Part shown: positions 1 to 64,000 of the stretch, piece by piece
Numbering within the stretch: position 1 is the first letter of the stretch
Layout: every line of letters starts with the position of its first letter
Assembly: GCF_003201675.2 (NCBI RefSeq)
Contig: NZ_CP029287.2
Coordinates: forward strand, 558,001 to 622,000
Source: Metallosphaera hakonensis JCM 8857 = DSM 7519
Lineage (GTDB): Archaea > Thermoproteota > Thermoprotei_A > Sulfolobales > Sulfolobaceae
Length of the DNA stretch: 64,000 nucleotides
Direction of reading: 5' to 3'
The notes under the pieces: model-generated
Told to the model about the DNA's origin: nothing
Database searches by the model: none
What the model saw: the letters and a program-made list of their open reading frames with translations, nothing else
Made by a program: the position numbers and the translations under genes

Positions 1-263
1 GGGACCAGGCCCATTATTTTATATGTATAGAAGTCCCGAAACAGATTCACTCTATCCTTGAAGTCATGATCTGGTGCAGTCTTCAATTCAATAATGAGTG
101 ACTCGAGAGCTTCATCAATGAAACTTTTCCAATCTCCGTTCCTAGGAAATAGACCTCTGTCAACCATTTGCCTCATGGTTTCTCTAAGTTCAGATTCGTG
201 TTTCTTACTCACTGGAAGTAATATTCTGCCTTTGTTGTCCTCGTCCCTCTTCCTCCTCGACAT
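1..263 (-). CDS. Hypothetical protein, 3' part cut by window edge
   Basis: An open frame on the minus strand runs from ATG (263) off the left edge, giving about 87 residues that begin MSRRKRDEDNKGRILLPV. The sequence is charged and probably soluble, with a helical stretch around DWKSFIDEALESLI. I do not recognise the family. An in-frame TTG two codons upstream (269) is an alternative start, and the frame stays open further upstream to a stop near 330, so the N terminus is uncertain. It follows a predicted 37-residue membrane protein on the same strand and may share its transcript. Confidence 0.5.
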   Translation of the reverse strand, partial: MSRRKRDEDNKGRILLPVSKKHESELRETMRQMVDRGLFPRNGDWKSFIDEALESLIIELKTAPDHDFKDRVNLFRDFYTYKIMGLV

Positions 264-306
264 CTCCAATACCTTTTGACCGACAGTGATATAGATTTTT
301 TCGTGA

Positions 307-420
307 TCATCTGTTCTTATTTTCTTCTGACATCAAATACTCTCTCACACTGTCTTGAAATAAGTAGACCTCGATCCCCAATAGACCTATTACAGCCATG
401 ATTGTTATCCAAGGTTCCAT
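307..420 (-). CDS. Small predicted membrane protein (37 aa)
   Basis: A short minus-strand ORF encodes 37 residues starting MEPWITIMAVIGLLGIEVY: one hydrophobic helix, then a charged tail ending EENKNR. A TTTAAAT box lies about 29 to 23 bases before the ATG, the correct spacing for a leaderless transcript in Sulfolobales. The evidence is therefore promoter spacing plus a credible transmembrane profile; no family is recognised. It lies between tatC and the partial edge gene, all on the minus strand. It could be a chance ORF. Confidence 0.4.
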   Translation of the reverse strand: MEPWITIMAVIGLLGIEVYLFQDSVREYLMSEENKNR

Positions 421-514
421 AAATAGTACTTCCTTGAGATGAATTTAAACAGTTTGACTTCAAAAATATACAGAGGAGCAAAAATCTAGGGCCAAATTAG
501 TTTTATGTATACAC

Positions 515-1339
515 CTATATACTATTCTTTCTCCTTCTCTCCGCCAGATAAGACGCCACAACTCCCACGAAATATAACGTGGAGAGAGTAACACCAATAG
601 TAGTCTCAATTACCCCTCCGGTAGTTCCAGGGGAAATGAACCACGCAATTATGAACGCTGCTAGAACTCCGTATCTCCAATTTTTTCTCCAACTTTGAGC
701 TTTTACAACTCCGGCCATGGTTAACATGCTCATAACAAGCGGGTACTCGAATGCGACTCCCACAGTCAACATCAATGACATTACGGTATTGATAAATGCT
801 CTAAGGCTCAAGGTAGGTTCTACACCAAGTGTAGTGGTGTATATTAACACGAACTTCATCATCACAGGTATAATTACGAAGTAGGCGAAGCTCGAACCGG
901 CAGCAAAAAGGACAAACGCTGGTAGAACTACCATTCTAGCCATTCTCTTCTCATGCTCGTATAGACCTGGCGAGACGAAGCCCCAGATCTCGTGTATTAT
1001 TACTGGAAGTGCAATGAATAGGGAAAGAAAGAAAGACACGTAGGCTGCTGAGAACAAAGTATCAAAGGGGTTAAGGTTCAGAAGCTTCATCTGAGGTGGA
1101 AGCTCCGTATGTATAAAGAGCTCAATAAAATGGGAGGAAATGCTGTTGAATAGATTTGGATATAGAATAGGAAAATTGAAACCATCGAAGGAAACTTCTG
1201 TTATTCCAAAAAAGAAGAAGATAACGAATGCAACTACCAATGAAATTAGGGCCCTTCTAGCCCTGTAAATTAGTTCGTTAAGATGTTCGAGAAGTGGCCT
1301 CTCTTGAGACTTAGGTAGCTCATTAGTTTTTTCCGTCAC
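515..1339 (-). CDS. tatC: Twin-arginine translocase subunit TatC
   Basis: TatC is the multi-spanning membrane receptor that binds twin-arginine signal peptides and, with TatA, exports folded cofactor-containing proteins. The 274-residue protein has the expected length and about six membrane helices. The N-terminal HLNEL motif (about residues 19-23) and the conserved periplasmic-loop block WGFVSPGLYEHEKR (about 119-132) are both present. It is the last gene of a tatA-tatA-tatC operon. Its start overlaps the end of the second tatA gene by 17 bp, so translation is probably coupled. In an acidophile the likely cargo is extracytoplasmic redox protein. Confidence 0.95.
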   Translation of the reverse strand: MTEKTNELPKSQERPLLEHLNELIYRARRALISLVVAFVIFFFFGITEVSFDGFNFPILYPNLFNSISSHFIELFIHTELPPQMKLLNLNPFDTLFSAAYVSFFLSLFIALPVIIHEIWGFVSPGLYEHEKRMARMVVLPAFVLFAAGSSFAYFVIIPVMMKFVLIYTTTLGVEPTLSLRAFINTVMSLMLTVGVAFEYPLVMSMLTMAGVVKAQSWRKNWRYGVLAAFIIAWFISPGTTGGVIETTIGVTLSTLYFVGVVASYLAERRRKNSI

Positions 1340-1697
1340 CCTTCTTCAACCTCTCCAGTTCAGCCTGGAGCCTCCTAATCTCGTTCTCGAGTTGTTGGAT
1401 CTTAGGATCCACAGGTTGGTAGTTCACCTTAGATACGGACTTGACCATGGGACGAATCTCGGAATCAAAGGAGAGGGATCCCTTAATGTCTTGCGTCACC
1501 TCCCCAGTATCTGATAACTCACGCATGAGTTCGTTCTTAAAATCGTTTTGCCTTTTCCTCAACTCAGATAACGTACGGCCCAGGTTTCTCATGGTTCCAG
1601 AAAGATTCTTCTCCCCACCTAGTAGTAGAATAGCAACTATAATCATAATTAATGCATCACTTAAACTACCTATCATACCTGGGCCACCCTTTTTCAA
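1323..1697 (-). CDS. TatA/TatB-family translocase protein (second copy)
   Basis: This 124-residue protein has the TatA layout: a short N-terminal membrane helix (about residues 9-27), a GGEKNLSGTMRNLG hinge and amphipathic helix, then a charged, coiled-coil-prone tail ending in Lys/Asp. It begins 7 bp after the first tatA gene and overlaps tatC, so the three form one operon. The longer tail and the order tatA-tatA-tatC suggest a TatB-like division of labour, but that is inference. The first M (1697) or a downstream M at residue 8 (MIGSLSD) could be the start; the second fits the family better. Confidence 0.85.
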   Translation of the reverse strand: MKKGGPGMIGSLSDALIMIIVAILLLGGEKNLSGTMRNLGRTLSELRKRQNDFKNELMRELSDTGEVTQDIKGSLSFDSEIRPMVKSVSKVNYQPVDPKIQQLENEIRRLQAELERLKKGDGKN

Positions 1698-1704
1698 AAA
1701 AATT

Positions 1705-2001
1705 TCACTTTGAGGATTGTTGCTTCTTTAACTGATCGAGCTGATTCTGTAGATCCCTTATTTGTTTCTCTAGATCCTCTTGAGATACGCTTTTCTGCTG
1801 AACCTGAGGCTGAACTGAGGGAGACGTCTGCTGAGATTGCATCTGATTCAGTTCCATTTCAGTCTCCATTCTTCCTTTCTTAAACTCTCCAACCGCTCTC
1901 CCCATGGATCTAAAAAGTTCGGGAATCTTACTACTTCCAACGAACAACACTAACGCCACTATAATTATGATCGCTATATCGGATGGATTTATTGCGACCA
2001 T
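1705..2001 (-). CDS. tatA: Sec-independent translocase protein TatA
   Basis: A 98-residue protein with an N-terminal transmembrane helix (about residues 8-22), the family hinge FVGSSKIPELFRSMGRAVGE and an amphipathic helix, followed by a Gln-rich, coiled-coil tail. This is a canonical TatA, the pore-forming component of the Tat pathway. It is the first gene of the tatA-tatA-tatC operon; the 299 bp upstream carry no gene and must hold the promoter. A TTTAAG box lies only about 17 bases before the ATG, so the exact transcription start is unclear. Confidence 0.9.
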   Translation of the reverse strand: MVAINPSDIAIIIIVALVLFVGSSKIPELFRSMGRAVGEFKKGRMETEMELNQMQSQQTSPSVQPQVQQKSVSQEDLEKQIRDLQNQLDQLKKQQSSK

Positions 2002-2300
2002 ATTAATACACTCTTAAATTAGTAAGAGTGAAAACGAGTTAAAAAAGATTGCTTTATTATTCCTTAATTTTTATTAGACTTGTTAATTCAAACCCCGTTT
2101 GATTAAGCGATCCACTTAATGTAAGCTCTTGAGGATTCAGAGCTCGGCAGTTAGATATTGTACTTCCTGAGACTTTGAAGGGCAACGTAACCTTTTGTGA
2201 TACATCGAGCGACTTTGGATTCCGTGTTGAGCTTTAGACTATGACTAAGTATATTTTCGTTTTGGAATATGGGTTGTTTACACAACTAGAAATCAAGGAT

Positions 2301-2885
2301 TTAATCCCTTGAGATTCTTTCTAAGTATTCCTTGGCCAACTTCAGGGATATGTCCTCTTGGAGGGGCTTTAGGTCGAAGTATAACCCTAAGGCTAAAGAT
2401 ATCGCCCTAAAAGCCGAATCTAGACTCTCTGATCTGAAACTATCCAGTTTACAGGAAACCTCAATACCATCATCTACCTCAACGAACTCCAATCCTGCAG
2501 GGTTAAGAACACCGTTCACCAGATCCCTACCTATGAAGTCTTGAAGTCTCAAGTCCCATGAAGTTATTAGTCCTTCCCTCACCCTGAAGGTAACGAAGTC
2601 CTTCCAGTCCATTGGCTTCATCAAAGCCTCCCTCAATCTATCAATTGAGTTAAGCCTTTCGCTTAAGGATAACAATAGCTCTCTGGGTATCCTATCAATA
2701 GGGTAGAGAAGAACAGCGTAAGTGTCAAACTCTCTGGCTAGATATTCTCCTTCCTTTCCAATTAGTTTGATCCAAGCCTCCTCGCTCTGGACTCTATACC
2801 TAGATGTCGTTTCTCTAAATGAGAACGGATTAAGATGGAGTTCCAATCTGACGTAGTCAGCGGTGGTCCGGTCATCACGGTTCAT
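2301..2885 (-). CDS. Hypothetical protein (194 aa)
   Basis: A 194-residue soluble protein of unrecognised family. It is rich in charged residues, lacks signal peptide or membrane segments, and contains a Tyr/Phe-rich middle (EFDTYAVLLYPIDRIP) and a helical C terminus (DISLKLAKEYLERISRD). Codon use resembles its neighbours. It precedes the tat operon on the same strand but is separated by about 300 bp, so no shared transcript is claimed. Confidence 0.7.
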   Translation of the reverse strand: MNRDDRTTADYVRLELHLNPFSFRETTSRYRVQSEEAWIKLIGKEGEYLAREFDTYAVLLYPIDRIPRELLLSLSERLNSIDRLREALMKPMDWKDFVTFRVREGLITSWDLRLQDFIGRDLVNGVLNPAGLEFVEVDDGIEVSCKLDSFRSESLDSAFRAISLALGLYFDLKPLQEDISLKLAKEYLERISRD

Positions 2886-2956
2886 GAAGTGCTCGACCTC
2901 ATCATCGCCTAATTAGTTAATTGCCAGGAATTTATCAGTTTAGTCCTCATGTCATC

Positions 2957-3307
2957 CTATCCGTCACGGGGTAGAACTTCATCATCGACAGGACATTTTC
3001 CCACTGTCATAAAAAACTTCTTTCTAATCATGCTACACATTTCGCACACGTGATGATAGGACGCGTTTCCGTCTCTCGCCATTCTGGAAAGGATCTTAAT
3101 GTCCTCCATGAGGTCGACGTCCTTCTTGATTAACTCCACAAGGCTACTATTAGGCTTGGCCTTGTATTTAGAAATTGTTGTAGTAGATATCCCTAGAATA
3201 CTGGCCACTTTTGAGTAAGGGACGCCCAGGGATAACATCTCCTCCGCTACAATCGCCCTTATGGCCGGAACTACAACTTGAGATCCTACCTCACACGCTA
3301 ATTTCAT
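2957..3307 (-). CDS. Predicted HTH transcriptional regulator
   Basis: The 116-residue protein has a helix-turn-helix of the type found in small archaeal predicted regulators: MLSLGVPYSKVASILGIS followed by TTTISKYK (about residues 24-49). The C-terminal part carries cysteines in CEMC (about 87-90) and a later CPVDD, which could bind a metal or respond to redox state (inference). It stands 70 bp upstream of the 194-aa hypothetical gene on the same strand. Its targets cannot be read from the sequence. Confidence 0.7.
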   Translation of the reverse strand: MKLACEVGSQVVVPAIRAIVAEEMLSLGVPYSKVASILGISTTTISKYKAKPNSSLVELIKKDVDLMEDIKILSRMARDGNASYHHVCEMCSMIRKKFFMTVGKCPVDDEVLPRDG

Positions 3308-3380
3308 AACTGGATGTCTAAACTGTATAAACTATAAAAATCTCCCTATCCTCACTTATACTAATTCTTGTAAAACCCCG

Positions 3381-4409
3381 TTAAAGGGAGTAGTTCCTTC
3401 CCCTCCAGATCACTTCCCGTTTCCTCCAATCCAGGATCAATTTGATCCAGCCAAAGTATAGCCCTACCAGGGACATGATCGATGGGATATATGAATGTTT
3501 CCCCAAATTCCTTGATCTCAAAAGGTTCTTCACAACCCAAAGGAGAAGCGGTGTCAAGAAGATCCAATTTAGGGAGAGGAGGAAGGCAATTAGGAAAAGA
3601 ACCATGAAGAAGCCAATGACTAGGAAGGCCTTGGCACCTCTATTCGAGTACTTGATTACGGTTACAACTTGTCTGGTTGACCATCTCCATAGATCCCTTT
3701 CGTCATACACGTTAAGGGGTATTACTGATGGGTTGAAAGCGATTCTACCTCCTCTCCTCCTTACTATCCTAGTCAACGTACAGTCATCACACAACTCCGA
3801 GGACAGTTCCCGGATGACTTCTTCATCAAAGAACTCTCTCTTGAAAGACATTGATCCTCCCCACAGGAAAGTTCCTCCAGAGGCTTGGGATTCGAAACCT
3901 AGAGTCCAGAAACCTGCCCTAATCAAGTTGCTTAGAGAAAACCTGAGGGGGGAAGGCCAGGGGAAAGTGGTAACCGCAGTGTATTTGTCTAGATTGCCTA
4001 CCATTTCCCTTAGCCAAGTATTGGGATATGTAGTATCGGAATCCGCGAACACTACGACCTCATTAACGGATTCCTTGAGACCCGTGATCTGTGCCCTGAT
4101 TTTACCGCTACATGAACATTGATGACTAGTTATCACGACCTTGACACCCAGTCCTTTAAGACGCTCTGCCAACCAAGGTTGATCAGGATCAACTACATAT
4201 ATTACCTCATAAGGACAGGGATAGTCTTGATTCTTTAGGGACTTAACGTTGTTTTCCAGACCTGGGTCCTCTCCTCTTATGGGAACTATAATTGATACCG
4301 GCTTGCAATATGTTCCACGATACTTGAATAGAGAGTCCTCCCTCCAAATTTGCAACAGAATAAGGATATCGGCTAAGACAGAAAGGACTGCCAAGATTTC
4401 CAGTATCAT
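3381..4409 (-). CDS. Family 2 glycosyltransferase, membrane-anchored
   Basis: A 342-residue processive-type GT2 enzyme. There is an N-terminal membrane helix (about residues 1-21), a Rossmann-like GT-A domain starting CKPVSIIVPIRGEDPG (about 35-50), the nucleotide-sugar DxD motif as ADSD (about 122-125), a DDCTLTRIVRRRGGR block for the catalytic Asp, and RWSTRQ resembling the (Q/R)xxRW motif. C-terminal membrane helices follow. The architecture resembles ceramide-glucosyltransferase/HpnI-like enzymes, so a lipid-linked or surface glycan acceptor is likely; the actual sugar cannot be named. Confidence 0.85.
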   Translation of the reverse strand: MILEILAVLSVLADILILLQIWREDSLFKYRGTYCKPVSIIVPIRGEDPGLENNVKSLKNQDYPCPYEVIYVVDPDQPWLAERLKGLGVKVVITSHQCSCSGKIRAQITGLKESVNEVVVFADSDTTYPNTWLREMVGNLDKYTAVTTFPWPSPLRFSLSNLIRAGFWTLGFESQASGGTFLWGGSMSFKREFFDEEVIRELSSELCDDCTLTRIVRRRGGRIAFNPSVIPLNVYDERDLWRWSTRQVVTVIKYSNRGAKAFLVIGFFMVLFLIAFLLSLNWIFLTPLLLWVVKNLLRSRNLGKHSYIPSIMSLVGLYFGWIKLILDWRKREVIWRGRNYSL

Positions 4410-4620
4410 CTCCCATAAGATGAACCAGAAGGAAAAATGAATATCGCTATAAGACCCCTTTAGATAACAGGTCTCCTATTATTAAGGAGATCTCGGCCTT
4501 ATTTTCGTATCGTTTACATGCCTTATGTCTCTTCTCCAACCAAGTTATAGGATGGAGTGTCGTTATAACTGGGCCCTCAATGAGTGCCTCTATCTTCTCA
4601 TGGGGATTTTCATTCTAAAT

Positions 4621-4644
4621 GTTTTTAGATTTGTCTCTAAAAAC
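4621..4644 (-). terminator. Perfect 9-bp inverted repeat, putative 3' hairpin
   Basis: GTTTTTAGA at 4621-4629 is matched exactly by TCTAAAAAC at 4636-4644 across a 6-base loop. On the minus strand it lies 11 bases beyond the stop codon of the membrane protein gene ending at 4656, where a terminator or 3'-end stabilising hairpin would be expected. Archaeal termination mostly uses oligo-T runs, so the role is only suggested by position. Confidence 0.4.
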
Positions 4645-4655
4645 GAAGTACTGCG

Positions 4656-5231
4656 TTATAAAATAGCTAAGTGGGCCATGATGAAAATTAGAATTAATTG
4701 AAGCAGGCCCTGTATTCCAGAGAGTCTAAAATTTATCATCATCAACCTAGAAATTTTCCTATAGTCTGGTTTATCTCTATTTAGCTCAAGTAATACTCTC
4801 ACGTTATTTGGTAAGAATATGCCAAATCCTTGAATTGTTAATATAAATATTATTATTCCAGAGGATATTATCAGCGGAGAAGTTAAGCTAAACAATCCAA
4901 GTTCCTTGGATAGAAAATATCCGCTTGTTACAGCTACCGAAGCAATACTGGGCATAAGGAAGAGCATAGTGGGAGTTAAGCTTCTTGCGACGTCTGCCCT
5001 CTCCTTGGGATCTAGGGATCTCAATACGAAGGTTAACACGAATCCCATATAGATATCGATGCCAGTCCACAATAAGCCAGACATTACATGAACATAGTCC
5101 AGCAGAATAATATTGTTCAACAGACACGCTATCAGGAATCCTACAATGGGCACAGCCAAGGCTAAAGATCCCCTAAGAGTAATCCACTTTACTTTCATCG
5201 CTTGATTTTCCTGATTAATTTCTTTTTTCAT
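4656..5231 (-). CDS. Integral membrane protein, possible DUF2269/CopD-like
   Basis: A 191-residue protein with about four to five hydrophobic helices. The second contains DYVHVMSGLLWTGIDIYMG (about residues 45-63), a His/Trp pattern resembling membrane families such as DUF2269 and CopD, where the His may bind heme or metal. That assignment is by resemblance only. Two starts are possible (M1 and M12, MKVKWITL). It is followed by a strong inverted repeat and is probably monocistronic. Confidence 0.55.
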   Translation of the reverse strand: MKKEINQENQAMKVKWITLRGSLALAVPIVGFLIACLLNNIILLDYVHVMSGLLWTGIDIYMGFVLTFVLRSLDPKERADVARSLTPTMLFLMPSIASVAVTSGYFLSKELGLFSLTSPLIISSGIIIFILTIQGFGIFLPNNVRVLLELNRDKPDYRKISRLMMINFRLSGIQGLLQLILIFIMAHLAIL

Positions 5232-5544
5232 GTATATTAGTATACTTTAACTTCTATTTAAACTAATTTTGTACAATAGTCCGTGATCTCTGATCAATTC
5301 TTTATCTAGAGATAAGGATAGTCATGTTTCGGAAATACCGTCGTACTCACCTTTAAGATCTTTTATAATTTAATTTTGCACTGAGGGCACAACCGTTAAT
5401 ACAATTTGTCTTAACATTAATAACATTATTATCTCCGTTCTCTCGACCTTTGGCCAAGAACCTATCGGAAACACTAGCGTTCTGAATCTTAATTAATGCG
5501 GGTTTGAATTTACCGCTGAGGGTTGAGTGATACCAAAGGCGCTT
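5232..5544. other. Intergenic region, no gene seen
   Basis: AT-rich 313-bp gap between two minus-strand genes. It contains TATA-like stretches (for example near 5364-5376 and 5255-5265) that could serve the 191-aa membrane protein, but I see no RNA gene, repeat or ORF with coding character. Confidence 0.5.
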
Positions 5545-6198
5545 TCACGGAGAAACGAAAGCCGACATGTAATTCTTGATCTCCTGAAAGGACTCAGAAG
5601 CTGGTTTGAAGGTACCCAATATCTTAGTGAAGTCAGATATATTCGAGTCCCAGCTTACCAGATCCAGAGTTGAGTAAATTTCTCCCCTCCCACTCTCTAG
5701 CCAATGCACTGTTCGAAGTCCGCTCTTCTCGAAAAGAAGGGTTAACTTGAATCTCCTCTCGCTCTGAAATCCTGGTCTGTCCTTGAGGAACTCCCTTCCA
5801 AGATCATACTCCACCTGAACAGTGGAGAAGTCTAGATACCTCCTTTCGTCCAGGTAGAGTCTAGCCACGTCCTCCACGGAGGTTATTGCTATCTTGACTG
5901 GGATCCCGCTAACATTGGAGAGAGACGATAGGTCCTCAACAACGTTGGGTATGAATTCCGCAATTTCCTCTTTAATCCTAGCCGCCGCCTCTTCCCCTTT
6001 TAGCACTGAGAGTCCATGAAAGTCAAAGAGCCTCTCGTTCTCATAACTAACTCTCCTCTCACTGCTTGTGAACCTGACGTTAAACTTCTCTGAAATCTTT
6101 TGAATTTCCAATATCTTGCCTCTACAATTACACTGCAAAATTAGATTGCCAGGAGATGCCAATAGCTTGAAGCTCATTTCCTTGATCCATTGGCTCAT
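5545..6198 (-). CDS. Hypothetical protein (217 aa)
   Basis: A 217-residue protein of unknown family, predicted soluble, with alternating beta-rich segments (for example GLRTVHWLESGRGEIYSTLD) and two N-terminal cysteines (CNCRG, about residues 23-27). It ends a likely operon: the upstream SDR gene stops 4 bp before it, and the YyaL-like gene lies 6 bp before that. Co-transcription with a thioredoxin-fold protein and an oxidoreductase is the only functional hint. Confidence 0.7.
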   Translation of the reverse strand: MSQWIKEMSFKLLASPGNLILQCNCRGKILEIQKISEKFNVRFTSSERRVSYENERLFDFHGLSVLKGEEAAARIKEEIAEFIPNVVEDLSSLSNVSGIPVKIAITSVEDVARLYLDERRYLDFSTVQVEYDLGREFLKDRPGFQSERRFKLTLLFEKSGLRTVHWLESGRGEIYSTLDLVSWDSNISDFTKILGTFKPASESFQEIKNYMSAFVSP

Positions 6199-6202
6199 TT
6201 AG

Positions 6203-6925
6203 TTAACCCCATTTCAGCCTCGTTCCTCCATCAACAGGGATTACCACTCCGTTAACCCACTCGGCTTCACTGCTCATAAGCCATCCCGCAACTAGGGCGA
6301 AGTCCTCGGGGGGAGCCTTCTCGTCCCCAAGCTTCCTCAAACTTCTCCAGTCTCGCTCCGGGACGAAGTCCCCGTCGATCCAACTAGGAGCTATTCCGAC
6401 CACCCTGATACCTCTATCCAGCAATTCTGCACCCAGGATCTCCACTGCCTTAGCTAGACCGGCCTTTGCTGAAGCGTAAGACAACTGAGTGGGAGATGCC
6501 CTATCTATTCCCCTCAGAGCTGAGACAAGTAATATGGCACTCCCCTTATTTAGCATCTCTAGGAAGGATGAGATAGATAGAAGTGGATATTTGAGATGAT
6601 TATTTATCATTGAATCGAGTCCCTTCAAATCCTCAACCGTATCTTCCTCGTATCCACCGATCAACACTGCTAAACCGTCCAGGGACTTGACGTGGGACTT
6701 AACTCTTCTCTTGATGTCCTCCAATGACTCCCTTGAACTTACCTCTCCTGGAACGCTGATGACGTTACCATATTTCCTTAGGTTTGCCTCTATTTCACTC
6801 AGTTTATCCTGATTTCTTGAGGAGATCAAGACGGTGGCACCGCCCTTGACTAGGAAGTAAGCCAGGGCGTAACCCAATCCCTTACTTACCCCCAAAATGA
6901 GGAAAGTTTTTCCCTTAAAATCCAT
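6203..6925 (-). CDS. Short-chain dehydrogenase/reductase (SDR)
   Basis: A 240-residue classical SDR. The Rossmann dinucleotide motif is GVSKGLG (residues 12-18), and the catalytic residues are Ser135 (LLVSALRG), Tyr150 and Lys154 (SYASAKAG). The C terminus has VNGVVIPVDGG, the usual SDR ending. Arg37 after the second strand (SSRNQ) suggests NADP(H) preference. The substrate cannot be predicted. It lies in a tight minus-strand operon between the YyaL-like gene and a 217-aa unknown. Confidence 0.9.
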   Translation of the reverse strand: MDFKGKTFLILGVSKGLGYALAYFLVKGGATVLISSRNQDKLSEIEANLRKYGNVISVPGEVSSRESLEDIKRRVKSHVKSLDGLAVLIGGYEEDTVEDLKGLDSMINNHLKYPLLSISSFLEMLNKGSAILLVSALRGIDRASPTQLSYASAKAGLAKAVEILGAELLDRGIRVVGIAPSWIDGDFVPERDWRSLRKLGDEKAPPEDFALVAGWLMSSEAEWVNGVVIPVDGGTRLKWG

Positions 6926-6931
6926 GGTAAC

Positions 6932-8884
6932 TCATTTGTTAACCTTGGATTTAAGTAGTAGTTTAATCTTCTCAACGTCCTTTACGGGCAGGCTACAGGT
7001 GTTACCAACGCATACGAATGCTCTACTTCCCTCTCCCTGGTTTATCATTGACCTCACTAAGGGAACAACTAGATCGCGATTTCCCTCCTTAACCCTCTCT
7101 ACAACTATGAAGGGGTGGAAAGTTAAGAGAGCCTCCCTATGTAGGACCTCTGCTATGGCGTCTCCCGAATCCACAACTACCACATGTGCCAACCCCTTTA
7201 AGATCGAGCCTGCGCTTAACACTGCCCCAGCGTAGAAGGATGGACCTTGAATGAAATCCCCTAGGATTGACGATATAACCTGTTCTGGGACCTTAAATTC
7301 ATCGTGGATAAGGGAGAGAGACAATATACCTCGAAGAGCCAGGGAATTGGGAGATTCGTTCGGGGTGTCCATGTTGGGAATGTCAGAGGAACCCTTCCTT
7401 CCAACGAAGCCAGAGGAAGTCATGAACTCCATCAAGGCCTTACCCAATTCCACGGATAGGTCTCTGAACTTCAGATCCCCTGTTACCTCATATCCCCTCA
7501 GGGAAAGGAGTAACGCGGACGCGTAGTCCTCTAGAAGTCCCTCCCCTCCTCCCTTAAGTCTCCTGGTCACATTCTTGGATATCATGGAGAGAACCTTCAA
7601 TCCGTTTTCCTTTCCTTTTCCGATCAAAACTGAGAAGAGGAGTAGGGAATCCGCAACCCTACAGTTGGGATAAGTGTACAGGTTGTCGTCCCTATACGGT
7701 TTTCTTCTGGTTGAGTCCCTGTACGTTCTTAGCCTCTCCCTCATCTCCCTTAACTCCTTGAGGAGAGACTTGACGTCCTTTCCGAGCTCCCTGGTAATAT
7801 CCGCTATTTCAGCCTTAACTCTGACTACACCGCCCTCCAGCGCCCCTTCCCCAACCAATGTAAAGGTCCTCTGGGCCAGTTCCCTGTTCCCTGATTGACT
7901 CAGAAATTCATCCCAGTCCCAGGTGTAATATCCTCCCTCTTTTCCATCTACGTCGGCGTCCATTGATGAGGCGAATCCCTCACCGGTCCACATGTCTCTC
8001 AATATGTATTCAACAGTCAAGTCAAGCGCTTCCAGGATCTGAGGATCAGCGCTGGCCAAATAATTCGTAAAGTAGTCTTCCAAGAGCTCAGCGTTATCCA
8101 CTAGAAGCTTCTCGAAGTGAGGTATGTTCCATTCACGATCCACTGCGTATCTGTGGAAACCTCCCCCGATCTGATCGAATATCCCTCCTTGGAACATCTT
8201 TCTGAGAGTGAACGTTGATAACCTTACACCGACTTGGTCTCCAGTCCAGAAGGAATAGGAGGCCATGAGCCTGTCAACCATGGGATGTGGGAACTTCATC
8301 CCAGTCCCAAGACCCCCTTGTTCTATATCAAATGAGGACACGATTGACGAAAATGTAGTCTCCACGACATCAAACGTTAACAGAGAAGACGATGAAGGTG
8401 AGTAGTCGGTTAGGGATATAGAGGATTTCTTAAGACCGTCTCTATCTTGACTCCATATTCTCACGATCTCCTTGAGTAATCTTTTCATTCCCACTCTACC
8501 GTAGGAATCCTCTGGAGGGAAGAAAGTACCACCGAAGAAAACTTCTCCTTCAGGAGTCATGAACACTGTCAATGGCCATCCAGACTCTCCAGTTAAGCTT
8601 GTAACAGCCCTCTGCAATTTCCTATCGAGGTCTGGCATCTCGTCTCGGTCAACCTTGATCGCAACGAAGTGCTGATTCACGATCTCAGCTATGTCCTCCC
8701 TAGAGTAAGTTTCTTCATCCATTACATGACACCAATGACACCAGACAGCCCCTACGTCAACGAGAATGGGTTTATTCTCCTGCTTGGCCCTCTGAAAAGC
8801 CTCGTCAGACCAAGGATACCAATCTATTTTCTGGTTAGCAGATTCGCGCAAAAAAGCGCTTGAACTATTGGCGAGTCTATTCAT
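6932..8884 (-). CDS. YyaL/DUF255-type thioredoxin-fold protein
   Basis: From the ATG at 8884 the product is 650 residues, matching the family (thioredoxin-like DUF255 domain followed by an (alpha/alpha)6 barrel related to six-hairpin glycosidases). The N terminus carries the conserved WCHWCHVMDEETY with Cys49 and Cys52. The frame is open 77 codons further upstream (to 9115), but that extension is unlike the family. A TTTTAAA box sits about 28 bases before the 8884 ATG, so leaderless transcription from 8884 is favoured. Family biochemistry is poorly known; a redox or glycan-related role is inference. It heads an operon with the SDR and the 217-aa protein. Confidence 0.9.
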   Translation of the reverse strand: MNRLANSSSAFLRESANQKIDWYPWSDEAFQRAKQENKPILVDVGAVWCHWCHVMDEETYSREDIAEIVNQHFVAIKVDRDEMPDLDRKLQRAVTSLTGESGWPLTVFMTPEGEVFFGGTFFPPEDSYGRVGMKRLLKEIVRIWSQDRDGLKKSSISLTDYSPSSSSLLTFDVVETTFSSIVSSFDIEQGGLGTGMKFPHPMVDRLMASYSFWTGDQVGVRLSTFTLRKMFQGGIFDQIGGGFHRYAVDREWNIPHFEKLLVDNAELLEDYFTNYLASADPQILEALDLTVEYILRDMWTGEGFASSMDADVDGKEGGYYTWDWDEFLSQSGNRELAQRTFTLVGEGALEGGVVRVKAEIADITRELGKDVKSLLKELREMRERLRTYRDSTRRKPYRDDNLYTYPNCRVADSLLLFSVLIGKGKENGLKVLSMISKNVTRRLKGGGEGLLEDYASALLLSLRGYEVTGDLKFRDLSVELGKALMEFMTSSGFVGRKGSSDIPNMDTPNESPNSLALRGILSLSLIHDEFKVPEQVISSILGDFIQGPSFYAGAVLSAGSILKGLAHVVVVDSGDAIAEVLHREALLTFHPFIVVERVKEGNRDLVVPLVRSMINQGEGSRAFVCVGNTCSLPVKDVEKIKLLLKSKVNK

Positions 8885-9324
8885 ATGAGGAGTAAGAATC
8901 ATAGCTTTTAAACGGGGTTTAAGAAAAACTGTTGGTGTTGACAACTCGGGCTCCAGATGGATGAGGAGAGTCTTCAGCTCTGAATACTTGCCATGATGGG
9001 TTAATGGGTGGGAAGCCACGTCTTCTAGGCGTTCCTTAAAACTAGGGGATAAGACAGGCCGGGTTCTAATTAATGCTCTGTCAATCAACCATGCATCTTC
9101 CGTAGAATTGTTCAAATCTCCTTTAGGTCAATATCTAGTGACATGGCCTAGATTCTTTGTGTTCAACTCATTGGTACTTAACTTGTTACTCCCACACTGG
9201 CGGAAAAGTCACGATCTGCCACGGTCCGGATTATCAGAGGCTAGGCGTGAGGAGCCTCCAACGGTGGCAGGAAATCACGTTACCGCCACAGTTCACTTTT
9301 TAGAGACGAAGTGTGAAGGGCCTC
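8885..9324. other. Gap holding a TATA box and a candidate structured RNA
   Basis: If the YyaL-like gene starts at 8884, this 440-bp stretch has no protein gene. It holds the TTTTAAA promoter element (about 8905-8912, minus sense) and, at 9198-9290, a set of three nested inverted repeats described separately. The minus frame open to 9115 looks like non-coding sequence by composition. Confidence 0.5.
9198..9290 (+). ncRNA. Candidate H/ACA-like structured RNA
   Basis: Three nested inverted repeats can pair: TGGCGG (9198-9203) with CCGCCA (9283-9288), CTGCCAC (9216-9222) with GTGGCAG (9264-9270), and GAGGCT (9237-9242) with AGCCTC (9253-9258). Unpaired 12-base strands lie on both sides between the outer and middle stems, like a pseudouridylation pocket. 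The apical loop contains GTGAGG, resembling a K-loop, and ACA (9288-9290) immediately follows the lower stem on the plus strand. The pocket-to-ACA distance (about 16-17) is slightly longer than the usual 14-16. No target has been identified. Confidence 0.3.
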
Positions 9325-9969
9325 CTACTGTTTCTTTCTTGCAAACCAATACATTCCTCCCAACAATGCCAACAGACCTATCCCCGCATAGCTTACACCT
9401 GGACCAAAGTGATTCGTTTCAGGGGACTTAACGAAGTATGCGGTCAGGTTGGAATCGTTATAAACCATATACCATATCTGATTACCCACTAGTCCGTCAC
9501 TCCAGTTCATAATACTATAACCTTGGTCTGGCGAAGCAGTAAGTGTAAGTACCGTACCAGCTTGCACATTAAACCCCTCGGTACCATTAACTTTGATCCT
9601 TGATTCGTTTGGGAAGATAACGTAAACTGATCCTGGTCCCTCAACATTTACCTCCACATGATAGTACAAGGGTTTCACGGTTACGTTGAGGACAGTGGTT
9701 CTAGCGGGATTAATAGTTAAATTACTAGTTTTTATGCCATTTATCAAGATCTCTGAGGAGGGCGATAAGGAATTGACGTATACCTGTACTGTTGAGTTGG
9801 GGACATTAAAGGTGGCGTTACTATTTGCGAAGAGGAACGTTCCGTTCTCGTAGAGAAGGACTTGAGTCTGATACCCATAAATAAATACGTGAAGGGTGAC
9901 TCCATGGATAATACTTGAAGATGATATACTTAAAAGGAGGGAGAGAAGTACAAGAGTGCTCTTTCGCAT
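9325..9969 (-). CDS. Secreted, membrane-anchored surface protein
   Basis: A 214-residue protein with an N-terminal signal peptide (MRKSTLVLLSLLLSISSSS) and a C-terminal membrane helix followed by RKKQ. The outside domain is beta-rich and has about ten N-glycosylation sequons (NGT, NAT, NST, NLT and so on). The segment LTASPDQGYSIMNWSDG resembles the InlB-type B-repeat found in surface adhesins. It is therefore probably a glycosylated, cell-anchored surface protein; the ligand is unknown. Confidence 0.75.
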   Translation of the reverse strand: MRKSTLVLLSLLLSISSSSIIHGVTLHVFIYGYQTQVLLYENGTFLFANSNATFNVPNSTVQVYVNSLSPSSEILINGIKTSNLTINPARTTVLNVTVKPLYYHVEVNVEGPGSVYVIFPNESRIKVNGTEGFNVQAGTVLTLTASPDQGYSIMNWSDGLVGNQIWYMVYNDSNLTAYFVKSPETNHFGPGVSYAGIGLLALLGGMYWFARKKQ

Positions 9970-10189
9970 GATATTTTCGTGTGGTTAATTTTAGGGTGAG
10001 TTCAGAGAAAGTATACGAGTCGAACCTTGGCCTAATGTGAATACCTTCATGAACCCCTTGAAGGACCAAGTTTTTATTATGAATTGCCAAATGATTCGAG
10101 AATGAGGAACCCAACCTTACCTGATTCGTGATGACGGGTTGTTTCACCTGATCTAGATAAAGTTAAATTATACCACAGGATTTCACTTC

Positions 10190-11032
10190 GTGGAGATTCG
10201 GGTTTACATTAACGGCTCTGAAATTCCCCTAAAGGATAAGACGCTAATTTCCGGTCCGGGAAAATATAGGGCAGGTAGGCTTCTTTATTTCGTACTAAAG
10301 GCACTACATCAAATGCCCAGACTCTACGGAGTGACCGAGAGCGATCCAATCGCTGGATGGAAGAGAAACTTCGAGACAAAATTTGCTTCAATTTTAACTT
10401 CTAATCTTGAACCAGGGAAGATAAGGTTGGAAGGGACTTTCAAGCTTGATCTGGAGAAGTTCTCCATATCAGGTAAGGTAAATGGGGGGACAATAGATGT
10501 AAGAGTAGAACTGAATCAAATACCGGACAACGTTTACCCTGGCTTGAGGGGAATGGTACAGGTCGACTCCTTCTATTTCTCTGGACTCAATAGACCGAGA
10601 CCATTCCTGGTTCCCGGATCTAAGGACGGAATACTAGCTGGGTTTCATCGCTTTCTAGTACTTCAGACAGAGAGTGCCTCGGGGGTACCAAAGACCTTGG
10701 GGATAGTGTCGGAGTACATCAATTCCATTGTTCTTCCTCAGGGATACTCCACTGAACTTAGAGGAAGGAGGTTAACAACCGACGAAAAGGAGGGACTATT
10801 CTTGGATGGGGAGGCATTATATAATGTGGAGCCCGAAATGCTAAGCTTGCTAAGCTTAAGGCTGTCCCTAGACATGGCCCAGGAGGGCTCTGTCTTGATC
10901 GTTGAAGACCCTGAGGCCCATCTCTCACAGGATAGCCTCAAGGAGGTAAAGATCTGGCTAGATAGATTCAAGGGGCCGCTTATTCTAGTGACGGAGGACA
11001 GCTCGTTTGGAAATAGAGTTATTCGATTTTGA
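10190..11032 (+). CDS. ABC/RecF-type ATPase-like protein with degenerate P-loop
   Basis: The 280-residue product ends with a convincing Walker B and following His switch region, VLIVEDPEAHLSQDSL (about residues 235-250), typical of RecF/OLD/SMC-like AAA ATPases. At the N terminus, where GxxGxGKS/T is expected, the sequence is ISGPGKYRAGRLL (about 20-32): the Gly-Pro start is kept but the GKS/T core is not. ATP binding is therefore doubtful. The start is GTG with an AT-rich TATA-like box (10162-10172) at leaderless spacing. It is convergent with the 438-aa unknown gene. Function unknown. Confidence 0.65.
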   Translation: MEIRVYINGSEIPLKDKTLISGPGKYRAGRLLYFVLKALHQMPRLYGVTESDPIAGWKRNFETKFASILTSNLEPGKIRLEGTFKLDLEKFSISGKVNGGTIDVRVELNQIPDNVYPGLRGMVQVDSFYFSGLNRPRPFLVPGSKDGILAGFHRFLVLQTESASGVPKTLGIVSEYINSIVLPQGYSTELRGRRLTTDEKEGLFLDGEALYNVEPEMLSLLSLRLSLDMAQEGSVLIVEDPEAHLSQDSLKEVKIWLDRFKGPLILVTEDSSFGNRVIRF

Positions 11033-11044
11033 TCTCATTCACGT

Positions 11045-12361
11045 TCATGGTTTTTCGAGTCGACTTTGGGAACTTGGAGAATGCTTAAAGGTTATCATTT
11101 CCTTAAGCAGGAGGTCTCGAAGGACCTTAACTAGCCTCTGGTAGTTCTCCTGAATTGACCTGATCCTTATTGAAGTGTCCTTAAACTTTTCGCAGGAATC
11201 ACACATCACCAAGAACTTGTCCTCGACCCTCTTCAAGGAAACACCTATGACCTCATCTGCAACCTTCAGTTTCAATGCGACACCGTTCTCTATACTTTTC
11301 ATGGAGATTCCTCTCAAAGCCAGTGAAGCTACCTTCGTGAAATTAGTGTTAGCAATGGAGTTAATGTAGTTCAGGGTGAGAACGTAGGCTTCCATGGCCA
11401 TTTCCCTGCACGAAGTGGGGTCCCCGAGCTCCTTTATACATGAGAAATACACGGAACACCTACCAGTAGACATTGGGGAGATGAACTTGGATATTACTGG
11501 GATAGCCCCAAACGTTTCCCTACCGCAACCTAAACTCAAGGAAAGATATCCTCCCCTAACCCTATATTCTCCAATCTTAACTCCATTAAATGATAGTTGA
11601 CCTTTCTTCATCCTCACCACTTGAGCCTTCTCCCTGGGCTTTATCACTCTATCCTCAATGATTTCAGGGATAATCGATTTGTTGTCCACTATATTACCGT
11701 CTGGTATTTCCTCGCTCACAAATGGATAATATCCCAGTTCACCCAGTGAAACTATCGACCAGTCCTCCATTTCCCTATTGTTGGACAGATCAATTATCCT
11801 CCCTCCATGAAGAATAGTGCTCCTCAATTGAAGGTAGTTAAGTAAGTTCATCCTCCTCGATATCACAAGAGTGGATGTCCTCTCAGCCTCGAAAATATTG
11901 TTGATAACTGCTATTCCCTTACTTCTAAGAAATTTCGCCTCCTCCTTATTGGCAGGCACTACAGACGCTTCTCCTAGAGATAGAATGAAGTCTAACCTTG
12001 ACCTTGAGAATTTATACTGAGGAGAGTTAACCTTGTAACTCAGGATCCTGAACGGTGAAAGATAACCTTCTCTCATTAGATCCTCAGACTTCTTGATCAC
12101 TGCCAAATCAACCTTTCTCAATAATTTCGGCGTAGCGAAGTTGGATACTATGATCAGGTTACCGTGTTTCCACAGTTGAGGGGCAATAGGAAACCGTACT
12201 ATCCCTGTCTTGCCCTCTGTTAGTTGTCGATCCCTTACTATGAAAGCGGAGTCCAACTCCTGTTCCAGGTAGTTTAGGAAGCTCACGTCATAGCCTGGAA
12301 CAACTAGTAAAACTTTACCTCCTTGGTATAGGGAGGACAATTCCCTGGCCAGTTTCTTCAA
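11045..12361 (-). CDS. Hypothetical protein (438 aa) with Cys motifs
   Basis: A 438-residue soluble protein that I do not recognise. The C-terminal third has clustered cysteines (CGRETFG, CSVYFSCIKELGDPTSC, CDSCEKF) that could bind a metal. The N-terminal part is alpha/beta with LLVVPGYDVSFLNYLEQEL near residues 18-36. It ends 13 bp from the convergent degenerate ATPase gene and stands alone on its strand; the pairing with that gene gives no firm clue. Confidence 0.65.
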   Translation of the reverse strand: MKKLARELSSLYQGGKVLLVVPGYDVSFLNYLEQELDSAFIVRDRQLTEGKTGIVRFPIAPQLWKHGNLIIVSNFATPKLLRKVDLAVIKKSEDLMREGYLSPFRILSYKVNSPQYKFSRSRLDFILSLGEASVVPANKEEAKFLRSKGIAVINNIFEAERTSTLVISRRMNLLNYLQLRSTILHGGRIIDLSNNREMEDWSIVSLGELGYYPFVSEEIPDGNIVDNKSIIPEIIEDRVIKPREKAQVVRMKKGQLSFNGVKIGEYRVRGGYLSLSLGCGRETFGAIPVISKFISPMSTGRCSVYFSCIKELGDPTSCREMAMEAYVLTLNYINSIANTNFTKVASLALRGISMKSIENGVALKLKVADEVIGVSLKRVEDKFLVMCDSCEKFKDTSIRIRSIQENYQRLVKVLRDLLLKEMITFKHSPSSQSRLEKP

Positions 12362-13005
12362 TTCGAAATTTTGAGAGAGTACGTAACTTTTATTTCTATT
12401 GGAGTAAGGAATTATGTGTAGAGGGTAACTTGTGATGATCCTTACAAGGACGGATTGATGAAGACAAAGGCAAACTGACCTGGGTTCAATCTGTGACGCT
12501 CCAACATACCTTCCCTTGAATTGAAAAATGCTTAAAGATATTTATACTAGCTCCAGTTGTAAAGAGGAAAGTGAAATTCAATAATAACCCAGTCTGAACT
12601 CTTAAATTATAGGTTGACTTATGTTGACCCTGACCTTTAAAGTCTAAGGAAGTATAACATAGGGCGGGATTAGGGCGATTAATATCAAGCTTCGAAGGGT
12701 GGCACTGAGTAGGAAGCTAGAGTTATGGGAGATAACCCAACTGATGAATGTCAAGGAGGGCACGATGACGCGGAACAATCTCCACAGGACTCCATGACCT
12801 CAAATTGTTGATAATGGGTCTTGGTTAATGGTGCAATTCGGGAGCTTTTTGAGTTAAGTCTTTACTCCTGTATTTAGTTACCTCAACTTGATCTGCTCCT
12901 TTGTTGGTTATCCCATGAGGGTGGTGATGCATTGGCCTGAACTAATCCCTTTGATATCATAAATTACTCACCTGCATTTAATACTTCAGGTTAAGTCATC
13001 TACAT
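12362..13005. other. Long intergenic region with candidate C/D RNA
   Basis: A 644-bp gap between divergent genes. It contains the candidate C/D box sRNA at 12432-12478 and the promoter of the DUF2203 gene on the right. Several T-rich and TATA-like stretches occur (for example 12539-12549). No ORF with convincing coding character was found, and no repeat shared with other parts of the window. Confidence 0.5.
12430..12480 (+). ncRNA. Candidate C/D box sRNA
   Basis: The order and spacing of boxes fit an archaeal C/D guide: C box GTGATGA (12432-12438), 16 bases, C' box TTGATGA (12455-12461), 13 bases, D box CTGA (12475-12478). The D' box would be CGGA (12451-12454), degenerate and directly abutting C', which is the weakest point. 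A TTTTATTT promoter-like element lies about 40 bases upstream. The D guide would be AGACAAAGGCAAA. No target was searched. Confidence 0.4.
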
Positions 13006-13371
13006 ATGAGCTACACTTACTTTGATCTTGATACTGCCAGGAGAATTCTCCCTTGGGTAAAGGAGAAACTGGAACAACTGAGACAGGCTGAAATTAAGGC
13101 TGAACAGGCCCTTTTAGCTGGAAAGAAGGAATACATAGAGATATACTCCATGGAAGTTGATTCGGTAATTAGGGAGCTCACCGATAAGGGAATCCTGGTT
13201 AGAGACGTCAAAATGGGTCTAGTGGACTTTCCCGCAGTAATAAACGACAGACCTGCTTATCTGTGTTGGAAAATTGATGAAGAGGATATACTTTATTGGC
13301 ATTACGTAGAAGAAGGTTTCAGGGGTAGGAAAAGAATAACCAAAAGGGAAAATATACTAAGCTATCAATAA
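13006..13371 (+). CDS. DUF2203 family protein
   Basis: A 121-residue protein matching the DUF2203 family: N-terminal YFDLDTARRILPWVKEKLEQLR, then a long helix, and the hallmark C-terminal block GLVDFPAVIN-DRPAYLCWKIDEEDILYWHYVEEGFRGR (about residues 73-107). The function of the family is unknown. It stands alone on the plus strand with a promoter-like TTTAATAC about 28 bases before the ATG, so it is probably monocistronic. Confidence 0.85.
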   Translation: MSYTYFDLDTARRILPWVKEKLEQLRQAEIKAEQALLAGKKEYIEIYSMEVDSVIRELTDKGILVRDVKMGLVDFPAVINDRPAYLCWKIDEEDILYWHYVEEGFRGRKRITKRENILSYQ

Positions 13372-13897
13372 TGGCTCTGGCTTTGAAGGGGTTTGTGATT
13401 AGAACTATTCTCTCCTTACATTTGAGGATGTGAAACGCAACCAACGAGTGAAGGTTATCTGGTTATCGCCAATCAAGACAGGTTTATCTCCTCTCACCTC
13501 ATTGTTGAAGATCCAATATCCAGTGGATGCAGATTTTGGGCCATCTGGTGAATACCCAAAGGAAAAAGATTTCTGTTTCTTAGCCCACCTTGGCTCAAGG
13601 TAGAGGGAGGATTTCACCCTGAAGATGATCCTACGACCGTCTCTCCACAATGGGCCATCTCATGGTGCATGGGTTGCCTCGTCGATACCCGTTTACATTG
13701 AGGCATCATGATAAGGTTCACACAGCAGACAACTAAACACGAAATACCACTATTTCACAGATACTTGGGTTTAAATTCAACAAGTTGTCTTGGATCTTCA
13801 AAAGAGTTTCATGTAAGTTGGAACTGGATCGCATTTGTTCCCATTGCAGAAGATAAGTTAGGTTAAGATTAAATAAGATCAGGGGAAAACCCCACTT
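13372..13897. other. Gap between DUF2203 gene and cutA; weak ORF only
   Basis: The 526 bp contain one minus-strand ORF (13405-13650, 81 codons from a TTG) whose product (ending RFTSSNVRRE) matches nothing I know; it may be a small gene, a gene remnant or chance. On the right, a TTAAATAAG box (about 13867-13875) and a short GGGG-AAAA-CCCC inverted repeat (13882-13893) precede cutA. The inverted repeat lies in the expected 5' end of its mRNA. Confidence 0.4.
13405..13650 (-). CDS. Possible small hypothetical protein (81 aa)
   Basis: An 81-codon minus-strand ORF in an otherwise empty gap. Its Arg codons are mostly AGG/AGA like neighbouring genes, and the product has aromatic-rich stretches (GYWIFNNEVRGDKPVLIGDN) that look protein-like rather than random. 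It starts with TTG and lacks a clear promoter or homology that I can recall. It could also be the 3' remnant of a larger decayed gene. Confidence 0.25.
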   Translation of the reverse strand: MWRDGRRIIFRVKSSLYLEPRWAKKQKSFSFGYSPDGPKSASTGYWIFNNEVRGDKPVLIGDNQITFTRWLRFTSSNVRRE

Positions 13898-16090
13898 ATG
13901 ACCCTGGTTGGTTCAAGAGTAAAGAGGCTTGAAGACGAGAAATTAATCACTGGAAGAGGACAATACATAGATGATATCGAGCTACCTGGAACTCTTTTCT
14001 TGGGCATCTTAAGAAGTCAAGTGGCACATGCTAAAATAAAGAGAATCGATGTGTCAGACGCCCTTAAGGTCGTGGGGGTTATGGACGCCTTCACAGGGCT
14101 TAACATAAAGGTTGAGAACAGACCAAAGAACTTCCCCATGGCATCAACTGAGATCCTTTACGAAGGGCAACCATTGGCTGCAGTGCTTGCGGTTGATAGA
14201 TATACGGCATATGATGCCATGGAAAGAATCCAAGTGGAATACGAGGAGCTTCCCGTGGTTCTTGATCCAGTAAAGGCAGTTGAAGAGAAATTTAACGCTG
14301 TCGAAGGTGAGAGGAACTTAGTCTACAGTAAGAAATACAGCTCTGGCAACCCAGAGGAGTCGTTAAGGAAATCTGACAAAATCGTGACCCTAGACCTTGA
14401 AATATCGAGAGTGTACCCAGCGGCCATGGAGACTAGAGGTCTTCTAGTTTCATTTTCGGCTAATACACTAACAGTCTATGCACCGACTCAATCTCCTCAC
14501 TTTATGAGACGCTACCTCCTGGAGGCCTTCGGAAAGGAAGTAGAGGACATCAGGGTAGTGCAACCTGACGTGGGAGGAGCCTTCGGCTCCAAATTATTCC
14601 CATACCCAGAGGATTACATAGCCGTATATGCGGCCTTAAGGTCCAAGAGACCAGTTAAATGGTCAGCGACCAGGAGCGAGGACATAAGGTCTACATATCA
14701 CGGAAGAGGGCAGATACACAGGGTGAAAGCTGGGGCGAAAAGGGACGGAACGCTCACAGCCATCGTTGATGATCTTTTCATAGATCTCGGAGCTGCAAGT
14801 CACGGGACTTATTTGGCTGACATCGCGGCGACCATGCTCCCTGGACCCTACCAAGTTAAGGACTTACTCGTTAACGTGTACGGGGTTCATACCAACAAAA
14901 CTCCCCTAGATCAGTACAGAGGGGCAGGGAGACCTGAGGCTTCCTTCGTGATTGAGAGGGTAATGGACTCATTAGCTGACGAGTTAGATATGGACCCAAT
15001 CGAGTTTAGGAAGAGGAATCTAATCAGGGAAGTGTCATATACTAACCCGTTGGGCTTAAAATACGATTCGGGTAACTACCTCACTCTCCTGGAGAAGGCA
15101 GAGAAAGTATATAGGGAAATGGAATCTAGGGCAAGAGAATTGAGTGCTAAGGGGAGAAAAGTTGCAGTAGGATTCGATTTCTACCTTGAGCAGAACAACT
15201 TTGGCCCATGGGAAAGCGCTTCAGTTAGGGTAAGAGGGGACGGAAAAATCGTCTTAATAATAGGTGCAGCGCCACACGGTCAAGGAACTGGGACTGGCAT
15301 AGCTCAAATAGTGGCCGACGAGTTGGGGGTAGATATCAACGACGTCGATGTCAGATGGGGCGACACTGCTATGCTTGGTGAGGCTTATGGAACGTATGGA
15401 AGCAGAAGCCTAACTCTAGCAGGGAACGCAGCAATCCTAGCTTCAAGGAAGGTCAAGGAGAAGGCAGTGAGATTGGCCGCTCAATTCATGAAGAGTGACG
15501 TTCAAGAACTAAGATATGAACAGGGGAAGGTAACAAATATCAAGACCAACAAGTTCATGACACTTAAAGAGATAGCTTCTAGGTCTATGTCGAGCCTAGG
15601 AGGAGTATGGAAGTATAGGGAGGAGCCGGGGTTGGAGGCTACTGCGTATTTCGGCCTGGATAACTACACCTACCCCTACGGAAGTCATGTGGTTATGGTC
15701 GAGATAGTTGACGGGAAACCCAAGGTCCTAGAATACTATGCAATAGATGACATAGGGATTGTTGTTAATCCCCTCCTGGCGGAAGGGCAAGTTAGAGGAG
15801 GAGTTATCCAAGGCTATGGTGAAACCGTACTTGAGGAGATAGTTTATGGAGATAATGGGTCTCTCCTCTCAGGGAATTTCTCAGATTATGCCTTACCCAC
15901 AGCTGTAGAGGGTTTCAATATTAGATGGGATTATATGGAAATAGGTAAATCCGATGCACCTCTACCTGCGAAGGGAATAGGTGAGGGAGCCACCATTGGG
16001 ACTCCGCCAGCGCTCATTAGAGCCCTAGAGAAGGCGTCAGGCAAGAAATTGACGAGATTACCCGTCAAGCCTGAGGATCTTTTACCTTAA
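13898..16090 (+). CDS. cutA: Mo hydroxylase large subunit (CutA/CoxL-like)
   Basis: A 730-residue member of the xanthine dehydrogenase/CO dehydrogenase large-subunit family, which carries the molybdopterin-cytosine-dinucleotide site. Motifs include GGAFGSK (226-232), the cofactor-binding stretch [18 protein letters not shown] and the C-terminal Glu in [10 protein letters not shown]. The CODH-specific active-site Cys loop is absent, so an aldehyde oxidoreductase such as the Sulfolobus glyceraldehyde dehydrogenase is more likely than CODH. Its FAD and 2Fe-2S partners lie 27 kb away (43345-44700), so the complex is genetically split. A TATA-like box lies about 28 bases upstream. Its 3' end overlaps the SelD-like gene by 26 bp. 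Confidence 0.85.
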
Positions 16091-17465
16091 AGTACTTGAG
16101 AATATTTTCCCTGTGAATTAGCTTACATACGTCTTTTTTCACGTATACTGTGCCATTACCTCTCCCCAGAACCCTTCCTATTACCCTGGGTTCCAATCCC
16201 ACCTTACTCAACGACTGGGCCACATCGTCTATAACTTTCCTGTTTGCGAACATGACTATAGCCCCATTGGTTCCAGCCGTGGAGTTAGGGATTATGAAGT
16301 TCTCAGTGGCGAACTCACTGATTTCCCTATCAATTACGGGAACATCGTATAACTCCACGTCTACCATGGCCTTATCTGCGAACTCCTTGATAACGAAAAT
16401 CCCTGGGCCAGTAACGTCAGTGGTCATGGCGATGTGAGCCTCTGGATCGAAACCTTCCCCAAACTTGGGTAAGTGATCATAGATCGCCTTTGCAGTATCA
16501 AAGTTGGGTTTCGTCATGTAATCGAGGGCTCTCTTCTTGGCCTCTTCAACTCTCTGGAGGGAGATGCCCCTTTCCTCTAAGGTCTCCAGGAGTTCGGGGA
16601 CAGTCAAGAGCCACATGTGAACGTTGATTGGAGTCAGTTCGCCTACGGGTCTAGTTACCAAGATCTCCATGTTTTCGTCCACCTTCCCATAGAATGTAGG
16701 TAACTCATGATCCGATTTCCCAATCACCGTAGCCCCAATCATTAGGGTACCGGTCTGTGGTTGTACATCCTCAATTAATTTAATCCCATATCTGTTGGCA
16801 AAGCTCTTGAAGTTCCTAAGTAACGTCTCCTTAAGTTCAGGATCAGGGGCATCAGCTACAGGTATCATCTTGAGGTCTTGAAATGCTCCCTTTGTGAACA
16901 GATCGTTCAAAGAGTTTGATATCCCCACGTCAACTTGCATCTGTGATCCTGGATCGTCGAGTGGATCAACTATCTGGATTGTGTCGTTGTTTGCCAGAGT
17001 ATAAGACTTCTGTGGATTACCATCGAGTTTAATGAGATCCAAGACTGCTACCTCGGCCTTGGGATTAGTTGTCACTATTGAGTGCCCCTTTCCAACTACA
17101 AGTTTTCTCCTTGTCTTTACTCCCGTGTAAACTCTCAACAAGAAATTCGCGAACTTCTCGGGATTCCCAGCGGTTTCTTGATTCACTTGAATCAGACTAA
17201 CAGCTCTGTCAGCGTCAAATTCACCACCGTTTATGACCCTCTTTATAACCTCAGATTCCCTACTAACAAATATATCAGTGTCTTCCCTGGGCATTACCTC
17301 TATATTGTTCTCAAGCAACTTCTGTTTAAGTTTCTCGAGGGCAGGATAGACGGTATCAATGAGATCGACTTTGACTGCGCATCCTGTAGCCAGTGAAAGG
17401 GGGTTTATTCCCATCTTCTTGTACTTATTTAAGTTGTTCCTGAATCTCTCAAACAGGTCACTCAA
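16065..17465 (-). CDS. SelD-like protein (AIR synthase superfamily)
   Basis: A 466-residue protein resembling selenophosphate synthetase (SelD/PurM fold). The N-terminal motif [14 protein letters not shown] keeps a Cys and a Lys three residues later (Cys29, Lys32), equivalent to the catalytic CxxK of SelD; later blocks such as [12 protein letters not shown] and [15 protein letters not shown] fit the superfamily. Sulfolobales are not known to make selenocysteine, so this would be an orphan SelD or a related kinase with another substrate. Start is TTG. It is convergent with cutA and divergent from a rhodanese gene, a sulfur/selenium-carrier context. Confidence 0.7.
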
Positions 17466-17630
17466 ACCTCAACACTGATTGATAGATTAAGCCTATGATT
17501 TTAAAAAGTTGCCTTAAATAGGAATTCTTTAAATAAAAACATTAGATTTAATTTAGAGCGTTTTTTGAGGAATAAGTATTTGAATTGATTAGAAAGTAAA
17601 TATTTAAACCTCCATTAACGATGATAACTC

Positions 17631-18032
17631 ATGCAGATAATAGAGCAGTATTCAACCCCGTTTTATAAGAACATAATTGACATGCCTCCTTCAGTGGTAA
17701 GGAAGTTATGGAAGAACAAGCAAATTCTTGTACTTGACATCAGGACCCCACAGGAATACGTGGAACATCACATCCCTGGATCCCTACTAATTCCAATGGA
17801 TTACCTAGAGGTATTGCAAGAATACTTCAGCGACAAGGAAGTCGCTGTGGTATGCGAGCACGGGAACAGGGCAAGATATGCCACCTACGGTATGCCACAC
17901 CTTTACAAGAGAAAGGCAGTTTACATGATCGGCGGAATTGTGGGCTGGATGTCCATGGGTTACGAAGTTGAGAGCGGAATGGATGAAAACGGGGTCAAAT
18001 GGGAACAATGGCTCGATGAAAAACTTAAGTAA
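17631..18032 (+). CDS. Single-domain rhodanese-like protein
   Basis: A 133-residue rhodanese domain. It has the VLDIRTPQEYVEHHIPGSLLIP block (about 34-55) and the active-site loop VVCEHGNRA with Cys75, predicted to carry persulfide. The protein likely transfers sulfane sulfur in the cytoplasm (no signal peptide). A TTTAAA box about 27 bases before the ATG indicates a leaderless transcript. It is divergent from the SelD-like gene, with the promoters in the 165-bp gap between them. Confidence 0.9.
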   Translation: MQIIEQYSTPFYKNIIDMPPSVVRKLWKNKQILVLDIRTPQEYVEHHIPGSLLIPMDYLEVLQEYFSDKEVAVVCEHGNRARYATYGMPHLYKRKAVYMIGGIVGWMSMGYEVESGMDENGVKWEQWLDEKLK

Positions 18033-18134
18033 TTTTTAATCTTAACATTCTTCACATTTCATATGTTGCAGAAGGGTTCTCATAGTAAAATTGATAAAGG
18101 GGCAGATAGTAAGAGGTAAGGGGTTTCACCTACT

Positions 18135-18758
18135 TTGCCTAAAATCCCTGTAAAAGTGGTAAGTTGGCAGGATATCGTTGGGCTTTCGGAAAGCTTGAGC
18201 GAGAAGATTAAGGCTGAATTTACACCTGATGTAATAATTGCTGTGGCTCGGGGTGGATTAGTGCCAGCCAGGCTTTTAGCGGACTCCCTGGGAATTGTGG
18301 ACGTACTATCCCTGAAAGTTGAACATTGGGTTGTAACTGCCTCCCATACTCCTGAAGCCAGGATAAAGTATCCCTATAAGGTAGATCTAAGCGATAAGAA
18401 AGTTCTGATAGTGGACGACATAACCGACACTGGAGACAGTCTAATACTCTCAAGTAAATACGTGGGGGATAACTTCTCTCCGAGGGTGATGAAGACTGCT
18501 ACATTACAACACATAAAGACGTCCTCAAAGTTTGAGCCTGACTTCTATGCCCAGACCATTACGGAATGGGCCTGGTTCATGTACCCTTGGAATTACTGGG
18601 AGGACGAAATTAACCTTGTTAGGAAAGTTATAGATGAGAGAAAGACCACTAATCTCAGTATCTTAGAAGAAGCCTTCAAGGAGAGCTACGGAGTATCTCC
18701 TCCTATCTCACTTGATAAAATCCTTGCTGAGATGAAAAGGAGAAAAATTATTGATTGA
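18135..18758 (+). CDS. Purine-type phosphoribosyltransferase
   Basis: A 207-residue type I PRTase. The PRPP-binding signature [13 protein letters not shown] (about 90-102) is intact and the N-terminal [15 protein letters not shown] loop (36-50) fits pyrophosphate binding. Known Sulfolobus relatives are 6-oxopurine (GMP/IMP) salvage enzymes, but the base is not certain here. The TTG start gives [11 protein letters not shown]. It ends 3 bp from the convergent aRF1 gene. Confidence 0.8.
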
Positions 18759-18761
18759 AAT

Positions 18762-19866
18762 TCACATTCTAAACCTTAACTTGCCCACCATTCCGCTAAA
18801 GGTCTTCCTTACCCACTCGGCCTCTGGAATTTCCTCACCCACTAGGTAAACCTTGGTGCCATATTTCTCGGCTTCCTGAACCATTTTTTCATTCTCCGGA
18901 TTTCCGTCATCGAAAACTATTAACGTATCCACAGCGCCCATTTGTAACGCCTTATTTATTTCCTCTTTTCCGTAGACGACTAGGCCATCGTCCTTAGCCA
19001 AATGATACTTGAGCTCCTCAATGAAGTCTTCAACCTCAATGTATTTCTGGTTCTTCAAGAGGTCCCTGGACTTCATCACCATCTCCCTAAGTCCGGCCTC
19101 GCCCTGATATCCTATGTCAACTAAGGGTAACATTATGAGTTTCTTCAATCTATAGTCGATATAATCTGAGTCGTAGAAGTCCTTTTTTGCATAGCCTGGG
19201 CCACCTAACAGTACTCCCTTCAACCTGCCTGACTCAAGGATTGGGAGGAAATAGTTGTTGACCTTTTCTCCGAAACTCTTGAGGAAATCGTGATAGAGTT
19301 CCTCGATTATTCTGTCAATTCTTCTCTGGCTTTGTCCTCCCATCATATGTTTTCCTGGAACATAGCCTTCCATCTCCTCTAATACTTCTATCCTTGAACC
19401 CCTCAGTACTCCAATAGTTCCTTGATCTCTTTCCACGATTAATAGACCGAAAACCTCAGACACTTCTACCATGTCTTCCAAGAACTCAGTATGGAATTGC
19501 TTGTCTGTCCTATAGAAATAGATTGTAACTTTTTCTGGAGGGGAGAACATATAGCACTTGAACTCGTTAGTATCGAAGTTCTCTCCACAGAATAGAACTA
19601 ACCCGTTCTCAGGGACTTTGTTCATGGTCACTAATCTATCTATTGCTGTCGTAATAGCGGACTCAACGGCATCTCGGGTTCTTTTTAACTTAATATTTTG
19701 AGAAATTGACGCCTCCTGTCGTAACATATTAACTACGTCCGACACTGGCCTACCAGGTGGTATATACAGGGACAGCAGCACCGTGGCAGGGGCACTCCAT
19801 TTCTTTAGCTCCCTTAGAAGTACCTTTAACTCTTGCCTGCTTATGAGATACTTGTCAAAGACTCAT
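18762..19866 (-). CDS. prf1: Peptide chain release factor aRF1, requires +1 frameshift
   Basis: aRF1 recognises all three stop codons and triggers peptidyl-tRNA hydrolysis. The GGQ motif is present ([11 protein letters not shown]), with the NIKS-equivalent as NIKLKRTR. The longest conventional ORF (start GTG 19781, 339 aa) lacks the family N terminus, but the missing piece [20 protein letters not shown] is encoded just upstream in the same frame without any ATG, GTG or TTG. An ATG at 19866 reads Met-Ser-Leu then UGA; a +1 slip at CTTTGAC (19860-19854) joins it to that frame, giving 367 residues. A TTTTATAAG box (19905-19897) would place the RNA start about 9 bases before this ATG. A one-base sequencing error in TTT is the alternative. 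Confidence 0.85.
19854..19866 (-). promoter_or_regulatory. Putative RF2-like frameshift site CTT TGA C
   Basis: On the minus strand the aRF1 message would begin ATG AGT CTT TGA C. The CUU UGA C heptamer is identical to the +1 shift site of bacterial prfB (RF2). The in-frame UGA is codon 4. A short match to the archaeal Shine-Dalgarno region (TGATC, then GGG directly before ATG) precedes it, but there is no internal Shine-Dalgarno stimulator between ATG and the shift site, unlike prfB. Confidence 0.5.
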
Positions 19867-20011
19867 CCCAGATCAAATTACCATTAGAAAAGAGGACTTA
19901 TAAAAGTGATGTGTATTGTGATCCAAAGATCCTATCTAAATTAGTGGTTCATTAATATACGAGTCGTCAGATACGAAAACGTTATTATTTGATTTCTAGG
20001 GATATCAAGTA

Positions 20012-20098
<87 letters not shown>

Positions 20099-20420
20099 TA
20101 CATATTTTGTTGCCTAGGTGTAATGCCTAGGATATTTTCACTTGGCTGGTAACTTTCTTGAATCTTCTGTTCCCTGCGTTACAGAGCGACCCTGGCTCCT
20201 TGTTAAAAGAGAAAATAGAAATCTCCGGTTCACATACTCTCTAAAGTCTCCATGAGCTTGTTACTTACTAAGTGGAATGGCATTTTTCAACCGAGATATG
20301 CAGCTCTATCGTTAAACCTAGGCCTTCCTATCTCCTCACGCTTGAGAGTATATTTCTTCGTAATGCTAATTTGAGTAGCAGAGATCACAGAAATATATTT
20401 GAGTAACTTCTGTATCTCTC
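20099..20420. other. Intergenic region after tRNA-Leu
   Basis: The 322 bp downstream of the tRNA contain two TGCCTAGG repeats (about 20110-20131), T-rich sequence suited to tRNA 3' processing/termination, and at the right end an ATATATTT box (20393-20400) correctly spaced for a start at 20421. There is no copy of the tRNA 3' end and no integrase, so no integrated element is suggested. Confidence 0.5.
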
Positions 20421-20513
20421 ATGGTGTTTAAGAGCACTTACGCTCCAAGCCCTATGGAGTCTATGAAAAGGAAGATGAAAACAAACGTTGAGATGAGTGA
20501 TGAAGATTCCTAG
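20421..20513 (+). CDS. Possible leader ORF (30 aa) ahead of RNA methyltransferase
   Basis: An ATG 21-28 bases after an ATATATTT box opens a 30-codon basic ORF (starting MVFKSTYAPSPMESMKRK) that overlaps the start of the RNA methyltransferase gene in another frame. The promoter spacing suggests it is the first ORF on a leaderless mRNA, which could couple translation of the downstream gene. It may instead be a chance ORF in the 5' untranslated region. Confidence 0.25.
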   Translation: MVFKSTYAPSPMESMKRKMKTNVEMSDEDS

Positions 20514-21618
20514 TCCAGCTGATGAAAAGGATATTTGCAAGGAGATCATAGTAAGGGCCCTAGGAAATTTGGACAAACTATCAGTGGAGGCAAGCTTTAA
20601 TAATGCGGTGAGGAATTTCCGGGAAAGACCTGAGGGTTGTTTCGAACTCTATCAGAGGGTTTTATGGTCCCTACCACACGTTAACAGAGTATTTCCAGGC
20701 TTACAAGTGAAATCGAGAGAGGCAGTGGACTTAGCTTTACTGGTAGGTCCAGATCCCTTCTCATTACCCAAATGGATAATCGATAGAATTAAACCTCTGC
20801 TAGGTGAGAATGGTCTCTCTAACATCCTAAAAAGGAAGACTTGGGTTAGAATCAATACCTTGAGAGGATGCAGGGAGGCTACCATCAATAAAATCAGTGA
20901 AAGGAACTACAAGTTCAAAGTTGACGATGACGTGGATTTCCTTCTTGAATGGATAAGTCCAAAAATATCATCTACCAAGGAATTCAGGAACGGCCTCCTT
21001 ATACCTCAAGATAAGTCCAGTGTTTTCGTAATAAGGGCACTAGATCCCAAACCTGGAGAGACCATTTTAGAGATAGGCAGTGCACCTGGAACCAAAACTT
21101 CCTTGATCCAGCAATTTACAGAGAACCAGGCTTACGTAATTGGCGTAGATACCTCAAGCCACCGAATCGAGGTAGAAAGAAAGCTACTCAAGAGATGGGG
21201 AGTCAAGAACGTTGATCTAGTTCTTGCTGACGGTGCGAACGTCTCACTAAGGAATGTGGACAAAATCTTAATCGATGCACCTTGCACAAATAGTGGTACC
21301 ATAAATGTGGATCCGTCAATCCCTCTTCGGTTAACCAAGGAAGAATTAATGAAATTAAAGAGAATCCAGAAGGAAATTCTAAAAAACGCAATGACCCAGG
21401 AAGTCCCCGTGGTTTACTCGACCTGTTCCCTCTTTCCTGAAGAGGGTGAACTGCAGGTGGAAAGCTATTCCGATCTTCTAGTTAAGTTAACTGACGATCC
21501 AAGGCATATGGGTTACAGGAAGTCCAAAGTGTGGATGAGAGTAATGAGGACTTATCCGCACGTTGATTTCTCAGAAGGATTCTTCATTGCAAAGATCGAT
21601 CCGTCCAGGAAGAACTAA
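20497..21618 (+). CDS. RNA m5C methyltransferase (NSUN/RsmB/Trm4 family)
   Basis: A 373-residue (or 372 from ATG 20500) SAM-dependent RNA cytosine-C5 methyltransferase. Motif I is EIGSAPGTKTS (about 192-202); the two catalytic cysteines are in LIDAPCTNSG (Cys263, motif IV) and VVYSTCSLFPEE (Cys310, motif VI). The N-terminal part resembles the NusB/RsmB-like or PUA-like RNA-binding extension, not clearly assigned. The target (tRNA or rRNA) cannot be read from the sequence. The GTG at 20497 is directly followed by ATG; the latter is the likelier start. Confidence 0.85.
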   Translation: MMKIPSPADEKDICKEIIVRALGNLDKLSVEASFNNAVRNFRERPEGCFELYQRVLWSLPHVNRVFPGLQVKSREAVDLALLVGPDPFSLPKWIIDRIKPLLGENGLSNILKRKTWVRINTLRGCREATINKISERNYKFKVDDDVDFLLEWISPKISSTKEFRNGLLIPQDKSSVFVIRALDPKPGETILEIGSAPGTKTSLIQQFTENQAYVIGVDTSSHRIEVERKLLKRWGVKNVDLVLADGANVSLRNVDKILIDAPCTNSGTINVDPSIPLRLTKEELMKLKRIQKEILKNAMTQEVPVVYSTCSLFPEEGELQVESYSDLLVKLTDDPRHMGYRKSKVWMRVMRTYPHVDFSEGFFIAKIDPSRKN

Positions 21619-22059
21619 GGTAATTAAGTATGGCCTTCAGGGAAGCTGAGATCTTCGATGGTTTTAGAGGTTAACGGGCTTCCTGCGCATTATCTTGTTA
21701 TGGTATGTGATAAAAAATTTAGATTTAAATTTATCTTTACGTAAGCAATTACTAATTTTTTCATTCTAGAAATTGCCCGGCATCTCCCTAATTCAGTTCC
21801 AAGCTCAACCATGACTCCCTATGAGATCAAGGGTCCTCAAGAACAAGATAAGTCGAAGGGTAGGGATAACCCTCTTGACATGGGGGAAGATACGTAGAAA
21901 CTCATTCCCTGTCCATTGGACTATACGTAAAAAGAAAATACAGGGGATTACCCGATCTGCCTAAAACTTAGTATCGTTCCAACGGTATTTCTGTGAATGC
22001 TTAAATAGCTAATTAACTCCATGCACAAGTTTTTTAGTTGAACACTCTTCACCTTCTTC
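21619..22059. other. Intergenic region, promoter of aminopeptidase
   Basis: The 441-bp gap holds T-rich sequence after the methyltransferase gene (TTTTTT near 21757) that may terminate its transcript, and a CTTAAATA box (about 21999-22006) that would start the aminopeptidase RNA with a leader of roughly 30 bases. I saw no ORF of coding character, RNA gene or repeat. Confidence 0.5.
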
Positions 22060-24396
22060 ATGCGTATACATTCATATGATATCTATGTGGATTTTAATTT
22101 CAAGGAACTGACTTATAATGGAACAGAAACCATTTCTCTTGAAACAGACGGTGAAATTGAGCTGGATGCATCTGGCGTAGAAGTGTCCAAGGTTGTAGTG
22201 GAAGGGAAGGAGATTCCCTTTGAGACATCAGACAATAAGGTTAAGATAAAGACTACAAAAATCTCAGGTAATATCATAGTTAATTTCTCTGGTAAGGTAA
22301 AGGAATCATTGGTGGGAATTTACAAGGCTCCATATAACGGAACCTACATGATATCAACGCAGTTCGAGTCCAGTCACGCTAGGGAGTTCATACCTTGTGT
22401 AGATCATCCTGCGTTCAAGGCGAAGTTTAAACTAACAATCGCAGTTGACAAAGGCCTCCAGGTAATATCCAATATGCCCCTGAAGGAGATGAAAGAAGAC
22501 AAGGGCAAAGTGATATACGCATTTCATGAGACACCACCAATGTCAACCTATCTGCTTTATGTGGGAATAGGGAAGTTTGAGGAATTCAAGTTACAAAACA
22601 ATCCAGAAATAATAGTTGCTACAATTCCTGGCAAACTATCCAAGGCTAAAATGCCAGCTGAATTTGCCAGAGATTTTATTAGAAAATATGAGGAGTATTA
22701 TGGCATCAAGTATCAATTGCCTAAGGTTCACCTAATCGCGGTGCCTGAATTCGCATTTGGGGCCATGGAGAATTGGGGGGCCATTACTTTCAGGGAGACC
22801 GCCCTATTAGCTGACGAGAAATCAGGCTTCTCATCTATAAGAAGAGTGGCAGAGGTAGTAGCCCATGAACTCGCTCACCAATGGTTTGGGGATCTCGTTA
22901 CAATGAAATGGTGGAACGATCTTTGGCTAAACGAGAGTTTCGCCACGTTCATGAGTTACAAGATAATTGATATGTTAAGGCCTGAGTGGGACATGTGGGC
23001 TGAGTTCCTACTGGATGAAACCGCGGGTGCCCTACTTAAGGACTCAATTCCTACCACTCACCCAGTTGAGACCAAGGTAAATACCCCTGAGGAAGTGGAG
23101 CAGATCTTTGATGATATAAGCTATGGCAAAGGTGCATCCATCCTTAGAATGATTGAGTCCTACCTGGGAAAAGACGATTTCAGAAAGGGAATCTCAACAT
23201 ATCTACAGAGGTATAGTTTCGGTAATGCAGAAGGAAAAGACTTGTGGCAAAGCCTAGAGGAGGCCTCTGGTAAACCCGTATCACGGTTAATGCCACACTG
23301 GATATTGGAGGAAGGCTATCCCATGGTAAGAGTCCAGATCGTAGGAGATGAAATCGTTCTTACCCAGGAAAGATTCGGAATACTACCCGTTCCTGACAAG
23401 GTCTATCCTATCCCCCTAACACTTGTGATAAATGGAGAGAGGAAGGACCTACTCATGGAGAGTAAGACCGTCAGGATTAAGGTCGGGACTGTTAACCAGA
23501 TAAAGGTTAACTTAGGTAAGTCAGGATTCTACAGGGTCCTATATGAAAACCTGGACCCCGTATTTAAAACCGATATGACGCCAGAGGAGCAGTGGGGGCT
23601 GATAAACGATTACTACGCCTTCTTCTTAGCAGGCAAGGTTAGCAAAGACGAATATCTAAAGGTAGTCGAGTTCCTAATGAACTCAGACCATCATCTGCCT
23701 GTTCTGGAACTTGCAGACCAGCTATCTATCCTTTACGCCATTAACACTGAAAAGTACGGGAAAGTAGCTAGGGATTTCCACGTGAAACAGGTGGAGAAAT
23801 GGAGCAGGAGAGACGATCCAATTGGAAGAAGAACCTATTCCCAACTGGCGGTAAACCTATCTAAGATGGACGAGAGCTTTGCAAGGTCCCTTGCAAGCAG
23901 GTTCCAGGAATATGAGCAACTCGATGGGGATCTTAGATCTGCAGTAGCTGTGGCCTATGCTGTTAGTGGGGGGTCCCAGGTATTAGACGAGATGTTAACT
24001 CGATATAAAAGCTCAAAATTTGACGAGGATAAAACTAGGTTACTTAACGCAATGCTTTCCATGAAATCGCCACACACAGTGGTAAATGTGCTAAGTATGG
24101 TCTTCACTGGGGAAATGAAGAAGCAGGATATAATTAGGTCAATACAATACTCATTGTTCTATCCGTCGGTTAGGGAGGCAGTCTGGGAATGGATGAAGAT
24201 TCACTCCAGGAAAGTCTCGGAAATATATGGAGGAACAGGGATTTTCGGGAGAGTCATGGCTGACGTAATACCCCTCCTTGGTATAGGAAGGGAGAAGGAG
24301 GTGGAGAAGTTCTTCACTGAAAACCCAATTAAGGGCGCAGAGAAGGGTATACAACAGGGGTTGGAGATACTTAAGGCCTTTTCAAGGGTTGCATAG
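22060..24396 (+). CDS. M1 family zinc aminopeptidase
   Basis: A 778-residue M1 (gluzincin) aminopeptidase like tricorn-interacting factor F2/F3 and Sulfolobus Ape. The exopeptidase motif GAMENWG is at 234-240, the zinc motif HELAH at 269-273, and the third ligand Glu in LWLNESFATF near 292. It acts in the cytoplasm on peptides released by the proteasome or tricorn-like proteases; no signal peptide. Length and domain order (beta-sandwich, thermolysin-like, beta, helical C terminus) are normal. Its 3' end overlaps the convergent 235-aa gene by 26 bp. Confidence 0.95.
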   Translation: MRIHSYDIYVDFNFKELTYNGTETISLETDGEIELDASGVEVSKVVVEGKEIPFETSDNKVKIKTTKISGNIIVNFSGKVKESLVGIYKAPYNGTYMISTQFESSHAREFIPCVDHPAFKAKFKLTIAVDKGLQVISNMPLKEMKEDKGKVIYAFHETPPMSTYLLYVGIGKFEEFKLQNNPEIIVATIPGKLSKAKMPAEFARDFIRKYEEYYGIKYQLPKVHLIAVPEFAFGAMENWGAITFRETALLADEKSGFSSIRRVAEVVAHELAHQWFGDLVTMKWWNDLWLNESFATFMSYKIIDMLRPEWDMWAEFLLDETAGALLKDSIPTTHPVETKVNTPEEVEQIFDDISYGKGASILRMIESYLGKDDFRKGISTYLQRYSFGNAEGKDLWQSLEEASGKPVSRLMPHWILEEGYPMVRVQIVGDEIVLTQERFGILPVPDKVYPIPLTLVINGERKDLLMESKTVRIKVGTVNQIKVNLGKSGFYRVLYENLDPVFKTDMTPEEQWGLINDYYAFFLAGKVSKDEYLKVVEFLMNSDHHLPVLELADQLSILYAINTEKYGKVARDFHVKQVEKWSRRDDPIGRRTYSQLAVNLSKMDESFARSLASRFQEYEQLDGDLRSAVAVAYAVSGGSQVLDEMLTRYKSSKFDEDKTRLLNAMLSMKSPHTVVNVLSMVFTGEMKKQDIIRSIQYSLFYPSVREAVWEWMKIHSRKVSEIYGGTGIFGRVMADVIPLLGIGREKEVEKFFTENPIKGAEKGIQQGLEILKAFSRVA

Positions 24397-25078
24397 ATAG
24401 AACCAGGTTAATGATTTTTATCGCATCCTCTTTACTTATGTCAGTTATAACATGATATCCCTTCTCTTTCTCGGTTTCTAGGGGAGTGGAGGTTATAATT
24501 GCTGAGGAGTCTGATATGATAATACTGAAACTAATTTCGAAGTCAGTCTCTACGACGTGTAGATGTTTGATGAGGCTCTCTCTTACTCCCTTGTATTCCT
24601 CGTTTATTCTTTCCTTGTTTTCCACCTTCACTGCGACTTCCTCTCTGCAGCTTTTCCTTCGTTTGTAAGATAAGTAAGTTATGTAGTAGAGAACACCTAA
24701 ACCAATGAAAATTGATAATAATATATCTAACCCCCTGAACCCTCGTAGGAGGAGTACAATCCAGGTAGCCCCAACAATAACGAGAACTATCCACGGTATT
24801 CTAGAGTATAGCTCGATCTTCTCTGAAAGTTCGCGAATTTCTTGGGATATCTTTTCCTCTTCGTCTTTCATGTAACTCTTCGCTCTGTTTTCCAGCCATC
24901 TCGCCCAGTTCAGGTCGGATGTGATCAAGTTAACATCGATTCCGCTTCCTGCCTTCCTCAGAAGGTCTTGAGCAATCAAATCGTTTATCCTGTCAGTGAG
25001 TATTTCAATTATCTCGGTTGCTGAATTTATCATTTTACCTACTCTATCGAATACTTCTTGAGTATCCACAACCTCCAA
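24371..25078 (-). CDS. Hypothetical membrane protein (235 aa)
   Basis: A 235-residue protein with an N-terminal helical/charged domain (about 1-90), a central pair of membrane helices (IPWIVLVIVGATWIVLLL and ILLSIFIGLGVLYYITYL, about 93-131) and a soluble alpha/beta C-terminal domain (SFSIIISDSSAIITST). The family is unknown. It follows leuS by 8 bp on the same strand, so it is probably co-transcribed with leucyl-tRNA synthetase, but nothing in it suggests a tRNA role. Confidence 0.65.
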   Translation of the reverse strand: MEVVDTQEVFDRVGKMINSATEIIEILTDRINDLIAQDLLRKAGSGIDVNLITSDLNWARWLENRAKSYMKDEEEKISQEIRELSEKIELYSRIPWIVLVIVGATWIVLLLRGFRGLDILLSIFIGLGVLYYITYLSYKRRKSCREEVAVKVENKERINEEYKGVRESLIKHLHVVETDFEISFSIIISDSSAIITSTPLETEKEKGYHVITDISKEDAIKIINLVLSMQPLKRP

Positions 25079-25086
25079 GTTCTCAC

Positions 25087-27921
25087 CTAAATGATTACGA
25101 TCCCCGGCATTAGAGGTAGTGCATTGAATTTCTTTCCCTTAATGTCGGGAGCAGTTACCTCATCTGACCTGTATACCTGGATCTCGTCAACGTCAAGCCT
25201 TCTCATCAGGAAGTTCAGGTTTTCAGTTATGGTCTTGAATTCATCTATTGGATATATGATAATGAAATCCTTCAAGACCTGTGGAAGATATTGTATTCTC
25301 TCAATAATGGATCTCAAGTACTCCTCGCGCTGCCCAGTCATGGAGCTCAATTCCCTTATGTTTTTTCTCTCCTTCAACCCCCTCAATACGGTCCTAAGTA
25401 CTCCAAGTTCATCAGTATTGGACACGTAAATCACGAGCTTCTCCGGTTGCTTATTAGCGAGAGAGGATATCTCTCTTACCTGGTCAATCAAGTATCTGAT
25501 GTACTCCAACTGAACTACAGCCTGGCCATCAACTACAAGCTCTTCAGGGGATGGGAACTTCTTCACCGAAACGAAGTCTTCATTGAATATGTGCCATATT
25601 TCCTCAGCTATATGTGGAGCTCCTGGGGCCAGAAGCCTTACCCATATGTTGATAACCTTAGTGAGAACGGAGGGCTTAGGATTATTTACCATACTGAGGT
25701 AGTCCCTTAATATCTCATAGAACTCGTAAAGGATTATGTTAAAGGCTTTCCTCAAATCCATGGAGTTCATAAGTCTTGAGACTTCATCGACCTTGTAATG
25801 TACAATGGATAACAGCCATTTCTCAGGAAGCTCCATGGATTCGTTCTCCTTCAACTTGGAGACGTTGACTGCTAAATCGTACATTCTCCTCAGCTGATCG
25901 GTGACGGCCTTGACTGAATTAACGTCGAAATCAGTGTCTTCAGCAAGCTCCGATGAAACCGTCAACGAGAGCCTAACTGGATCAACTCCGTACTCCTCTA
26001 TCGCGCGATACAGGGGATAAATGTTCCTGAAACTTTTGCTCATTTTCTTTCCTCCTACCCTAACGAAACCATTAACAACAATTCTTCGGGGGAGGAAATT
26101 CTCTCCAAAAATAGCTAAGTGATTATAAAGCAGGTATGGGAGGTGGTTTTGGACTAGGTCTCTCCCGCTGTGTCTCGAGTCCAGAGGATACCAATAGTTG
26201 AACTCTTCCCTTAGGGACTTCAACTCATCCACGCTCATTCCGGTTACCTTGGAGATCTCAGTGGGATCTCCTTGCCCTAACATAACGTAGTCCCAGAACT
26301 GATCGGAGAGTTTCTCTGGATCTACTTTCAGTTTATGTGAGATCGTGTAGAACGCCGTGTATATTGTTGAATCGCTTAGACTATCTACTATTTGGGTCTC
26401 ATCCCAGGGCAACCTTACTCCAAGTCCTCGGCTCCTGGAGCAGGCCCTCCTCTTCATGGAGAATATGGCCTTGGCCATGTCTTTCTTTGCCTCCTCAGGA
26501 ACGACCTCAACCCGGTCTAGGGCTTTCATGGTCCAGGACTTCCACAGAGGATTGTCATATGCCACATACCATTGATCTCTAATCACCTTGACCACGATCT
26601 CAGCTCCGCATCTACAATAAACTGGCCCATTTGATATCTCATAGACCACGTCATGTTTACCCAAACTTCTAAGGAGTTCCACAGTCGCTTTCCTGGCTTC
26701 TGGGACTCTCTTTCCCGATATCCTTTCCTTAACTGTGGACCTCATATAATCCGGAACCAAGTCTACAATGTCCTCTCTCATGATTCCTTTGTAATATTCC
26801 TCCCGATACAAGGAATCAATATAGTCCTTCAACTCCGCCGGGTTCTTTGTTCCAGCCAGAGTTAGGACTTCAGGACCTGGGAAGTCCCCATAGCCCTCTG
26901 TGTTAATCACAGGTATAACTTCAACCTCTCCTAGGGACTCCGAAAGTCCCAAATAGTGGAGAGGTTCATGCGCAGGAACCCCCATCACAGAACCCGTGCC
27001 AAGTTTTGAGTCCACATACTTACTTCCAACAACTTGGACATCCTTTCCCGTGATGGGGTTTCTCACCTTGAGTCCCACTAGATTTTTGCCTGCGATCTCT
27101 CTCTCAGGAACCAATTCCCTTTGATATTGTAACTTCTGAAAAGCATCCTTAGAAAGGATCCAATGGGATCCCCTGATAACCACATAAGTGGCCTCAGGAT
27201 TAATTAAAACGTAGTTGGCTCCAAAGACAGTCTCCGGTCTCGTGGTCGCTGTAGGAAAAACTAAGTCTCCACCTTCAAACTCGACCACATCCATTTCCTG
27301 AATCTCAGGTTCCACATCCCCCTTAGTGTCATGCATTCCCACTGGGAAGTTATCATTTGGGCAAAAACCCACTGCGTCGGTCGAGGTAACTATGAAACCT
27401 TTATCCTTAAGTTTTCTGAATTGCCATTTTATCAACTGCTCGAACCTGGGATCAATAGTGGTGAACTCCCTTCTCCAGTCAACGCTCAGCCCCAGAGCCT
27501 TTGCCATCTTCTTCATATCATCACGAAAGTACTCCGCAAGCTTCAAGGGATCCTGGAACTCTTTGATCCTCTCCGGGTCAATCCTATACAGGTTAATGAA
27601 GTCATTGATTATGTCCTTATCTCCCCTCTTTATTGACTCCGAGATTGAAAGTATGGGGGTGCCGGTGAACTGGAAGGCGAACGGGAACAATACGTTCCTT
27701 CCCTGCATTCTTTGATATCTGGCCACGATATCTGCGGTGACATAAGTTCTGCCATGCCCTATGTGAAGGGGACTGTTAGTGTAAGGAAAAGCGACAGTGA
27801 TGAAGTACTTCTCCGCAGAATTGGGATTAGCCTCAAATATCCTTGCGTTCTCCCATTTCTCCTGCCACTTCCTTGCGACCTCATTGAAGAATGCCGAGGA
27901 CTCCATACTCTGTATAGACAT
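25087..27921 (-). CDS. leuS: Leucyl-tRNA synthetase (archaeal/eukaryotic type)
   Basis: A 944-residue class I synthetase that charges tRNA-Leu. HIGH is at 53-56 (SPLHIGHGRTY), KMSKS is in RVGGKKMSKSFRN, and the Leu-type CP1 editing insertion is present (TATTRPETVFG, about 224-234). In the editing site the block usually ending in a catalytic Asp reads VPAHEPLHYLGL (316-327): the Asp position, near 322, is His. Sulfolobales carry two LeuRS paralogues, one divergent (LeuRS-I), and this may be it; the sequence alone does not decide. Downstream is a 235-aa membrane protein gene, upstream (40 bp) a radical SAM gene. Confidence 0.93.
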   Translation of the reverse strand: MSIQSMESSAFFNEVARKWQEKWENARIFEANPNSAEKYFITVAFPYTNSPLHIGHGRTYVTADIVARYQRMQGRNVLFPFAFQFTGTPILSISESIKRGDKDIINDFINLYRIDPERIKEFQDPLKLAEYFRDDMKKMAKALGLSVDWRREFTTIDPRFEQLIKWQFRKLKDKGFIVTSTDAVGFCPNDNFPVGMHDTKGDVEPEIQEMDVVEFEGGDLVFPTATTRPETVFGANYVLINPEATYVVIRGSHWILSKDAFQKLQYQRELVPEREIAGKNLVGLKVRNPITGKDVQVVGSKYVDSKLGTGSVMGVPAHEPLHYLGLSESLGEVEVIPVINTEGYGDFPGPEVLTLAGTKNPAELKDYIDSLYREEYYKGIMREDIVDLVPDYMRSTVKERISGKRVPEARKATVELLRSLGKHDVVYEISNGPVYCRCGAEIVVKVIRDQWYVAYDNPLWKSWTMKALDRVEVVPEEAKKDMAKAIFSMKRRACSRSRGLGVRLPWDETQIVDSLSDSTIYTAFYTISHKLKVDPEKLSDQFWDYVMLGQGDPTEISKVTGMSVDELKSLREEFNYWYPLDSRHSGRDLVQNHLPYLLYNHLAIFGENFLPRRIVVNGFVRVGGKKMSKSFRNIYPLYRAIEEYGVDPVRLSLTVSSELAEDTDFDVNSVKAVTDQLRRMYDLAVNVSKLKENESMELPEKWLLSIVHYKVDEVSRLMNSMDLRKAFNIILYEFYEILRDYLSMVNNPKPSVLTKVINIWVRLLAPGAPHIAEEIWHIFNEDFVSVKKFPSPEELVVDGQAVVQLEYIRYLIDQVREISSLANKQPEKLVIYVSNTDELGVLRTVLRGLKERKNIRELSSMTGQREEYLRSIIERIQYLPQVLKDFIIIYPIDEFKTITENLNFLMRRLDVDEIQVYRSDEVTAPDIKGKKFNALPLMPGIVII

Positions 27922-27961
27922 GCGGACCCTTTATTACTTTGTGGGGGTTCGCAGGAAGAGA

Positions 27962-29077
27962 TTAAGGTATAACCTCTGTTGAGTCTTTTGTGGGATCGTA
28001 ATAGAGATCCTCAAGTTTAATTTTGCCCTCCTTAACAAGTTTATCTACTGTTGGGATCAAGGACAGGACCTCTCTGAGGTACTCCTTGTTAATTTCGTCT
28101 AAAACCTTGAAACCGTCCTCCCCCCAATACTTTTCCTGGGACGCGTAAAGACATCGGCCACCACAAACCCTATTGAACTCACAGGTCCTGCACTCTTTGG
28201 GCAAAGGCTCATCTAAGAGCCTAAATCCAGACTCTACGTTGCCTATTTCAGCCCATTTCTCCCTAACTGCGATTGGACATGAGAGTATTCTCCCATCTGT
28301 GGTAACGGAGATGGAATTATATCCTGCGCCACATGGAGAACCCCTATACCCCCCGAAGTAATTCGCGCTGATTACTCCGAGAATGGGTATGATCTTGAGG
28401 ATTTTACCCTCTTTTAAGTTGGACTCAAATAACTTAACTAAGGACCTTATTCCTGGAAGGTAACTTCTCTTAGCCCATTCCTCCACGTTCCACCTCTCCG
28501 ACCATACGACGTTAAGTTGCCAATGTATTTTGTCGAAAGCCTCTGTACTCAAAAGATGAGTCACTTCCTCGAATATATCGCTGTCCTGCGTCACTGTCAT
28601 ACGCGCTATGGTCTCGATCCCTAGAGACCTAAGATACTTGGCATTGGACACAACTCTGTCATATACCCCTCTACCCCTGTGCTTGTCCGTGACCCCCCTT
28701 CCTCCATCAATGGAAAGGAGAGCCACATCCATCCTCTTCCAATACTCTTGGGGAAGCAACCTAACCATGGTTCCGTTGGTCTGTATTCCGAACCTGCTAA
28801 CCTTGACGTTGTCCATGAATCTCGCTATGAACCTGGGGTTGGATAAGGGTTCCCCTCCATAGAATATTACTGTAGGATCTGGATCCCTTGAGATGAGGTT
28901 CTTTAATTTCTCGATATCATACCTCACTTCCCAAGGGACCACGCTCTTTTCAAAAGACCCACCGCAATAGTCGCAAGTCAAATTGCATTTTCCTGAAGTG
29001 AATATTAGCCAGAGCACATATGACTGGATAGAAGTCAGCTTATAAGTTGGAGTATAGCGGTCTTCAAAGATCTCCAA
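27962..29077 (-). CDS. Radical SAM/SPASM enzyme, putative peptide-modifying
   Basis: A 371-residue radical SAM protein. The [4Fe-4S]-SAM motif is CNLTCDYC (31-38), GGEPL follows (about 74-78), and the C terminus has a SPASM-like cluster [14 protein letters not shown] (about 297-310) plus CGAGY and SCPIA. Such an architecture binds auxiliary clusters and typically modifies peptides (e.g. the archaeal AF1577-like group). No precursor peptide is obvious next to it; the nearest small ORF is the divergent SelW-like gene. Its 3' end lies 40 bp upstream of leuS. Confidence 0.8.
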
Positions 29078-29158
29078 CTCAGTTCTTCAAAGACATCATG
29101 AATGAACCGGTAGATTATTATTACTTAGATTTTTAATCAAGTTAAACTTAGCATTGTT

Positions 29159-29398
29159 ATGCACCAAGTAAAAATAGTATATTGCAGGCCTTGTGGTTAT
29201 TTAGATAGGGCTCTCGAGACCGCAAGGGACATATTACAGTATTTCGACGATGTTAAAGTGGAGTTGGAGCAAGGCAAGAACGGGATCTTCGACGTTTACA
29301 TAGATGGGGAACTTAAACTATCTAGGTATCAATTGAAGAGGTTTCCAGAAATAAATGAAATTCTAAAAGAAATTAGTAATAAAAAACAAATAGCTTAA
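29159..29398 (+). CDS. SelT/SelW/SelH (Rdx) family protein
   Basis: A 79-residue thioredoxin-fold Rdx protein: N-terminal [22 protein letters not shown] contains the CxxC redox pair (Cys9, Cys12), where animals carry selenocysteine, and the C-terminal [18 protein letters not shown] completes the fold. It is likely a small cytoplasmic thiol-disulfide protein. It is divergent from the radical SAM gene and overlaps the convergent oxidase gene by 4 bp. Confidence 0.85.
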
Positions 29399-31029
29399 AT
29401 CTTGATCTTAAGTTTGCTAAATAAGGTCTTTATTTTTAGTTCTTCAGCCTTAATCGCGGATAGGGGATTACTAAGGCCTGTGAGCTCGGGTGCTCCTAGC
29501 TGAAGCGCAACCGTGTTGATGACCTCACCGATGGAGAGTCCCTCTGTGTTGGCAGTTCTACCCTTGAGGATCGTCAGAACCAGATTACCCAGCCACGCCA
29601 AAGTGGCTGCATCAGCAATTAGCGCTCCTACGGCTGAAATAATCTCTGGAGAGACGTAAACTGGGGTCCTAGGGAATACCTCAGCCCTTCTGGTCAATCC
29701 GGCAAGACCTAAAGCGTCGAATCCATAGATAATCATGGCAGTCCCAATCATATAGCCTGCCATGTGCAACCATCCCATTTTCGTGGAGTACCACATTCTT
29801 CCAGTGAGCATTGGTACCATGTAGTAAAGCGTGGCGAAACCAGCGGGTACTATGGACCAGAATATCATTGCGTGGAAATGGCCAGGCACCCACATGGTGT
29901 TATGTATTATGGAATTGAACGCTATATCTGCGTTGGATATTCCAGTGACGCCTGCCGCAATGGATCCGGCAAAGCTTATACTTATCCACATGGAGATCAA
30001 GTTGAGCTTTACTGAAGCTCCCTTAACTGTGGCCCATAAGTTAAAGAACGTCAACATTGATGGCACGACCACGGCGTAGGTAAGTACTTCCTGCATTACC
30101 TTAACTGATACAGGGAAGTTCACCATGTAAAGATGATGAATGGGGACGTTATTGGAAAAGATCAGGTACATGAGAGCTGCAACTCTAGCCATTTTATCGC
30201 TATACAAGGGCTTGTTAGCAAGCATGGGAATAAGGTAATACATGGATGCTATCGCCGGCATCCAAACTATGTAAACTATTGAATGTCCGAGGATCCAGAA
30301 AGCTATCTGATTAGCGATAACGTTCATCCCTGTAACTCCTGCTATGGATAGCAAGTCCCAAGTATTAGCAGCAGCCTCACCGCTCCAACCTATTGCAATC
30401 ATAAGGGCCGTAACTAGTGCGAAGACGGCAAATATAGGAAGTTTCTCCTTAGTGGACCTGGACGCCAGGTAAAAGTGGTAAATTAGCCATATCACGAACA
30501 TGTAGGTTCCTATGTCCAGGAGTTCCATTCCCACATACCATAGAGGACTTAACACGTACTGAGAGTAGTTGGGCAATCCAAGGGGGGCAAGATAATACCA
30601 GGATCCTGCAGAGAAATAGTTATCGTTGAATGTGGGATAAAGAACTATAGGTCCCTCTAGGAGCATGAATGAAATGTTAAAAATTATGAAGGCTAAATTC
30701 ATGAACCACTTAGCCCTTGGCTCCAACTTTAGCATTCTAAGCGAGAGAAACGCAAATACTGCTATCTCCAGTTGAACTGCAAACCCAAAGAGATCTCTTG
30801 CCCCGTGGAGAGTTATGGAGCCGTAGTATTCCTGGGAAGTCAAAATGAAGTTGGAAGAGGTGGCCCACACAGCCTCCTGAACTCTTGCCATAAGTGCGTC
30901 TATTATTCCAAGTATTCCCCATACCAGGCTCAAGACTATCATTGCCATTGTTATTCTTGAAAGCCAGTCCTTTTCAAGCTGGAAAACTTGTTTAACGAAG
31001 TTTACCAATCCGCTAATAGGTGTTTCCAT
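29395..31029 (-). CDS. Heme-copper oxidase subunit I (Fox/Dox-like)
   Basis: A 544-residue polytopic terminal oxidase subunit. The expected ligands are visible: His75 (SITLHGARD) and His386 for the low-spin heme, His249 (ILGHSIVY) with the Tyr253 position of the His-Tyr crosslink, the His298-His299 pair for CuB, and His384 in VPGHFHAM for the high-spin heme. The Glu of A-type HPEVY is absent, as in B-type and Sulfolobales Fox/Dox enzymes. There is no subunit II in the window. It has its own TATA (TATATA about 30 bases before ATG) and lies 111 bp downstream of a polyferredoxin gene. Fox (iron oxidation) versus Dox (quinol) type cannot be settled here. Confidence 0.85.
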
Positions 31030-31140
31030 GTGTCTATTAACTGGGTTAGCTAATATATACGTTTGTCTTATAAAAGTTAAAATAAGACCAATAACTTCTG
31101 GTAGAAATAATTAATATAAAAAATAAATTACATTTCCCAT

Positions 31141-33075
31141 CTAAGTCCTCTTCAACTTTCCGCGAATCCAGGACCTGACATCGTAGAAGGTTATGTTGTC
31201 ATGGGGACAGGCCTCTGCACAGTCACCAATCCCTACGCATCTCATGGACTTGAATTCTCCCTTTTTGATGAAGTTTCCAGGAAGATCCGTATTACCCACG
31301 GGACACGCCTCGGCGCATGCCTTTGTCTCGCATTTCACACACAAGTCCGGATCCTTGACCTTCAGCCTAAATAGACCCAGGCCACCAAAAAGCTGATTGA
31401 AAGTTCCCCAGGAACACCAACCTTGGGTAACGCACGCGTAGGAACCCATAAACGGAATAGAGATGAATACCACATACCACAGGAAGTTGAAGTAGAATGA
31501 GTAAAGGAAAACTGTTGGATCGTTGCCAAATATTTGTATATTAAGTACATTGATCTGATCTAAATAAGATATTACTGCGAATCCCAAAAGGGACGTCCAT
31601 ACAACTATCGCTATCACCTTATACCAAGGTCTAATTCTGCTGGAGAGAGTCTTCCTACCTAACTTGGACGTCCTATTGAAGACCTTAAGCGAGTCGTAAA
31701 ACGTTCCTTGGTACATTGTAGGGGCAGTGCAAGTCACTGAACATATCTGTCTGGATCCGAACAAGAACGATAGGATAGCGCTAAAGACGTACGTCCCAAT
31801 AATCCCAGGGACAAGGTATTGGGTACTCACTGGACCCAAAGTTCCTAGACCCATACTCCACATGTACGGGATGAAGGGGATCTTGGATGCGATGGGAGAA
31901 AAAGAGGGAAGATAGATAGTGTAAATTGCATAGGCCGATACCATGAGAGCTAACCTCACCTTGTTCTCCTTGAGCCTAACTTGTCCTATTCTGAACAAGG
32001 CTAGCATACCCATTTCAGTTCCCATCATAATCAAGAACCAAATAGAGCCTGTAATGGTACCGAAAATAGAAATGAAATCGAAAATTGCACCTAAACCGAA
32101 GTCAGTTGCTGGATTGACAAATCCCATGGAAAGAGATGAGAGGAAGCCCTGAACTCCCGGGCTTAATGTCCCTGTCGCAAAGTCCAATACTCCCCCCATT
32201 AACCATTCCATTACAAACGTGAGGAGAATAAAGGTGAAAGTCCACTTGGCATCTCTAATGTAGTTTCCCTTCACGCTACTGGGCCCCTGAATAGCTCTGT
32301 AAATAAACCACGTCATTCCGGCAATCATGGAGAAATCAAATAGATACCAACTCCCATAAAGATAGTAAACGAATATGCCACCCATCATAAGTGAGAATAC
32401 GATCATCATTTCTAGGGAAGTCATGGTTTCTTGATTTCTCTTTAGCCTGTCCCTGTATAATGTCTCGTAAATTAGAATAGTTGCAACTATCATTAGGCTC
32501 GCGTTTAGCCATATGGAATCGGTAATGAAGTTAAGATTGTTTGAGAAGATAACTGGGGAAATACCCATGAGCGGAAGCGCTACCAATAGATAATTCCTAA
32601 GGGTTCTATCTAATCCTCTCCTCAAAGAATAAACAAGAGTGAACGCCATTTCCGAGAGCATTACACCGAAGTACCAATAGTTCTCTACTCCAAGGAGAGG
32701 ATTTCCCAAATGTCCGCTTTCTATGGATAGAAACGTTTGTCCCATAAGCGCCTCTGAAATCGCCATGGAAATTGAGAAAAGGAGCACGGTATACCATTTC
32801 CTGGCGTTAATCTTTCGGTTGAGAGTGAATAGAATCGGTATGAGGCCAAATATCATGTAAGCAGAATTTGAGGCTAGTGCAATAGCCTCGGTAGTGGGAG
32901 AGGGGGTTGAAAAGAAAACGGAGAGTGAGGCAAACATTACTACCATACTGCCGCTCAAATAAAGTATCAGAAGGAATCCGACACCGTTAAGTCCCCTCTT
33001 TACCAGGTAGATAAGGTAAATCGAGAAAGCCGCCATCAATGAAGCCACAAGGAGAAAGATTGGGAAATAGTCCAT
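31141..33075 (-). CDS. Polytopic membrane polyferredoxin (NapH-like, FoxG-like)
   Basis: A 644-residue protein with about twelve or more membrane helices, a NapH-like CSVTCTAPTMYQG segment (about 446-458) and a C-terminal cytoplasmic pair of [4Fe-4S] motifs: CVKCETKACAEACP and CVGIGDCAEACP. It is predicted to pass electrons between a soluble carrier and the quinone pool or oxidase. I recall a similar protein (FoxG) in the ferrous-iron oxidation cluster of Metallosphaera; the link is an inference. A TTTATAT box about 30 bases before ATG gives a leaderless start. It sits just upstream of the oxidase subunit I. Confidence 0.75.
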   Translation of the reverse strand: MDYFPIFLLVASLMAAFSIYLIYLVKRGLNGVGFLLILYLSGSMVVMFASLSVFFSTPSPTTEAIALASNSAYMIFGLIPILFTLNRKINARKWYTVLLFSISMAISEALMGQTFLSIESGHLGNPLLGVENYWYFGVMLSEMAFTLVYSLRRGLDRTLRNYLLVALPLMGISPVIFSNNLNFITDSIWLNASLMIVATILIYETLYRDRLKRNQETMTSLEMMIVFSLMMGGIFVYYLYGSWYLFDFSMIAGMTWFIYRAIQGPSSVKGNYIRDAKWTFTFILLTFVMEWLMGGVLDFATGTLSPGVQGFLSSLSMGFVNPATDFGLGAIFDFISIFGTITGSIWFLIMMGTEMGMLALFRIGQVRLKENKVRLALMVSAYAIYTIYLPSFSPIASKIPFIPYMWSMGLGTLGPVSTQYLVPGIIGTYVFSAILSFLFGSRQICSVTCTAPTMYQGTFYDSLKVFNRTSKLGRKTLSSRIRPWYKVIAIVVWTSLLGFAVISYLDQINVLNIQIFGNDPTVFLYSFYFNFLWYVVFISIPFMGSYACVTQGWCSWGTFNQLFGGLGLFRLKVKDPDLCVKCETKACAEACPVGNTDLPGNFIKKGEFKSMRCVGIGDCAEACPHDNITFYDVRSWIRGKLKRT

Positions 33076-33159
33076 GATAAAACGAAGTTAAAAGCGACAT
33101 ATAAATATGTTGACAAAAACCTATTATTTAGGAAAAAAGTTTAACTAGTTATAGTCACC

Positions 33160-33167
33160 GCTTACAT
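33160..33167. repeat. 8-bp target duplication of copy A (left)
   Basis: GCTTACAT, repeated exactly at 33325-33332 on the other side of the element. The size is compatible with IS families that make 8-bp duplications, such as IS256, ISL3, IS6 and IS1; which one supplied the transposase is unknown. Confidence 0.75.
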
Positions 33168-33324
33168 GGGCGATTCAGGTTTTCATTGGGAATTATGATT
33201 ATGGCAAAAGACCGAATTAAGGTAATTGTTAAGCGTGATTCCTTACCTAGCCCACAAGAATATCAATTAAATTCGTTCTATTTCTATAAATAAACTGAAT
33301 TCACATAGGAGACGTGAATCGTCC
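33168..33324 (+). mobile_element. MITE-like element, copy A (157 bp)
   Basis: The 157-bp unit starts GGGCGATTCAGGT and ends with the inverted GTGAATCGTCC, giving a TIR of about 13 bp. It is flanked by the perfect 8-bp duplication GCTTACAT (33160-33167 and 33325-33332). A related unit lies in inverted orientation at 38166-38320; the two share the TIRs, a central ATGGC.AA start region and an almost identical terminal block around TAAATAAACTGAATT. It codes for no transposase, as expected for a nonautonomous element. Confidence 0.75.
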
Positions 33325-33332
33325 GCTTACAT
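33325..33332. repeat. 8-bp target duplication of copy A (right)
   Basis: GCTTACAT, identical to 33160-33167; defines the right edge of the 157-bp element at 33324. Confidence 0.75.
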
Positions 33333-33523
33333 GAACCATTAAGTTTTTGTTTGTATAAGTATTAATTTATCTCCAAAATGATCAGAGGAGTCCGATGATT
33401 TATGAACTTAGAGTTTTAAAATGCGTTCTTAGTGTGAAAACGCCTCTTGGTATTGTCACTTAATCTAGAGTGAGGCCAGAGGGAACTATATGACTAAAAT
33501 AATGGGGATACCAATCTCCATAC

Positions 33524-34288
33524 ATGGACATAAACCTTGAAAAAAGAAAAGGTTACCTTTACCTTTCATTTAACACCGGGGGAAAATACAACGTTTTTGA
33601 TTCCAGGTTCATGTTGGGGATTATTGATACGCTTTCTGAGGTCGAGAAGATAAGGGAACCTCATTTCCTTGTAATAAGGGGGGAAAACGGAAACTTTGGG
33701 GCCGGGGCAGACATAAAGGAACTCCTGAAAGCCTCCTCGGACAAGGAGTACGCAAAAGTTTTCTTCGGTCATATGAGGGACCTCTTTGTTAAAATGTTGA
33801 CAGTAAACAAGGTCACAATAGGCCTGGTTGAAGGAGTAGCGTATGGTGCATCGATGGAACTCCTCTTAGCTTTAGATATAGTAATTGCTAAGACTGGAAC
33901 CAGGTTCGCAGCCCCCGGTGGGAAATTAGGAGTGTTTCCCCCAGTCCTAGTCTCCATTGGTCCATATCTCCTTGGTGCCAGGGCCTCAAGAAAGCTAGCT
34001 ATGTTGGGCGAGGAACTGGACACTGCCAAAGCAAAGGAGGTAGGTCTAATAGATTACGACACGGAGAACCTGGAGAGTGGACTAATGGAAGTGTTAAACA
34101 GACTGAAGTTAATGTCACCAACCTCTCTAGTGAGAATGAGGAAACTTATTCTTCTGAGCCTTGTCCCCCATTTGGATAAGGCCTTTGAGGAACTTGCTAC
34201 CCAAGTGGTCACGGATGAGGCAAGGGAAGGTATAAGTTCGTTCTTCTCCAAGACTTCACCGTCTTGGTCTTCAATCGGCTTCTCTTAG
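33524..34288 (+). CDS. Enoyl-CoA hydratase/isomerase family protein
   Basis: A 254-residue crotonase-fold protein. The CoA/oxyanion segments are FGAGADIKELL (about 58-68) and VEGVAYGASMELLLALDI (about 102-119). The second catalytic Glu of classical hydratases is not evident at the GVFPPVLVSIG turn, so it may be an isomerase, hydrolase or another crotonase activity. It could act in fatty acid or 3-hydroxypropionate/4-hydroxybutyrate-type metabolism, but the context gives no proof. Its 3' end overlaps the convergent ABC permease gene by 18 bp. Confidence 0.8.
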   Translation: MDINLEKRKGYLYLSFNTGGKYNVFDSRFMLGIIDTLSEVEKIREPHFLVIRGENGNFGAGADIKELLKASSDKEYAKVFFGHMRDLFVKMLTVNKVTIGLVEGVAYGASMELLLALDIVIAKTGTRFAAPGGKLGVFPPVLVSIGPYLLGARASRKLAMLGEELDTAKAKEVGLIDYDTENLESGLMEVLNRLKLMSPTSLVRMRKLILLSLVPHLDKAFEELATQVVTDEAREGISSFFSKTSPSWSSIGFS

Positions 34289-35266
34289 TCTCATCAGTCT
34301 TCCACCGGCATATACGAAGGCTATGGTCAGCACTGCAATGTAAATCACATCAAAGACTGATGGGAGGGTATCATAGACCGTGAGGTCCCTGATAACGTCA
34401 TTAATTATGGAAAGGGGTTGATAGGCTACTATTGGCTGAAGAATTGGTGGAAACGCGTTGAGATTGAAGAAGGCATTACTCAAGAACATGAGCGGAAAGA
34501 CCAGAATGTTGGCGACGGTCTGGGCAACGAAGATCTTATCCTTGGGGCTTAGCCCAAAGATTACTGCTCCCAGCCCAGCAAACGTTAACGTGGAGATCGC
34601 TAGGAATGCTAGGAAAGAGAGGCTTATGAGGGGTAAGAAGCCGAACGCTAGACCTAACAGGAGTATGGGGACTATGGATATCATTGTAATGACTATCTCA
34701 TAGATTATCAATCCCAAAACCCACTCATAGCTCTTTAGCGGAGACACTGCCAATCTATCGACTAACCTGTCCCTGTAGTAACCTGCAGCGACTCCAGTGA
34801 CCCCAAATATTCCATTGGATAGAGCAACTACACCGATCATTCCTGAAATAACGTAATCGTAATAGGTTGTTCCTTGCTCTGGAGAGGTTTGGAAAGATAT
34901 TGGGCTAACGTCCAGTTTATACTCTTGAATTAATGCTTCAAGGGAGGGAATAAGGTAGTTGTCCTGCTGTGGATAGAATATGGTAATTTTATTTCCACTA
35001 ACGTTAACAAATACATAATTATGTAGGAGTGCCTCCCTTTCGTCTGACCCTGTAACTCCGGTGAACATGATGCTATGGCTTAGAAAATTAGCCAGGGAAG
35101 GATCTCCATAGACCATGACTGTTGCATGTGGTTGCGCTGCAGCACCGAAACCCAATGCGAATATTAAGGTAAGGAACAACGGAAAGAATATAACGAAGAA
35201 GAGAGTCACCTTACTACTTAGATTGTCCTTAATTATTGCCCACGCTGTGGTTAGTACGTTTCTCAT
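34271..35266 (-). CDS. ABC-2 type permease
   Basis: A 331-residue membrane protein of the ABC-2 family: one N-terminal helix, a large outside domain (about residues 42-150), and five to six C-terminal helices with the YYRDRLVDRLAVSPLKSYEWV coupling segment (about 180-200). It is the membrane half of an exporter with the ATPase encoded immediately upstream (4-bp overlap). Such exporters move drugs, lipids or peptides; the cargo is unknown. Confidence 0.85.
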   Translation of the reverse strand: MRNVLTTAWAIIKDNLSSKVTLFFVIFFPLFLTLIFALGFGAAAQPHATVMVYGDPSLANFLSHSIMFTGVTGSDEREALLHNYVFVNVSGNKITIFYPQQDNYLIPSLEALIQEYKLDVSPISFQTSPEQGTTYYDYVISGMIGVVALSNGIFGVTGVAAGYYRDRLVDRLAVSPLKSYEWVLGLIIYEIVITMISIVPILLLGLAFGFLPLISLSFLAFLAISTLTFAGLGAVIFGLSPKDKIFVAQTVANILVFPLMFLSNAFFNLNAFPPILQPIVAYQPLSIINDVIRDLTVYDTLPSVFDVIYIAVLTIAFVYAGGRLMRLREAD

Positions 35267-35991
35267 GACGAATCACCTAGGGATTCCATCAAGGCTAGGT
35301 AAGCCTCCTCTAAAGTCTGCTTTCTAAACTCCTCCATGAGCTCCTTAGGAGAAGACAACCTAACAATTTTCCCATCGTATATGATCCCTATTCTATCTGA
35401 GAGCCTTTGGGCCTCATCGAGATAATGGGTAGTCAAGAGAACCGTTATGCCCTTGGCTTTGACTTCATTTATTAGATTCCAAACGTCTCTTCTAGACCTG
35501 GGATCTAGCCCGACTGTGGGCTCATCCATGAAAAGCAGTTTCGGATCCCCAGCTAAGGAGCATGCAACTGCGACCCTCCTCTTATATCCCCCGGAAAGGT
35601 TCCTAAATCTCACCTTCCTATACTCCAATAAACCAAGGGTCTTCATGAGCTCATCTACCTGAGATCTATCGCCGCGATAAAGTTTAACAAAATATGAAAT
35701 GTTTTCCTCCACTGTTAGGTCCGAGAATCCTTGAAATTCCTGTGGGACTACTCCAACTATCTCCCTAACTTTTCCACATTCATCCGGCACATTGTAACCC
35801 ATTACTTCCACCTTCCCCCGTGTGGGTCTTATCATACAAGAGAGAATCTTCACTGTCGTAGTCTTGCCGGCACCATTAGGTCCCAAGAGAGAGAAAACCT
35901 CACCGCTATTAACCGAGAAAGTTATACCCTTTAGAGCCTCTTTCCGTTTGTTGTAGATCTTCCATAAATTTTCAGCGTCTATAACTTTCAT
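35263..35991 (-). CDS. ABC transporter ATP-binding protein
   Basis: A 242-residue DrrA/NatA-type ATPase. Walker A is GPNGAGKTT (37-45), the Q-loop is VPQEF, the signature is NLSGGYKRR, Walker B is LLFMDEPTVGLD, and the switch His is in TTHYLDEA. It starts a two-gene exporter operon with the ABC-2 permease and is transcribed away from a PadR regulator 230 bp upstream, which is the probable repressor. Confidence 0.95.
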   Translation of the reverse strand: MKVIDAENLWKIYNKRKEALKGITFSVNSGEVFSLLGPNGAGKTTTVKILSCMIRPTRGKVEVMGYNVPDECGKVREIVGVVPQEFQGFSDLTVEENISYFVKLYRGDRSQVDELMKTLGLLEYRKVRFRNLSGGYKRRVAVACSLAGDPKLLFMDEPTVGLDPRSRRDVWNLINEVKAKGITVLLTTHYLDEAQRLSDRIGIIYDGKIVRLSSPKELMEEFRKQTLEEAYLALMESLGDSS

Positions 35992-36149
35992 AAGGCAGTC
36001 TAAGATTCATGTAGGGACGGAAGTAATTAACTTGTCGAAAAACCGTTATTAATTTGGTTCTCTTCCCTGAGGAGAAGTCTTCAACGTAAACCTAGGTTAG
36101 TCCTCTCTCCCATCTGGAGATATTATCAAACTTTGTGATGCTACGATAT

Positions 36150-36162
36150 GAAACCTCGTTTC
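36150..36162. promoter_or_regulatory. Possible PadR operator
   Basis: GAAAC-CTC-GTTTC, a 5-bp inverted repeat with 3-bp spacer, lies in the divergent promoter region between the ABC exporter and padR. PadR proteins bind short dyads near their own and the exporter promoter. The short arm length makes chance occurrence quite possible. Confidence 0.25.
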
Positions 36163-36221
36163 TGAACTTCACATAGTCTGAGAGGTGCAGTTTTTTCTTT
36201 AAGAGTGTCTACTATATAATT

Positions 36222-36686
36222 ATGAGAATGAATATTGAAAGGCTCAGACGAGGGGCATTAAGGTTTCTCATACTCGATGCATTAAATAAAAAGCCAATGC
36301 ATGCCTACGAGATCATGAAGACCATTGAAATTAAGTTCAATGGAGTTTACAAGCCGAGTCCTGGCTCTCTTTATCCAGTGCTGAAGAGCTTGATAAAGGA
36401 AGATCTTGTGAAGGTCGAAATAATAGATGAAAAGAAGGTTTACAGCCTCACAGAAAAGGGAAGGGATGCATGGGGAGAAGCTAAGTCCAATATGAAGTCC
36501 CTGTTTTCGAGAAGCGTTAATTACAGGAAGCTTCTTAATTCACTGTTTGATATTAGCCTTGTCTTATACACCTATAGGGACATACTTACTAGGGAGGAAA
36601 CATTCGAACAAATCAACTCCGTTCTGGAAGACTGTAGAGCCAAAATAGAGGAAATATTGGGATCTCATAACAGTGATAGAAGTTGA
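36222..36686 (+). CDS. PadR family transcriptional regulator
   Basis: A 154-residue PadR protein with the winged-helix block RFLILDALNKKPMHAYEIMK (about 10-29), SPGSLYPVLKSLIKEDLVK (about 46-64) and wing VYSLTEKGRDAW (about 74-85), then a C-terminal dimerisation helix. It probably represses the divergent ABC exporter and itself in response to a ligand that the exporter removes. A TATA-like CTTTAAG box is about 25 bases upstream of ATG. Its 3' end overlaps the thiN gene by 22 bp. Confidence 0.9.
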   Translation: MRMNIERLRRGALRFLILDALNKKPMHAYEIMKTIEIKFNGVYKPSPGSLYPVLKSLIKEDLVKVEIIDEKKVYSLTEKGRDAWGEAKSNMKSLFSRSVNYRKLLNSLFDISLVLYTYRDILTREETFEQINSVLEDCRAKIEEILGSHNSDRS

Positions 36687-37216
36687 AGGGCCTTGGTTAT
36701 TACATCGTTTGGATTCTTTCCAAGAACGAACATACCTGGTTCTTTGCCGAAATCTCCTTTGTCAATAATGAACTCCGGCACACCTCCCGTCTCCCTGACC
36801 GCGCTATCTATCATGAAATTCATTGTTTTCCCCTCGACAGGCTTCTGAAAGTTTGGTTCCTTTGATCTATCAAAAATATACGCATTTAATTTAAAAAATT
36901 GAGGATAGAGCGCGATATTCATTGCGCTTCTAATGGATTTGTCATACTTCATTGCTGTTAGGATCACCCTGGCTATATGATCTGACGCTCCAAAAGCAGG
37001 CGGCAAACAGTACACGGCTTTTCCAAAGGCTACAGTGATTCTTCCTGGAATCGCGGCAACGTCTTGAATGCCACTTGGGTTAGTTAGAGCGTATCCAATG
37101 TTAGTCCTGACTTCAGGAATAAGAATATGGGACTTCTCGTTGGATGTAAAGATCCTTACAGCCTTTTCCAAATCAATTAAGACTTCCCTTCTTTCTACGT
37201 CATCCATGGTTAACAA
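36665..37216 (-). CDS. thiN: Standalone ThiN domain (thiamine-phosphate synthase)
   Basis: A 183-residue protein made of a ThiN domain: ILIPEVRTNIGYALTNPSGIQDVAAIPGRI (about 31-60), FGASDHIARVIL (about 75-86) and RSAMNIAL match the conserved blocks. ThiN joins HMP-pyrophosphate and HET-phosphate in archaea that lack ThiE. Usually it is the C-terminal domain of ThiDN or of the regulator ThiR; here no ThiD or HTH is attached, so it is an independent enzyme or a regulatory remnant. The conserved-looking motifs favour an enzyme. Confidence 0.8.
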   Translation of the reverse strand: MLTMDDVERREVLIDLEKAVRIFTSNEKSHILIPEVRTNIGYALTNPSGIQDVAAIPGRITVAFGKAVYCLPPAFGASDHIARVILTAMKYDKSIRSAMNIALYPQFFKLNAYIFDRSKEPNFQKPVEGKTMNFMIDSAVRETGGVPEFIIDKGDFGKEPGMFVLGKNPNDVITKALQLLSLL

Positions 37217-37245
37217 TTTAAGAGATAGCCCATAAAAACTAACTT

Positions 37246-37491
37246 ATGAGAACTCTCCACGTCTTTCCTTTACCTCAAGGGGAAGGTGAGGAGAGGGATT
37301 TAGCAATTCTAAAATATTTGGGAAATAAGTTTAATTTGGGGGAGCTTAATTATTATGATTTAGTTGAAGGGAAGTACTCCTATCTATATGGTCAATTCAA
37401 GAGAGGAAAAGTTATAGTTAAACATGACGGAAAGATTGGTCTGGCCTTGATAAAACCGAGAAGGAAGGCAGAAGTTAAAAGAGACTTCTAG
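37246..37491 (+). CDS. Hypothetical protein (81 aa)
   Basis: An 81-residue basic, soluble protein, starting MRTLHVFPLPQGEGEERD and ending RKAEVKRDF. No family recognised. It is divergent from thiN with a 29-bp gap, which would place overlapping promoters in a very short space, and it is convergent with the SRPBCC-like gene 18 bp away. Codon use is normal for the window. Confidence 0.5.
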   Translation: MRTLHVFPLPQGEGEERDLAILKYLGNKFNLGELNYYDLVEGKYSYLYGQFKRGKVIVKHDGKIGLALIKPRRKAEVKRDF

Positions 37492-37509
37492 GAAAGCAAA
37501 AGTGAGCTG

Positions 37510-37917
37510 TCAAATTTTTACCTTCCGATATCTTGTTATCTCGTCATCAAGTTTCTCCGCGAACTCAGAAAACCATCTACCTACGGAGATAGTTCCAGAA
37601 ACCATCTCCATCCATCCCTCGTATTTAAGCGTGACCTCAACTTCCCCATCACTGACTTTGAAGGTAAGCCTTCCATTTCCCTTACCTCCTCCAGAAGAAA
37701 GATAGAACGTGTAAACTATATCTTCTTTAACTAAGACGGTTCCATGAACAAAGAACTTCATCAAAAGATACTTCCCCTCACAATCATAGGATGTTCCCTG
37801 AACACTTACGCCTTTTATTGGAGGGAAAAGTCTAGGTAAAACAAATGAAGGATCGCTGAGAACTTTCCAGACCGTGTTTTTATCATTATTAATTTTGACA
37901 TTAAATGTTTTTTCCAT
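37510..37917 (-). CDS. SRPBCC/CoxG-like protein (DUF3211-like)
   Basis: A 135-residue START/SRPBCC-type protein: N-terminal FNVKINNDKNTVWKVLSDPS (about 5-24) and a C-terminal long helix ISVGRWFSEFAEKLDDEI (about 110-127) flank a beta-sheet, the fold used for lipid or hydrophobic ligand binding. It resembles the Sulfolobales DUF3211 proteins. The ligand and partners are unknown. Confidence 0.6.
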   Translation of the reverse strand: MEKTFNVKINNDKNTVWKVLSDPSFVLPRLFPPIKGVSVQGTSYDCEGKYLLMKFFVHGTVLVKEDIVYTFYLSSGGGKGNGRLTFKVSDGEVEVTLKYEGWMEMVSGTISVGRWFSEFAEKLDDEITRYRKVKI

Positions 37918-38395
37918 TAAATATGAAGTAAAAGGGATATTATATATAAGATTAACTCAATATGACCAAACGACTTAGAGCAATGAGACTTAATGCGATT
38001 TCATATCCTGCCACATCAGTTCTCGATTTTCCTAACCTGTTATCCAAATCCACGCACACAGGCAAATCCTTGAGCTCATTGGTGGAGAATATCCCTTAAA
38101 TCCCTTTTTAAGAAGATCTTATTTAGCATTTAAAGACCAAAGGTTTTAGAGATTTTAGTCATCCCGGGCGATTCAGGTCTCCTTTACAAATTCAGTTTAT
38201 TTAGAGAAATAGAACAAATTTAATTGAAGAGTCCATATTGACTGGGTAGAAATCCGTAGTTCATAACTTCCTTTATTTGGCTTGTCTTAGCCATGATTAC
38301 AATTGGCACCTGAATCGTCCGGACGGAGACCTTCCGCCTCCTTTGAACCCACTATTAAGATGAAAAATTAATAACCTATATTTCGTGATAAATTC
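37918..38395. other. Intergenic region containing MITE-like copy B
   Basis: The 478-bp gap holds AT-rich sequence, an upstream part without features (37918-38165), copy B of the MITE-like element (38166-38320) and the promoter of the 77-aa gene (AATTAATAACC about 38366-38376). The minus-strand frame in copy B opens with ATGGCTAAGACAAGCC and stops after 24 codons; this could be a remnant of a transposase start. Confidence 0.55.
38166..38320 (-). mobile_element. MITE-like element, copy B (155 bp)
   Basis: The unit runs from GGGCGATTCAGGT to ACCTGAATCGTCC, a 13-bp TIR, inverted relative to copy A. Reverse-complemented it aligns with copy A over its full length, with the best match near the end (TTCTATTTCTCTAAATAAAC). 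I see no flanking duplication, so the insertion is older, or the flanks were rearranged. It lies about 75 bp upstream of the 77-aa gene. Confidence 0.7.
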
Positions 38396-38629
38396 ATGGA
38401 TATAGATTCTAACACGTTAGAGATTATGAACTACGGAGTGCTTGTAAGTCAAAAGAGGAGAGTAAGGATCGGAAATTACGAGATAAACTTCAGGCGCAGA
38501 TGGGAGGACAACGATTACATGTATGCTATCGAGGTTGCCTTTGAAGGGAAAATAGTGGCTAGGGGTTATTTCTCTGAGTTCAAGGAGGCTACAATTTTCG
38601 CCGGCTCATGGATAAAAAAATTATTATAA
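38396..38629 (+). CDS. Hypothetical protein (77 aa)
   Basis: A 77-residue protein with a beta-rich, charged sequence (RRVRIGNYEINFRRRWEDNDY) ending in AGSWIKKLL; no family recognised. It lies downstream of MITE-like copy B, which may have altered its promoter. Its end overlaps the convergent Trm5-like gene by 6 bp. Confidence 0.5.
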   Translation: MDIDSNTLEIMNYGVLVSQKRRVRIGNYEINFRRRWEDNDYMYAIEVAFEGKIVARGYFSEFKEATIFAGSWIKKLL

Positions 38630-39394
38630 TTTCACAATGTCTAAAATGACGTGATACTTCCCAGGGTTAGTGCTTCTGACCACCCTTCCCTCGATTGAGT
38701 TCGGAAACCTTAACATGGCCTTTTCGACAGGATTCTCGCCTCGCGAAACTTCAACCTCGGCGAAAAGGTGGAGATGTCCGCCCGGCTTCAGCCTAGACAT
38801 AGCTAAGTTATAGGCGTCTTGATCCCTTTCAGGTAAAGGCGATATTATCCTATCCATCTCCTCAAGCTCGGTCAATCTGGAGAAAGCATCTCCGTAAATA
38901 GGAAGAACTCCATACGCTGAGTTAAGTTCCACGTTAGCCATCATAAAATAGTACGCATATGGATTTATGTCTATGGAGTAGACTATTTTGGGTCGTCTGA
39001 TTTTATAGGCTAAAATTGAGATGGGGCCGAACCCAGAGAAGAGGTTAGCAACTTTCTCACCGGGCCTAACTTTCTCCGCTATCCTTCTGTGTTCGTAGGA
39101 TAACTTTTCTGAAAAGAACACTTTTCTTACATCAAGGTAAAAGGAACACCCGTGTTCCCTATATATGGTATCACTCCTATTCTCTCCAGCAAGGTGAATA
39201 TATGTGGGTAGCCTGAAAATTCCTGAGACGTCTCTTTTCCTCCCCCATACTGCCTTAACCTTGGTCTTGCTCATTACTTCCTCGGCGTAACGTCTCAACG
39301 TCTCGATGTCGTACTGGAAAGGGATCGGAATTATTGCCAAATCTCCGACTATTTCAATTCTTTTCCAAAGTTGTCCTCTTTGCTCCGAACTCAT
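38624..39394 (-). CDS. Trm5-like class I methyltransferase
   Basis: A 256-residue Rossmann methyltransferase similar to archaeal tRNA(guanine-37) N1-methyltransferase Trm5. The SAM loop is VANLFSGFGPISILAY (about 114-129), motif II/III is YSIDINPYAYYFMMANVELN, and motif IV reads DRIISPLPERD, where Trm5 usually has the catalytic NLP/NPP-type tripeptide; here it is SPLP. The activity is thus uncertain: a Trm5 variant or a related enzyme (e.g. in wyosine synthesis). The 5' end overlaps the upstream amidohydrolase-like gene by 41 bp. Confidence 0.75.
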   Translation of the reverse strand: MSSEQRGQLWKRIEIVGDLAIIPIPFQYDIETLRRYAEEVMSKTKVKAVWGRKRDVSGIFRLPTYIHLAGENRSDTIYREHGCSFYLDVRKVFFSEKLSYEHRRIAEKVRPGEKVANLFSGFGPISILAYKIRRPKIVYSIDINPYAYYFMMANVELNSAYGVLPIYGDAFSRLTELEEMDRIISPLPERDQDAYNLAMSRLKPGGHLHLFAEVEVSRGENPVEKAMLRFPNSIEGRVVRSTNPGKYHVILDIVKL

Positions 39395-40505
39395 TGATGA
39401 TCTCCTGAACTTCTTCTACGTCCTTAATCCCAACGTTAAGAGGAACCGTACCATCAACCACAGGCTCTCCTGCGACTATGACGGTCTCAGGTATCCCTGT
39501 GGAGAAAATTAAGGTCTCATAGGGGGATCTCTCATCTAATGGGTAGAAAGGAGGTTCATTTACCTGGAAAATAGTTAGATCGGGGGTAGATCCTATATCA
39601 AGAGGATATTTCATGAAGAGCTGGTTATAACCCCACTCTGTACCTGATTTATATGCCTCCTCTGGAGTCAGGAGCAACCTGGACACGGCGAAGCCCAGCT
39701 CGGCTCTAGGGTCATATCTTAGGCTCAGATCCAGGGATAGGGAGGGAGAGTAAGCTCCCAAAGTGAACTTGCATACTTCCACTGAGGGAAGGAAGGAGAG
39801 TCCAAGTCCGTTACTTTTCACTACGTCCATATCACTCCTTGAACCTCCGCCCATGGCTATGGCGTTTCTAGGGAACTTCCTTGATAGATCTACGGTTCTA
39901 TCAACGAGCACAGGAACTTTGGATTCTTGAGAAACTGAGATTACTTCCTCCAGTTCCTCTTGCTGACAGATCTTTAATACAACCCTTGTATCACCTCCCC
40001 TCCATCTCTCGCTGAGGATCTTAAACTCCCTTTTCCAGTCCGAGGGTCCCCACCCGCATCCAACGCCTACCGCCATTATGGGCCTGATTCCAACCTTAAT
40101 CATAGCCCTAGCTACACTTTCTGGGTAAGGGTCTGCAGTAACTGCGCTGGTGACTCCAACTCTGAGCAAGTGATACGCCCCCATGAGCGCGAGATGGTAG
40201 ACGTCGTTTTGTGTCATAGTGGAGACTAGATCGTTTGGGTTCATTTTTCCAGATATAATTGAATATCTAAAAGGATACAGTGAAAGTAAAGTATGGGTAG
40301 AAACAAACCCCGCTGACAATATTCTGTCCTTGCCCCCTATAACCAATTCAGCATCTTCAAAATCCTCAGGCTCCTCCCTTGAAACAGAGACTACTCTGGA
40401 ACCCTCTACTCCAACGTAGACGTTTCTCAGGACACTTGATTTGCCGTAAAACATTCCAGCCTTTATTAGGATCTTCAATCTGATACCTTGTTCTACGCAA
40501 CCCAA
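39354..40505 (-). CDS. Amidohydrolase-like protein lacking metal ligands
   Basis: A 383-residue protein with the amidohydrolase layout (N-terminal beta-sandwich, LSAGFVSTHTLLSLYPFR at about 62-79, barrel, C-terminal sandwich with PDLTIFQVNEPPF). The first HxH metal motif is degraded to HTL (STHTLLS), the usual His-rich metal site is replaced by PVLVDRTVD, and the next HC-type ligand region reads LSFLPSVEVCKF. It is therefore probably not a metal hydrolase, or a pseudoenzyme. It overlaps the Trm5-like gene downstream by 41 bp, so the two may act together. Confidence 0.7.
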   Translation of the reverse strand: MGCVEQGIRLKILIKAGMFYGKSSVLRNVYVGVEGSRVVSVSREEPEDFEDAELVIGGKDRILSAGFVSTHTLLSLYPFRYSIISGKMNPNDLVSTMTQNDVYHLALMGAYHLLRVGVTSAVTADPYPESVARAMIKVGIRPIMAVGVGCGWGPSDWKREFKILSERWRGGDTRVVLKICQQEELEEVISVSQESKVPVLVDRTVDLSRKFPRNAIAMGGGSRSDMDVVKSNGLGLSFLPSVEVCKFTLGAYSPSLSLDLSLRYDPRAELGFAVSRLLLTPEEAYKSGTEWGYNQLFMKYPLDIGSTPDLTIFQVNEPPFYPLDERSPYETLIFSTGIPETVIVAGEPVVDGTVPLNVGIKDVEEVQEIINEFGAKRTTLEKN

Positions 40506-40516
40506 ATTAAGTTTTA

Positions 40517-41353
40517 GTGAGATTTTCCATCATGTACGTTGAAGCCATGGAGGAGGAGGCGAAGAGGATACATGGGCTATCCGTGAAAGTCGAGGAGAGA
40601 GTGGAGGAAGCTATCGTTACAGGAGCTGGAGATTCCTTTGCAGCTTGCTTGACAGTTGAAGGAAAAACTAGGGGAAGATTGAGGTGTGTGGATCCCTACG
40701 ATCTACTGGAATGGGACCCACCAAGAAGTATAGTCATAGTCTCGCTCTCAGGGAGACCAAAGGTCTACAGCTGGCTAGCTGAAAGATTCGGTGGAAAGTC
40801 AAAGATCATCGCAGTCACTGCTAATCCCAATTCCAGAGTCGCAAGGAGTGCTAACATTGTTGTTGAGATTCCCTATAGGTCTAAGGTTCAACTACCTGGA
40901 ACCCTTTCCTTTATTGCTACCTTGAAGACCCTTTACGCCCTAGCAAATGTCGAAGAACAACCAGAGAGAGGTAAAATCGTCCCCTTGGGTGAGAACCCAT
41001 TTTTTATTGGAAGATTAGAAAATTTTGGGATAGCCTATTTCGCATCACTTAAAATAAGCGAAATTTTCGGTGAACGGAGTAATTCAGAACGCTTGGAACA
41101 ATTTCTTCATTCACCCATATTCTCTACTCAGGGTAGGAACGTGATCCTCTTCTCCTCGGGAGATAAACGAGAAATTGAATTAAGGGAGGCAGGTATGGCT
41201 AATTTCTACTCCACGGAGTGCGCAACATCTCTCTGTAACGCTGAGTCCGTTATCCTATCTGTTGTCTCAGAGATGAAGAGAAGAAATTGGGACAGGATCT
41301 TCTACCTTGAAAACAAAAACATCTTAAAGTTGAGCTCCGATATGATCTATTAG
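40517..41353 (+). CDS. SIS domain protein
   Basis: A 278-residue sugar isomerase (SIS)-fold protein: the N-terminal VTGAGDSFAACLTVEG (about 34-49), and SIVIVSLSGRPKVYSWL (about 71-87) which carries the phosphosugar-binding Ser-Gly loop. The C-terminal half is a second, diverged SIS-like lobe. Possible roles are glucosamine-6-phosphate or phosphoglucose/mannose isomerisation, or binding. It begins a plus-strand cluster with a TusA-like protein (0 bp gap) and a membrane protein. Confidence 0.75.
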   Translation: MRFSIMYVEAMEEEAKRIHGLSVKVEERVEEAIVTGAGDSFAACLTVEGKTRGRLRCVDPYDLLEWDPPRSIVIVSLSGRPKVYSWLAERFGGKSKIIAVTANPNSRVARSANIVVEIPYRSKVQLPGTLSFIATLKTLYALANVEEQPERGKIVPLGENPFFIGRLENFGIAYFASLKISEIFGERSNSERLEQFLHSPIFSTQGRNVILFSSGDKREIELREAGMANFYSTECATSLCNAESVILSVVSEMKRRNWDRIFYLENKNILKLSSDMIY

Positions 41354-41605
41354 GTGAGTCAAATGAGCGATGAAGTAGATTTGACTAAACAATCGGGAGG
41401 ATGTGGTGCCAACTCCCCCGCTGTAACATTGATGAAGTTTTGGCTTGAAACTGGAGGGAATAGGGACATAAAAGTGATAGCTACTCCAGGGGTCCAGGCA
41501 GACCAGGTTGACATGTGGGCTACCGCAATGAGCGATCAAGGGGTTAGAGTCTTGAAGAAGGAGACAGAGGATGGTAACGTTATATATTTGATACATTTGC
41601 CGTGA
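41354..41605 (+). CDS. TusA/SirA-like sulfur carrier
   Basis: An 83-residue TusA-fold protein. The N-terminal VDLTKQSGGCGANSPAVTLMKFWLE (about 8-32) aligns with the TusA DxxGxxCPxPxxxxxxx block, with Cys17 in place of the CPxP cysteine but without the prolines; the rest (IKVIATPGVQADQVDMWATAMSDQGVRVLKKE) fits well. It could carry sulfur or selenium as persulfide. It immediately follows the SIS gene; SirA-like proteins also accompany orphan SelD genes in some bacteria. Confidence 0.65.
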   Translation: MSQMSDEVDLTKQSGGCGANSPAVTLMKFWLETGGNRDIKVIATPGVQADQVDMWATAMSDQGVRVLKKETEDGNVIYLIHLP

Positions 41606-41610
41606 CCTAA

Positions 41611-42201
41611 ATGAACGTGTTTAAGTTAGCGGAAATGATAGGGGTGGGGCTTCTAGTCATTTCGGGGTTGATTTACATAATAGGTGATCCACTGCTTCGC
41701 CTCATCTCGTATCAGGGCCCAATCCTCTCAGGTGCATTACTAGGATGGTATGTACTCCATAGTTCCACTCCAACGGAGAAATACGTGGAGAATCAGGACG
41801 GAGAGAGCGTTCCTATAACGTCTATTCTCCTCAGGGGAAAGGCGGTTCTGATTTTACTCGTAGGTGTTTTAATGATGATTCCCTGGTTTCTTCCCCAAAT
41901 ATACGGCCTGGCCCTGCAGAACCAGTTACTCTTCATTGTCTCCTTTGTATTTCAGTTTGTTGGCGGTTTCCTTGTAGGATATATTATTCCATCCTTTAAG
42001 TTCATGGAAAAATTCATTCTATACTCACTTGGATTCGGAGCGGATCTTTTCTTCGTGCTCCTCCTATACGTAGATTCGACGCTTTTCAACATATCTCAAG
42101 TTGTACTCCTCAACAATGTCCTTATTTTAGTCTATGGAGTAAAGCTACTAGAGGGCATCGCGTTTGGTGTTTATATAGTAAGGAGAATTAATGCGATCTA
42201 G
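41611..42201 (+). CDS. Integral membrane protein (196 aa)
   Basis: A 196-residue protein with about five to six hydrophobic helices (for example IGVGLLVISGLIYIIG, VLILLVGVLMMIPWF, LFIVSFVFQFVGGFLVGYII). No family recognised; no charged functional motif inside the membrane. It starts 5 bp after the TusA-like gene, so it belongs to the SIS-TusA cluster. The 223-bp gap downstream separates it from SUMT. Confidence 0.65.
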   Translation: MNVFKLAEMIGVGLLVISGLIYIIGDPLLRLISYQGPILSGALLGWYVLHSSTPTEKYVENQDGESVPITSILLRGKAVLILLVGVLMMIPWFLPQIYGLALQNQLLFIVSFVFQFVGGFLVGYIIPSFKFMEKFILYSLGFGADLFFVLLLYVDSTLFNISQVVLLNNVLILVYGVKLLEGIAFGVYIVRRINAI

Positions 42202-42366
42202 CACTTGACTCTTTGAAAGGGGAGCTGGCCCTCCCATCTTGGTGGTATGGGTAAGTTAAATTTTCGTTGTTATTAGGTATCCAATTGAACGAATTTACCT
42301 TTTGGTTGAGCTAGGTTCGAATTTAGAATTTATATACTATCATAAAAATCAAGGAACCCAAAACTC

Positions 42367-42399
42367 ATGAAGTGTCACCACCTATGTTACGTTTTTTAG
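42367..42399 (+). CDS. Possible leader peptide MKCHHLCYVF
   Basis: The first ATG after a TTTATATA box (42329-42336) opens a 10-codon ORF, MKCHHLCYVF, ending TAG 25 bases before SUMT. The Cys-His-His-Leu-Cys cluster is unusual in so short a peptide and could sense metal or heme (speculative). It may be chance. Confidence 0.25.
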   Translation: MKCHHLCYVF

Positions 42400-42409
42400 C
42401 TTCCACGGG

Positions 42410-42423
42410 CTTCTTTAAAGAAG
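42410..42423. promoter_or_regulatory. 14-bp perfect palindrome before SUMT start
   Basis: CTTCTTTAAAGAAG ends one base before the SUMT ATG (42425). As RNA it can form a 5-bp hairpin that covers the bases just upstream of the start; as DNA it could bind a dimeric regulator. Confidence 0.35.
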
Positions 42424-42424
42424 G

Positions 42425-43171
42425 ATGAAGGGAAAGGTTGTGCTAGTTGGTGCAGGTCCGGGAGATCCAGGACTTATCACCGTTAAAGGCTTGCAAATGT
42501 TGACGACTTGCGACGTAGTTGTATATGATAGACTAGTCTCTGAGGAACTGCTTAAGTATGTAAAAAAAGAGGCTGAGCTAATTTACGCTGGGAAAAACCT
42601 GGGGGAATCCTTGAGCCAGTCCAACATTAATGAGATCCTCCTTAACAAGGCTAGGGAGGGTAAACTGGTGGTCAGATTAAAGGGTGGAGATCCATATGTG
42701 TTTGGAAGAGGAGAGGAAGAATGTTCTTTTCTTCATGAGAAAGGAATAGATTGCGAAGTCATTCCAGGAGTAACCAGCGCCATAGCGGCTCCAGCCTATG
42801 CCGGGATCCCTGTTACCTCTAGATGGTTTTCCTCAGGATTCGCAGTACTAACAGGGTCTAAAGCAGATGGATCAAGTATAGACCCTGACTATATACCTAA
42901 GAAGGGAACCCTAATAATTATGATGGGAATAACCAGGGTCGAAGAAGTTAAGAAGGCTCTGCTCCAGGTTAGATATCCTAACGAACCCGTAGCCATTATA
43001 GAGAGAGGCACGACTCCCCATCAAAGAGTCATCGAATGCCTTTTAGAAAATTTAGATATATGCGTAAAGAAGAATGAAATTTCTAACCCTGCAGTGATTG
43101 TCGTAGGTGAAACAGTTAAGTTAAGAAATAAATTGTGGAACTACAATAAGATACATGGCGTAGAAGATTGA
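42425..43171 (+). CDS. cobA: Uroporphyrinogen-III C-methyltransferase (SUMT)
   Basis: A 248-residue SUMT that methylates uroporphyrinogen III at C2 and C7 to precorrin-2, the branch point to siroheme, heme (Ahb route) and cobalamin. SAM-binding GAGPGDPG is at 9-16; [18 protein letters not shown] (about 81-98), [17 protein letters not shown] (about 117-133) and MMGI fit the family. A leader ORF and a palindrome precede it, and the YHS gene overlaps its last codons. No other tetrapyrrole genes are in the window. Confidence 0.93.
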
Positions 43172-43305
43172 AGGATCCCGTGTGTGGAGAGGAGATTTCA
43201 ACAACTACTTATACATATAACTATAAGGGTAAGACGTTCTATTTCTGTAGCCCAATGTGTATGGCCGAATTTAAAAAAAGACCCGAGAAGTACGCTAAAT
43301 CATGA
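43168..43305 (+). CDS. YHS domain microprotein
   Basis: A 45-residue ORF starting with TTG at 43168 and overlapping the SUMT stop by 4 bp. The product begins [11 protein letters not shown] and continues to [22 protein letters not shown], the YHS metal-binding signature with Cys in [13 protein letters not shown]. It probably binds a metal in the cytoplasm, for instance for copper or iron handling. It precedes the CutB/CutC genes by 39 bp. The TTG start is forced by the preceding stop. Confidence 0.75.
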
Positions 43306-43344
43306 AGCGTAAAAACATTTATACGTTGTTTATCATTTGATGTC

Positions 43345-44181
43345 ATGTACCCGCCAAAGTTCGGATACGTTATTCCCGACTCTGTAAACGAGGCAAACGA
43401 ATTCCTAGAGAAACATGAGGATGCAAAGGCATTGGCTGGGGGTCATAGTCTCATTCCCATGCTGAAACTTAGGATACTTAGGCCCTCATATTTAGTTGAA
43501 TTGAAAGGATTAAATGAACTCCACTACATTAGAAAGGAAGATGGGAAAATTAGGATAGGAGCCCTTACTACCCATTACGAAATTGTCAAGGGTAATTTGC
43601 CTCTTCTGAGCCAGGCCGGTTCCACAGTTGCAGACCCTCAGGTAAGAAACATGGGAACCATAGGGGGAGTCATATCCCATCTAGATCCAGCAGCTGACTA
43701 TCCTGCGTCGTTAATGGCCATGGACGCCGTAGTCAAAATTAAGGGTACTTCCGGTGAGAGAGAGGAACCTTTCAAGGACTTTGCTAAGGATATGTTCTCC
43801 CCAGATCTTAATCCTGGGGAAATAGTGAAGGAGGTCATAATCCCTGAATTTCCAGGCTACACTTTCTCGTACAAGAAACTGGAAAGAAGAGCTGGAGATT
43901 ACGCAATAGTTGGAGTTGCTGTTCTTTTGAAGAAAGACTCTGGTGTGATCAAGGATGTTAGGATCGGGCTAACTGCAGTCAACAACAAAGCTGTGAGAGC
44001 ATATGAAGCTGAAAAGATCCTACTTGATAAAAGCCCAGATGAGAAATTAATTGAGGAAGCTGCGGAGAAAGCCATGGGATACGCTAATCCCACATCAGAT
44101 ATAAGGGGATCAGCAGAATATAAAAAGAAAATGACAAAGGTTATGACCAAGAGGGCAATATTGGAGGCACTTAACAGGTGA
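43345..44181 (+). CDS. cutB: Mo hydroxylase FAD-binding subunit (CutB/CoxM-like)
   Basis: A 278-residue CO dehydrogenase/xanthine dehydrogenase medium subunit. The FAD-binding segments are ALAGGHSLIPMLKLR (about 29-43), IGALTTHYEI (about 71-80), and the flavin loop TVADPQVRNMGTIGGVISH-LDPAADYP (about 92-117); the CODH-C domain follows. It passes electrons from the 2Fe-2S subunit to an acceptor. A TTTATAC box about 28 bases before ATG indicates a leaderless start. It is followed by cutC (6 bp); the large subunit is 27 kb away. Confidence 0.93.
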   Translation: MYPPKFGYVIPDSVNEANEFLEKHEDAKALAGGHSLIPMLKLRILRPSYLVELKGLNELHYIRKEDGKIRIGALTTHYEIVKGNLPLLSQAGSTVADPQVRNMGTIGGVISHLDPAADYPASLMAMDAVVKIKGTSGEREEPFKDFAKDMFSPDLNPGEIVKEVIIPEFPGYTFSYKKLERRAGDYAIVGVAVLLKKDSGVIKDVRIGLTAVNNKAVRAYEAEKILLDKSPDEKLIEEAAEKAMGYANPTSDIRGSAEYKKKMTKVMTKRAILEALNR

Positions 44182-44187
44182 TCATGG

Positions 44188-44700
44188 ATGAAGGTATATG
44201 AGAAAGATCAGAAAGTGAAAATCACATTGAAAGTGAATGGAAAAGAAATAGAGACGGAAGTTGAGCCAAGGAGACTTCTAGTTCATGTACTCAGGGATTT
44301 GGGATTCACTGGCGTCCACATAGGTTGCGATACTTCCAACTGTGGAGCTTGCACGGTGATTTTGAACGGAAAGAGCGTAAAATCGTGTACCCTACTTGCT
44401 GTTGAGGCCAATAATGCGGAGATCTTAACGATAGAGGGTTTAGCTAAGGACGGAAAGTTACATCCAGTTCAAGAGGCCTTTTGGGACAAACATGCCCTAC
44501 AGTGCGGTTATTGTACTCCAGGAATGATAATGCAGAGCGTGTGGTTACTTAAGGAGAACCCGAATCCAACAGAGGAGGAAATTAGGGAAGGCATCTCGGG
44601 GAACCTATGCAGGTGTACCGGCTATCAGAACATAGTTGAAGCAATTAAGACAGCCGCCGAGAAACTTCGTCTAGATCAGCCTCTGTATCAACGTCAATAA
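44188..44700 (+). CDS. cutC: Mo hydroxylase 2Fe-2S subunit (CutC/CoxS-like)
   Basis: A 170-residue two-cluster ferredoxin subunit. The plant-type cluster is bound by Cys47, Cys52, Cys55 and Cys67 ([10 protein letters not shown]...C), the second by Cys106, Cys109, Cys141 and Cys143 (CGYC...CRC). It mediates electrons between the molybdenum site and FAD. The C-terminal tail (about 155-170) overlaps the convergent mocA gene by 56 bp. Confidence 0.95.
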
Positions 44701-45202
44701 GCACTTCTTCTCCGCACTCTACGAAACAAAGGCGATTTTTTGTTTTTAACAGTTTCTTTGCTCCAGTATCCCCGTCCAATTTCCATATTTCATCGTAAAG
44801 TTCTCTCGATAATACGACAGGATTTCCCCAAGTGCCTTGATGTATGGGAACTACGGCGGAGCAGTCAGGAGAAAAGTTTCCCAATATCTTCTCCACAGTC
44901 TCCTTTGTTATTAGGGGCATGTCCCCTAACGCCACTAGAATTCCTTCCGAGTCCATAAAATATCTGAGTCCAAGTTTAATCGAAGTGGACATACCTTCTC
45001 TCCAGTTTGGATTATACATCACTACTTCTTTTGGGAACTCATGGATGATCTCAGCGGCGTATTTTCCAGCCACAATCAATCTAGGCTGGGGTAAACTTCT
45101 CAGGACGTAACCTAGAATCGGAATACCATTGATCCTAGCCAGCAACTTGTTGCCCCTGAACCTAGATCCCTCTCCTGCAGCTAAAACTAGGACACCAATC
45201 AT
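44645..45202 (-). CDS. mocA: Molybdenum cofactor cytidylyltransferase (MocA-like)
   Basis: A 185-residue nucleotidyltransferase of the MobA/MocA fold: [15 protein letters not shown] (about 7-21), [10 protein letters not shown] (about 90-99) and a final [10 protein letters not shown]. MocA attaches CMP to molybdopterin to form MCD, the cofactor of xanthine dehydrogenase-family hydroxylases. Its convergent overlap with cutC, the small subunit of such an enzyme, supports MocA over MobA. Other NTPases of the fold cannot be ruled out. Confidence 0.85.
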
Positions 45203-47058
45203 GGCTATATATACGCAACGTTCTTTATTATTTCTTGGATGATCGCAGGTGTTACTATCTTCTTGAGTACGTCGTCTACTATTGTAGACCTAAATTCTGG
45301 TTTATTTATCAAATTTCTTGACTCATATTCCAGCTTGACTGAGCTGGAAATCATCTTAATTAACTCATCGCCGAGCTCTTGAAAGTCCAGACTGTTTATG
45401 ATCTCGCTCCATCTATCGGCTTTTTCCTGTAATGCAATCTGATCGCTAACTAGCTTGAGGAAATAGCTCTTTATGTCCCTATTTGTCCCCAATCTCTGTA
45501 TTAGATTATTAGTAAATTTCTTTCTTATAACGGGCACAGAGAGAAGAACAAAATATGATCTTCCCCCTAAACTCCAGGAATTAGCCCTATCCGCTATATC
45601 ATCTGCAGATGTGGATATAGCAGTTTTTAGGGCCTCCTTCATGGTCTCCAGGATTTCCTCTTCCCTAACACCGATCTCGGTCTCGCTTTCTTCTGTAGTC
45701 TCCTTTACTACCTCTGATTTGACGAAGGAACCATACACCGATGTAGTATTAAACTTCCAAGTGGAGAACGGGCATATAGTAAACACTTTCTTGTTCTTCA
45801 TTTGAATCAACTTTCCGTGATAGGCTGTCATATATGAGCCGGCACACTCCATGTCATCTGCGGAATAACCTAGCTTCCTAGCCCAACAACCCGCATGAAC
45901 TGCACCGTTTACTTTATCCTTCATTAACTCGTAAGCCAGTACTCCTTGTTCTCCGCTGAGTTTATTATAAACGTAAAGTCCCTCTGGACATAGAAAGTAT
46001 ACTCCCTGAAGGCCTTGTTTTTCCTTTATTTCTTTGATTTTCTTTACGTCCTCTTTAGCTCCCTCCACATCCCCAGCTATATACTTGTCGTAACCACAAC
46101 ACATTCCATCCACTATTTTGACTCTGGGCGAGTAACTCAAGGCTTTCCCGTTGTCAAGCAAAAACTGTAGGAAACCTTCTATCCCTTCCATATCATATTT
46201 AGCTGCGCAACCAACAAAGAGGAGAGCGGGCGGTCTGTTTCTAAATTCAGTGTCTACCTTCATTTCTTTTTCCTTGATTTTAATTGAGATTTTTGGGGTA
46301 TCAATAGTGTTAATTTTTTTGTTCTCCTTCAGCCTTGGTAATGCTTCTGTCACGGCTGAGATTTTAATTCCAACTGGACAGGCATCCTGACACTCCATAC
46401 AACCGAAACAGGCTTCAAAGTCGGTTTCTCCAGAGAACAGCCTGCTGAATTTTCCAGGAGGTGACCTAGAGTAATCCTGGGTCGTCCTATAAGCTAAGCA
46501 GGAGTCGAGGCATTGACCACAACTCACACATTTCAACGCCTCCAGATACTCAGCCCTTATTGGATTTGCATATTTAGGAACTTTAGTATCTTTATCGAAT
46601 TTATTCAAAATTACTTTCTCAATCTCAGTATATTCTTGTAAGTTAGGGAACGGTAAGACGTTCTGGTTCTTCTTTAAAAATGAAAAAAGGTCCTCTAACT
46701 CATCCCTTGGAATTGTTCCGCATCTAACAATTTGTCTGGCTGGTGAATTGTAATTTATCACATAACCTATACTCCACTCAACATGCGGGACATCGATTAA
46801 ACCTTCTGACTTTATACATATTGGTATTGAGCCGGCCTTCAAGGACTTCTCCACAGTTGAGGAAACTTCCTTAATTAACTCCATTGTATCAACGGATTTC
46901 TCCTTTTTCTCAATAAGACTAGAATATATAGAGGGAATGTAATAAATTTCCTTCCCATCTCTCAGGATACCTGTCCAAGCGAACTTGGACTCAACCGGAG
47001 TCTCTATGAGTTCCCCGTAATTAACGGCTAAAATCGAGACCGTGAACTTATCCTTGAA

Positions 47059-47064
47059 CTCGTG
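47059..47064. repeat. Target site duplication, left (CTCGTG)
   Basis: CTCGTG abuts the IS end ACGTTG and is repeated at 48437-48442, so the insertion is recent enough for both copies to be intact. Confidence 0.9.
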
Positions 47065-47098
47065 ACGTTGTCCAGGTTAAGCAAAATTGAAATATTAT
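47065..47098 (+). repeat. IS terminal inverted repeat, left
   Basis: 34-bp perfect repeat beginning ACGTTGTCCAGG; matched by the inverted copy at the right end. Confidence 0.9.
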
Positions 47099-47191
47099 TA
47101 TAACTATAATATTTCGAATCATGTTATTATACACTAAATATAATCGTGATGAACAATATAATCTGGGTTAACGAATTTGATTTAAATAATT

Positions 47192-48246
47192 GTGCAGGGG
47201 GCAATAAATTCTCTGAACGAGTTGAACGGGTCGTCGAGGTCGGAACCTCAATTTGAGGGTAATATTAATAGGGGATTGGGTCGAGGTAATATCATGGAAA
47301 AGGTGCTCCATACCGAGAAGGACGTCCTGTTGAAGGCGAATGGGGTTTTCCCGTGGGAGAAGTTCAGGGAGAGGTTGGAGTCGCTCTACCGCAGAAAGCC
47401 CAAGTGGGACGTGATCCTGCTCTTCAAGACCCTCCTGATCAAGTACGTCTACGACATATCCTGGAACAACCTGGAGGGGGAGATAAGGGATAGTCAGAAG
47501 TTCAGGGAGTTCCTTGGGGAGAAGGTACCTCCCAAGAGCACGGTCTTCCTGTTCTACAAGAAGCTTCATGAGACCGTGAAGGGAGAGGAGGTCATGTGGA
47601 CCACGCTCATGGTCGAGCTCAACTCGGCCCTCGATGAGGTCATAAAAAGGTACCAAGAGAAGGGCTTCGAACTGCAGGTGGGGAGAGAAAAAACGACGAG
47701 TACGAAGAGTACTACGTGATGGACACGTTCTTCCGGGAGGCCTATCCAGGAAAGAGGAGCCTCCAGACAGGGCTCGAGAAGATCTCCCTTGACATAAGGG
47801 AGACCCGGTTCCCAGACGAACTATCCCTCATGGCCCACTCGGTCAACAAGCTCAAGCACTTCGCGACCTCAAGGAAGTACAGGGGGAGTTGGGGCATGAA
47901 GCGGGGCAAAGCCTACTACGGTCATAAGGTATGCAACCTTGTGGAGAGGAAAACTAACCTGGTGAGGGACTTCAAGGTAGGGTTAGCGAACCTCAGCGAC
48001 CTCAAGTTCTCCTTCCCCAAGGACAAGCTCCTGGGGGACAGGGCGTGGTCCTCGAGGAAGGACGTCCTGGTCAAGGGAGTGAGCGCTGCGAGACTACCTG
48101 TGGAGGGGAGCGGTGTGAGGATCAGGGAAGGCGTGGCCTCTTCGACCACCGAGAGGGGAGAGGTCGTGGAGGTCTTCTTCCTGAACCTCTATCGCGACCT
48201 CGAGGTACTCCTGACCAGGATCAGGACTAAGATCGCGATCAATTGA
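47192..48246 (+). CDS. Transposase in two overlapping frames (-1 shift at A6)
   Basis: ORF A (47192-47719, likely start ATG 47294, MEKVLHTEKDVLL) holds the N-terminal IS5-like domain (ILLFKTLLIKYVYDISWNNLEGE). ORF B (47716-48246) has VMDTFFREA with the presumed first Asp, KRGKAYYGHKVCNLVE and LGDRAWSS with the second Asp, and VVEVFF with the presumed Glu. A run of six A (47688-47693) lies where a -1 slip on AAA joins both frames and continues GREK-NDEYEEYYVMDTFF, giving a 351-residue protein from 47192. Whether the slip is programmed or an inactivating mutation cannot be told here. Confidence 0.75.
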
Positions 48247-48402
48247 CGTACGCCTCCTCGAGATCCTCCTCAGCCAGGGGCATTGAAAAATTTATCTCAA
48301 AATTGTACAATTATTTCTATATGATCTGAAGAATATAGATTATATTACTCGTTATAGTTAAATTTTATACATAATTACATGAAATGAAATATTATAGTCA
48401 CG

Positions 48403-48436
48403 ATAATATTTCAATTTTGCTTAACCTGGACAACGT
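48403..48436 (-). repeat. IS terminal inverted repeat, right
   Basis: Inverted copy of the left 34-bp TIR. In the interrupted gene it codes for 12 IS-derived residues (TLSRLSKIEILS) and a stop that truncates the 5' fragment. Confidence 0.9.
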
Positions 48437-48442
48437 CTCGTG
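48437..48442. repeat. Target site duplication, right (CTCGTG)
   Basis: Second copy of the 6-bp target duplication, restoring the CAC GAG codons of the interrupted gene when one copy is removed with the IS. Confidence 0.9.
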
Positions 48443-48896
48443 CACTGGTTTTTTGAAATTCACATATCCAAACTTATAGCTTCCCAAACCCGAACCATTG
48501 GTGTATACAAATCCTCCCACTGTTCCCGCGAGGTAAATGGGAAACAAAGCCGGGAAAAGACCTTCCCTTGCAATCCTATCTATTAGCTCTTTAAACGTAA
48601 TTCCAGATGGGACGTCTAGTCTAGAAAAGGAACCCCGATTTTCAATCATTTTATAAACGCTTCCATCTTCAAAGCGAGAAGGAGCTATCACGGCCTTTGG
48701 TCTAATATACTGTAGAATCGACCCTGACATTGAGGTTCCTTTACCAATTATCACTTCCTTCTCCTCATTCACCATGTACTTTTTTATGGGTTCTAGCCCC
48801 ATGACAGCTGCAGCTCTACTGAAGATGGAAGCGTCTAATAGCATCCACTTGCAATATTCTTTATAACATTTAAATACATTTACCTTAAACCCCTTA

Positions 48897-49640
48897 ATGG
48901 TAAACATTGTAATACCCATCAGTGTTTCTGGAATATGGTACCCTATTATCTCCCAGGACTTGGAAAGAACTGGATCAATTGGTTTGGCAGTAATACTCGA
49001 GCCCTTTTCCTATGCCACAGTTACCGAGGGAGAGGGCGTATTTATTAATGGAAAATCTGTAAAAATTCCAAATATAGAGTACTTGGAGTTAAAACTTGGT
49101 AAAGTCAAAGTTCAGATGGAAACCAGTGTCCCTTTGGGTTACGGATATGGGATTAGTGCTTCCATAAGTTTGGCCTACGCATTAGGATTCTCGGAGTTAA
49201 AGGGTATAGACAGGAAGAAAGCGGTCCTGTTGGCACATGAGAGTGAGATAGTATCAGGAAATGGGTTGGGAGACGTGGTCGCCCAATACTTTGGAAGGAA
49301 CGTGGTATATAGGGAGAAACCTGGTTTTCCACCCCACGGAAAGATAAGGATATTTGAACTGGAAAGCGACAACATTTACTCAAGGCCCATAGAGGCCATG
49401 TCCACAAGGAATATAGTACGGACTCTTTACCTCTCACTTAATCTAATAAACGAGTTCGTAAGGGAGCCTACCATCCACAAGTTCTTTGAGGTTTCGAGGA
49501 AATTCAATGAAAGCCTGGGCTTCATTAGTCCGTATCCCAACTCCTTCAGGAAGAAAGGACTAATACTTAAATTAGGAGAACCCGATTCCAACCTATGGAT
49601 AAGGCACAGGATAGCACAACAAGGAGCATACGTGGAATAG
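48897..49640 (+). CDS. Pantoate kinase (PoK, GHMP family)
   Basis: A 247-residue GHMP-fold kinase with a [19 protein letters not shown] glycine-rich ATP loop (about 81-99) and [13 protein letters not shown] (about 121-133). PoK phosphorylates pantoate on the archaeal CoA route, and the phosphopantothenate synthetase gene (46-bp overlap) and panB lie next to it. TTTAAATA about 25 bases before ATG gives a leaderless start. Its start overlaps the start of the divergent interrupted dehydrogenase gene. Confidence 0.9.
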
Positions 49641-50392
49641 TTCCGGAGAATCACCCCAGGAGAGACTCTATTCTTTTGAGGGAGAGACTGGTTGAAGCTA
49701 TGGAAAAAGAAATTGTAGTTCCACAGGGACTCATAGCTCACGGGCGCGGAGAGTGTTTTGATTACCTTATTGGGGAGAAAACTAGGGACTTCGCGCAAAT
49801 TGCCATCGAGGAGGCCGCTGCGTTACTGATCACTGCGAAAAACCCAGTTTTATCGGTCAATGGGAATACTGCAGCTCTAGTTCCCACGCAGTTAGTGGAA
49901 CTCGCTAACACTATTCCGGCAAAATTAGAGGTAAACTTATTCTATAGAGATACTGTCAGGGAGATTGCAATAGAGAAAGCTCTACGGCAAGCCGGCGCTA
50001 AGGAGGTACTTGGAGTTGGGGAAGATGCGTCGGAGACTATACCTGAACTCTTCAGCCAGAGAAGACGAGTGAGCAAGAGAGGGATATTTTCGGCTGACGT
50101 CGTACTTCTTGCCCTTGAAGATGGGGATAGGACCGAAGCCTTAACCAGGATCGGTAAGAAGGTAATTGCTATTGACCTTAACCCTCTATCCAGGACATCC
50201 ATGAAAGCCACGGTCACAATTGTGGATAACGTTACCCGTGCTATACCTGCACTCAAAGAGAAGGTTATGGAGCTCAAGAGAGATCCAGAGAGAGTGAACA
50301 GGATTCTTGAAAGCTATGACAACAGGGAGGTCCTAAGAAAAGCAATGAGATATATGGCCGAGAGATTGAATCAGCTTTCCTTGGACTTGTAG
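49595..50392 (+). CDS. 4-phosphopantoate--beta-alanine ligase (PPS)
   Basis: A 265-residue archaeal phosphopantothenate synthetase that joins 4-phosphopantoate and beta-alanine with ATP. The blocks [38 protein letters not shown] and [10 protein letters not shown] match the family. It overlaps the upstream PoK gene by 46 bp and ends 22 bp inside the convergent panB gene. The three consecutive steps of the archaeal CoA pathway are thus encoded here together. Confidence 0.92.
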
Positions 50393-51159
50393 TTCTCCTT
50401 TCCTGGAAAGGTACCGGACTTAACGTCATTAACGTATTTCTCTACGGCTTCATGGATTTCAGTCTTCAGATCTAGATATTTCCTAGCAAAATACGGCGAG
50501 ATCTCTCCGAGTCCCAAAAAGTCATGAATTACTAAAACCTGACCATCACAATGAGGACCTGCCCCAATGCAGATAGTAGGAACCGAAACCTTCTCGGTAA
50601 TTTTCTTAGCTATTTCAGCGTATACATTTTCAATCACAAGAGAGAAAACTCCAGCCTCCTCCAAAGCTAGGGCGTCAGATACGAGCTTGTTCTCGTCCTT
50701 TATAGTCCTATACCCTCCCAATGTTAGATATCTCTGAGGTGTCAGCCCAATATGGCCCATAACCGGAACTCCAAATTTGACTATCTCTCTAACCCTCTCC
50801 TGCACCTCAACCCCACCTTCCAACTTCACTGCATCAGCCCCTTCTCTCGCCAGAGTCCCAGCATTATTCACTGCGACTTCGTTTGACGGCTCATAGCTCA
50901 TGAAAGGCATGTCGGCAATTATCATTTGCCTTGGGGTGGCTCTCGCGACGGCTCTGGTGTGATGGATCATATGCTCCATAGTCACCTGAAGAGTTGAAGG
51001 GAAGCCTAGAACATTCATCCCTAGGGAATCCCCTACAAGGAACGCATCTATCTTGGTCTCATTTAATATCTTCGCCATGGAATAATCGTAAACTGTTAAC
51101 ATGACTATCTTTTCTTTCCCCTTCTTTTTCAGGAAATCTTTGATAGTTATTTTTTGCAT
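50371..51159 (-). CDS. panB: Ketopantoate hydroxymethyltransferase
   Basis: A 262-residue KPHMT that makes 2-dehydropantoate from ketoisovalerate and methylene-tetrahydropterin. Family blocks: [50 protein letters not shown] and [12 protein letters not shown]. The catalytic Asp/Glu/Lys positions look intact. It is convergent with PPS. The Sulfolobus folate-like C1 carrier (sulfopterin) needed as co-substrate would come from the pterin genes at 56-61 kb. Confidence 0.95.
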
Positions 51160-51742
51160 TTTCAGTCTTTGCCACTTTGGAAGCCAGCGTTAAAATTTTC
51201 TTTATCCTCATGGCTACGTCCTTTGTTTCCTCGTATTGGATTGACTTCTTATATACGTCAAGTAAGAGCGGTAAGTCTTCGAACGCTATCTTCCTGAGAA
51301 TAGACCTATCAACGTCGCTCCTTATACCCCTTTTTATGAGGGACTCCAGCCTTCTCTCTATATCTGTAAGCCCTAAACTTGACGCCTGCGTCTTTATGAG
51401 AAGGATCTCAGGATCTTCTTCCTCTTGATCTAATGCTTCCTTAACTGCGTCAAGGTCTATAAATCTCCACCAATGTTGATTTGAAGACTTGTAGGAGGTT
51501 TCAATTATACCAAAATCTCTTTCTAACGCCCTAAGAATCATCTTTGGCTCAAAGTCATAGCCCATTTCTAGCAGTCTAGATGTCAAGGTGCGATAGTCAA
51601 AGTCTCCTACTTCGCTACGTCCCTTATCCTCCACTATGGACAAAGCTACCCTTAAAATAATAGATGCCCTCTCGTACTTTAAGAGAGCTTCAGTTAGCCT
51701 GTCCTTAAGTCCGCCTATCAACGAAATATCTTTCGGAAACAT
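51059..51742 (-). CDS. Hypothetical helical protein (about 227 aa)
   Basis: From ATG 51742 ([13 protein letters not shown]) the product is about 227 residues, mostly alpha-helical, charged and soluble. No family recognised. The frame is open upstream to 51970, but that part overlaps the ABC ATPase on the other strand and is unlikely to be translated. The 3' end overlaps panB by 101 bp in another frame, unusual for this window, so either the end or the panB start may be wrong. Confidence 0.5.
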
Positions 51743-51773
51743 TATTATTAGTCCATTTCCCTTACAATACTGT

Positions 51774-52523
51774 ATGATCGAGGACTCTTCTGCTGTCAGT
51801 GTTACATCCCTCTCTAGGAACATCAACGGTAAGAGTGTCCTTGATGGCATTAGCTTCGCAGTTTTCAAGGGGGAGGTCTTCGGAATTATTGGTCCCAATG
51901 GTGCAGGTAAAACAACGACCTTGAGGATTCTAAGCGGGATAATAATCAAGTATAGAGGGGAGGTAAGCATATTCGGTGAGAAACCGACTACTGCAAGAAG
52001 AAAGGGCTACATCTCCTATATGCCAGAGGACGCTTTTCCCTATGATAGGCTAACTGGAATAGAAAACCTCGAGTTCTACGCTAAGATCTACTCCAATGGC
52101 AATAAGGATCTGGAAAGAGAGTATCTAGAAAGAGGAGTGAAGATAGCCTCCTTACAGGACAGGATATATGACAAAGTCGCGGAATATAGCAGGGGAATGA
52201 AAAGGAGACTAATAATTGCCAGAACCCTCATGGTTAACCCAAAGTTGGCTATATTGGACGAACCCACTTCTGCTTTGGACGTTGAGTCATCGGTAAGAAT
52301 AAGGGAGGTCATCAGGAGCATGAAGGGAAATACAACATTGATCCTCTCCTCCCATAACCTGCTGGAGGTAGAATATATGTGCGATAGGGTCCTGATGATA
52401 AATAACGGAAGGGCCATTAGACTTGGAAAGCCCAAAGATATTATCCAGGAAACAGGGACCCAAAACCTTGAGGAATCCTTCATAAAACTGGTAGGTGAAA
52501 CCCAACGATCTACGATCTCTTGA
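51774..52523 (+). CDS. ABC transporter ATP-binding protein
   Basis: About 249 residues from ATG 51774 ([16 protein letters not shown]); an upstream frame of 46 codons exists but overlaps a divergent gene. Walker A is GPNGAGKTT, Walker B is [12 protein letters not shown], and the His switch is in [10 protein letters not shown]. The signature is diverged, EYSRGMKRR, instead of LSGGQ, a common variant among ABC-2 exporters. It overlaps the permease gene by 4 bp. Confidence 0.93.
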
Positions 52524-53680
52524 GGAAAGAATGGATAGACCTGAGTCGGGATAGGAAGATATTGGCGGTTTCCATATTACTTCCCCTTCTTTTACTTCCT
52601 TTGATAGGAGTCATAATCTACGCGTCCGTAACATCACAGCCGCCTACGGTAGGGATAGTGAATAACGATTCCCTAAATATGCCCTATGTAAAGGACTTGG
52701 AGAATTACGTCAAAAGTCACGGTGGTATTGTTTACCTAAATAACTTCAGTGCAGTACCAGATGTGGAAGTGATATTCCCCTCATCTTTTGCCTCTAATAT
52801 TTCAAACATAGATAGGATTGCAACTGTTAGGGAGATAGTGCTTATCTCGTCTCAAAACAGCGCCCAGACCATTGTAAACGATGGTCTTTATCAGATTCTA
52901 TATAACGTCTCACTTTCCAGGATATCATTGCTGGAGAACAGAAGCCACATTAACGTCAGTCCAGTTACTGTTAGGGAACCGCTACAGGTTGAATTGGGAT
53001 ACATAAAACCAAGTAAACAAGTAACCTCCAGCAGTGTCGACAGGTTAGGGCAATTAGCTAGGGTGATCTCGTTAATTCTTTTCCCTGCAGCGACTCCCGT
53101 GATATTTTTCCTCACTGACGGAATCCTTGGGGAGAAAGAGAGGAAGACCCTCGAGTCTCTCTTGGCCTCCCCCATTGCACCAATAGAGTTTATTTCTGCA
53201 AAACTTATAATTTCCATGGCTTTAGGAGCTCTTTCCTCTCTCGGAGACCTTATAGGATTGGTAATTTTCTCAATATTTGCTCCCTTTGTAGTTGGTGGAA
53301 GTGCTGGGGTTACAGCTAGTTTCTCCATCTCAGTTGTCGTAGCTTACCTTCTGATGATTCTTCTTACTGCATCCATATCGCTCATGTTACTTGTTATCAT
53401 AGGTGGATCTCCCAGAAACGTACAAATAATTAACTTCCTCATTACTGGGTTCGGTATGCTAGCGTCGTTCTCGGCTTTAATACTGAATTTCGGATCCCTT
53501 GGGTCTCTCTCATTTATCCTAGCGATCCCTTACGTTCAGATAGTTGGTGGTTTATTGGATGGGGTCTTCGGTTTAACTAATCAAATGATTGAGCTATACG
53601 TCGGTACACTGGCAGCATCAATTCTGCTTCTGATCATTTCGTCTAGAATACTGAACCCTGAGAGGCTCCTACTAAGGTAG
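52520..53680 (+). CDS. ABC-2 type permease
   Basis: A 386-residue membrane protein: N-terminal helix (about 16-36), a large outside domain (40-170), and five to six C-terminal helices, with the [20 protein letters not shown] coupling block (about 200-219). It pairs with the ATPase upstream. The export substrate is unknown. The extracellular domain has several NxS/T sequons, consistent with S-layer-side exposure. Confidence 0.88.
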
Positions 53681-53713
53681 TAAGTTTTTAATTGTAAAGA
53701 AGGATATTAGTGT

Positions 53714-53944
53714 ATGGGAAGTCTAAAAGCATATGTTTTATTAATAACCTCTATTGGAAAAGAAATGGATGTTCTAAATGAATTAAAAAAACTTGAGGGG
53801 GTTAAAGATGGAACCGCAGTATACGGGGAATATGATGCGGTGATAGAGATTGAAGGGAAGGACCTCGATGACATAAATAGAACCATAAGTCAGATAAGGA
53901 GAAACCCCAACATAATTAGGACTGTGACTCTTATTTCAATGTAA
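53714..53944 (+). CDS. Standalone Lrp/AsnC ligand-binding (RAM) domain
   Basis: A 76-residue RAM domain without DNA-binding part: [28 protein letters not shown] (about 6-33) and [20 protein letters not shown] (about 37-56). Such proteins bind amino acids as oligomers or act as accessory subunits for Lrp-type regulators. It has a T-rich/ATTAG promoter region of 33 bp after the permease gene, and may be co-transcribed with it. Confidence 0.88.
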
Positions 53945-54123
53945 TCAGATTTTTTAATTTCCTCATTCTCTCAGCACGTCTCTGCCACATCATTTCGTGA
54001 ACTATAATTACTCCATAGATGATTGTGGGGACCCACCTATGCTCATCCTTCCCTGGAACCCAGGGTCACAATCCCATAGGCCCGAAAGCGTTACTCAACT
54101 GAGCTTAAAATTGTTACTGCCCT

Positions 54124-54447
54124 TCATTGATCTATTTCGACTTGCTCGTCGTCCTCACTTTCCTCCAAGACCTTCAATTTCCTGACCAGCTCCATGACAA
54201 GAAGATCCAATTGCGCTACTCTCGCCTCTAGATAGGTTACAGACTCTTCCAATTTCTCTGTATTTTCATTCCTTGGGGACTCTTCGTTCTTTCCCTCCAT
54301 TCCGTTCTTAATGTAAAACTTAACAAGGTCTGTCACCTGAATCCCCATGTCCTCAGCCTTCCTTTTCAGCTCTTCATACATCCACTCTGGGATAGATAGA
54401 TGGATGGTCGGCAATGTCTTTTCATCTAATAAAAAATATAGGGACAA
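54124..54447 (-). CDS. Ribbon-helix-helix protein with coiled-coil tail
   Basis: A 107-residue protein with an RHH core TIHLSIPEWMYEELKRKAEDMG (about 14-35) and VTDLVKFYIKNG, then a linker and a heptad-like C-terminal helix (VTYLEARVAQLDLLVMELVRKL). It likely binds DNA as a dimer, perhaps tetramer via the coil. It is divergent from a second RHH gene only 95 bp away, so the two may share an operator region. Confidence 0.7.
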   Translation of the reverse strand: MSLYFLLDEKTLPTIHLSIPEWMYEELKRKAEDMGIQVTDLVKFYIKNGMEGKNEESPRNENTEKLEESVTYLEARVAQLDLLVMELVRKLKVLEESEDDEQVEIDQ

Positions 54448-54500
54448 CCATTATATTAATCTTCCTCTTGTAGTACAGCTCTTGAAATAGAAAGATGGTA

Positions 54501-54510
54501 GTATCGATAC
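54501..54510. promoter_or_regulatory. Palindromic operator candidate of the RHH gene
   Basis: GTATCGATAC is a perfect 10-bp palindrome; a half site CGATAC recurs at 54531-54536. They flank the ACTTAAAC box (about 54518-54525) of the RHH gene starting at 54543, consistent with autorepression by an RHH dimer. Confidence 0.35.
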
Positions 54511-54542
54511 AGAAAATACTTAAACCTTACCGATACAAGATA

Positions 54543-54734
54543 ATGTTTAGGTCTCCTATGAGAGTAATAACATTCAAGGCAGAAGAGGATTTACTTGAGC
54601 TGCTGGATAGGTATGCAATAAGGTACGGCTTGAACAGAAGTGAGGCCATTAGAAAGGCCATCGAAAAAATGGTTAAGGAGGAAATGAGCAAGGAAACAGT
54701 TCCTGTAGCTAGAGTGGAAAGGATGAAGTTGTAA
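54543..54734 (+). CDS. CopG-type ribbon-helix-helix regulator
   Basis: The start at ATG 54543 ([16 protein letters not shown], 63 aa) is preferred over 54495, since an ACTTAAAC box lies at -25 and the longer frame covers the operator candidate. The core [21 protein letters not shown] and [13 protein letters not shown] match short Sulfolobales CopG proteins. It probably represses its own gene and possibly the divergent RHH gene. Confidence 0.85.
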
Positions 54735-54739
54735 GAGAG

Positions 54740-55342
54740 CTAAGCCAAGTAAATTCCTTTCTTAAAATTGTTTTCATCTATTTGTTTTTCATGATGGATT
54801 TGAGCTTTTTCCAAGTCTAGGAATGGGTCAGGGGGATCAATGGGCATTAGGTGGCCCTTTACCCAATAATGAAGAGGGATAATAACTGAAGGTTTAAGCT
54901 CCTTTACTATTTCGTGGGCCTCTTTATGATCAATTGTTATAATTCCACCCACTGGCAATGCCAGAAAGTCCGCAGTTAGAGATTTTAGCAACGACTCTTT
55001 CGGAAATTCCCCTATATCGCCCATGTGAGTAAAAGATAGGCTTCCTTTCCTTATTATGTAAATACTAGTTTTCCCCCTGGATTTCCCACCGTTGCGGTCG
55101 TGGTTGGCCTGTAGGGACTCAATCCTGTAATCCAAGTAGGTTAAGGAGTTAGTTAGACTGACTCTAACATCCTTGCTTTCTAGAATTTGAAAAGCGTTAT
55201 GATCGAAATGGTCGTGTGTGATAAGCACAAGATCAGCTTTACCTAGTGATGGTCTAGGAAGGCCAATGCTACCACCATCGTGTGGATCAATGACTATTTT
55301 GTCATCTATGGAAATCATGGAATGACCAAATAACCTGATCAT
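54740..55342 (-). CDS. Metallo-beta-lactamase-fold hydrolase (UlaG-like)
   Basis: A 200-residue MBL-fold protein. Metal motif THDHFDH (about 42-48), DPHDGGS near the N terminus, a later HMGD, and IPLHYW near the C terminus are ligands. It resembles UlaG/YcfU-like short lactonases and phosphoesterases. It is the last gene of a minus-strand series, 15 bp downstream of the IPMS-like gene, so the activity may relate to this pathway or be unrelated. Confidence 0.8.
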   Translation of the reverse strand: MIRLFGHSMISIDDKIVIDPHDGGSIGLPRPSLGKADLVLITHDHFDHNAFQILESKDVRVSLTNSLTYLDYRIESLQANHDRNGGKSRGKTSIYIIRKGSLSFTHMGDIGEFPKESLLKSLTADFLALPVGGIITIDHKEAHEIVKELKPSVIIPLHYWVKGHLMPIDPPDPFLDLEKAQIHHEKQIDENNFKKGIYLA

Positions 55343-55357
55343 GAATGGAATGAGATA

Positions 55358-56491
55358 TTAGGAGCTCATAAATCTAGAGGCTATTCTCTTAGCATCTTCT
55401 GCGCTAACTTTTCTCCCCGTATCGGCCATCTTCTTAACCTCGTTTAACACTACCTTTAGTTTCTCGTCATCGAGGTATATGCCCTGTTCCTCGAGGATTT
55501 TCCTAAGTCCGTGAATGCCACTGTGTTTCCCTAGAGCCAACCTTCTGAAATTACCAACCTCCTCAGGTGACATAGGCTCATAAGTTAACGGATTTTCTAT
55601 TACACCGTGCACATGGATTCCGGCCTCATGACCAAAGGCATTATCGCCTACCACCGCTTTGAAGAAGGGGATGGGGACACCAGTTAGCTCTGACACTAAT
55701 CTGCTTGTGTCGTACAGGAGCCAAGGTTTAACTCCAATGTCGTAATCCAAGAGCTTTTTAAGGGCCATAACTACTTCCTCCAGTGAAGCGTTCCCGGCCC
55801 TCTCCCCTATACCATTAACAGTGACGTGAACTTGCCTAGCCCCTCCCACAACTCCGGCAATGGAGTTTGCTGTAGCCAGACCGAAGTCGTTGTGACAATG
55901 AACGCTGATAATTCTCCCCGACGACACTGAAACTACTTTCTTGATCAACTCTGTGAACCTAAACGGATGCATTACCCCTACAGTGTCAGGAATATTGATC
56001 CTATCCGCACCTGCCTCCACGGCGGTCTTCACGGCCTGAAGTAGGAAATCCTCCTCAGTCCTTGTCGCGTCTTCTGGGCTATATTCAACAATTAGCCCGT
56101 GGGATTTGGCGTATCTAACTGATTCGTATATTCTGTCTAAAACCTGTTCTCTAGTCATTTTTAGCTTGTATTTTAAATGAACGTCGGAGGTAGCAATAAA
56201 CACGTGAATGCTGGCTAAACCGGCCTCTATTCCCCGGTCAATATCGCCCTTGTTTGCCCTAGCTAGACCTGTAACTTCCACCGAGTCGCCAATTTCCTCA
56301 AGGATCTTCTTAGTTGCAATGAACTCCCCATCTGAAGACGCGGGGAAACCGGCTTCTACAACATCTACGCCCAGCCTCTGTAATTGCCTTGCGATGGCCA
56401 ACTTCTGCTCTATAGTTAAATCTATACCTGGAGCCTGCTCTCCGTCGCGAAGAGTCGTATCAAATATTCTAATTTTCCTAGTGGAGAACAC
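55358..56491 (-). CDS. Isopropylmalate/citramalate/homocitrate synthase family
   Basis: A 377-residue DRE-TIM enzyme: [13 protein letters not shown] (about 10-22), [38 protein letters not shown] (about 199-213), and AGIHVHGV near the end. The C-terminal regulatory LeuA dimer domain is absent. The family makes 2-isopropylmalate, citramalate or homocitrate; the window does not reveal which. Start is GTG; the TTTATA at 44 bases upstream gives a short leader. It may be co-transcribed with mptE above. Confidence 0.85.
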
Positions 56492-56528
56492 TCATCCCTC
56501 TACCACATTAATAAACATGGATATATTT

Positions 56529-57134
56529 TTATAAATCTTTCCTAGATATGTCATGTACAATCTCTTTGGCAATCATAAGTTTTCTTCTCTTGAACGAATT
56601 CATGGGCACGTCGGATAAGTAGTATGGCTTAGAGTACCTCCCAATCAATTCAGAATCGAAATCCATAGCGTACATTTTAATGGACTTTGCGCCAAAGTTT
56701 TTAGCTAAGATAAGGGCCCTATCTCCATCCGTGAAGCCTCCGTAAAGCTTTAACCTCCCGAAGGGGCTCACTTGGACAGTGCCCACTAGGTCCTTCATGT
56801 AGTTAATCTTCCAATGAGTTAGAATGTTATCACCGTGTGCATGGACAACGTACAAGGAATCGGGGAAAACTGAAATCCCATCCAGATCACTCACAATGAT
56901 GTCGGGAATTATTCCTAGCTTAACGAGGTAATTTGTTGCCCCGTCAGCAGCAATGATCACATCCTCATTGAACTCCCTTACATTCACGAGTGAAGGGCCA
57001 GCGCCCACGACGGCTACTCTTTTTCCTTCAATCAAACTAACTAGTCTATACTCCAAGTCCTCCTCTATTCTCATGTTGAGTAGGAGCGCGGATAGATAGT
57101 CCAATCTCTTTGAGAAACCGAACTCCCTTCTCAC
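56529..57134 (-). CDS. mptE: 6-hydroxymethylpterin diphosphokinase (MptE-type)
   Basis: A 201-residue protein of the archaeal MptE family: AVVGAGPSLVNV (about 40-51), DGATNYLVKLGIIPDIIVSDLDG (about 64-86) and FGRLKLYGGFTDGDRA. MptE phosphorylates 6-hydroxymethyl-7,8-dihydropterin in the methanopterin/sulfopterin pathway. It is translationally coupled (1-bp overlap) with a 72-aa gene upstream. PTPS and dihydropteroate-synthase-like genes of the same pathway lie nearby on both strands. Confidence 0.9.
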   Translation of the reverse strand: MRREFGFSKRLDYLSALLLNMRIEEDLEYRLVSLIEGKRVAVVGAGPSLVNVREFNEDVIIAADGATNYLVKLGIIPDIIVSDLDGISVFPDSLYVVHAHGDNILTHWKINYMKDLVGTVQVSPFGRLKLYGGFTDGDRALILAKNFGAKSIKMYAMDFDSELIGRYSKPYYLSDVPMNSFKRRKLMIAKEIVHDISRKDL

Positions 57135-57352
57135 TAACTCGTAGAAGTTGATCCATCTGAGCTTATCGTAAAGTATACCGTATCTCCCTCTCTCCTTATT
57201 TCCCTTATCTTGAACTTGCTCCTTATTATGGGAAAGAAGGGACTGTCCTTGGATATTGTGAACAATACCCCCTTGCCTGAAAGGTATTCAAGAGCTTCCA
57301 AGGGATCACTTGAACAATTGAAGTCGTCCAAGTCAATTATGGAATCCATCAA
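57134..57352 (-). CDS. Hypothetical small protein (72 aa)
   Basis: A 72-residue acidic protein starting MMDSIIDLDDFNCSSDP. It is tightly packed between the HEPN-like gene (20-bp overlap) and mptE (1-bp overlap), which favours a real gene. No family recognised. It may be specific to the operon. Confidence 0.55.
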   Translation of the reverse strand: MMDSIIDLDDFNCSSDPLEALEYLSGKGVLFTISKDSPFFPIIRSKFKIREIRREGDTVYFTISSDGSTSTS

Positions 57353-57749
57353 ATATCTCCCTCACCTTATCAAAGAGGTACGTAACTCTCTCCAAGACGG
57401 GTTTAACCTCGGCCTGTCGGGCCAAAACTGATGGTGCCTTTGTGGGCGACTCATTTAGGAAAGTCACTGGGGCCACCTGTCTCCATATGTCCTGGATCTC
57501 CGCAATCACGGCCTTCGTCTCTTGGTTCAGCTCCCTTTTCTCAATCAAGTAGCCTAGGACATCGACTGGGGAGCCTTCCGTGACTAAAACTCCGTAAAGT
57601 GAAAGAAGCGTATATGCAAGGTTATCCAAGGTTTCCTTGGCTCTCACTACGGTGAAGTATAAGTCCCCCTCATTAAAGGCATCAGTTGACTCCTTGAGAG
57701 TACGTGTGGCCCTAAGCAAATACTCTGAGGCGAGTGCACTATTGTTCAA
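57333..57749 (-). CDS. HEPN-like helical protein
   Basis: A 138-residue all-helical protein. The N-terminal EYLLRATRTLKESTDAFNEGD helix, LYFTVVRAKETLDNLAYTLL and the C-terminal KVREIFDGFHN (Arg-x6-His) resemble HEPN domains, where RX4-6H is the RNase motif. It overlaps the NTase-like gene upstream by 4 bp. HEPN-MNT pairs are commonly toxin-antitoxin modules, but here the embedding in a housekeeping operon suggests another or a modified role. Confidence 0.5.
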   Translation of the reverse strand: MNNSALASEYLLRATRTLKESTDAFNEGDLYFTVVRAKETLDNLAYTLLSLYGVLVTEGSPVDVLGYLIEKRELNQETKAVIAEIQDIWRQVAPVTFLNESPTKAPSVLARQAEVKPVLERVTYLFDKVREIFDGFHN

Positions 57750-58174
57750 ATCTCAACTACCTCCCCTTTCTTAATGTTTTTAAGGTCAATTAGTTTTTTC
57801 CCAGCAAAAGTTGCGACTTTCCACTTAACGTCAAGAATGCGATCTGGATCATAAACCACGTAACCTGCGGAGAGGATACTTACACTCACTGGAAAGTTAT
57901 CCTTGATCTCCCTGGGGCTGACTACAATCCCAACTACTGCAGGATCTGACCCCTTATCCAGGACTAACTTCTTAGTCTCATCTCTTTTTCTCATCTTTTT
58001 GTAGAAATAATTGAAGATTTGGCCTCTGGATAGAAAGGAAATCCCATCTACCTCATCTAGAACCAAAAGCATAAGTATGGGCTCTCCTGGTAGAAACGCC
58101 AACCCCCTCAACTTCTCCTGATAATGATCTAATACTAACTCTGAAAGATCTGCGATAAATTTCGAAATGCTCAT
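57746..58174 (-). CDS. NTase-like protein with degenerate active site
   Basis: A 142-residue alpha/beta protein whose middle and C-terminal region (VVGIVVSPREIKDNFPVSVSILSAGYVVYDPDRIL, with about 92-126) resembles the end of minimal nucleotidyltransferases. The GSxxxG and DxD catalytic motifs of MNT are not seen; the corresponding part reads ILMLLVLDEVDGISF. It is coupled to the HEPN-like gene (4-bp overlap). The assignment is tentative. Confidence 0.4.
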   Translation of the reverse strand: MSISKFIADLSELVLDHYQEKLRGLAFLPGEPILMLLVLDEVDGISFLSRGQIFNYFYKKMRKRDETKKLVLDKGSDPAVVGIVVSPREIKDNFPVSVSILSAGYVVYDPDRILDVKWKVATFAGKKLIDLKNIKKGEVVEI

Positions 58175-58206
58175 GTTTAAAGCCTTAGAGAAACTGAATT
58201 AAATTT

Positions 58207-58692
58207 ATGGATTACTGGCTTCAACGATACCAGTCTGAAAAACCGTCTATGAAAGTAGAGATTATTGACATGGATATCCCCTGTAATACAACATGCCTTG
58301 AAAGCACGGAATTTAAGTCCCTTCTTGAGAACGAAGCGTTCAGGTCAAGAATGGAGGTCATTGATAGTCTTTTCGAGTTGATTAAAGATCAAGTTAGGAC
58401 GCTGAGGAGGGAGATAAGCCAGCGAGTTCAGAATCAGAACGTTAATATTGACGAGCTTACGTTCACCATTTTCAGGTTGGTCGAGTACGGTGGGAATACG
58501 TCATTAGGTGAGAAATTGACATTTAACGATAAAGTAATTGCCACGGGTTCATTTCGTGAGCTCGTAGATATAAATAAGTCCATTGAAAAAATGAGATCCG
58601 ATCAGGATATCAGATCCATATGCGACGAAATAAGATATTTAATTGAAGCCTTGTGGGAACACTTTAACAAGAATATGGTGAAGGTTCAGTGA
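58207..58692 (+). CDS. Hypothetical protein (161 aa)
   Basis: A 161-residue soluble, mostly helical protein, starting [19 protein letters not shown]. Two Cys near the N terminus (PCNTTC, about 25-30) may be structural. No family recognised. It overlaps the start of the PTPS gene by 4 bp, so it is translationally coupled to a pterin enzyme, which is the only functional clue. Confidence 0.6.
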
Positions 58693-59105
58693 AAGTGAAA
58701 GTCGGTATTGAGGGTTTCACAATTGATTCGGCCCATTACACTCTTTCCTCTCCAAAGGACAATCAACTTCATGGCCACACATACACAGTTACCGTAGAGG
58801 TTGAGGGGACAGTAAACGAAGAGAATGGATTCGTGATTGATTTCAATAAACTAAGGGATATAGTGAGAGATGCAGTAATGTCTTGGGATCACAAGTTTAT
58901 AGTGCCTAGGAAAGACTTAGAGGAGATCAGGTTTGTGTCGCCGTTCAAGGTTGATGTGAGAGTTATTGATGCGCCCTACCCAACCGTAGAGTACATAGGG
59001 ATAGAAATCGCGAAACATATTTTCAGCAGGGTTGGTGAAGGATTTAGGGTTTCGGTTAAGATATATGAGGGAAAGGACTCCTATACCATAGTGGAGTATC
59101 CGTAA
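58689..59105 (+). CDS. 6-pyruvoyl-tetrahydropterin synthase family protein
   Basis: A 138-residue PTPS/QueD-fold enzyme. Zinc ligands: His in IDSAHYT (about 15-17) and HGHTY (about 29-33). The Cys that is catalytic in classical PTPS (usually CxxxHGH) is not present: the stretch is [11 protein letters not shown], as in PTPS-III/VI-type variants that cleave the side chain of dihydroneopterin triphosphate. In this cluster it would supply 6-hydroxymethyl-dihydropterin for MptE. Start is GTG, overlapping the 161-aa gene by 4 bp. Confidence 0.85.
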
Positions 59106-59288
59106 CATCCTTAACCAATTCCACGTCTTAGCTTTTTACATTGATTACTGAGTAGGTATATAAATGGCCAAATAAGATGGCCGTAGGAAAGATGAAGCTA
59201 GTTGAGCTCCTAAAGATTAGAAAGGAAATCGTGTACCTTTTGTTAGAAGATCAAATCTCTTAACTACTCCACAATGTCTTGTAGGGTT

Positions 59289-59684
59289 TCAGTCCACTAT
59301 CATTCTCAGTCCCACTTGATCTACCTTAATACATGAATCGCATTTCGCCCGAAGCGAAAGCGTTCCTTCCTCAGTCTTTAAGCATGCATCCTCCCCTCTA
59401 TCCACTTTGGACATGAAATCTAGAATATCACTATCACAAGGGCCCTCATCTATCTTAAAGTATCCGTCATATTCCCCTCTCCATACTGCTTTGTGACCAT
59501 GAAAAACTACAATCCCACCATAGAGAAGCGGATAGCATAGGAGTGGTTCTTCACATGAAGAGAGTAGCATGGTCTCACGAATTCTCCTGATCTGATCCCC
59601 TTCATCCGTAAGTGGGTAATGGGCTATGGCTATCCTGTAACCTTCGCTATTGAGGACCGTGACTCTCGGTGCTACTACTCTCAT
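59289..59684 (-). CDS. Hypothetical protein (131 aa) with CxxC
   Basis: A 131-residue protein with several Cys (SSCEEPLLCYP, GEDACLK, AKCDSCIK) possibly binding a metal. The frame overlaps the end of the upstream DHPS-like gene by 38 bp and is thus probably co-expressed. No family recognised. Confidence 0.6.
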   Translation of the reverse strand: MRVVAPRVTVLNSEGYRIAIAHYPLTDEGDQIRRIRETMLLSSCEEPLLCYPLLYGGIVVFHGHKAVWRGEYDGYFKIDEGPCDSDILDFMSKVDRGEDACLKTEEGTLSLRAKCDSCIKVDQVGLRMIVD

Positions 59685-61161
59685 CTCCTAGCCTCCTGAT
59701 GAGTGGTTCGTCCTGAACGTAGTTCTTATCGAGGAGAGAAGCGATTTCTGCCTTAGCTAGTTCATAACCTATGTAGAGGGCATGATCCAACGAGATTTCC
59801 CCGATCTCCCTTAGAAGCGTTCTTCCCACAGAAAGGCCGTCATCTCCTTCAACTGCCACTTCTCTCTTTCCAGTGAAAGACGCAACAATTTTCCTTCGGT
59901 CCAATACTATATGTATGAAGCCAGCCCTATCCATAACAGGGTCTTCCCTTTTGGCCTTAATTCTTGGCTTACTATCAGGTGATAAAACAGCCCTTTTCTT
60001 GTCTTTAATGATGAGGAGATCCACTCCCAAATCTTTGGGCACTTTACCTTGAGCCATAGCCACAGTTGTCATCTTAGTTGCCTCCCGCAATTCCCAAGAA
60101 CTCCACCTAGTTTTACCTTTTTCCATGGTCAAGAAAATGGATATCCCTATCTCAGATCCCATCACTGCAAGGAGAGAATTTACTCCGTGACTGTCAGCGT
60201 CGATAAGCTCTGTGGCGTTTAGCGTTCCCATTAGTAAAGGTACGTCTGGTAACCTCTTACTTAACTCTATGTAGTCCATTATGCTTGAGCTGAATCCCAT
60301 TAAAGGCGGTGAAAGAACCGGATCAGCTATAAGTTTCTTGAATCCCATTCTTCTGGCCTTTTCAACCAAGGCGATAGTCGTCTCAGCTCTATTCTCAACG
60401 GAAAAAGGAGCAACCACAAACCCGCTTTCCTTAATCTCCTGGAGTTCCTCCACGTTAAGTTCGTTCAAATTGAAAACCAGACTAGCTCCGTTTCTCACTC
60501 CTTCCTTTAAGACCCTTGACGAGTCGCTGTCTATCCCTACAACGTCGACCAGGTCTCTTACCTTTTTCACCCGTCTTCTCACCTCGTCCAGGTCGTTGAA
60601 GCCTACGGGAAATCCAACTACGTAACCGTCAGTTGTTTTACTTGTCCTCTCTATCTCCTCTACCCATTTCTCAAGGGATGATGAGGGGTCCAACTCCACT
60701 AAGATCCTAAACGGGGGAGGCCTCACCGGCACCTTGAACCCAATATCGAACGAATAGCTTGCCTTGTCTTCGATTTCCTTCAGTATTCTTTCTATATTAT
60801 TCAACGCCGATTTGCTCAACACCAGGTCTGCCGGATAAATTGTTGATAACTCAACTCCCCTCCTTAAAGCATCTATCACGAGGCCTATATCCCACGCGTT
60901 CTCTGTTCCCTTAAAGACCTTTACCTTTAACTCATTCTCTAAAATTTTTGCATCTCCGTAAACTAATCCAGGCAAAATTACGTAATCGTAACCTGAGATC
61001 TCGTCCTTCCTGTCCTTAAGTTTCTCGAGAATGTACCTCATGCTCATAAGGGAAGCAATTGGGTAATCCAAGGACAGGATATAGATCTCGTCCTTGAGCC
61101 CTTTTACTGCCTCCTCAAGGATTGGGCGAGCTAACTTGCCAGTTAGTAGTAGTACTTTCAT
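59647..61161 (-). CDS. Dihydropteroate synthase-like protein (archaeal)
   Basis: A 504-residue protein from ATG 61161 (MKVLLLTGKLARPILEEAV); the frame is open 33 codons further up, but this is weak. N-terminal domain plus TIM barrel: PVRPPPFRILVELDPSS, ADPVLSPPLMGFSSS, MGTLNATELIDADSHGVNSLL. This is the archaeal dihydropteroate synthase-related family (TIGR00284-type), linked to the step that joins the pterin diphosphate to a ribosyl-aminobenzene-type acceptor in methanopterin-like synthesis. It makes a pathway with the PTPS and MptE genes nearby. Confidence 0.8.
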   Translation of the reverse strand: MKVLLLTGKLARPILEEAVKGLKDEIYILSLDYPIASLMSMRYILEKLKDRKDEISGYDYVILPGLVYGDAKILENELKVKVFKGTENAWDIGLVIDALRRGVELSTIYPADLVLSKSALNNIERILKEIEDKASYSFDIGFKVPVRPPPFRILVELDPSSSLEKWVEEIERTSKTTDGYVVGFPVGFNDLDEVRRRVKKVRDLVDVVGIDSDSSRVLKEGVRNGASLVFNLNELNVEELQEIKESGFVVAPFSVENRAETTIALVEKARRMGFKKLIADPVLSPPLMGFSSSIMDYIELSKRLPDVPLLMGTLNATELIDADSHGVNSLLAVMGSEIGISIFLTMEKGKTRWSSWELREATKMTTVAMAQGKVPKDLGVDLLIIKDKKRAVLSPDSKPRIKAKREDPVMDRAGFIHIVLDRRKIVASFTGKREVAVEGDDGLSVGRTLLREIGEISLDHALYIGYELAKAEIASLLDKNYVQDEPLIRRLGDESSSTESHGPQ

Positions 61162-61531
61162 GATACTGAGTTTTAAGATGGAATCATGGGTTAATATAAA
61201 TGAGATTAAGGGCTTGGAGTTGATTGGGGGTATATTGAATAGTTGTACTATTATCTGCACTTGTCAAGTTAAATTGATATTAAACGTTGCAGTCTGAATT
61301 CCTTGAGCCTCAGAAAGCTCTTATTTCCTTTATTACTAATAAAATAATAAAACTAATCAATAACCCATGGGTCATCTTTACTTTTCCCCAAACTTCCGTT
61401 ATCCCTAGGGTTTAGGTATGGTATAGAGTTTAAATCTCCTTTTGACGGTCTGCTGTTTTTCTTGTTTTTACAAGATAAAATTAAACACTATTAAAGACAA
61501 CGTTTAATATTATGAAGGCTAAACCGAAATT

Positions 61532-62503
61532 ATGAGTCTCATTCCTAGATCAATTAATATTAATCCTGGCGAGAAGTTTGATACCATAATTGTGGGCTTA
61601 GGCCCGGCTGCATACAGTGCAGCCCTGTACGCAGCAAGATATATGCTCAAAACCCTAGTGATAGGTGAAACTCCAGGCGGTCAATTAACTGAGGCTGGGG
61701 AAGTAGACGACTATCTTGGTTTAATTGGGGTTCAGGCATCCGAAATGATAAAGTTGTTTAACTCTCATGTGGAGAAATACAAAGTCCCTATCTTAATGGA
61801 TAGAGTAGAGTCCTTTAAGCAGGAGGGAGAGGACTACGTAGTCAAAACTAAAAGAAAAGGTGAGTTTAAGGCCTCCACTGTAATTGTGGCTGTGGGGACT
61901 AAGAGAAGAAAGCTCAATGTCCCAGGGGAAAACGAGTTCTTGGGACGTGGAGTCTCATATTGCTCGGTGTGTGACGCGCCCTTGTTCAAAAACAGGCCTG
62001 TAGTGGTAGTCGGTGGAGGTAACTCTGCACTGGATGGTGCTGAGCTTTTGAGCAGATACGCCACTAAGGTGTACCTAGTGCATAGAAGAGAGGAGTTTAG
62101 AGCTCAACCAATAATTGTGAAACTTGTAAAGGAAAAGCAGAATGTTGAAATGATTCTTAATTCAACTGTTAAGGAAATAAAGGGGGACAAGCTTGTAAGA
62201 AAAGTAGTGGTTCAAAATCTTAAAACTGGAGAGGTTAGGGAAATAGACGCCAATGGAATATTCGTGGAAATAGGCTTTGAACCTCCCACAGAATTTGCTA
62301 AAGTTAATGGGCTTGAGGTAGATGAACAGGGGTATATAAAAGTGGATGAGTGGACTAGGACCAATTTACCTGGAGTCTTCGCTGCAGGCGATTGCACCGG
62401 CACATGGATCGGATTCAGGCAAGTTGCGACATCAACTGCCATGGGTGCTGTAGCTGCGCACGCAGCATACAACTATCTAAATGAAAGGAAAGGTAAAATA
62501 TAA
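61532..62503 (+). CDS. trxB: Thioredoxin reductase (TrxB-like)
   Basis: A 323-residue flavoprotein disulfide reductase: FAD motif [13 protein letters not shown] (about 22-34), redox-active CSVC (144-147), second nucleotide-binding [15 protein letters not shown], and the C-terminal FAD block [18 protein letters not shown]. It reduces thioredoxin or other protein disulfides. TTTAATA about 28 bases before ATG gives a leaderless start. The stop and the FBPase-like start share one base (TAATG), so they form an operon. Confidence 0.95.
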
Positions 62504-63291
62504 TGAGATCGATTCTCGAGAAAATTTCCGAAGAGGCTACAAAATACCTTAGAGAACTTAGTGGAAGAGAAGGGTTAGATAGGGTTTTAGGGACTCACGG
62601 AGACGATACGACCAAAGTGATTGATAGACTGGCGGAGGATTTTATCCTTGAGCGCCTGAATTCTACTGGTTATAAAATAAACTATATAACCGAAGAAACT
62701 GGTACAATCGATAAGGAAGGAGCAGAATACGTTGCAGTGATTGATCCTCTTGATGGGAGTACTAATTTCTTAAATGGGATCACGTGGGCTTCAATATCCA
62801 TAGCCTTGTTTTCCTCGACTGGATCTCCCATTGCAGGTATAGTGGGTGAGATATTTACAGGAAAGACCTATTCATACGATGAAACTGGGGCTTACGTTAA
62901 TGGAGTGAAACTTCAAGTATTACCTACACCTAAACAGAGGATAGTCCTTCCATATTTTGATAAAAATAGGCTTAGAGAGATATCCCAAATCCTATCTTCG
63001 ATAGATGGAGGTTATAAGATGAGGAATCTCGGTGCAGCGTCCCTAGATATGCTTCTAGTTTGCACTGGGAGAGCATACCTCTTCATTGATGTGAGAAATA
63101 AATTAAGAAATGTCGACATAGCCTCGTCCATGAATTTCTGTGAGAAAATGAACGTTCATCCCTTTAGCCTAGAAGGAAGCAAGCTAAATATAGACCTTAA
63201 AAAGGTGTCTGTTATCAAGGACGTTCTTGTAACTGCTGACCTTTCCCTCTCTCAGAGGATCTTATCAGCGTGGAAGGCTTCACCTTCTTAA
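62503..63291 (+). CDS. Inositol monophosphatase/archaeal FBPase family
   Basis: A 262-residue Mg-dependent phosphatase: EETGT (64-68), DPLDGSTNF (81-89), and [21 protein letters not shown] with the third metal-binding Asp-like region (VDIASSM). In archaea such proteins hydrolyse inositol-1-phosphate and fructose-1,6-bisphosphate. It is directly coupled to trxB. The end overlaps the convergent AAA gene by 77 bp, longer than usual for the window. Confidence 0.88.
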
Positions 63292-64000
63292 GGGACTCTA
63301 GAATATCCTCTCTCTGCAACTTTCTGTCGGTCTTACCTTTTATTACATCCTTCAATACCCTTATTTTAGCCTCTCTAGCCACGGCGGCCAAGTCAGCACC
63401 CGAATAGTTCTCTGTCATTTCAGCTATCTCCCTGCAACCTATCTCTTGGCAGTTCTCTGGGCCCACGTACTTTTGTAATATGTCTAATCTCTCCTCAACA
63501 TTTGGAAGTCCCATCTTCACCACAATATCGAACCTGCCTGGCCTCAAGAGAGCTGGATCTATTACCTTTATTCTGTTGGTCGTCCCTATAACTACCACTT
63601 CCTTTAAGTTTCTAATACCGTCCATCTCGGTGAGCAATTGGTTTACGATCTTAGATGACTCGGTGTTTCCCCTTTGAGTTCTTTTAGAGGCTATGGCATC
63701 GAGTTCGTCTAAGAGAATGATTGAGGGTCTGTTCTCTCTAGCTCTATTGAACACTTCCTTTATAGTTGCCACTGCTCCCTCGTAACCCTTATACATTATC
63801 TCAGCCACGCTCACCGTAATTAATTTCACATCCAACGTTCTAGCCAAGGCCTTCGCCATCATGGTTTTTCCCACACCCGGTGGACCATAAAGGAGTAAGC
63901 CCCTAATGGGTGGAACTTTCATCTGCTCCATGAGCTTAGCATACTTAAGTTGAAGTTCAAGAAGTTCCCTGAGTTCTTGTTTAACCTTGTCATATCCACC
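63215..64000 (-). CDS. CDC48-type AAA ATPase, N-terminal part beyond window
   Basis: The C-terminal 260 residues or so of an AAA protein, entering from the right edge at [20 protein letters not shown]. Walker A is GPPGVGKT, Walker B is [10 protein letters not shown], the sensor-1 Asn is in GTTNR, the Arg fingers in [10 protein letters not shown], and the C-terminal helix bundle follows with [12 protein letters not shown]. It resembles the D2 domain of CDC48/VAT-like unfoldases. The N-terminal and any first AAA domain are not in the window. Confidence 0.88.

Follow-up and report, generated by a model that had tools for sequence, protein, structure and literature searches.

The gene for the class-I release factor aRF1 of Metallosphaera hakonensis is, with a probability that we put at roughly 0.87, expressed through a programmed +1 frameshift that would limit aRF1's own synthesis, the slippage and the feedback being what we infer from sequence. 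Slightly less firmly, though still as the probable course of events, we propose that an archaeal lineage gained this autoregulatory +1 frameshift in its sole class-I release factor, independently of bacteria, and that the stop codon at the site then drifted freely among UGA, UAG, and UAA. The following features lie in the window, i.e., the 64,000-nucleotide stretch of the M. hakonensis genome that was analysed, numbered from its first letter.

19866-18762, minus strand: the whole aRF1 gene, with an ATG at its 5' end and a product of 367 residues when the shift is made.
19855..19866, minus strand: short frame ATG-AGT-CTT-TGA (Met-Ser-Leu-stop); ATGAGTCTTT is invariant in 31/31 Sulfolobaceae, with a stop in every one.
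19866-19864, 19863-19861, 19860-19858, and 19857-19855, minus strand: ATG, AGT, CTT, and TGA of the short frame, respectively, read from the sequence.
19854..19860, minus strand: proposed +1 shift site CTT TGA C, read from the sequence; NTT or TAT plus a stop occupies the same place in 109 genomes.
19857, minus strand: T, the base skipped at the proposed shift site; the next codon would be GAC at 19856-19854.
18762..19856, minus strand: body of aRF1 in the +1 frame, 364 codons plus a stop, assigned by profile matches.
19779..19781, minus strand: GTG, the earliest codon of the aRF1 frame that could serve as a conventional start; the pN/pS of 0.18 upstream led us to reject it.
19867..19870, minus strand: Shine-Dalgarno (SD)-like tetramer, TGGG in the window and AGGG in the majority of relatives, occupying positions -10 to -7 relative to the slip codon.
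19898..19905, minus strand: TATA-like box TTTTATAA, ~35 bases ahead of the ATG.
20013-20099, plus strand: tRNA-Leu(GAG), cognate to the slip codon CUU, divergent and ~150 bases upstream of aRF1.

The 5' end of the gene reads GATCTGGG-ATG-AGT-CTT-TGA-CAA, and two claims of the original prediction hold on the window sequence: the aRF1 N terminus has no start codon in its own frame and a stop just upstream, and a +1 shift at CTTT joins both parts. Just GTC TTT lies between the upstream in-frame TGA and GAC, with no ATG, GTG, or TTG in that frame ahead of the conserved N terminus in the window; with CTTT taken as a single step, an unbroken aRF1 of 367 residues is obtained, beginning MSLDKYL... and ending at base 18762. 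This product scores 438.5 bits against the TIGR03676 aRF1_eRF1 equivalog (cut-off 234.7), exceeds the cut-offs of all three Pfam eRF1_1/2/3 domains (PF03463, PF03464, and PF03465), and carries the GGQ motif (MGGQSQRR). It is full length, including domain 1, and its alignment with Aeropyrum pernix aRF1 (3agk) begins at residue 3. No other full-length match to a class-I release factor occurs in the 2.54-Mb single-contig genome; a second match, 30% identical across the C-terminal portion, probably represents the paralogue pelota.

In one genome alone, such a layout is not rare and stands hardly above chance, a scan of the 64 kb having returned the formal layout without an upstream in-frame start at three places; it rises above chance because it is conserved across genomes. 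The two other places (short start, NTT stop, long +1 open reading frame, and no upstream start), at window positions 36196 and 43334 on the plus strand, are probably chance occurrences.

All 31 Sulfolobaceae genomes searched carry ATGAGTCTT followed by TGA (29 genomes) or TAG (2 genomes), and none has a start codon in the aRF1 frame at the 5' end. The ordinary in-frame ATG that the original prediction had named as a point against it was therefore sought in close relatives and not found, the shifted layout being kept in 31/31. The eleven bases GATGAGTCTTT are invariant in every one of these genomes; the longest invariant run in the remainder of the open reading frame is 3 bases. Of the 31 Sulfolobaceae genomes, 29 contain a single copy of the 15-mer GGGATGAGTCTTTGA, located at the aRF1 5' end in each, and the 15-mer is absent from 198 other genomes of the class; as a control, the reversed pattern gave 2 matches in 229 genomes. 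A further pattern, GGTGATNNNATTTAGY, was searched over the phylum and set aside as uninformative on aRF1, its spacing being unlike that of the aRF1 site.

Beyond this family, aRF1 5' ends were surveyed in 153 genomes (the order plus one neighbouring family), of which 109 have the shifted layout, 40 have an ordinary in-frame start, and 4 have neither. The shifted layout is found in 8 GTDB families, given here under the survey's own labels (f1 includes Metallosphaera, Ca. Aramenus, and Sulfolobus records): f1 31/31, f2 4/5, f4 29/29, f7 14/14, f8 25/30, f10 4/4, f11 1/3, and f12 1/1. Ordinary starts characterize f3, f5, f6, and f9, with one f9 genome (G198) having neither; elsewhere in the class and phylum, an in-frame start is present in 65/66 sampled genomes. 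The common plan is a start, 1-5 codons, NUU or UAU, and a stop, usually followed by a pyrimidine. Slip codons across the 109 genomes are ATT (44), CTT (39), TTT (22), GTT (2), and TAT (2); stops are TAG (77), TGA (30; the Sulfolobaceae plus G150), and TAA (2, both in f7); and 75 genomes have C, and 30 have T, immediately 3' of the stop. Counted as the outermost start within five codons, the short-frame start is ATG in 73, GTG in 30, and TTG in 6, with two f4 genomes having GTG in place of ATG at an unchanged position. When sites were chosen blind to starts, a start lay at most 5 codons away in 107 of 117 short frames (a count that takes in a few misassigned or chance sites), compared with 13 and 30 in the other frames. 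Counting against the frameshift reading, an ATG, GTG, or TTG also lies nearby in the aRF1 frame in 12 of the 109 genomes with the shifted layout.

Across families, the apparent logic is kept while the letters change. The predicted CUUUGAC heptamer accordingly stands for the window and most Sulfolobaceae and fails elsewhere, where other slip codons and all three stops are used; the 5' alignment of Sulfolobales aRF1 genes, proposed as a check, gave the same picture, with slip codon plus stop kept and UGA itself mainly confined to the Sulfolobaceae. To judge from the survey, the original prediction understated its case, the putative site being order-wide.

In a tree of 86 aRF1 rows (built quickly, supported by SH-aLRT values alone, and excluding f10 and G211), the layout label needs two changes. 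Its clustered history fits a single origin, i.e., one gain and one later loss, and the gain is readable as having followed the branching of f6, f3, f9, and two f11 genomes. The genus g65 genomes, L240 (G182), L143 (G184), L125 (G181), L245 (G183), and L241 (G185), all have one extra base between GGTG and ATT, which in 3/5 puts a GTG in the aRF1 frame, a natural loss of the shift. Four genomes, G182 and G184 (both g65), G034, and G198, lack both a usable start in the short frame and any start in the aRF1 frame, which also counts against the frameshift reading. In G034, GGGGG stands against GGGG in its relative G031, and a homopolymer error is possible. G198 (L227), a single-contig f9 genome, has an aRF1 without an in-frame start; its relative G199 has ATG.

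The conflicting view raised at the outset, that the window carries a sequencing or assembly error of one base, could draw on the homopolymer TTT at the site. Identical letters recur in 29 further Sulfolobaceae species, 109 genomes share the logic, and an error common to 31 genomes is not credible; we rule this explanation out as the least probable of all. Scarcely better placed is translation beginning at GTG 19781, the first conventional in-frame start, with everything upstream non-coding. The codons upstream of it (alignment codons 1-24) have a pN/pS of 0.180 in the aRF1 frame, compared with 0.186 over the remainder of the gene, whereas the identical bases read in the other two frames give 1.07 and 1.68. 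Purifying selection on the N-terminal codons is thus specific to the aRF1 frame and equals that on the rest of the gene, and the GTG 19781 start, which the original prediction had put up for testing, is therefore rejected; the segment lost under such a start is moreover conserved in homologues with ordinary starts. Judged by selection, then, the N terminus is translated in the aRF1 frame.

The main rival of the frameshift accepts this translation and has it begin within the aRF1 frame at a codon other than AUG, positioned by the SD-like element, with the short frame being incidental or a regulatory upstream open reading frame. Candidate codons are GUC in the window and GUU, GUA, CUA, AUA, or UUU in relatives. 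The distance of the SD-like tetramer would suit initiation near the slip site too, and G182, G184, and G034 keep ATT TAG although they are without a short-frame start. Yet the codon ahead of UUU varies, being GCA, GCT, AGT, or GGA, none of them near-start, in 11/54 non-Sulfolobaceae sites, and non-AUG initiation leaves unexplained why both the short-frame start and a stop are retained while TGA, TAG, and TAA interchange. We thus regard it as unlikely, though less so than any other alternative. Slippage at the level of transcription, in which RNA polymerase omits one T to yield an in-frame mRNA, is considerably more doubtful. A T run does adjoin the junction (CTTTG, or GTTTTTAG in f4), but most sites have only three T (CTTTGA, ATTTAG), TATTAG in two genomes lacks even a run of three, and known transcript-slippage runs are much longer; such slippage would also need no kept stop. 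With the T runs too short, it was discarded.

Under the favoured frameshift reading, initiation would occur at ATG 19866 and Met-Ser-Leu would be read, bringing UGA into the A site. Were aRF1 plentiful, termination at UGA would yield the tripeptide only. Were it scarce, the ribosome would wait, allowing the tRNA on CUU to slip one base onto UUU; with GAC then in the A site, synthesis would continue to full-length aRF1 (MSLDKYL...). At its own early stop, aRF1 would thus compete with slippage of the P-site tRNA in a prfB-like loop, the aRF1 level setting the rate. Overlapping frames with their slip codon have been kept in evolution, with coding selection across the junction, as expected of programmed +1 frameshifting in general. 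aRF1 reads all three stops. Every shift-site stop surveyed in the 109 genomes (UAG, UGA, or UAA) is one read by aRF1, and the use of all three at archaeal sites is expected because the factor reads all three. At bacterial prfB sites, across 8,164 genomes, the stop is UGA in 98.6%, UAA in 1.4%, and never UAG (PMC12421855). This match of stop to factor is the strongest indirect sign of autoregulation.

Signals upstream bear on how the ribosome would arrive at the site. In 31 Sulfolobaceae, the bases from -39 to -33 relative to the ATG form a conserved T/A-rich block, and from the TATA-like box of the window, a leader of ~8 bases with a start site near 19874 is predicted. In f8, TATA-like boxes lie ~30 bases ahead of the GTG, for a predicted leader of ~4 bases; mRNAs of Saccharolobus (Sulfolobus) solfataricus are mostly leaderless (PMC11698992). 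Counted back from the slip codon, positions -10 to -7 read AGGG in 64/109 genomes and GGTG in 28/109, and this SD-like tetramer would stimulate the shift. The 16S 3' end contains GGATCACCTCC (read in relatives G105 and G181). In some f8 genomes (L095, L097, and L105), GGTGATC gives a seven-base match to the 16S 3' end of relatives, whereas the Sulfolobaceae SD-like element pairs only weakly with that of G105 and G181, a point against the frameshift reading, as is its spacer of 6 bases in place of the 3 of prfB. As the GTG within GGTG doubles as the short-frame start in f8, and the shift is so near initiation, one SD-like element may be shared by start selection and frameshifting.

The tRNA-Leu(GAG) gene lies near aRF1 in the window and at 10/22 other Sulfolobaceae loci scanned, and at 0/3 loci of other families; we treat this as synteny and do not count the tRNA as a functional partner of the shift.

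Genome annotations of these archaea probably give wrong N termini for aRF1. The site also offers a natural +1 cassette for genetically tractable archaea, with loss lineages (genus g65) available for comparison. As a separate and speculative observation concerning PDB 8HKU (PMC10516650), a truncated aRF1 annotation would drop the N terminus from the construct.

Programmed frameshifting in S. solfataricus is documented for another Sulfolobales gene, fucA1 (alpha-L-fucosidase) (PMC8211752), which differs from the aRF1 case in its -1 direction, in encoding no release factor, and in being full length in most other Sulfolobales. Closer is the eRF1-type release factor of Mimivirus (R726) and Megavirus (mg280), in which CUU UAG C or CUU UAA C serves as the frameshift site (PMC3521657); these genes are viral, stop readthrough is also needed, and the frameshift stop is well inside the gene. 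According to the same work, archaeal and eukaryotic homologues have no autoregulation of this kind (PMC3521657). aRF1 is unmentioned in a 2021 review of archaeal recoding (PMC8211752) and in the accessible part of a 2016 review of frameshifting (PMC5009743), and our search of the open-access literature for an earlier account of frameshifting in aRF1 found none; subscription journals could contain one. In the GeneTack survey, some prfB shifts <50 nt from the start escaped detection (PMC3711429), and closeness to the start may likewise explain why the aRF1 shift was missed.

Release-factor autoregulation by frameshifting is a textbook case in bacteria. The aRF1 site resembles that of bacterial prfB (RF2) in that (i) the gene encodes a class-I release factor, (ii) the proposed shift is +1, at CUU UGA C in Sulfolobaceae aRF1, (iii) the stop is one read by the factor itself and is followed by C, and (iv) an SD-like element lies upstream. 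It differs in that the SD-like tetramer is at -10 to -7 with a 6-base spacer, compared with AGGGGG and a 3-base spacer in prfB, and in that the site falls at codon 3 to about 6; unlike in prfB, the slip codon may also be AUU, UUU, GUU, or UAU and the stop UAG, UGA, or UAA. The protein is moreover of the aRF1/eRF1 type, non-homologous to RF2 and of an unrelated fold family (PMC3521657). An identical heptamer in a non-homologous protein makes for a sharp convergence, with stops that match the specificity of each factor, i.e., UGA/UAA for RF2 and all three for aRF1. The proposed aRF1 shift works like that of prfB, yet is no member of prfB.
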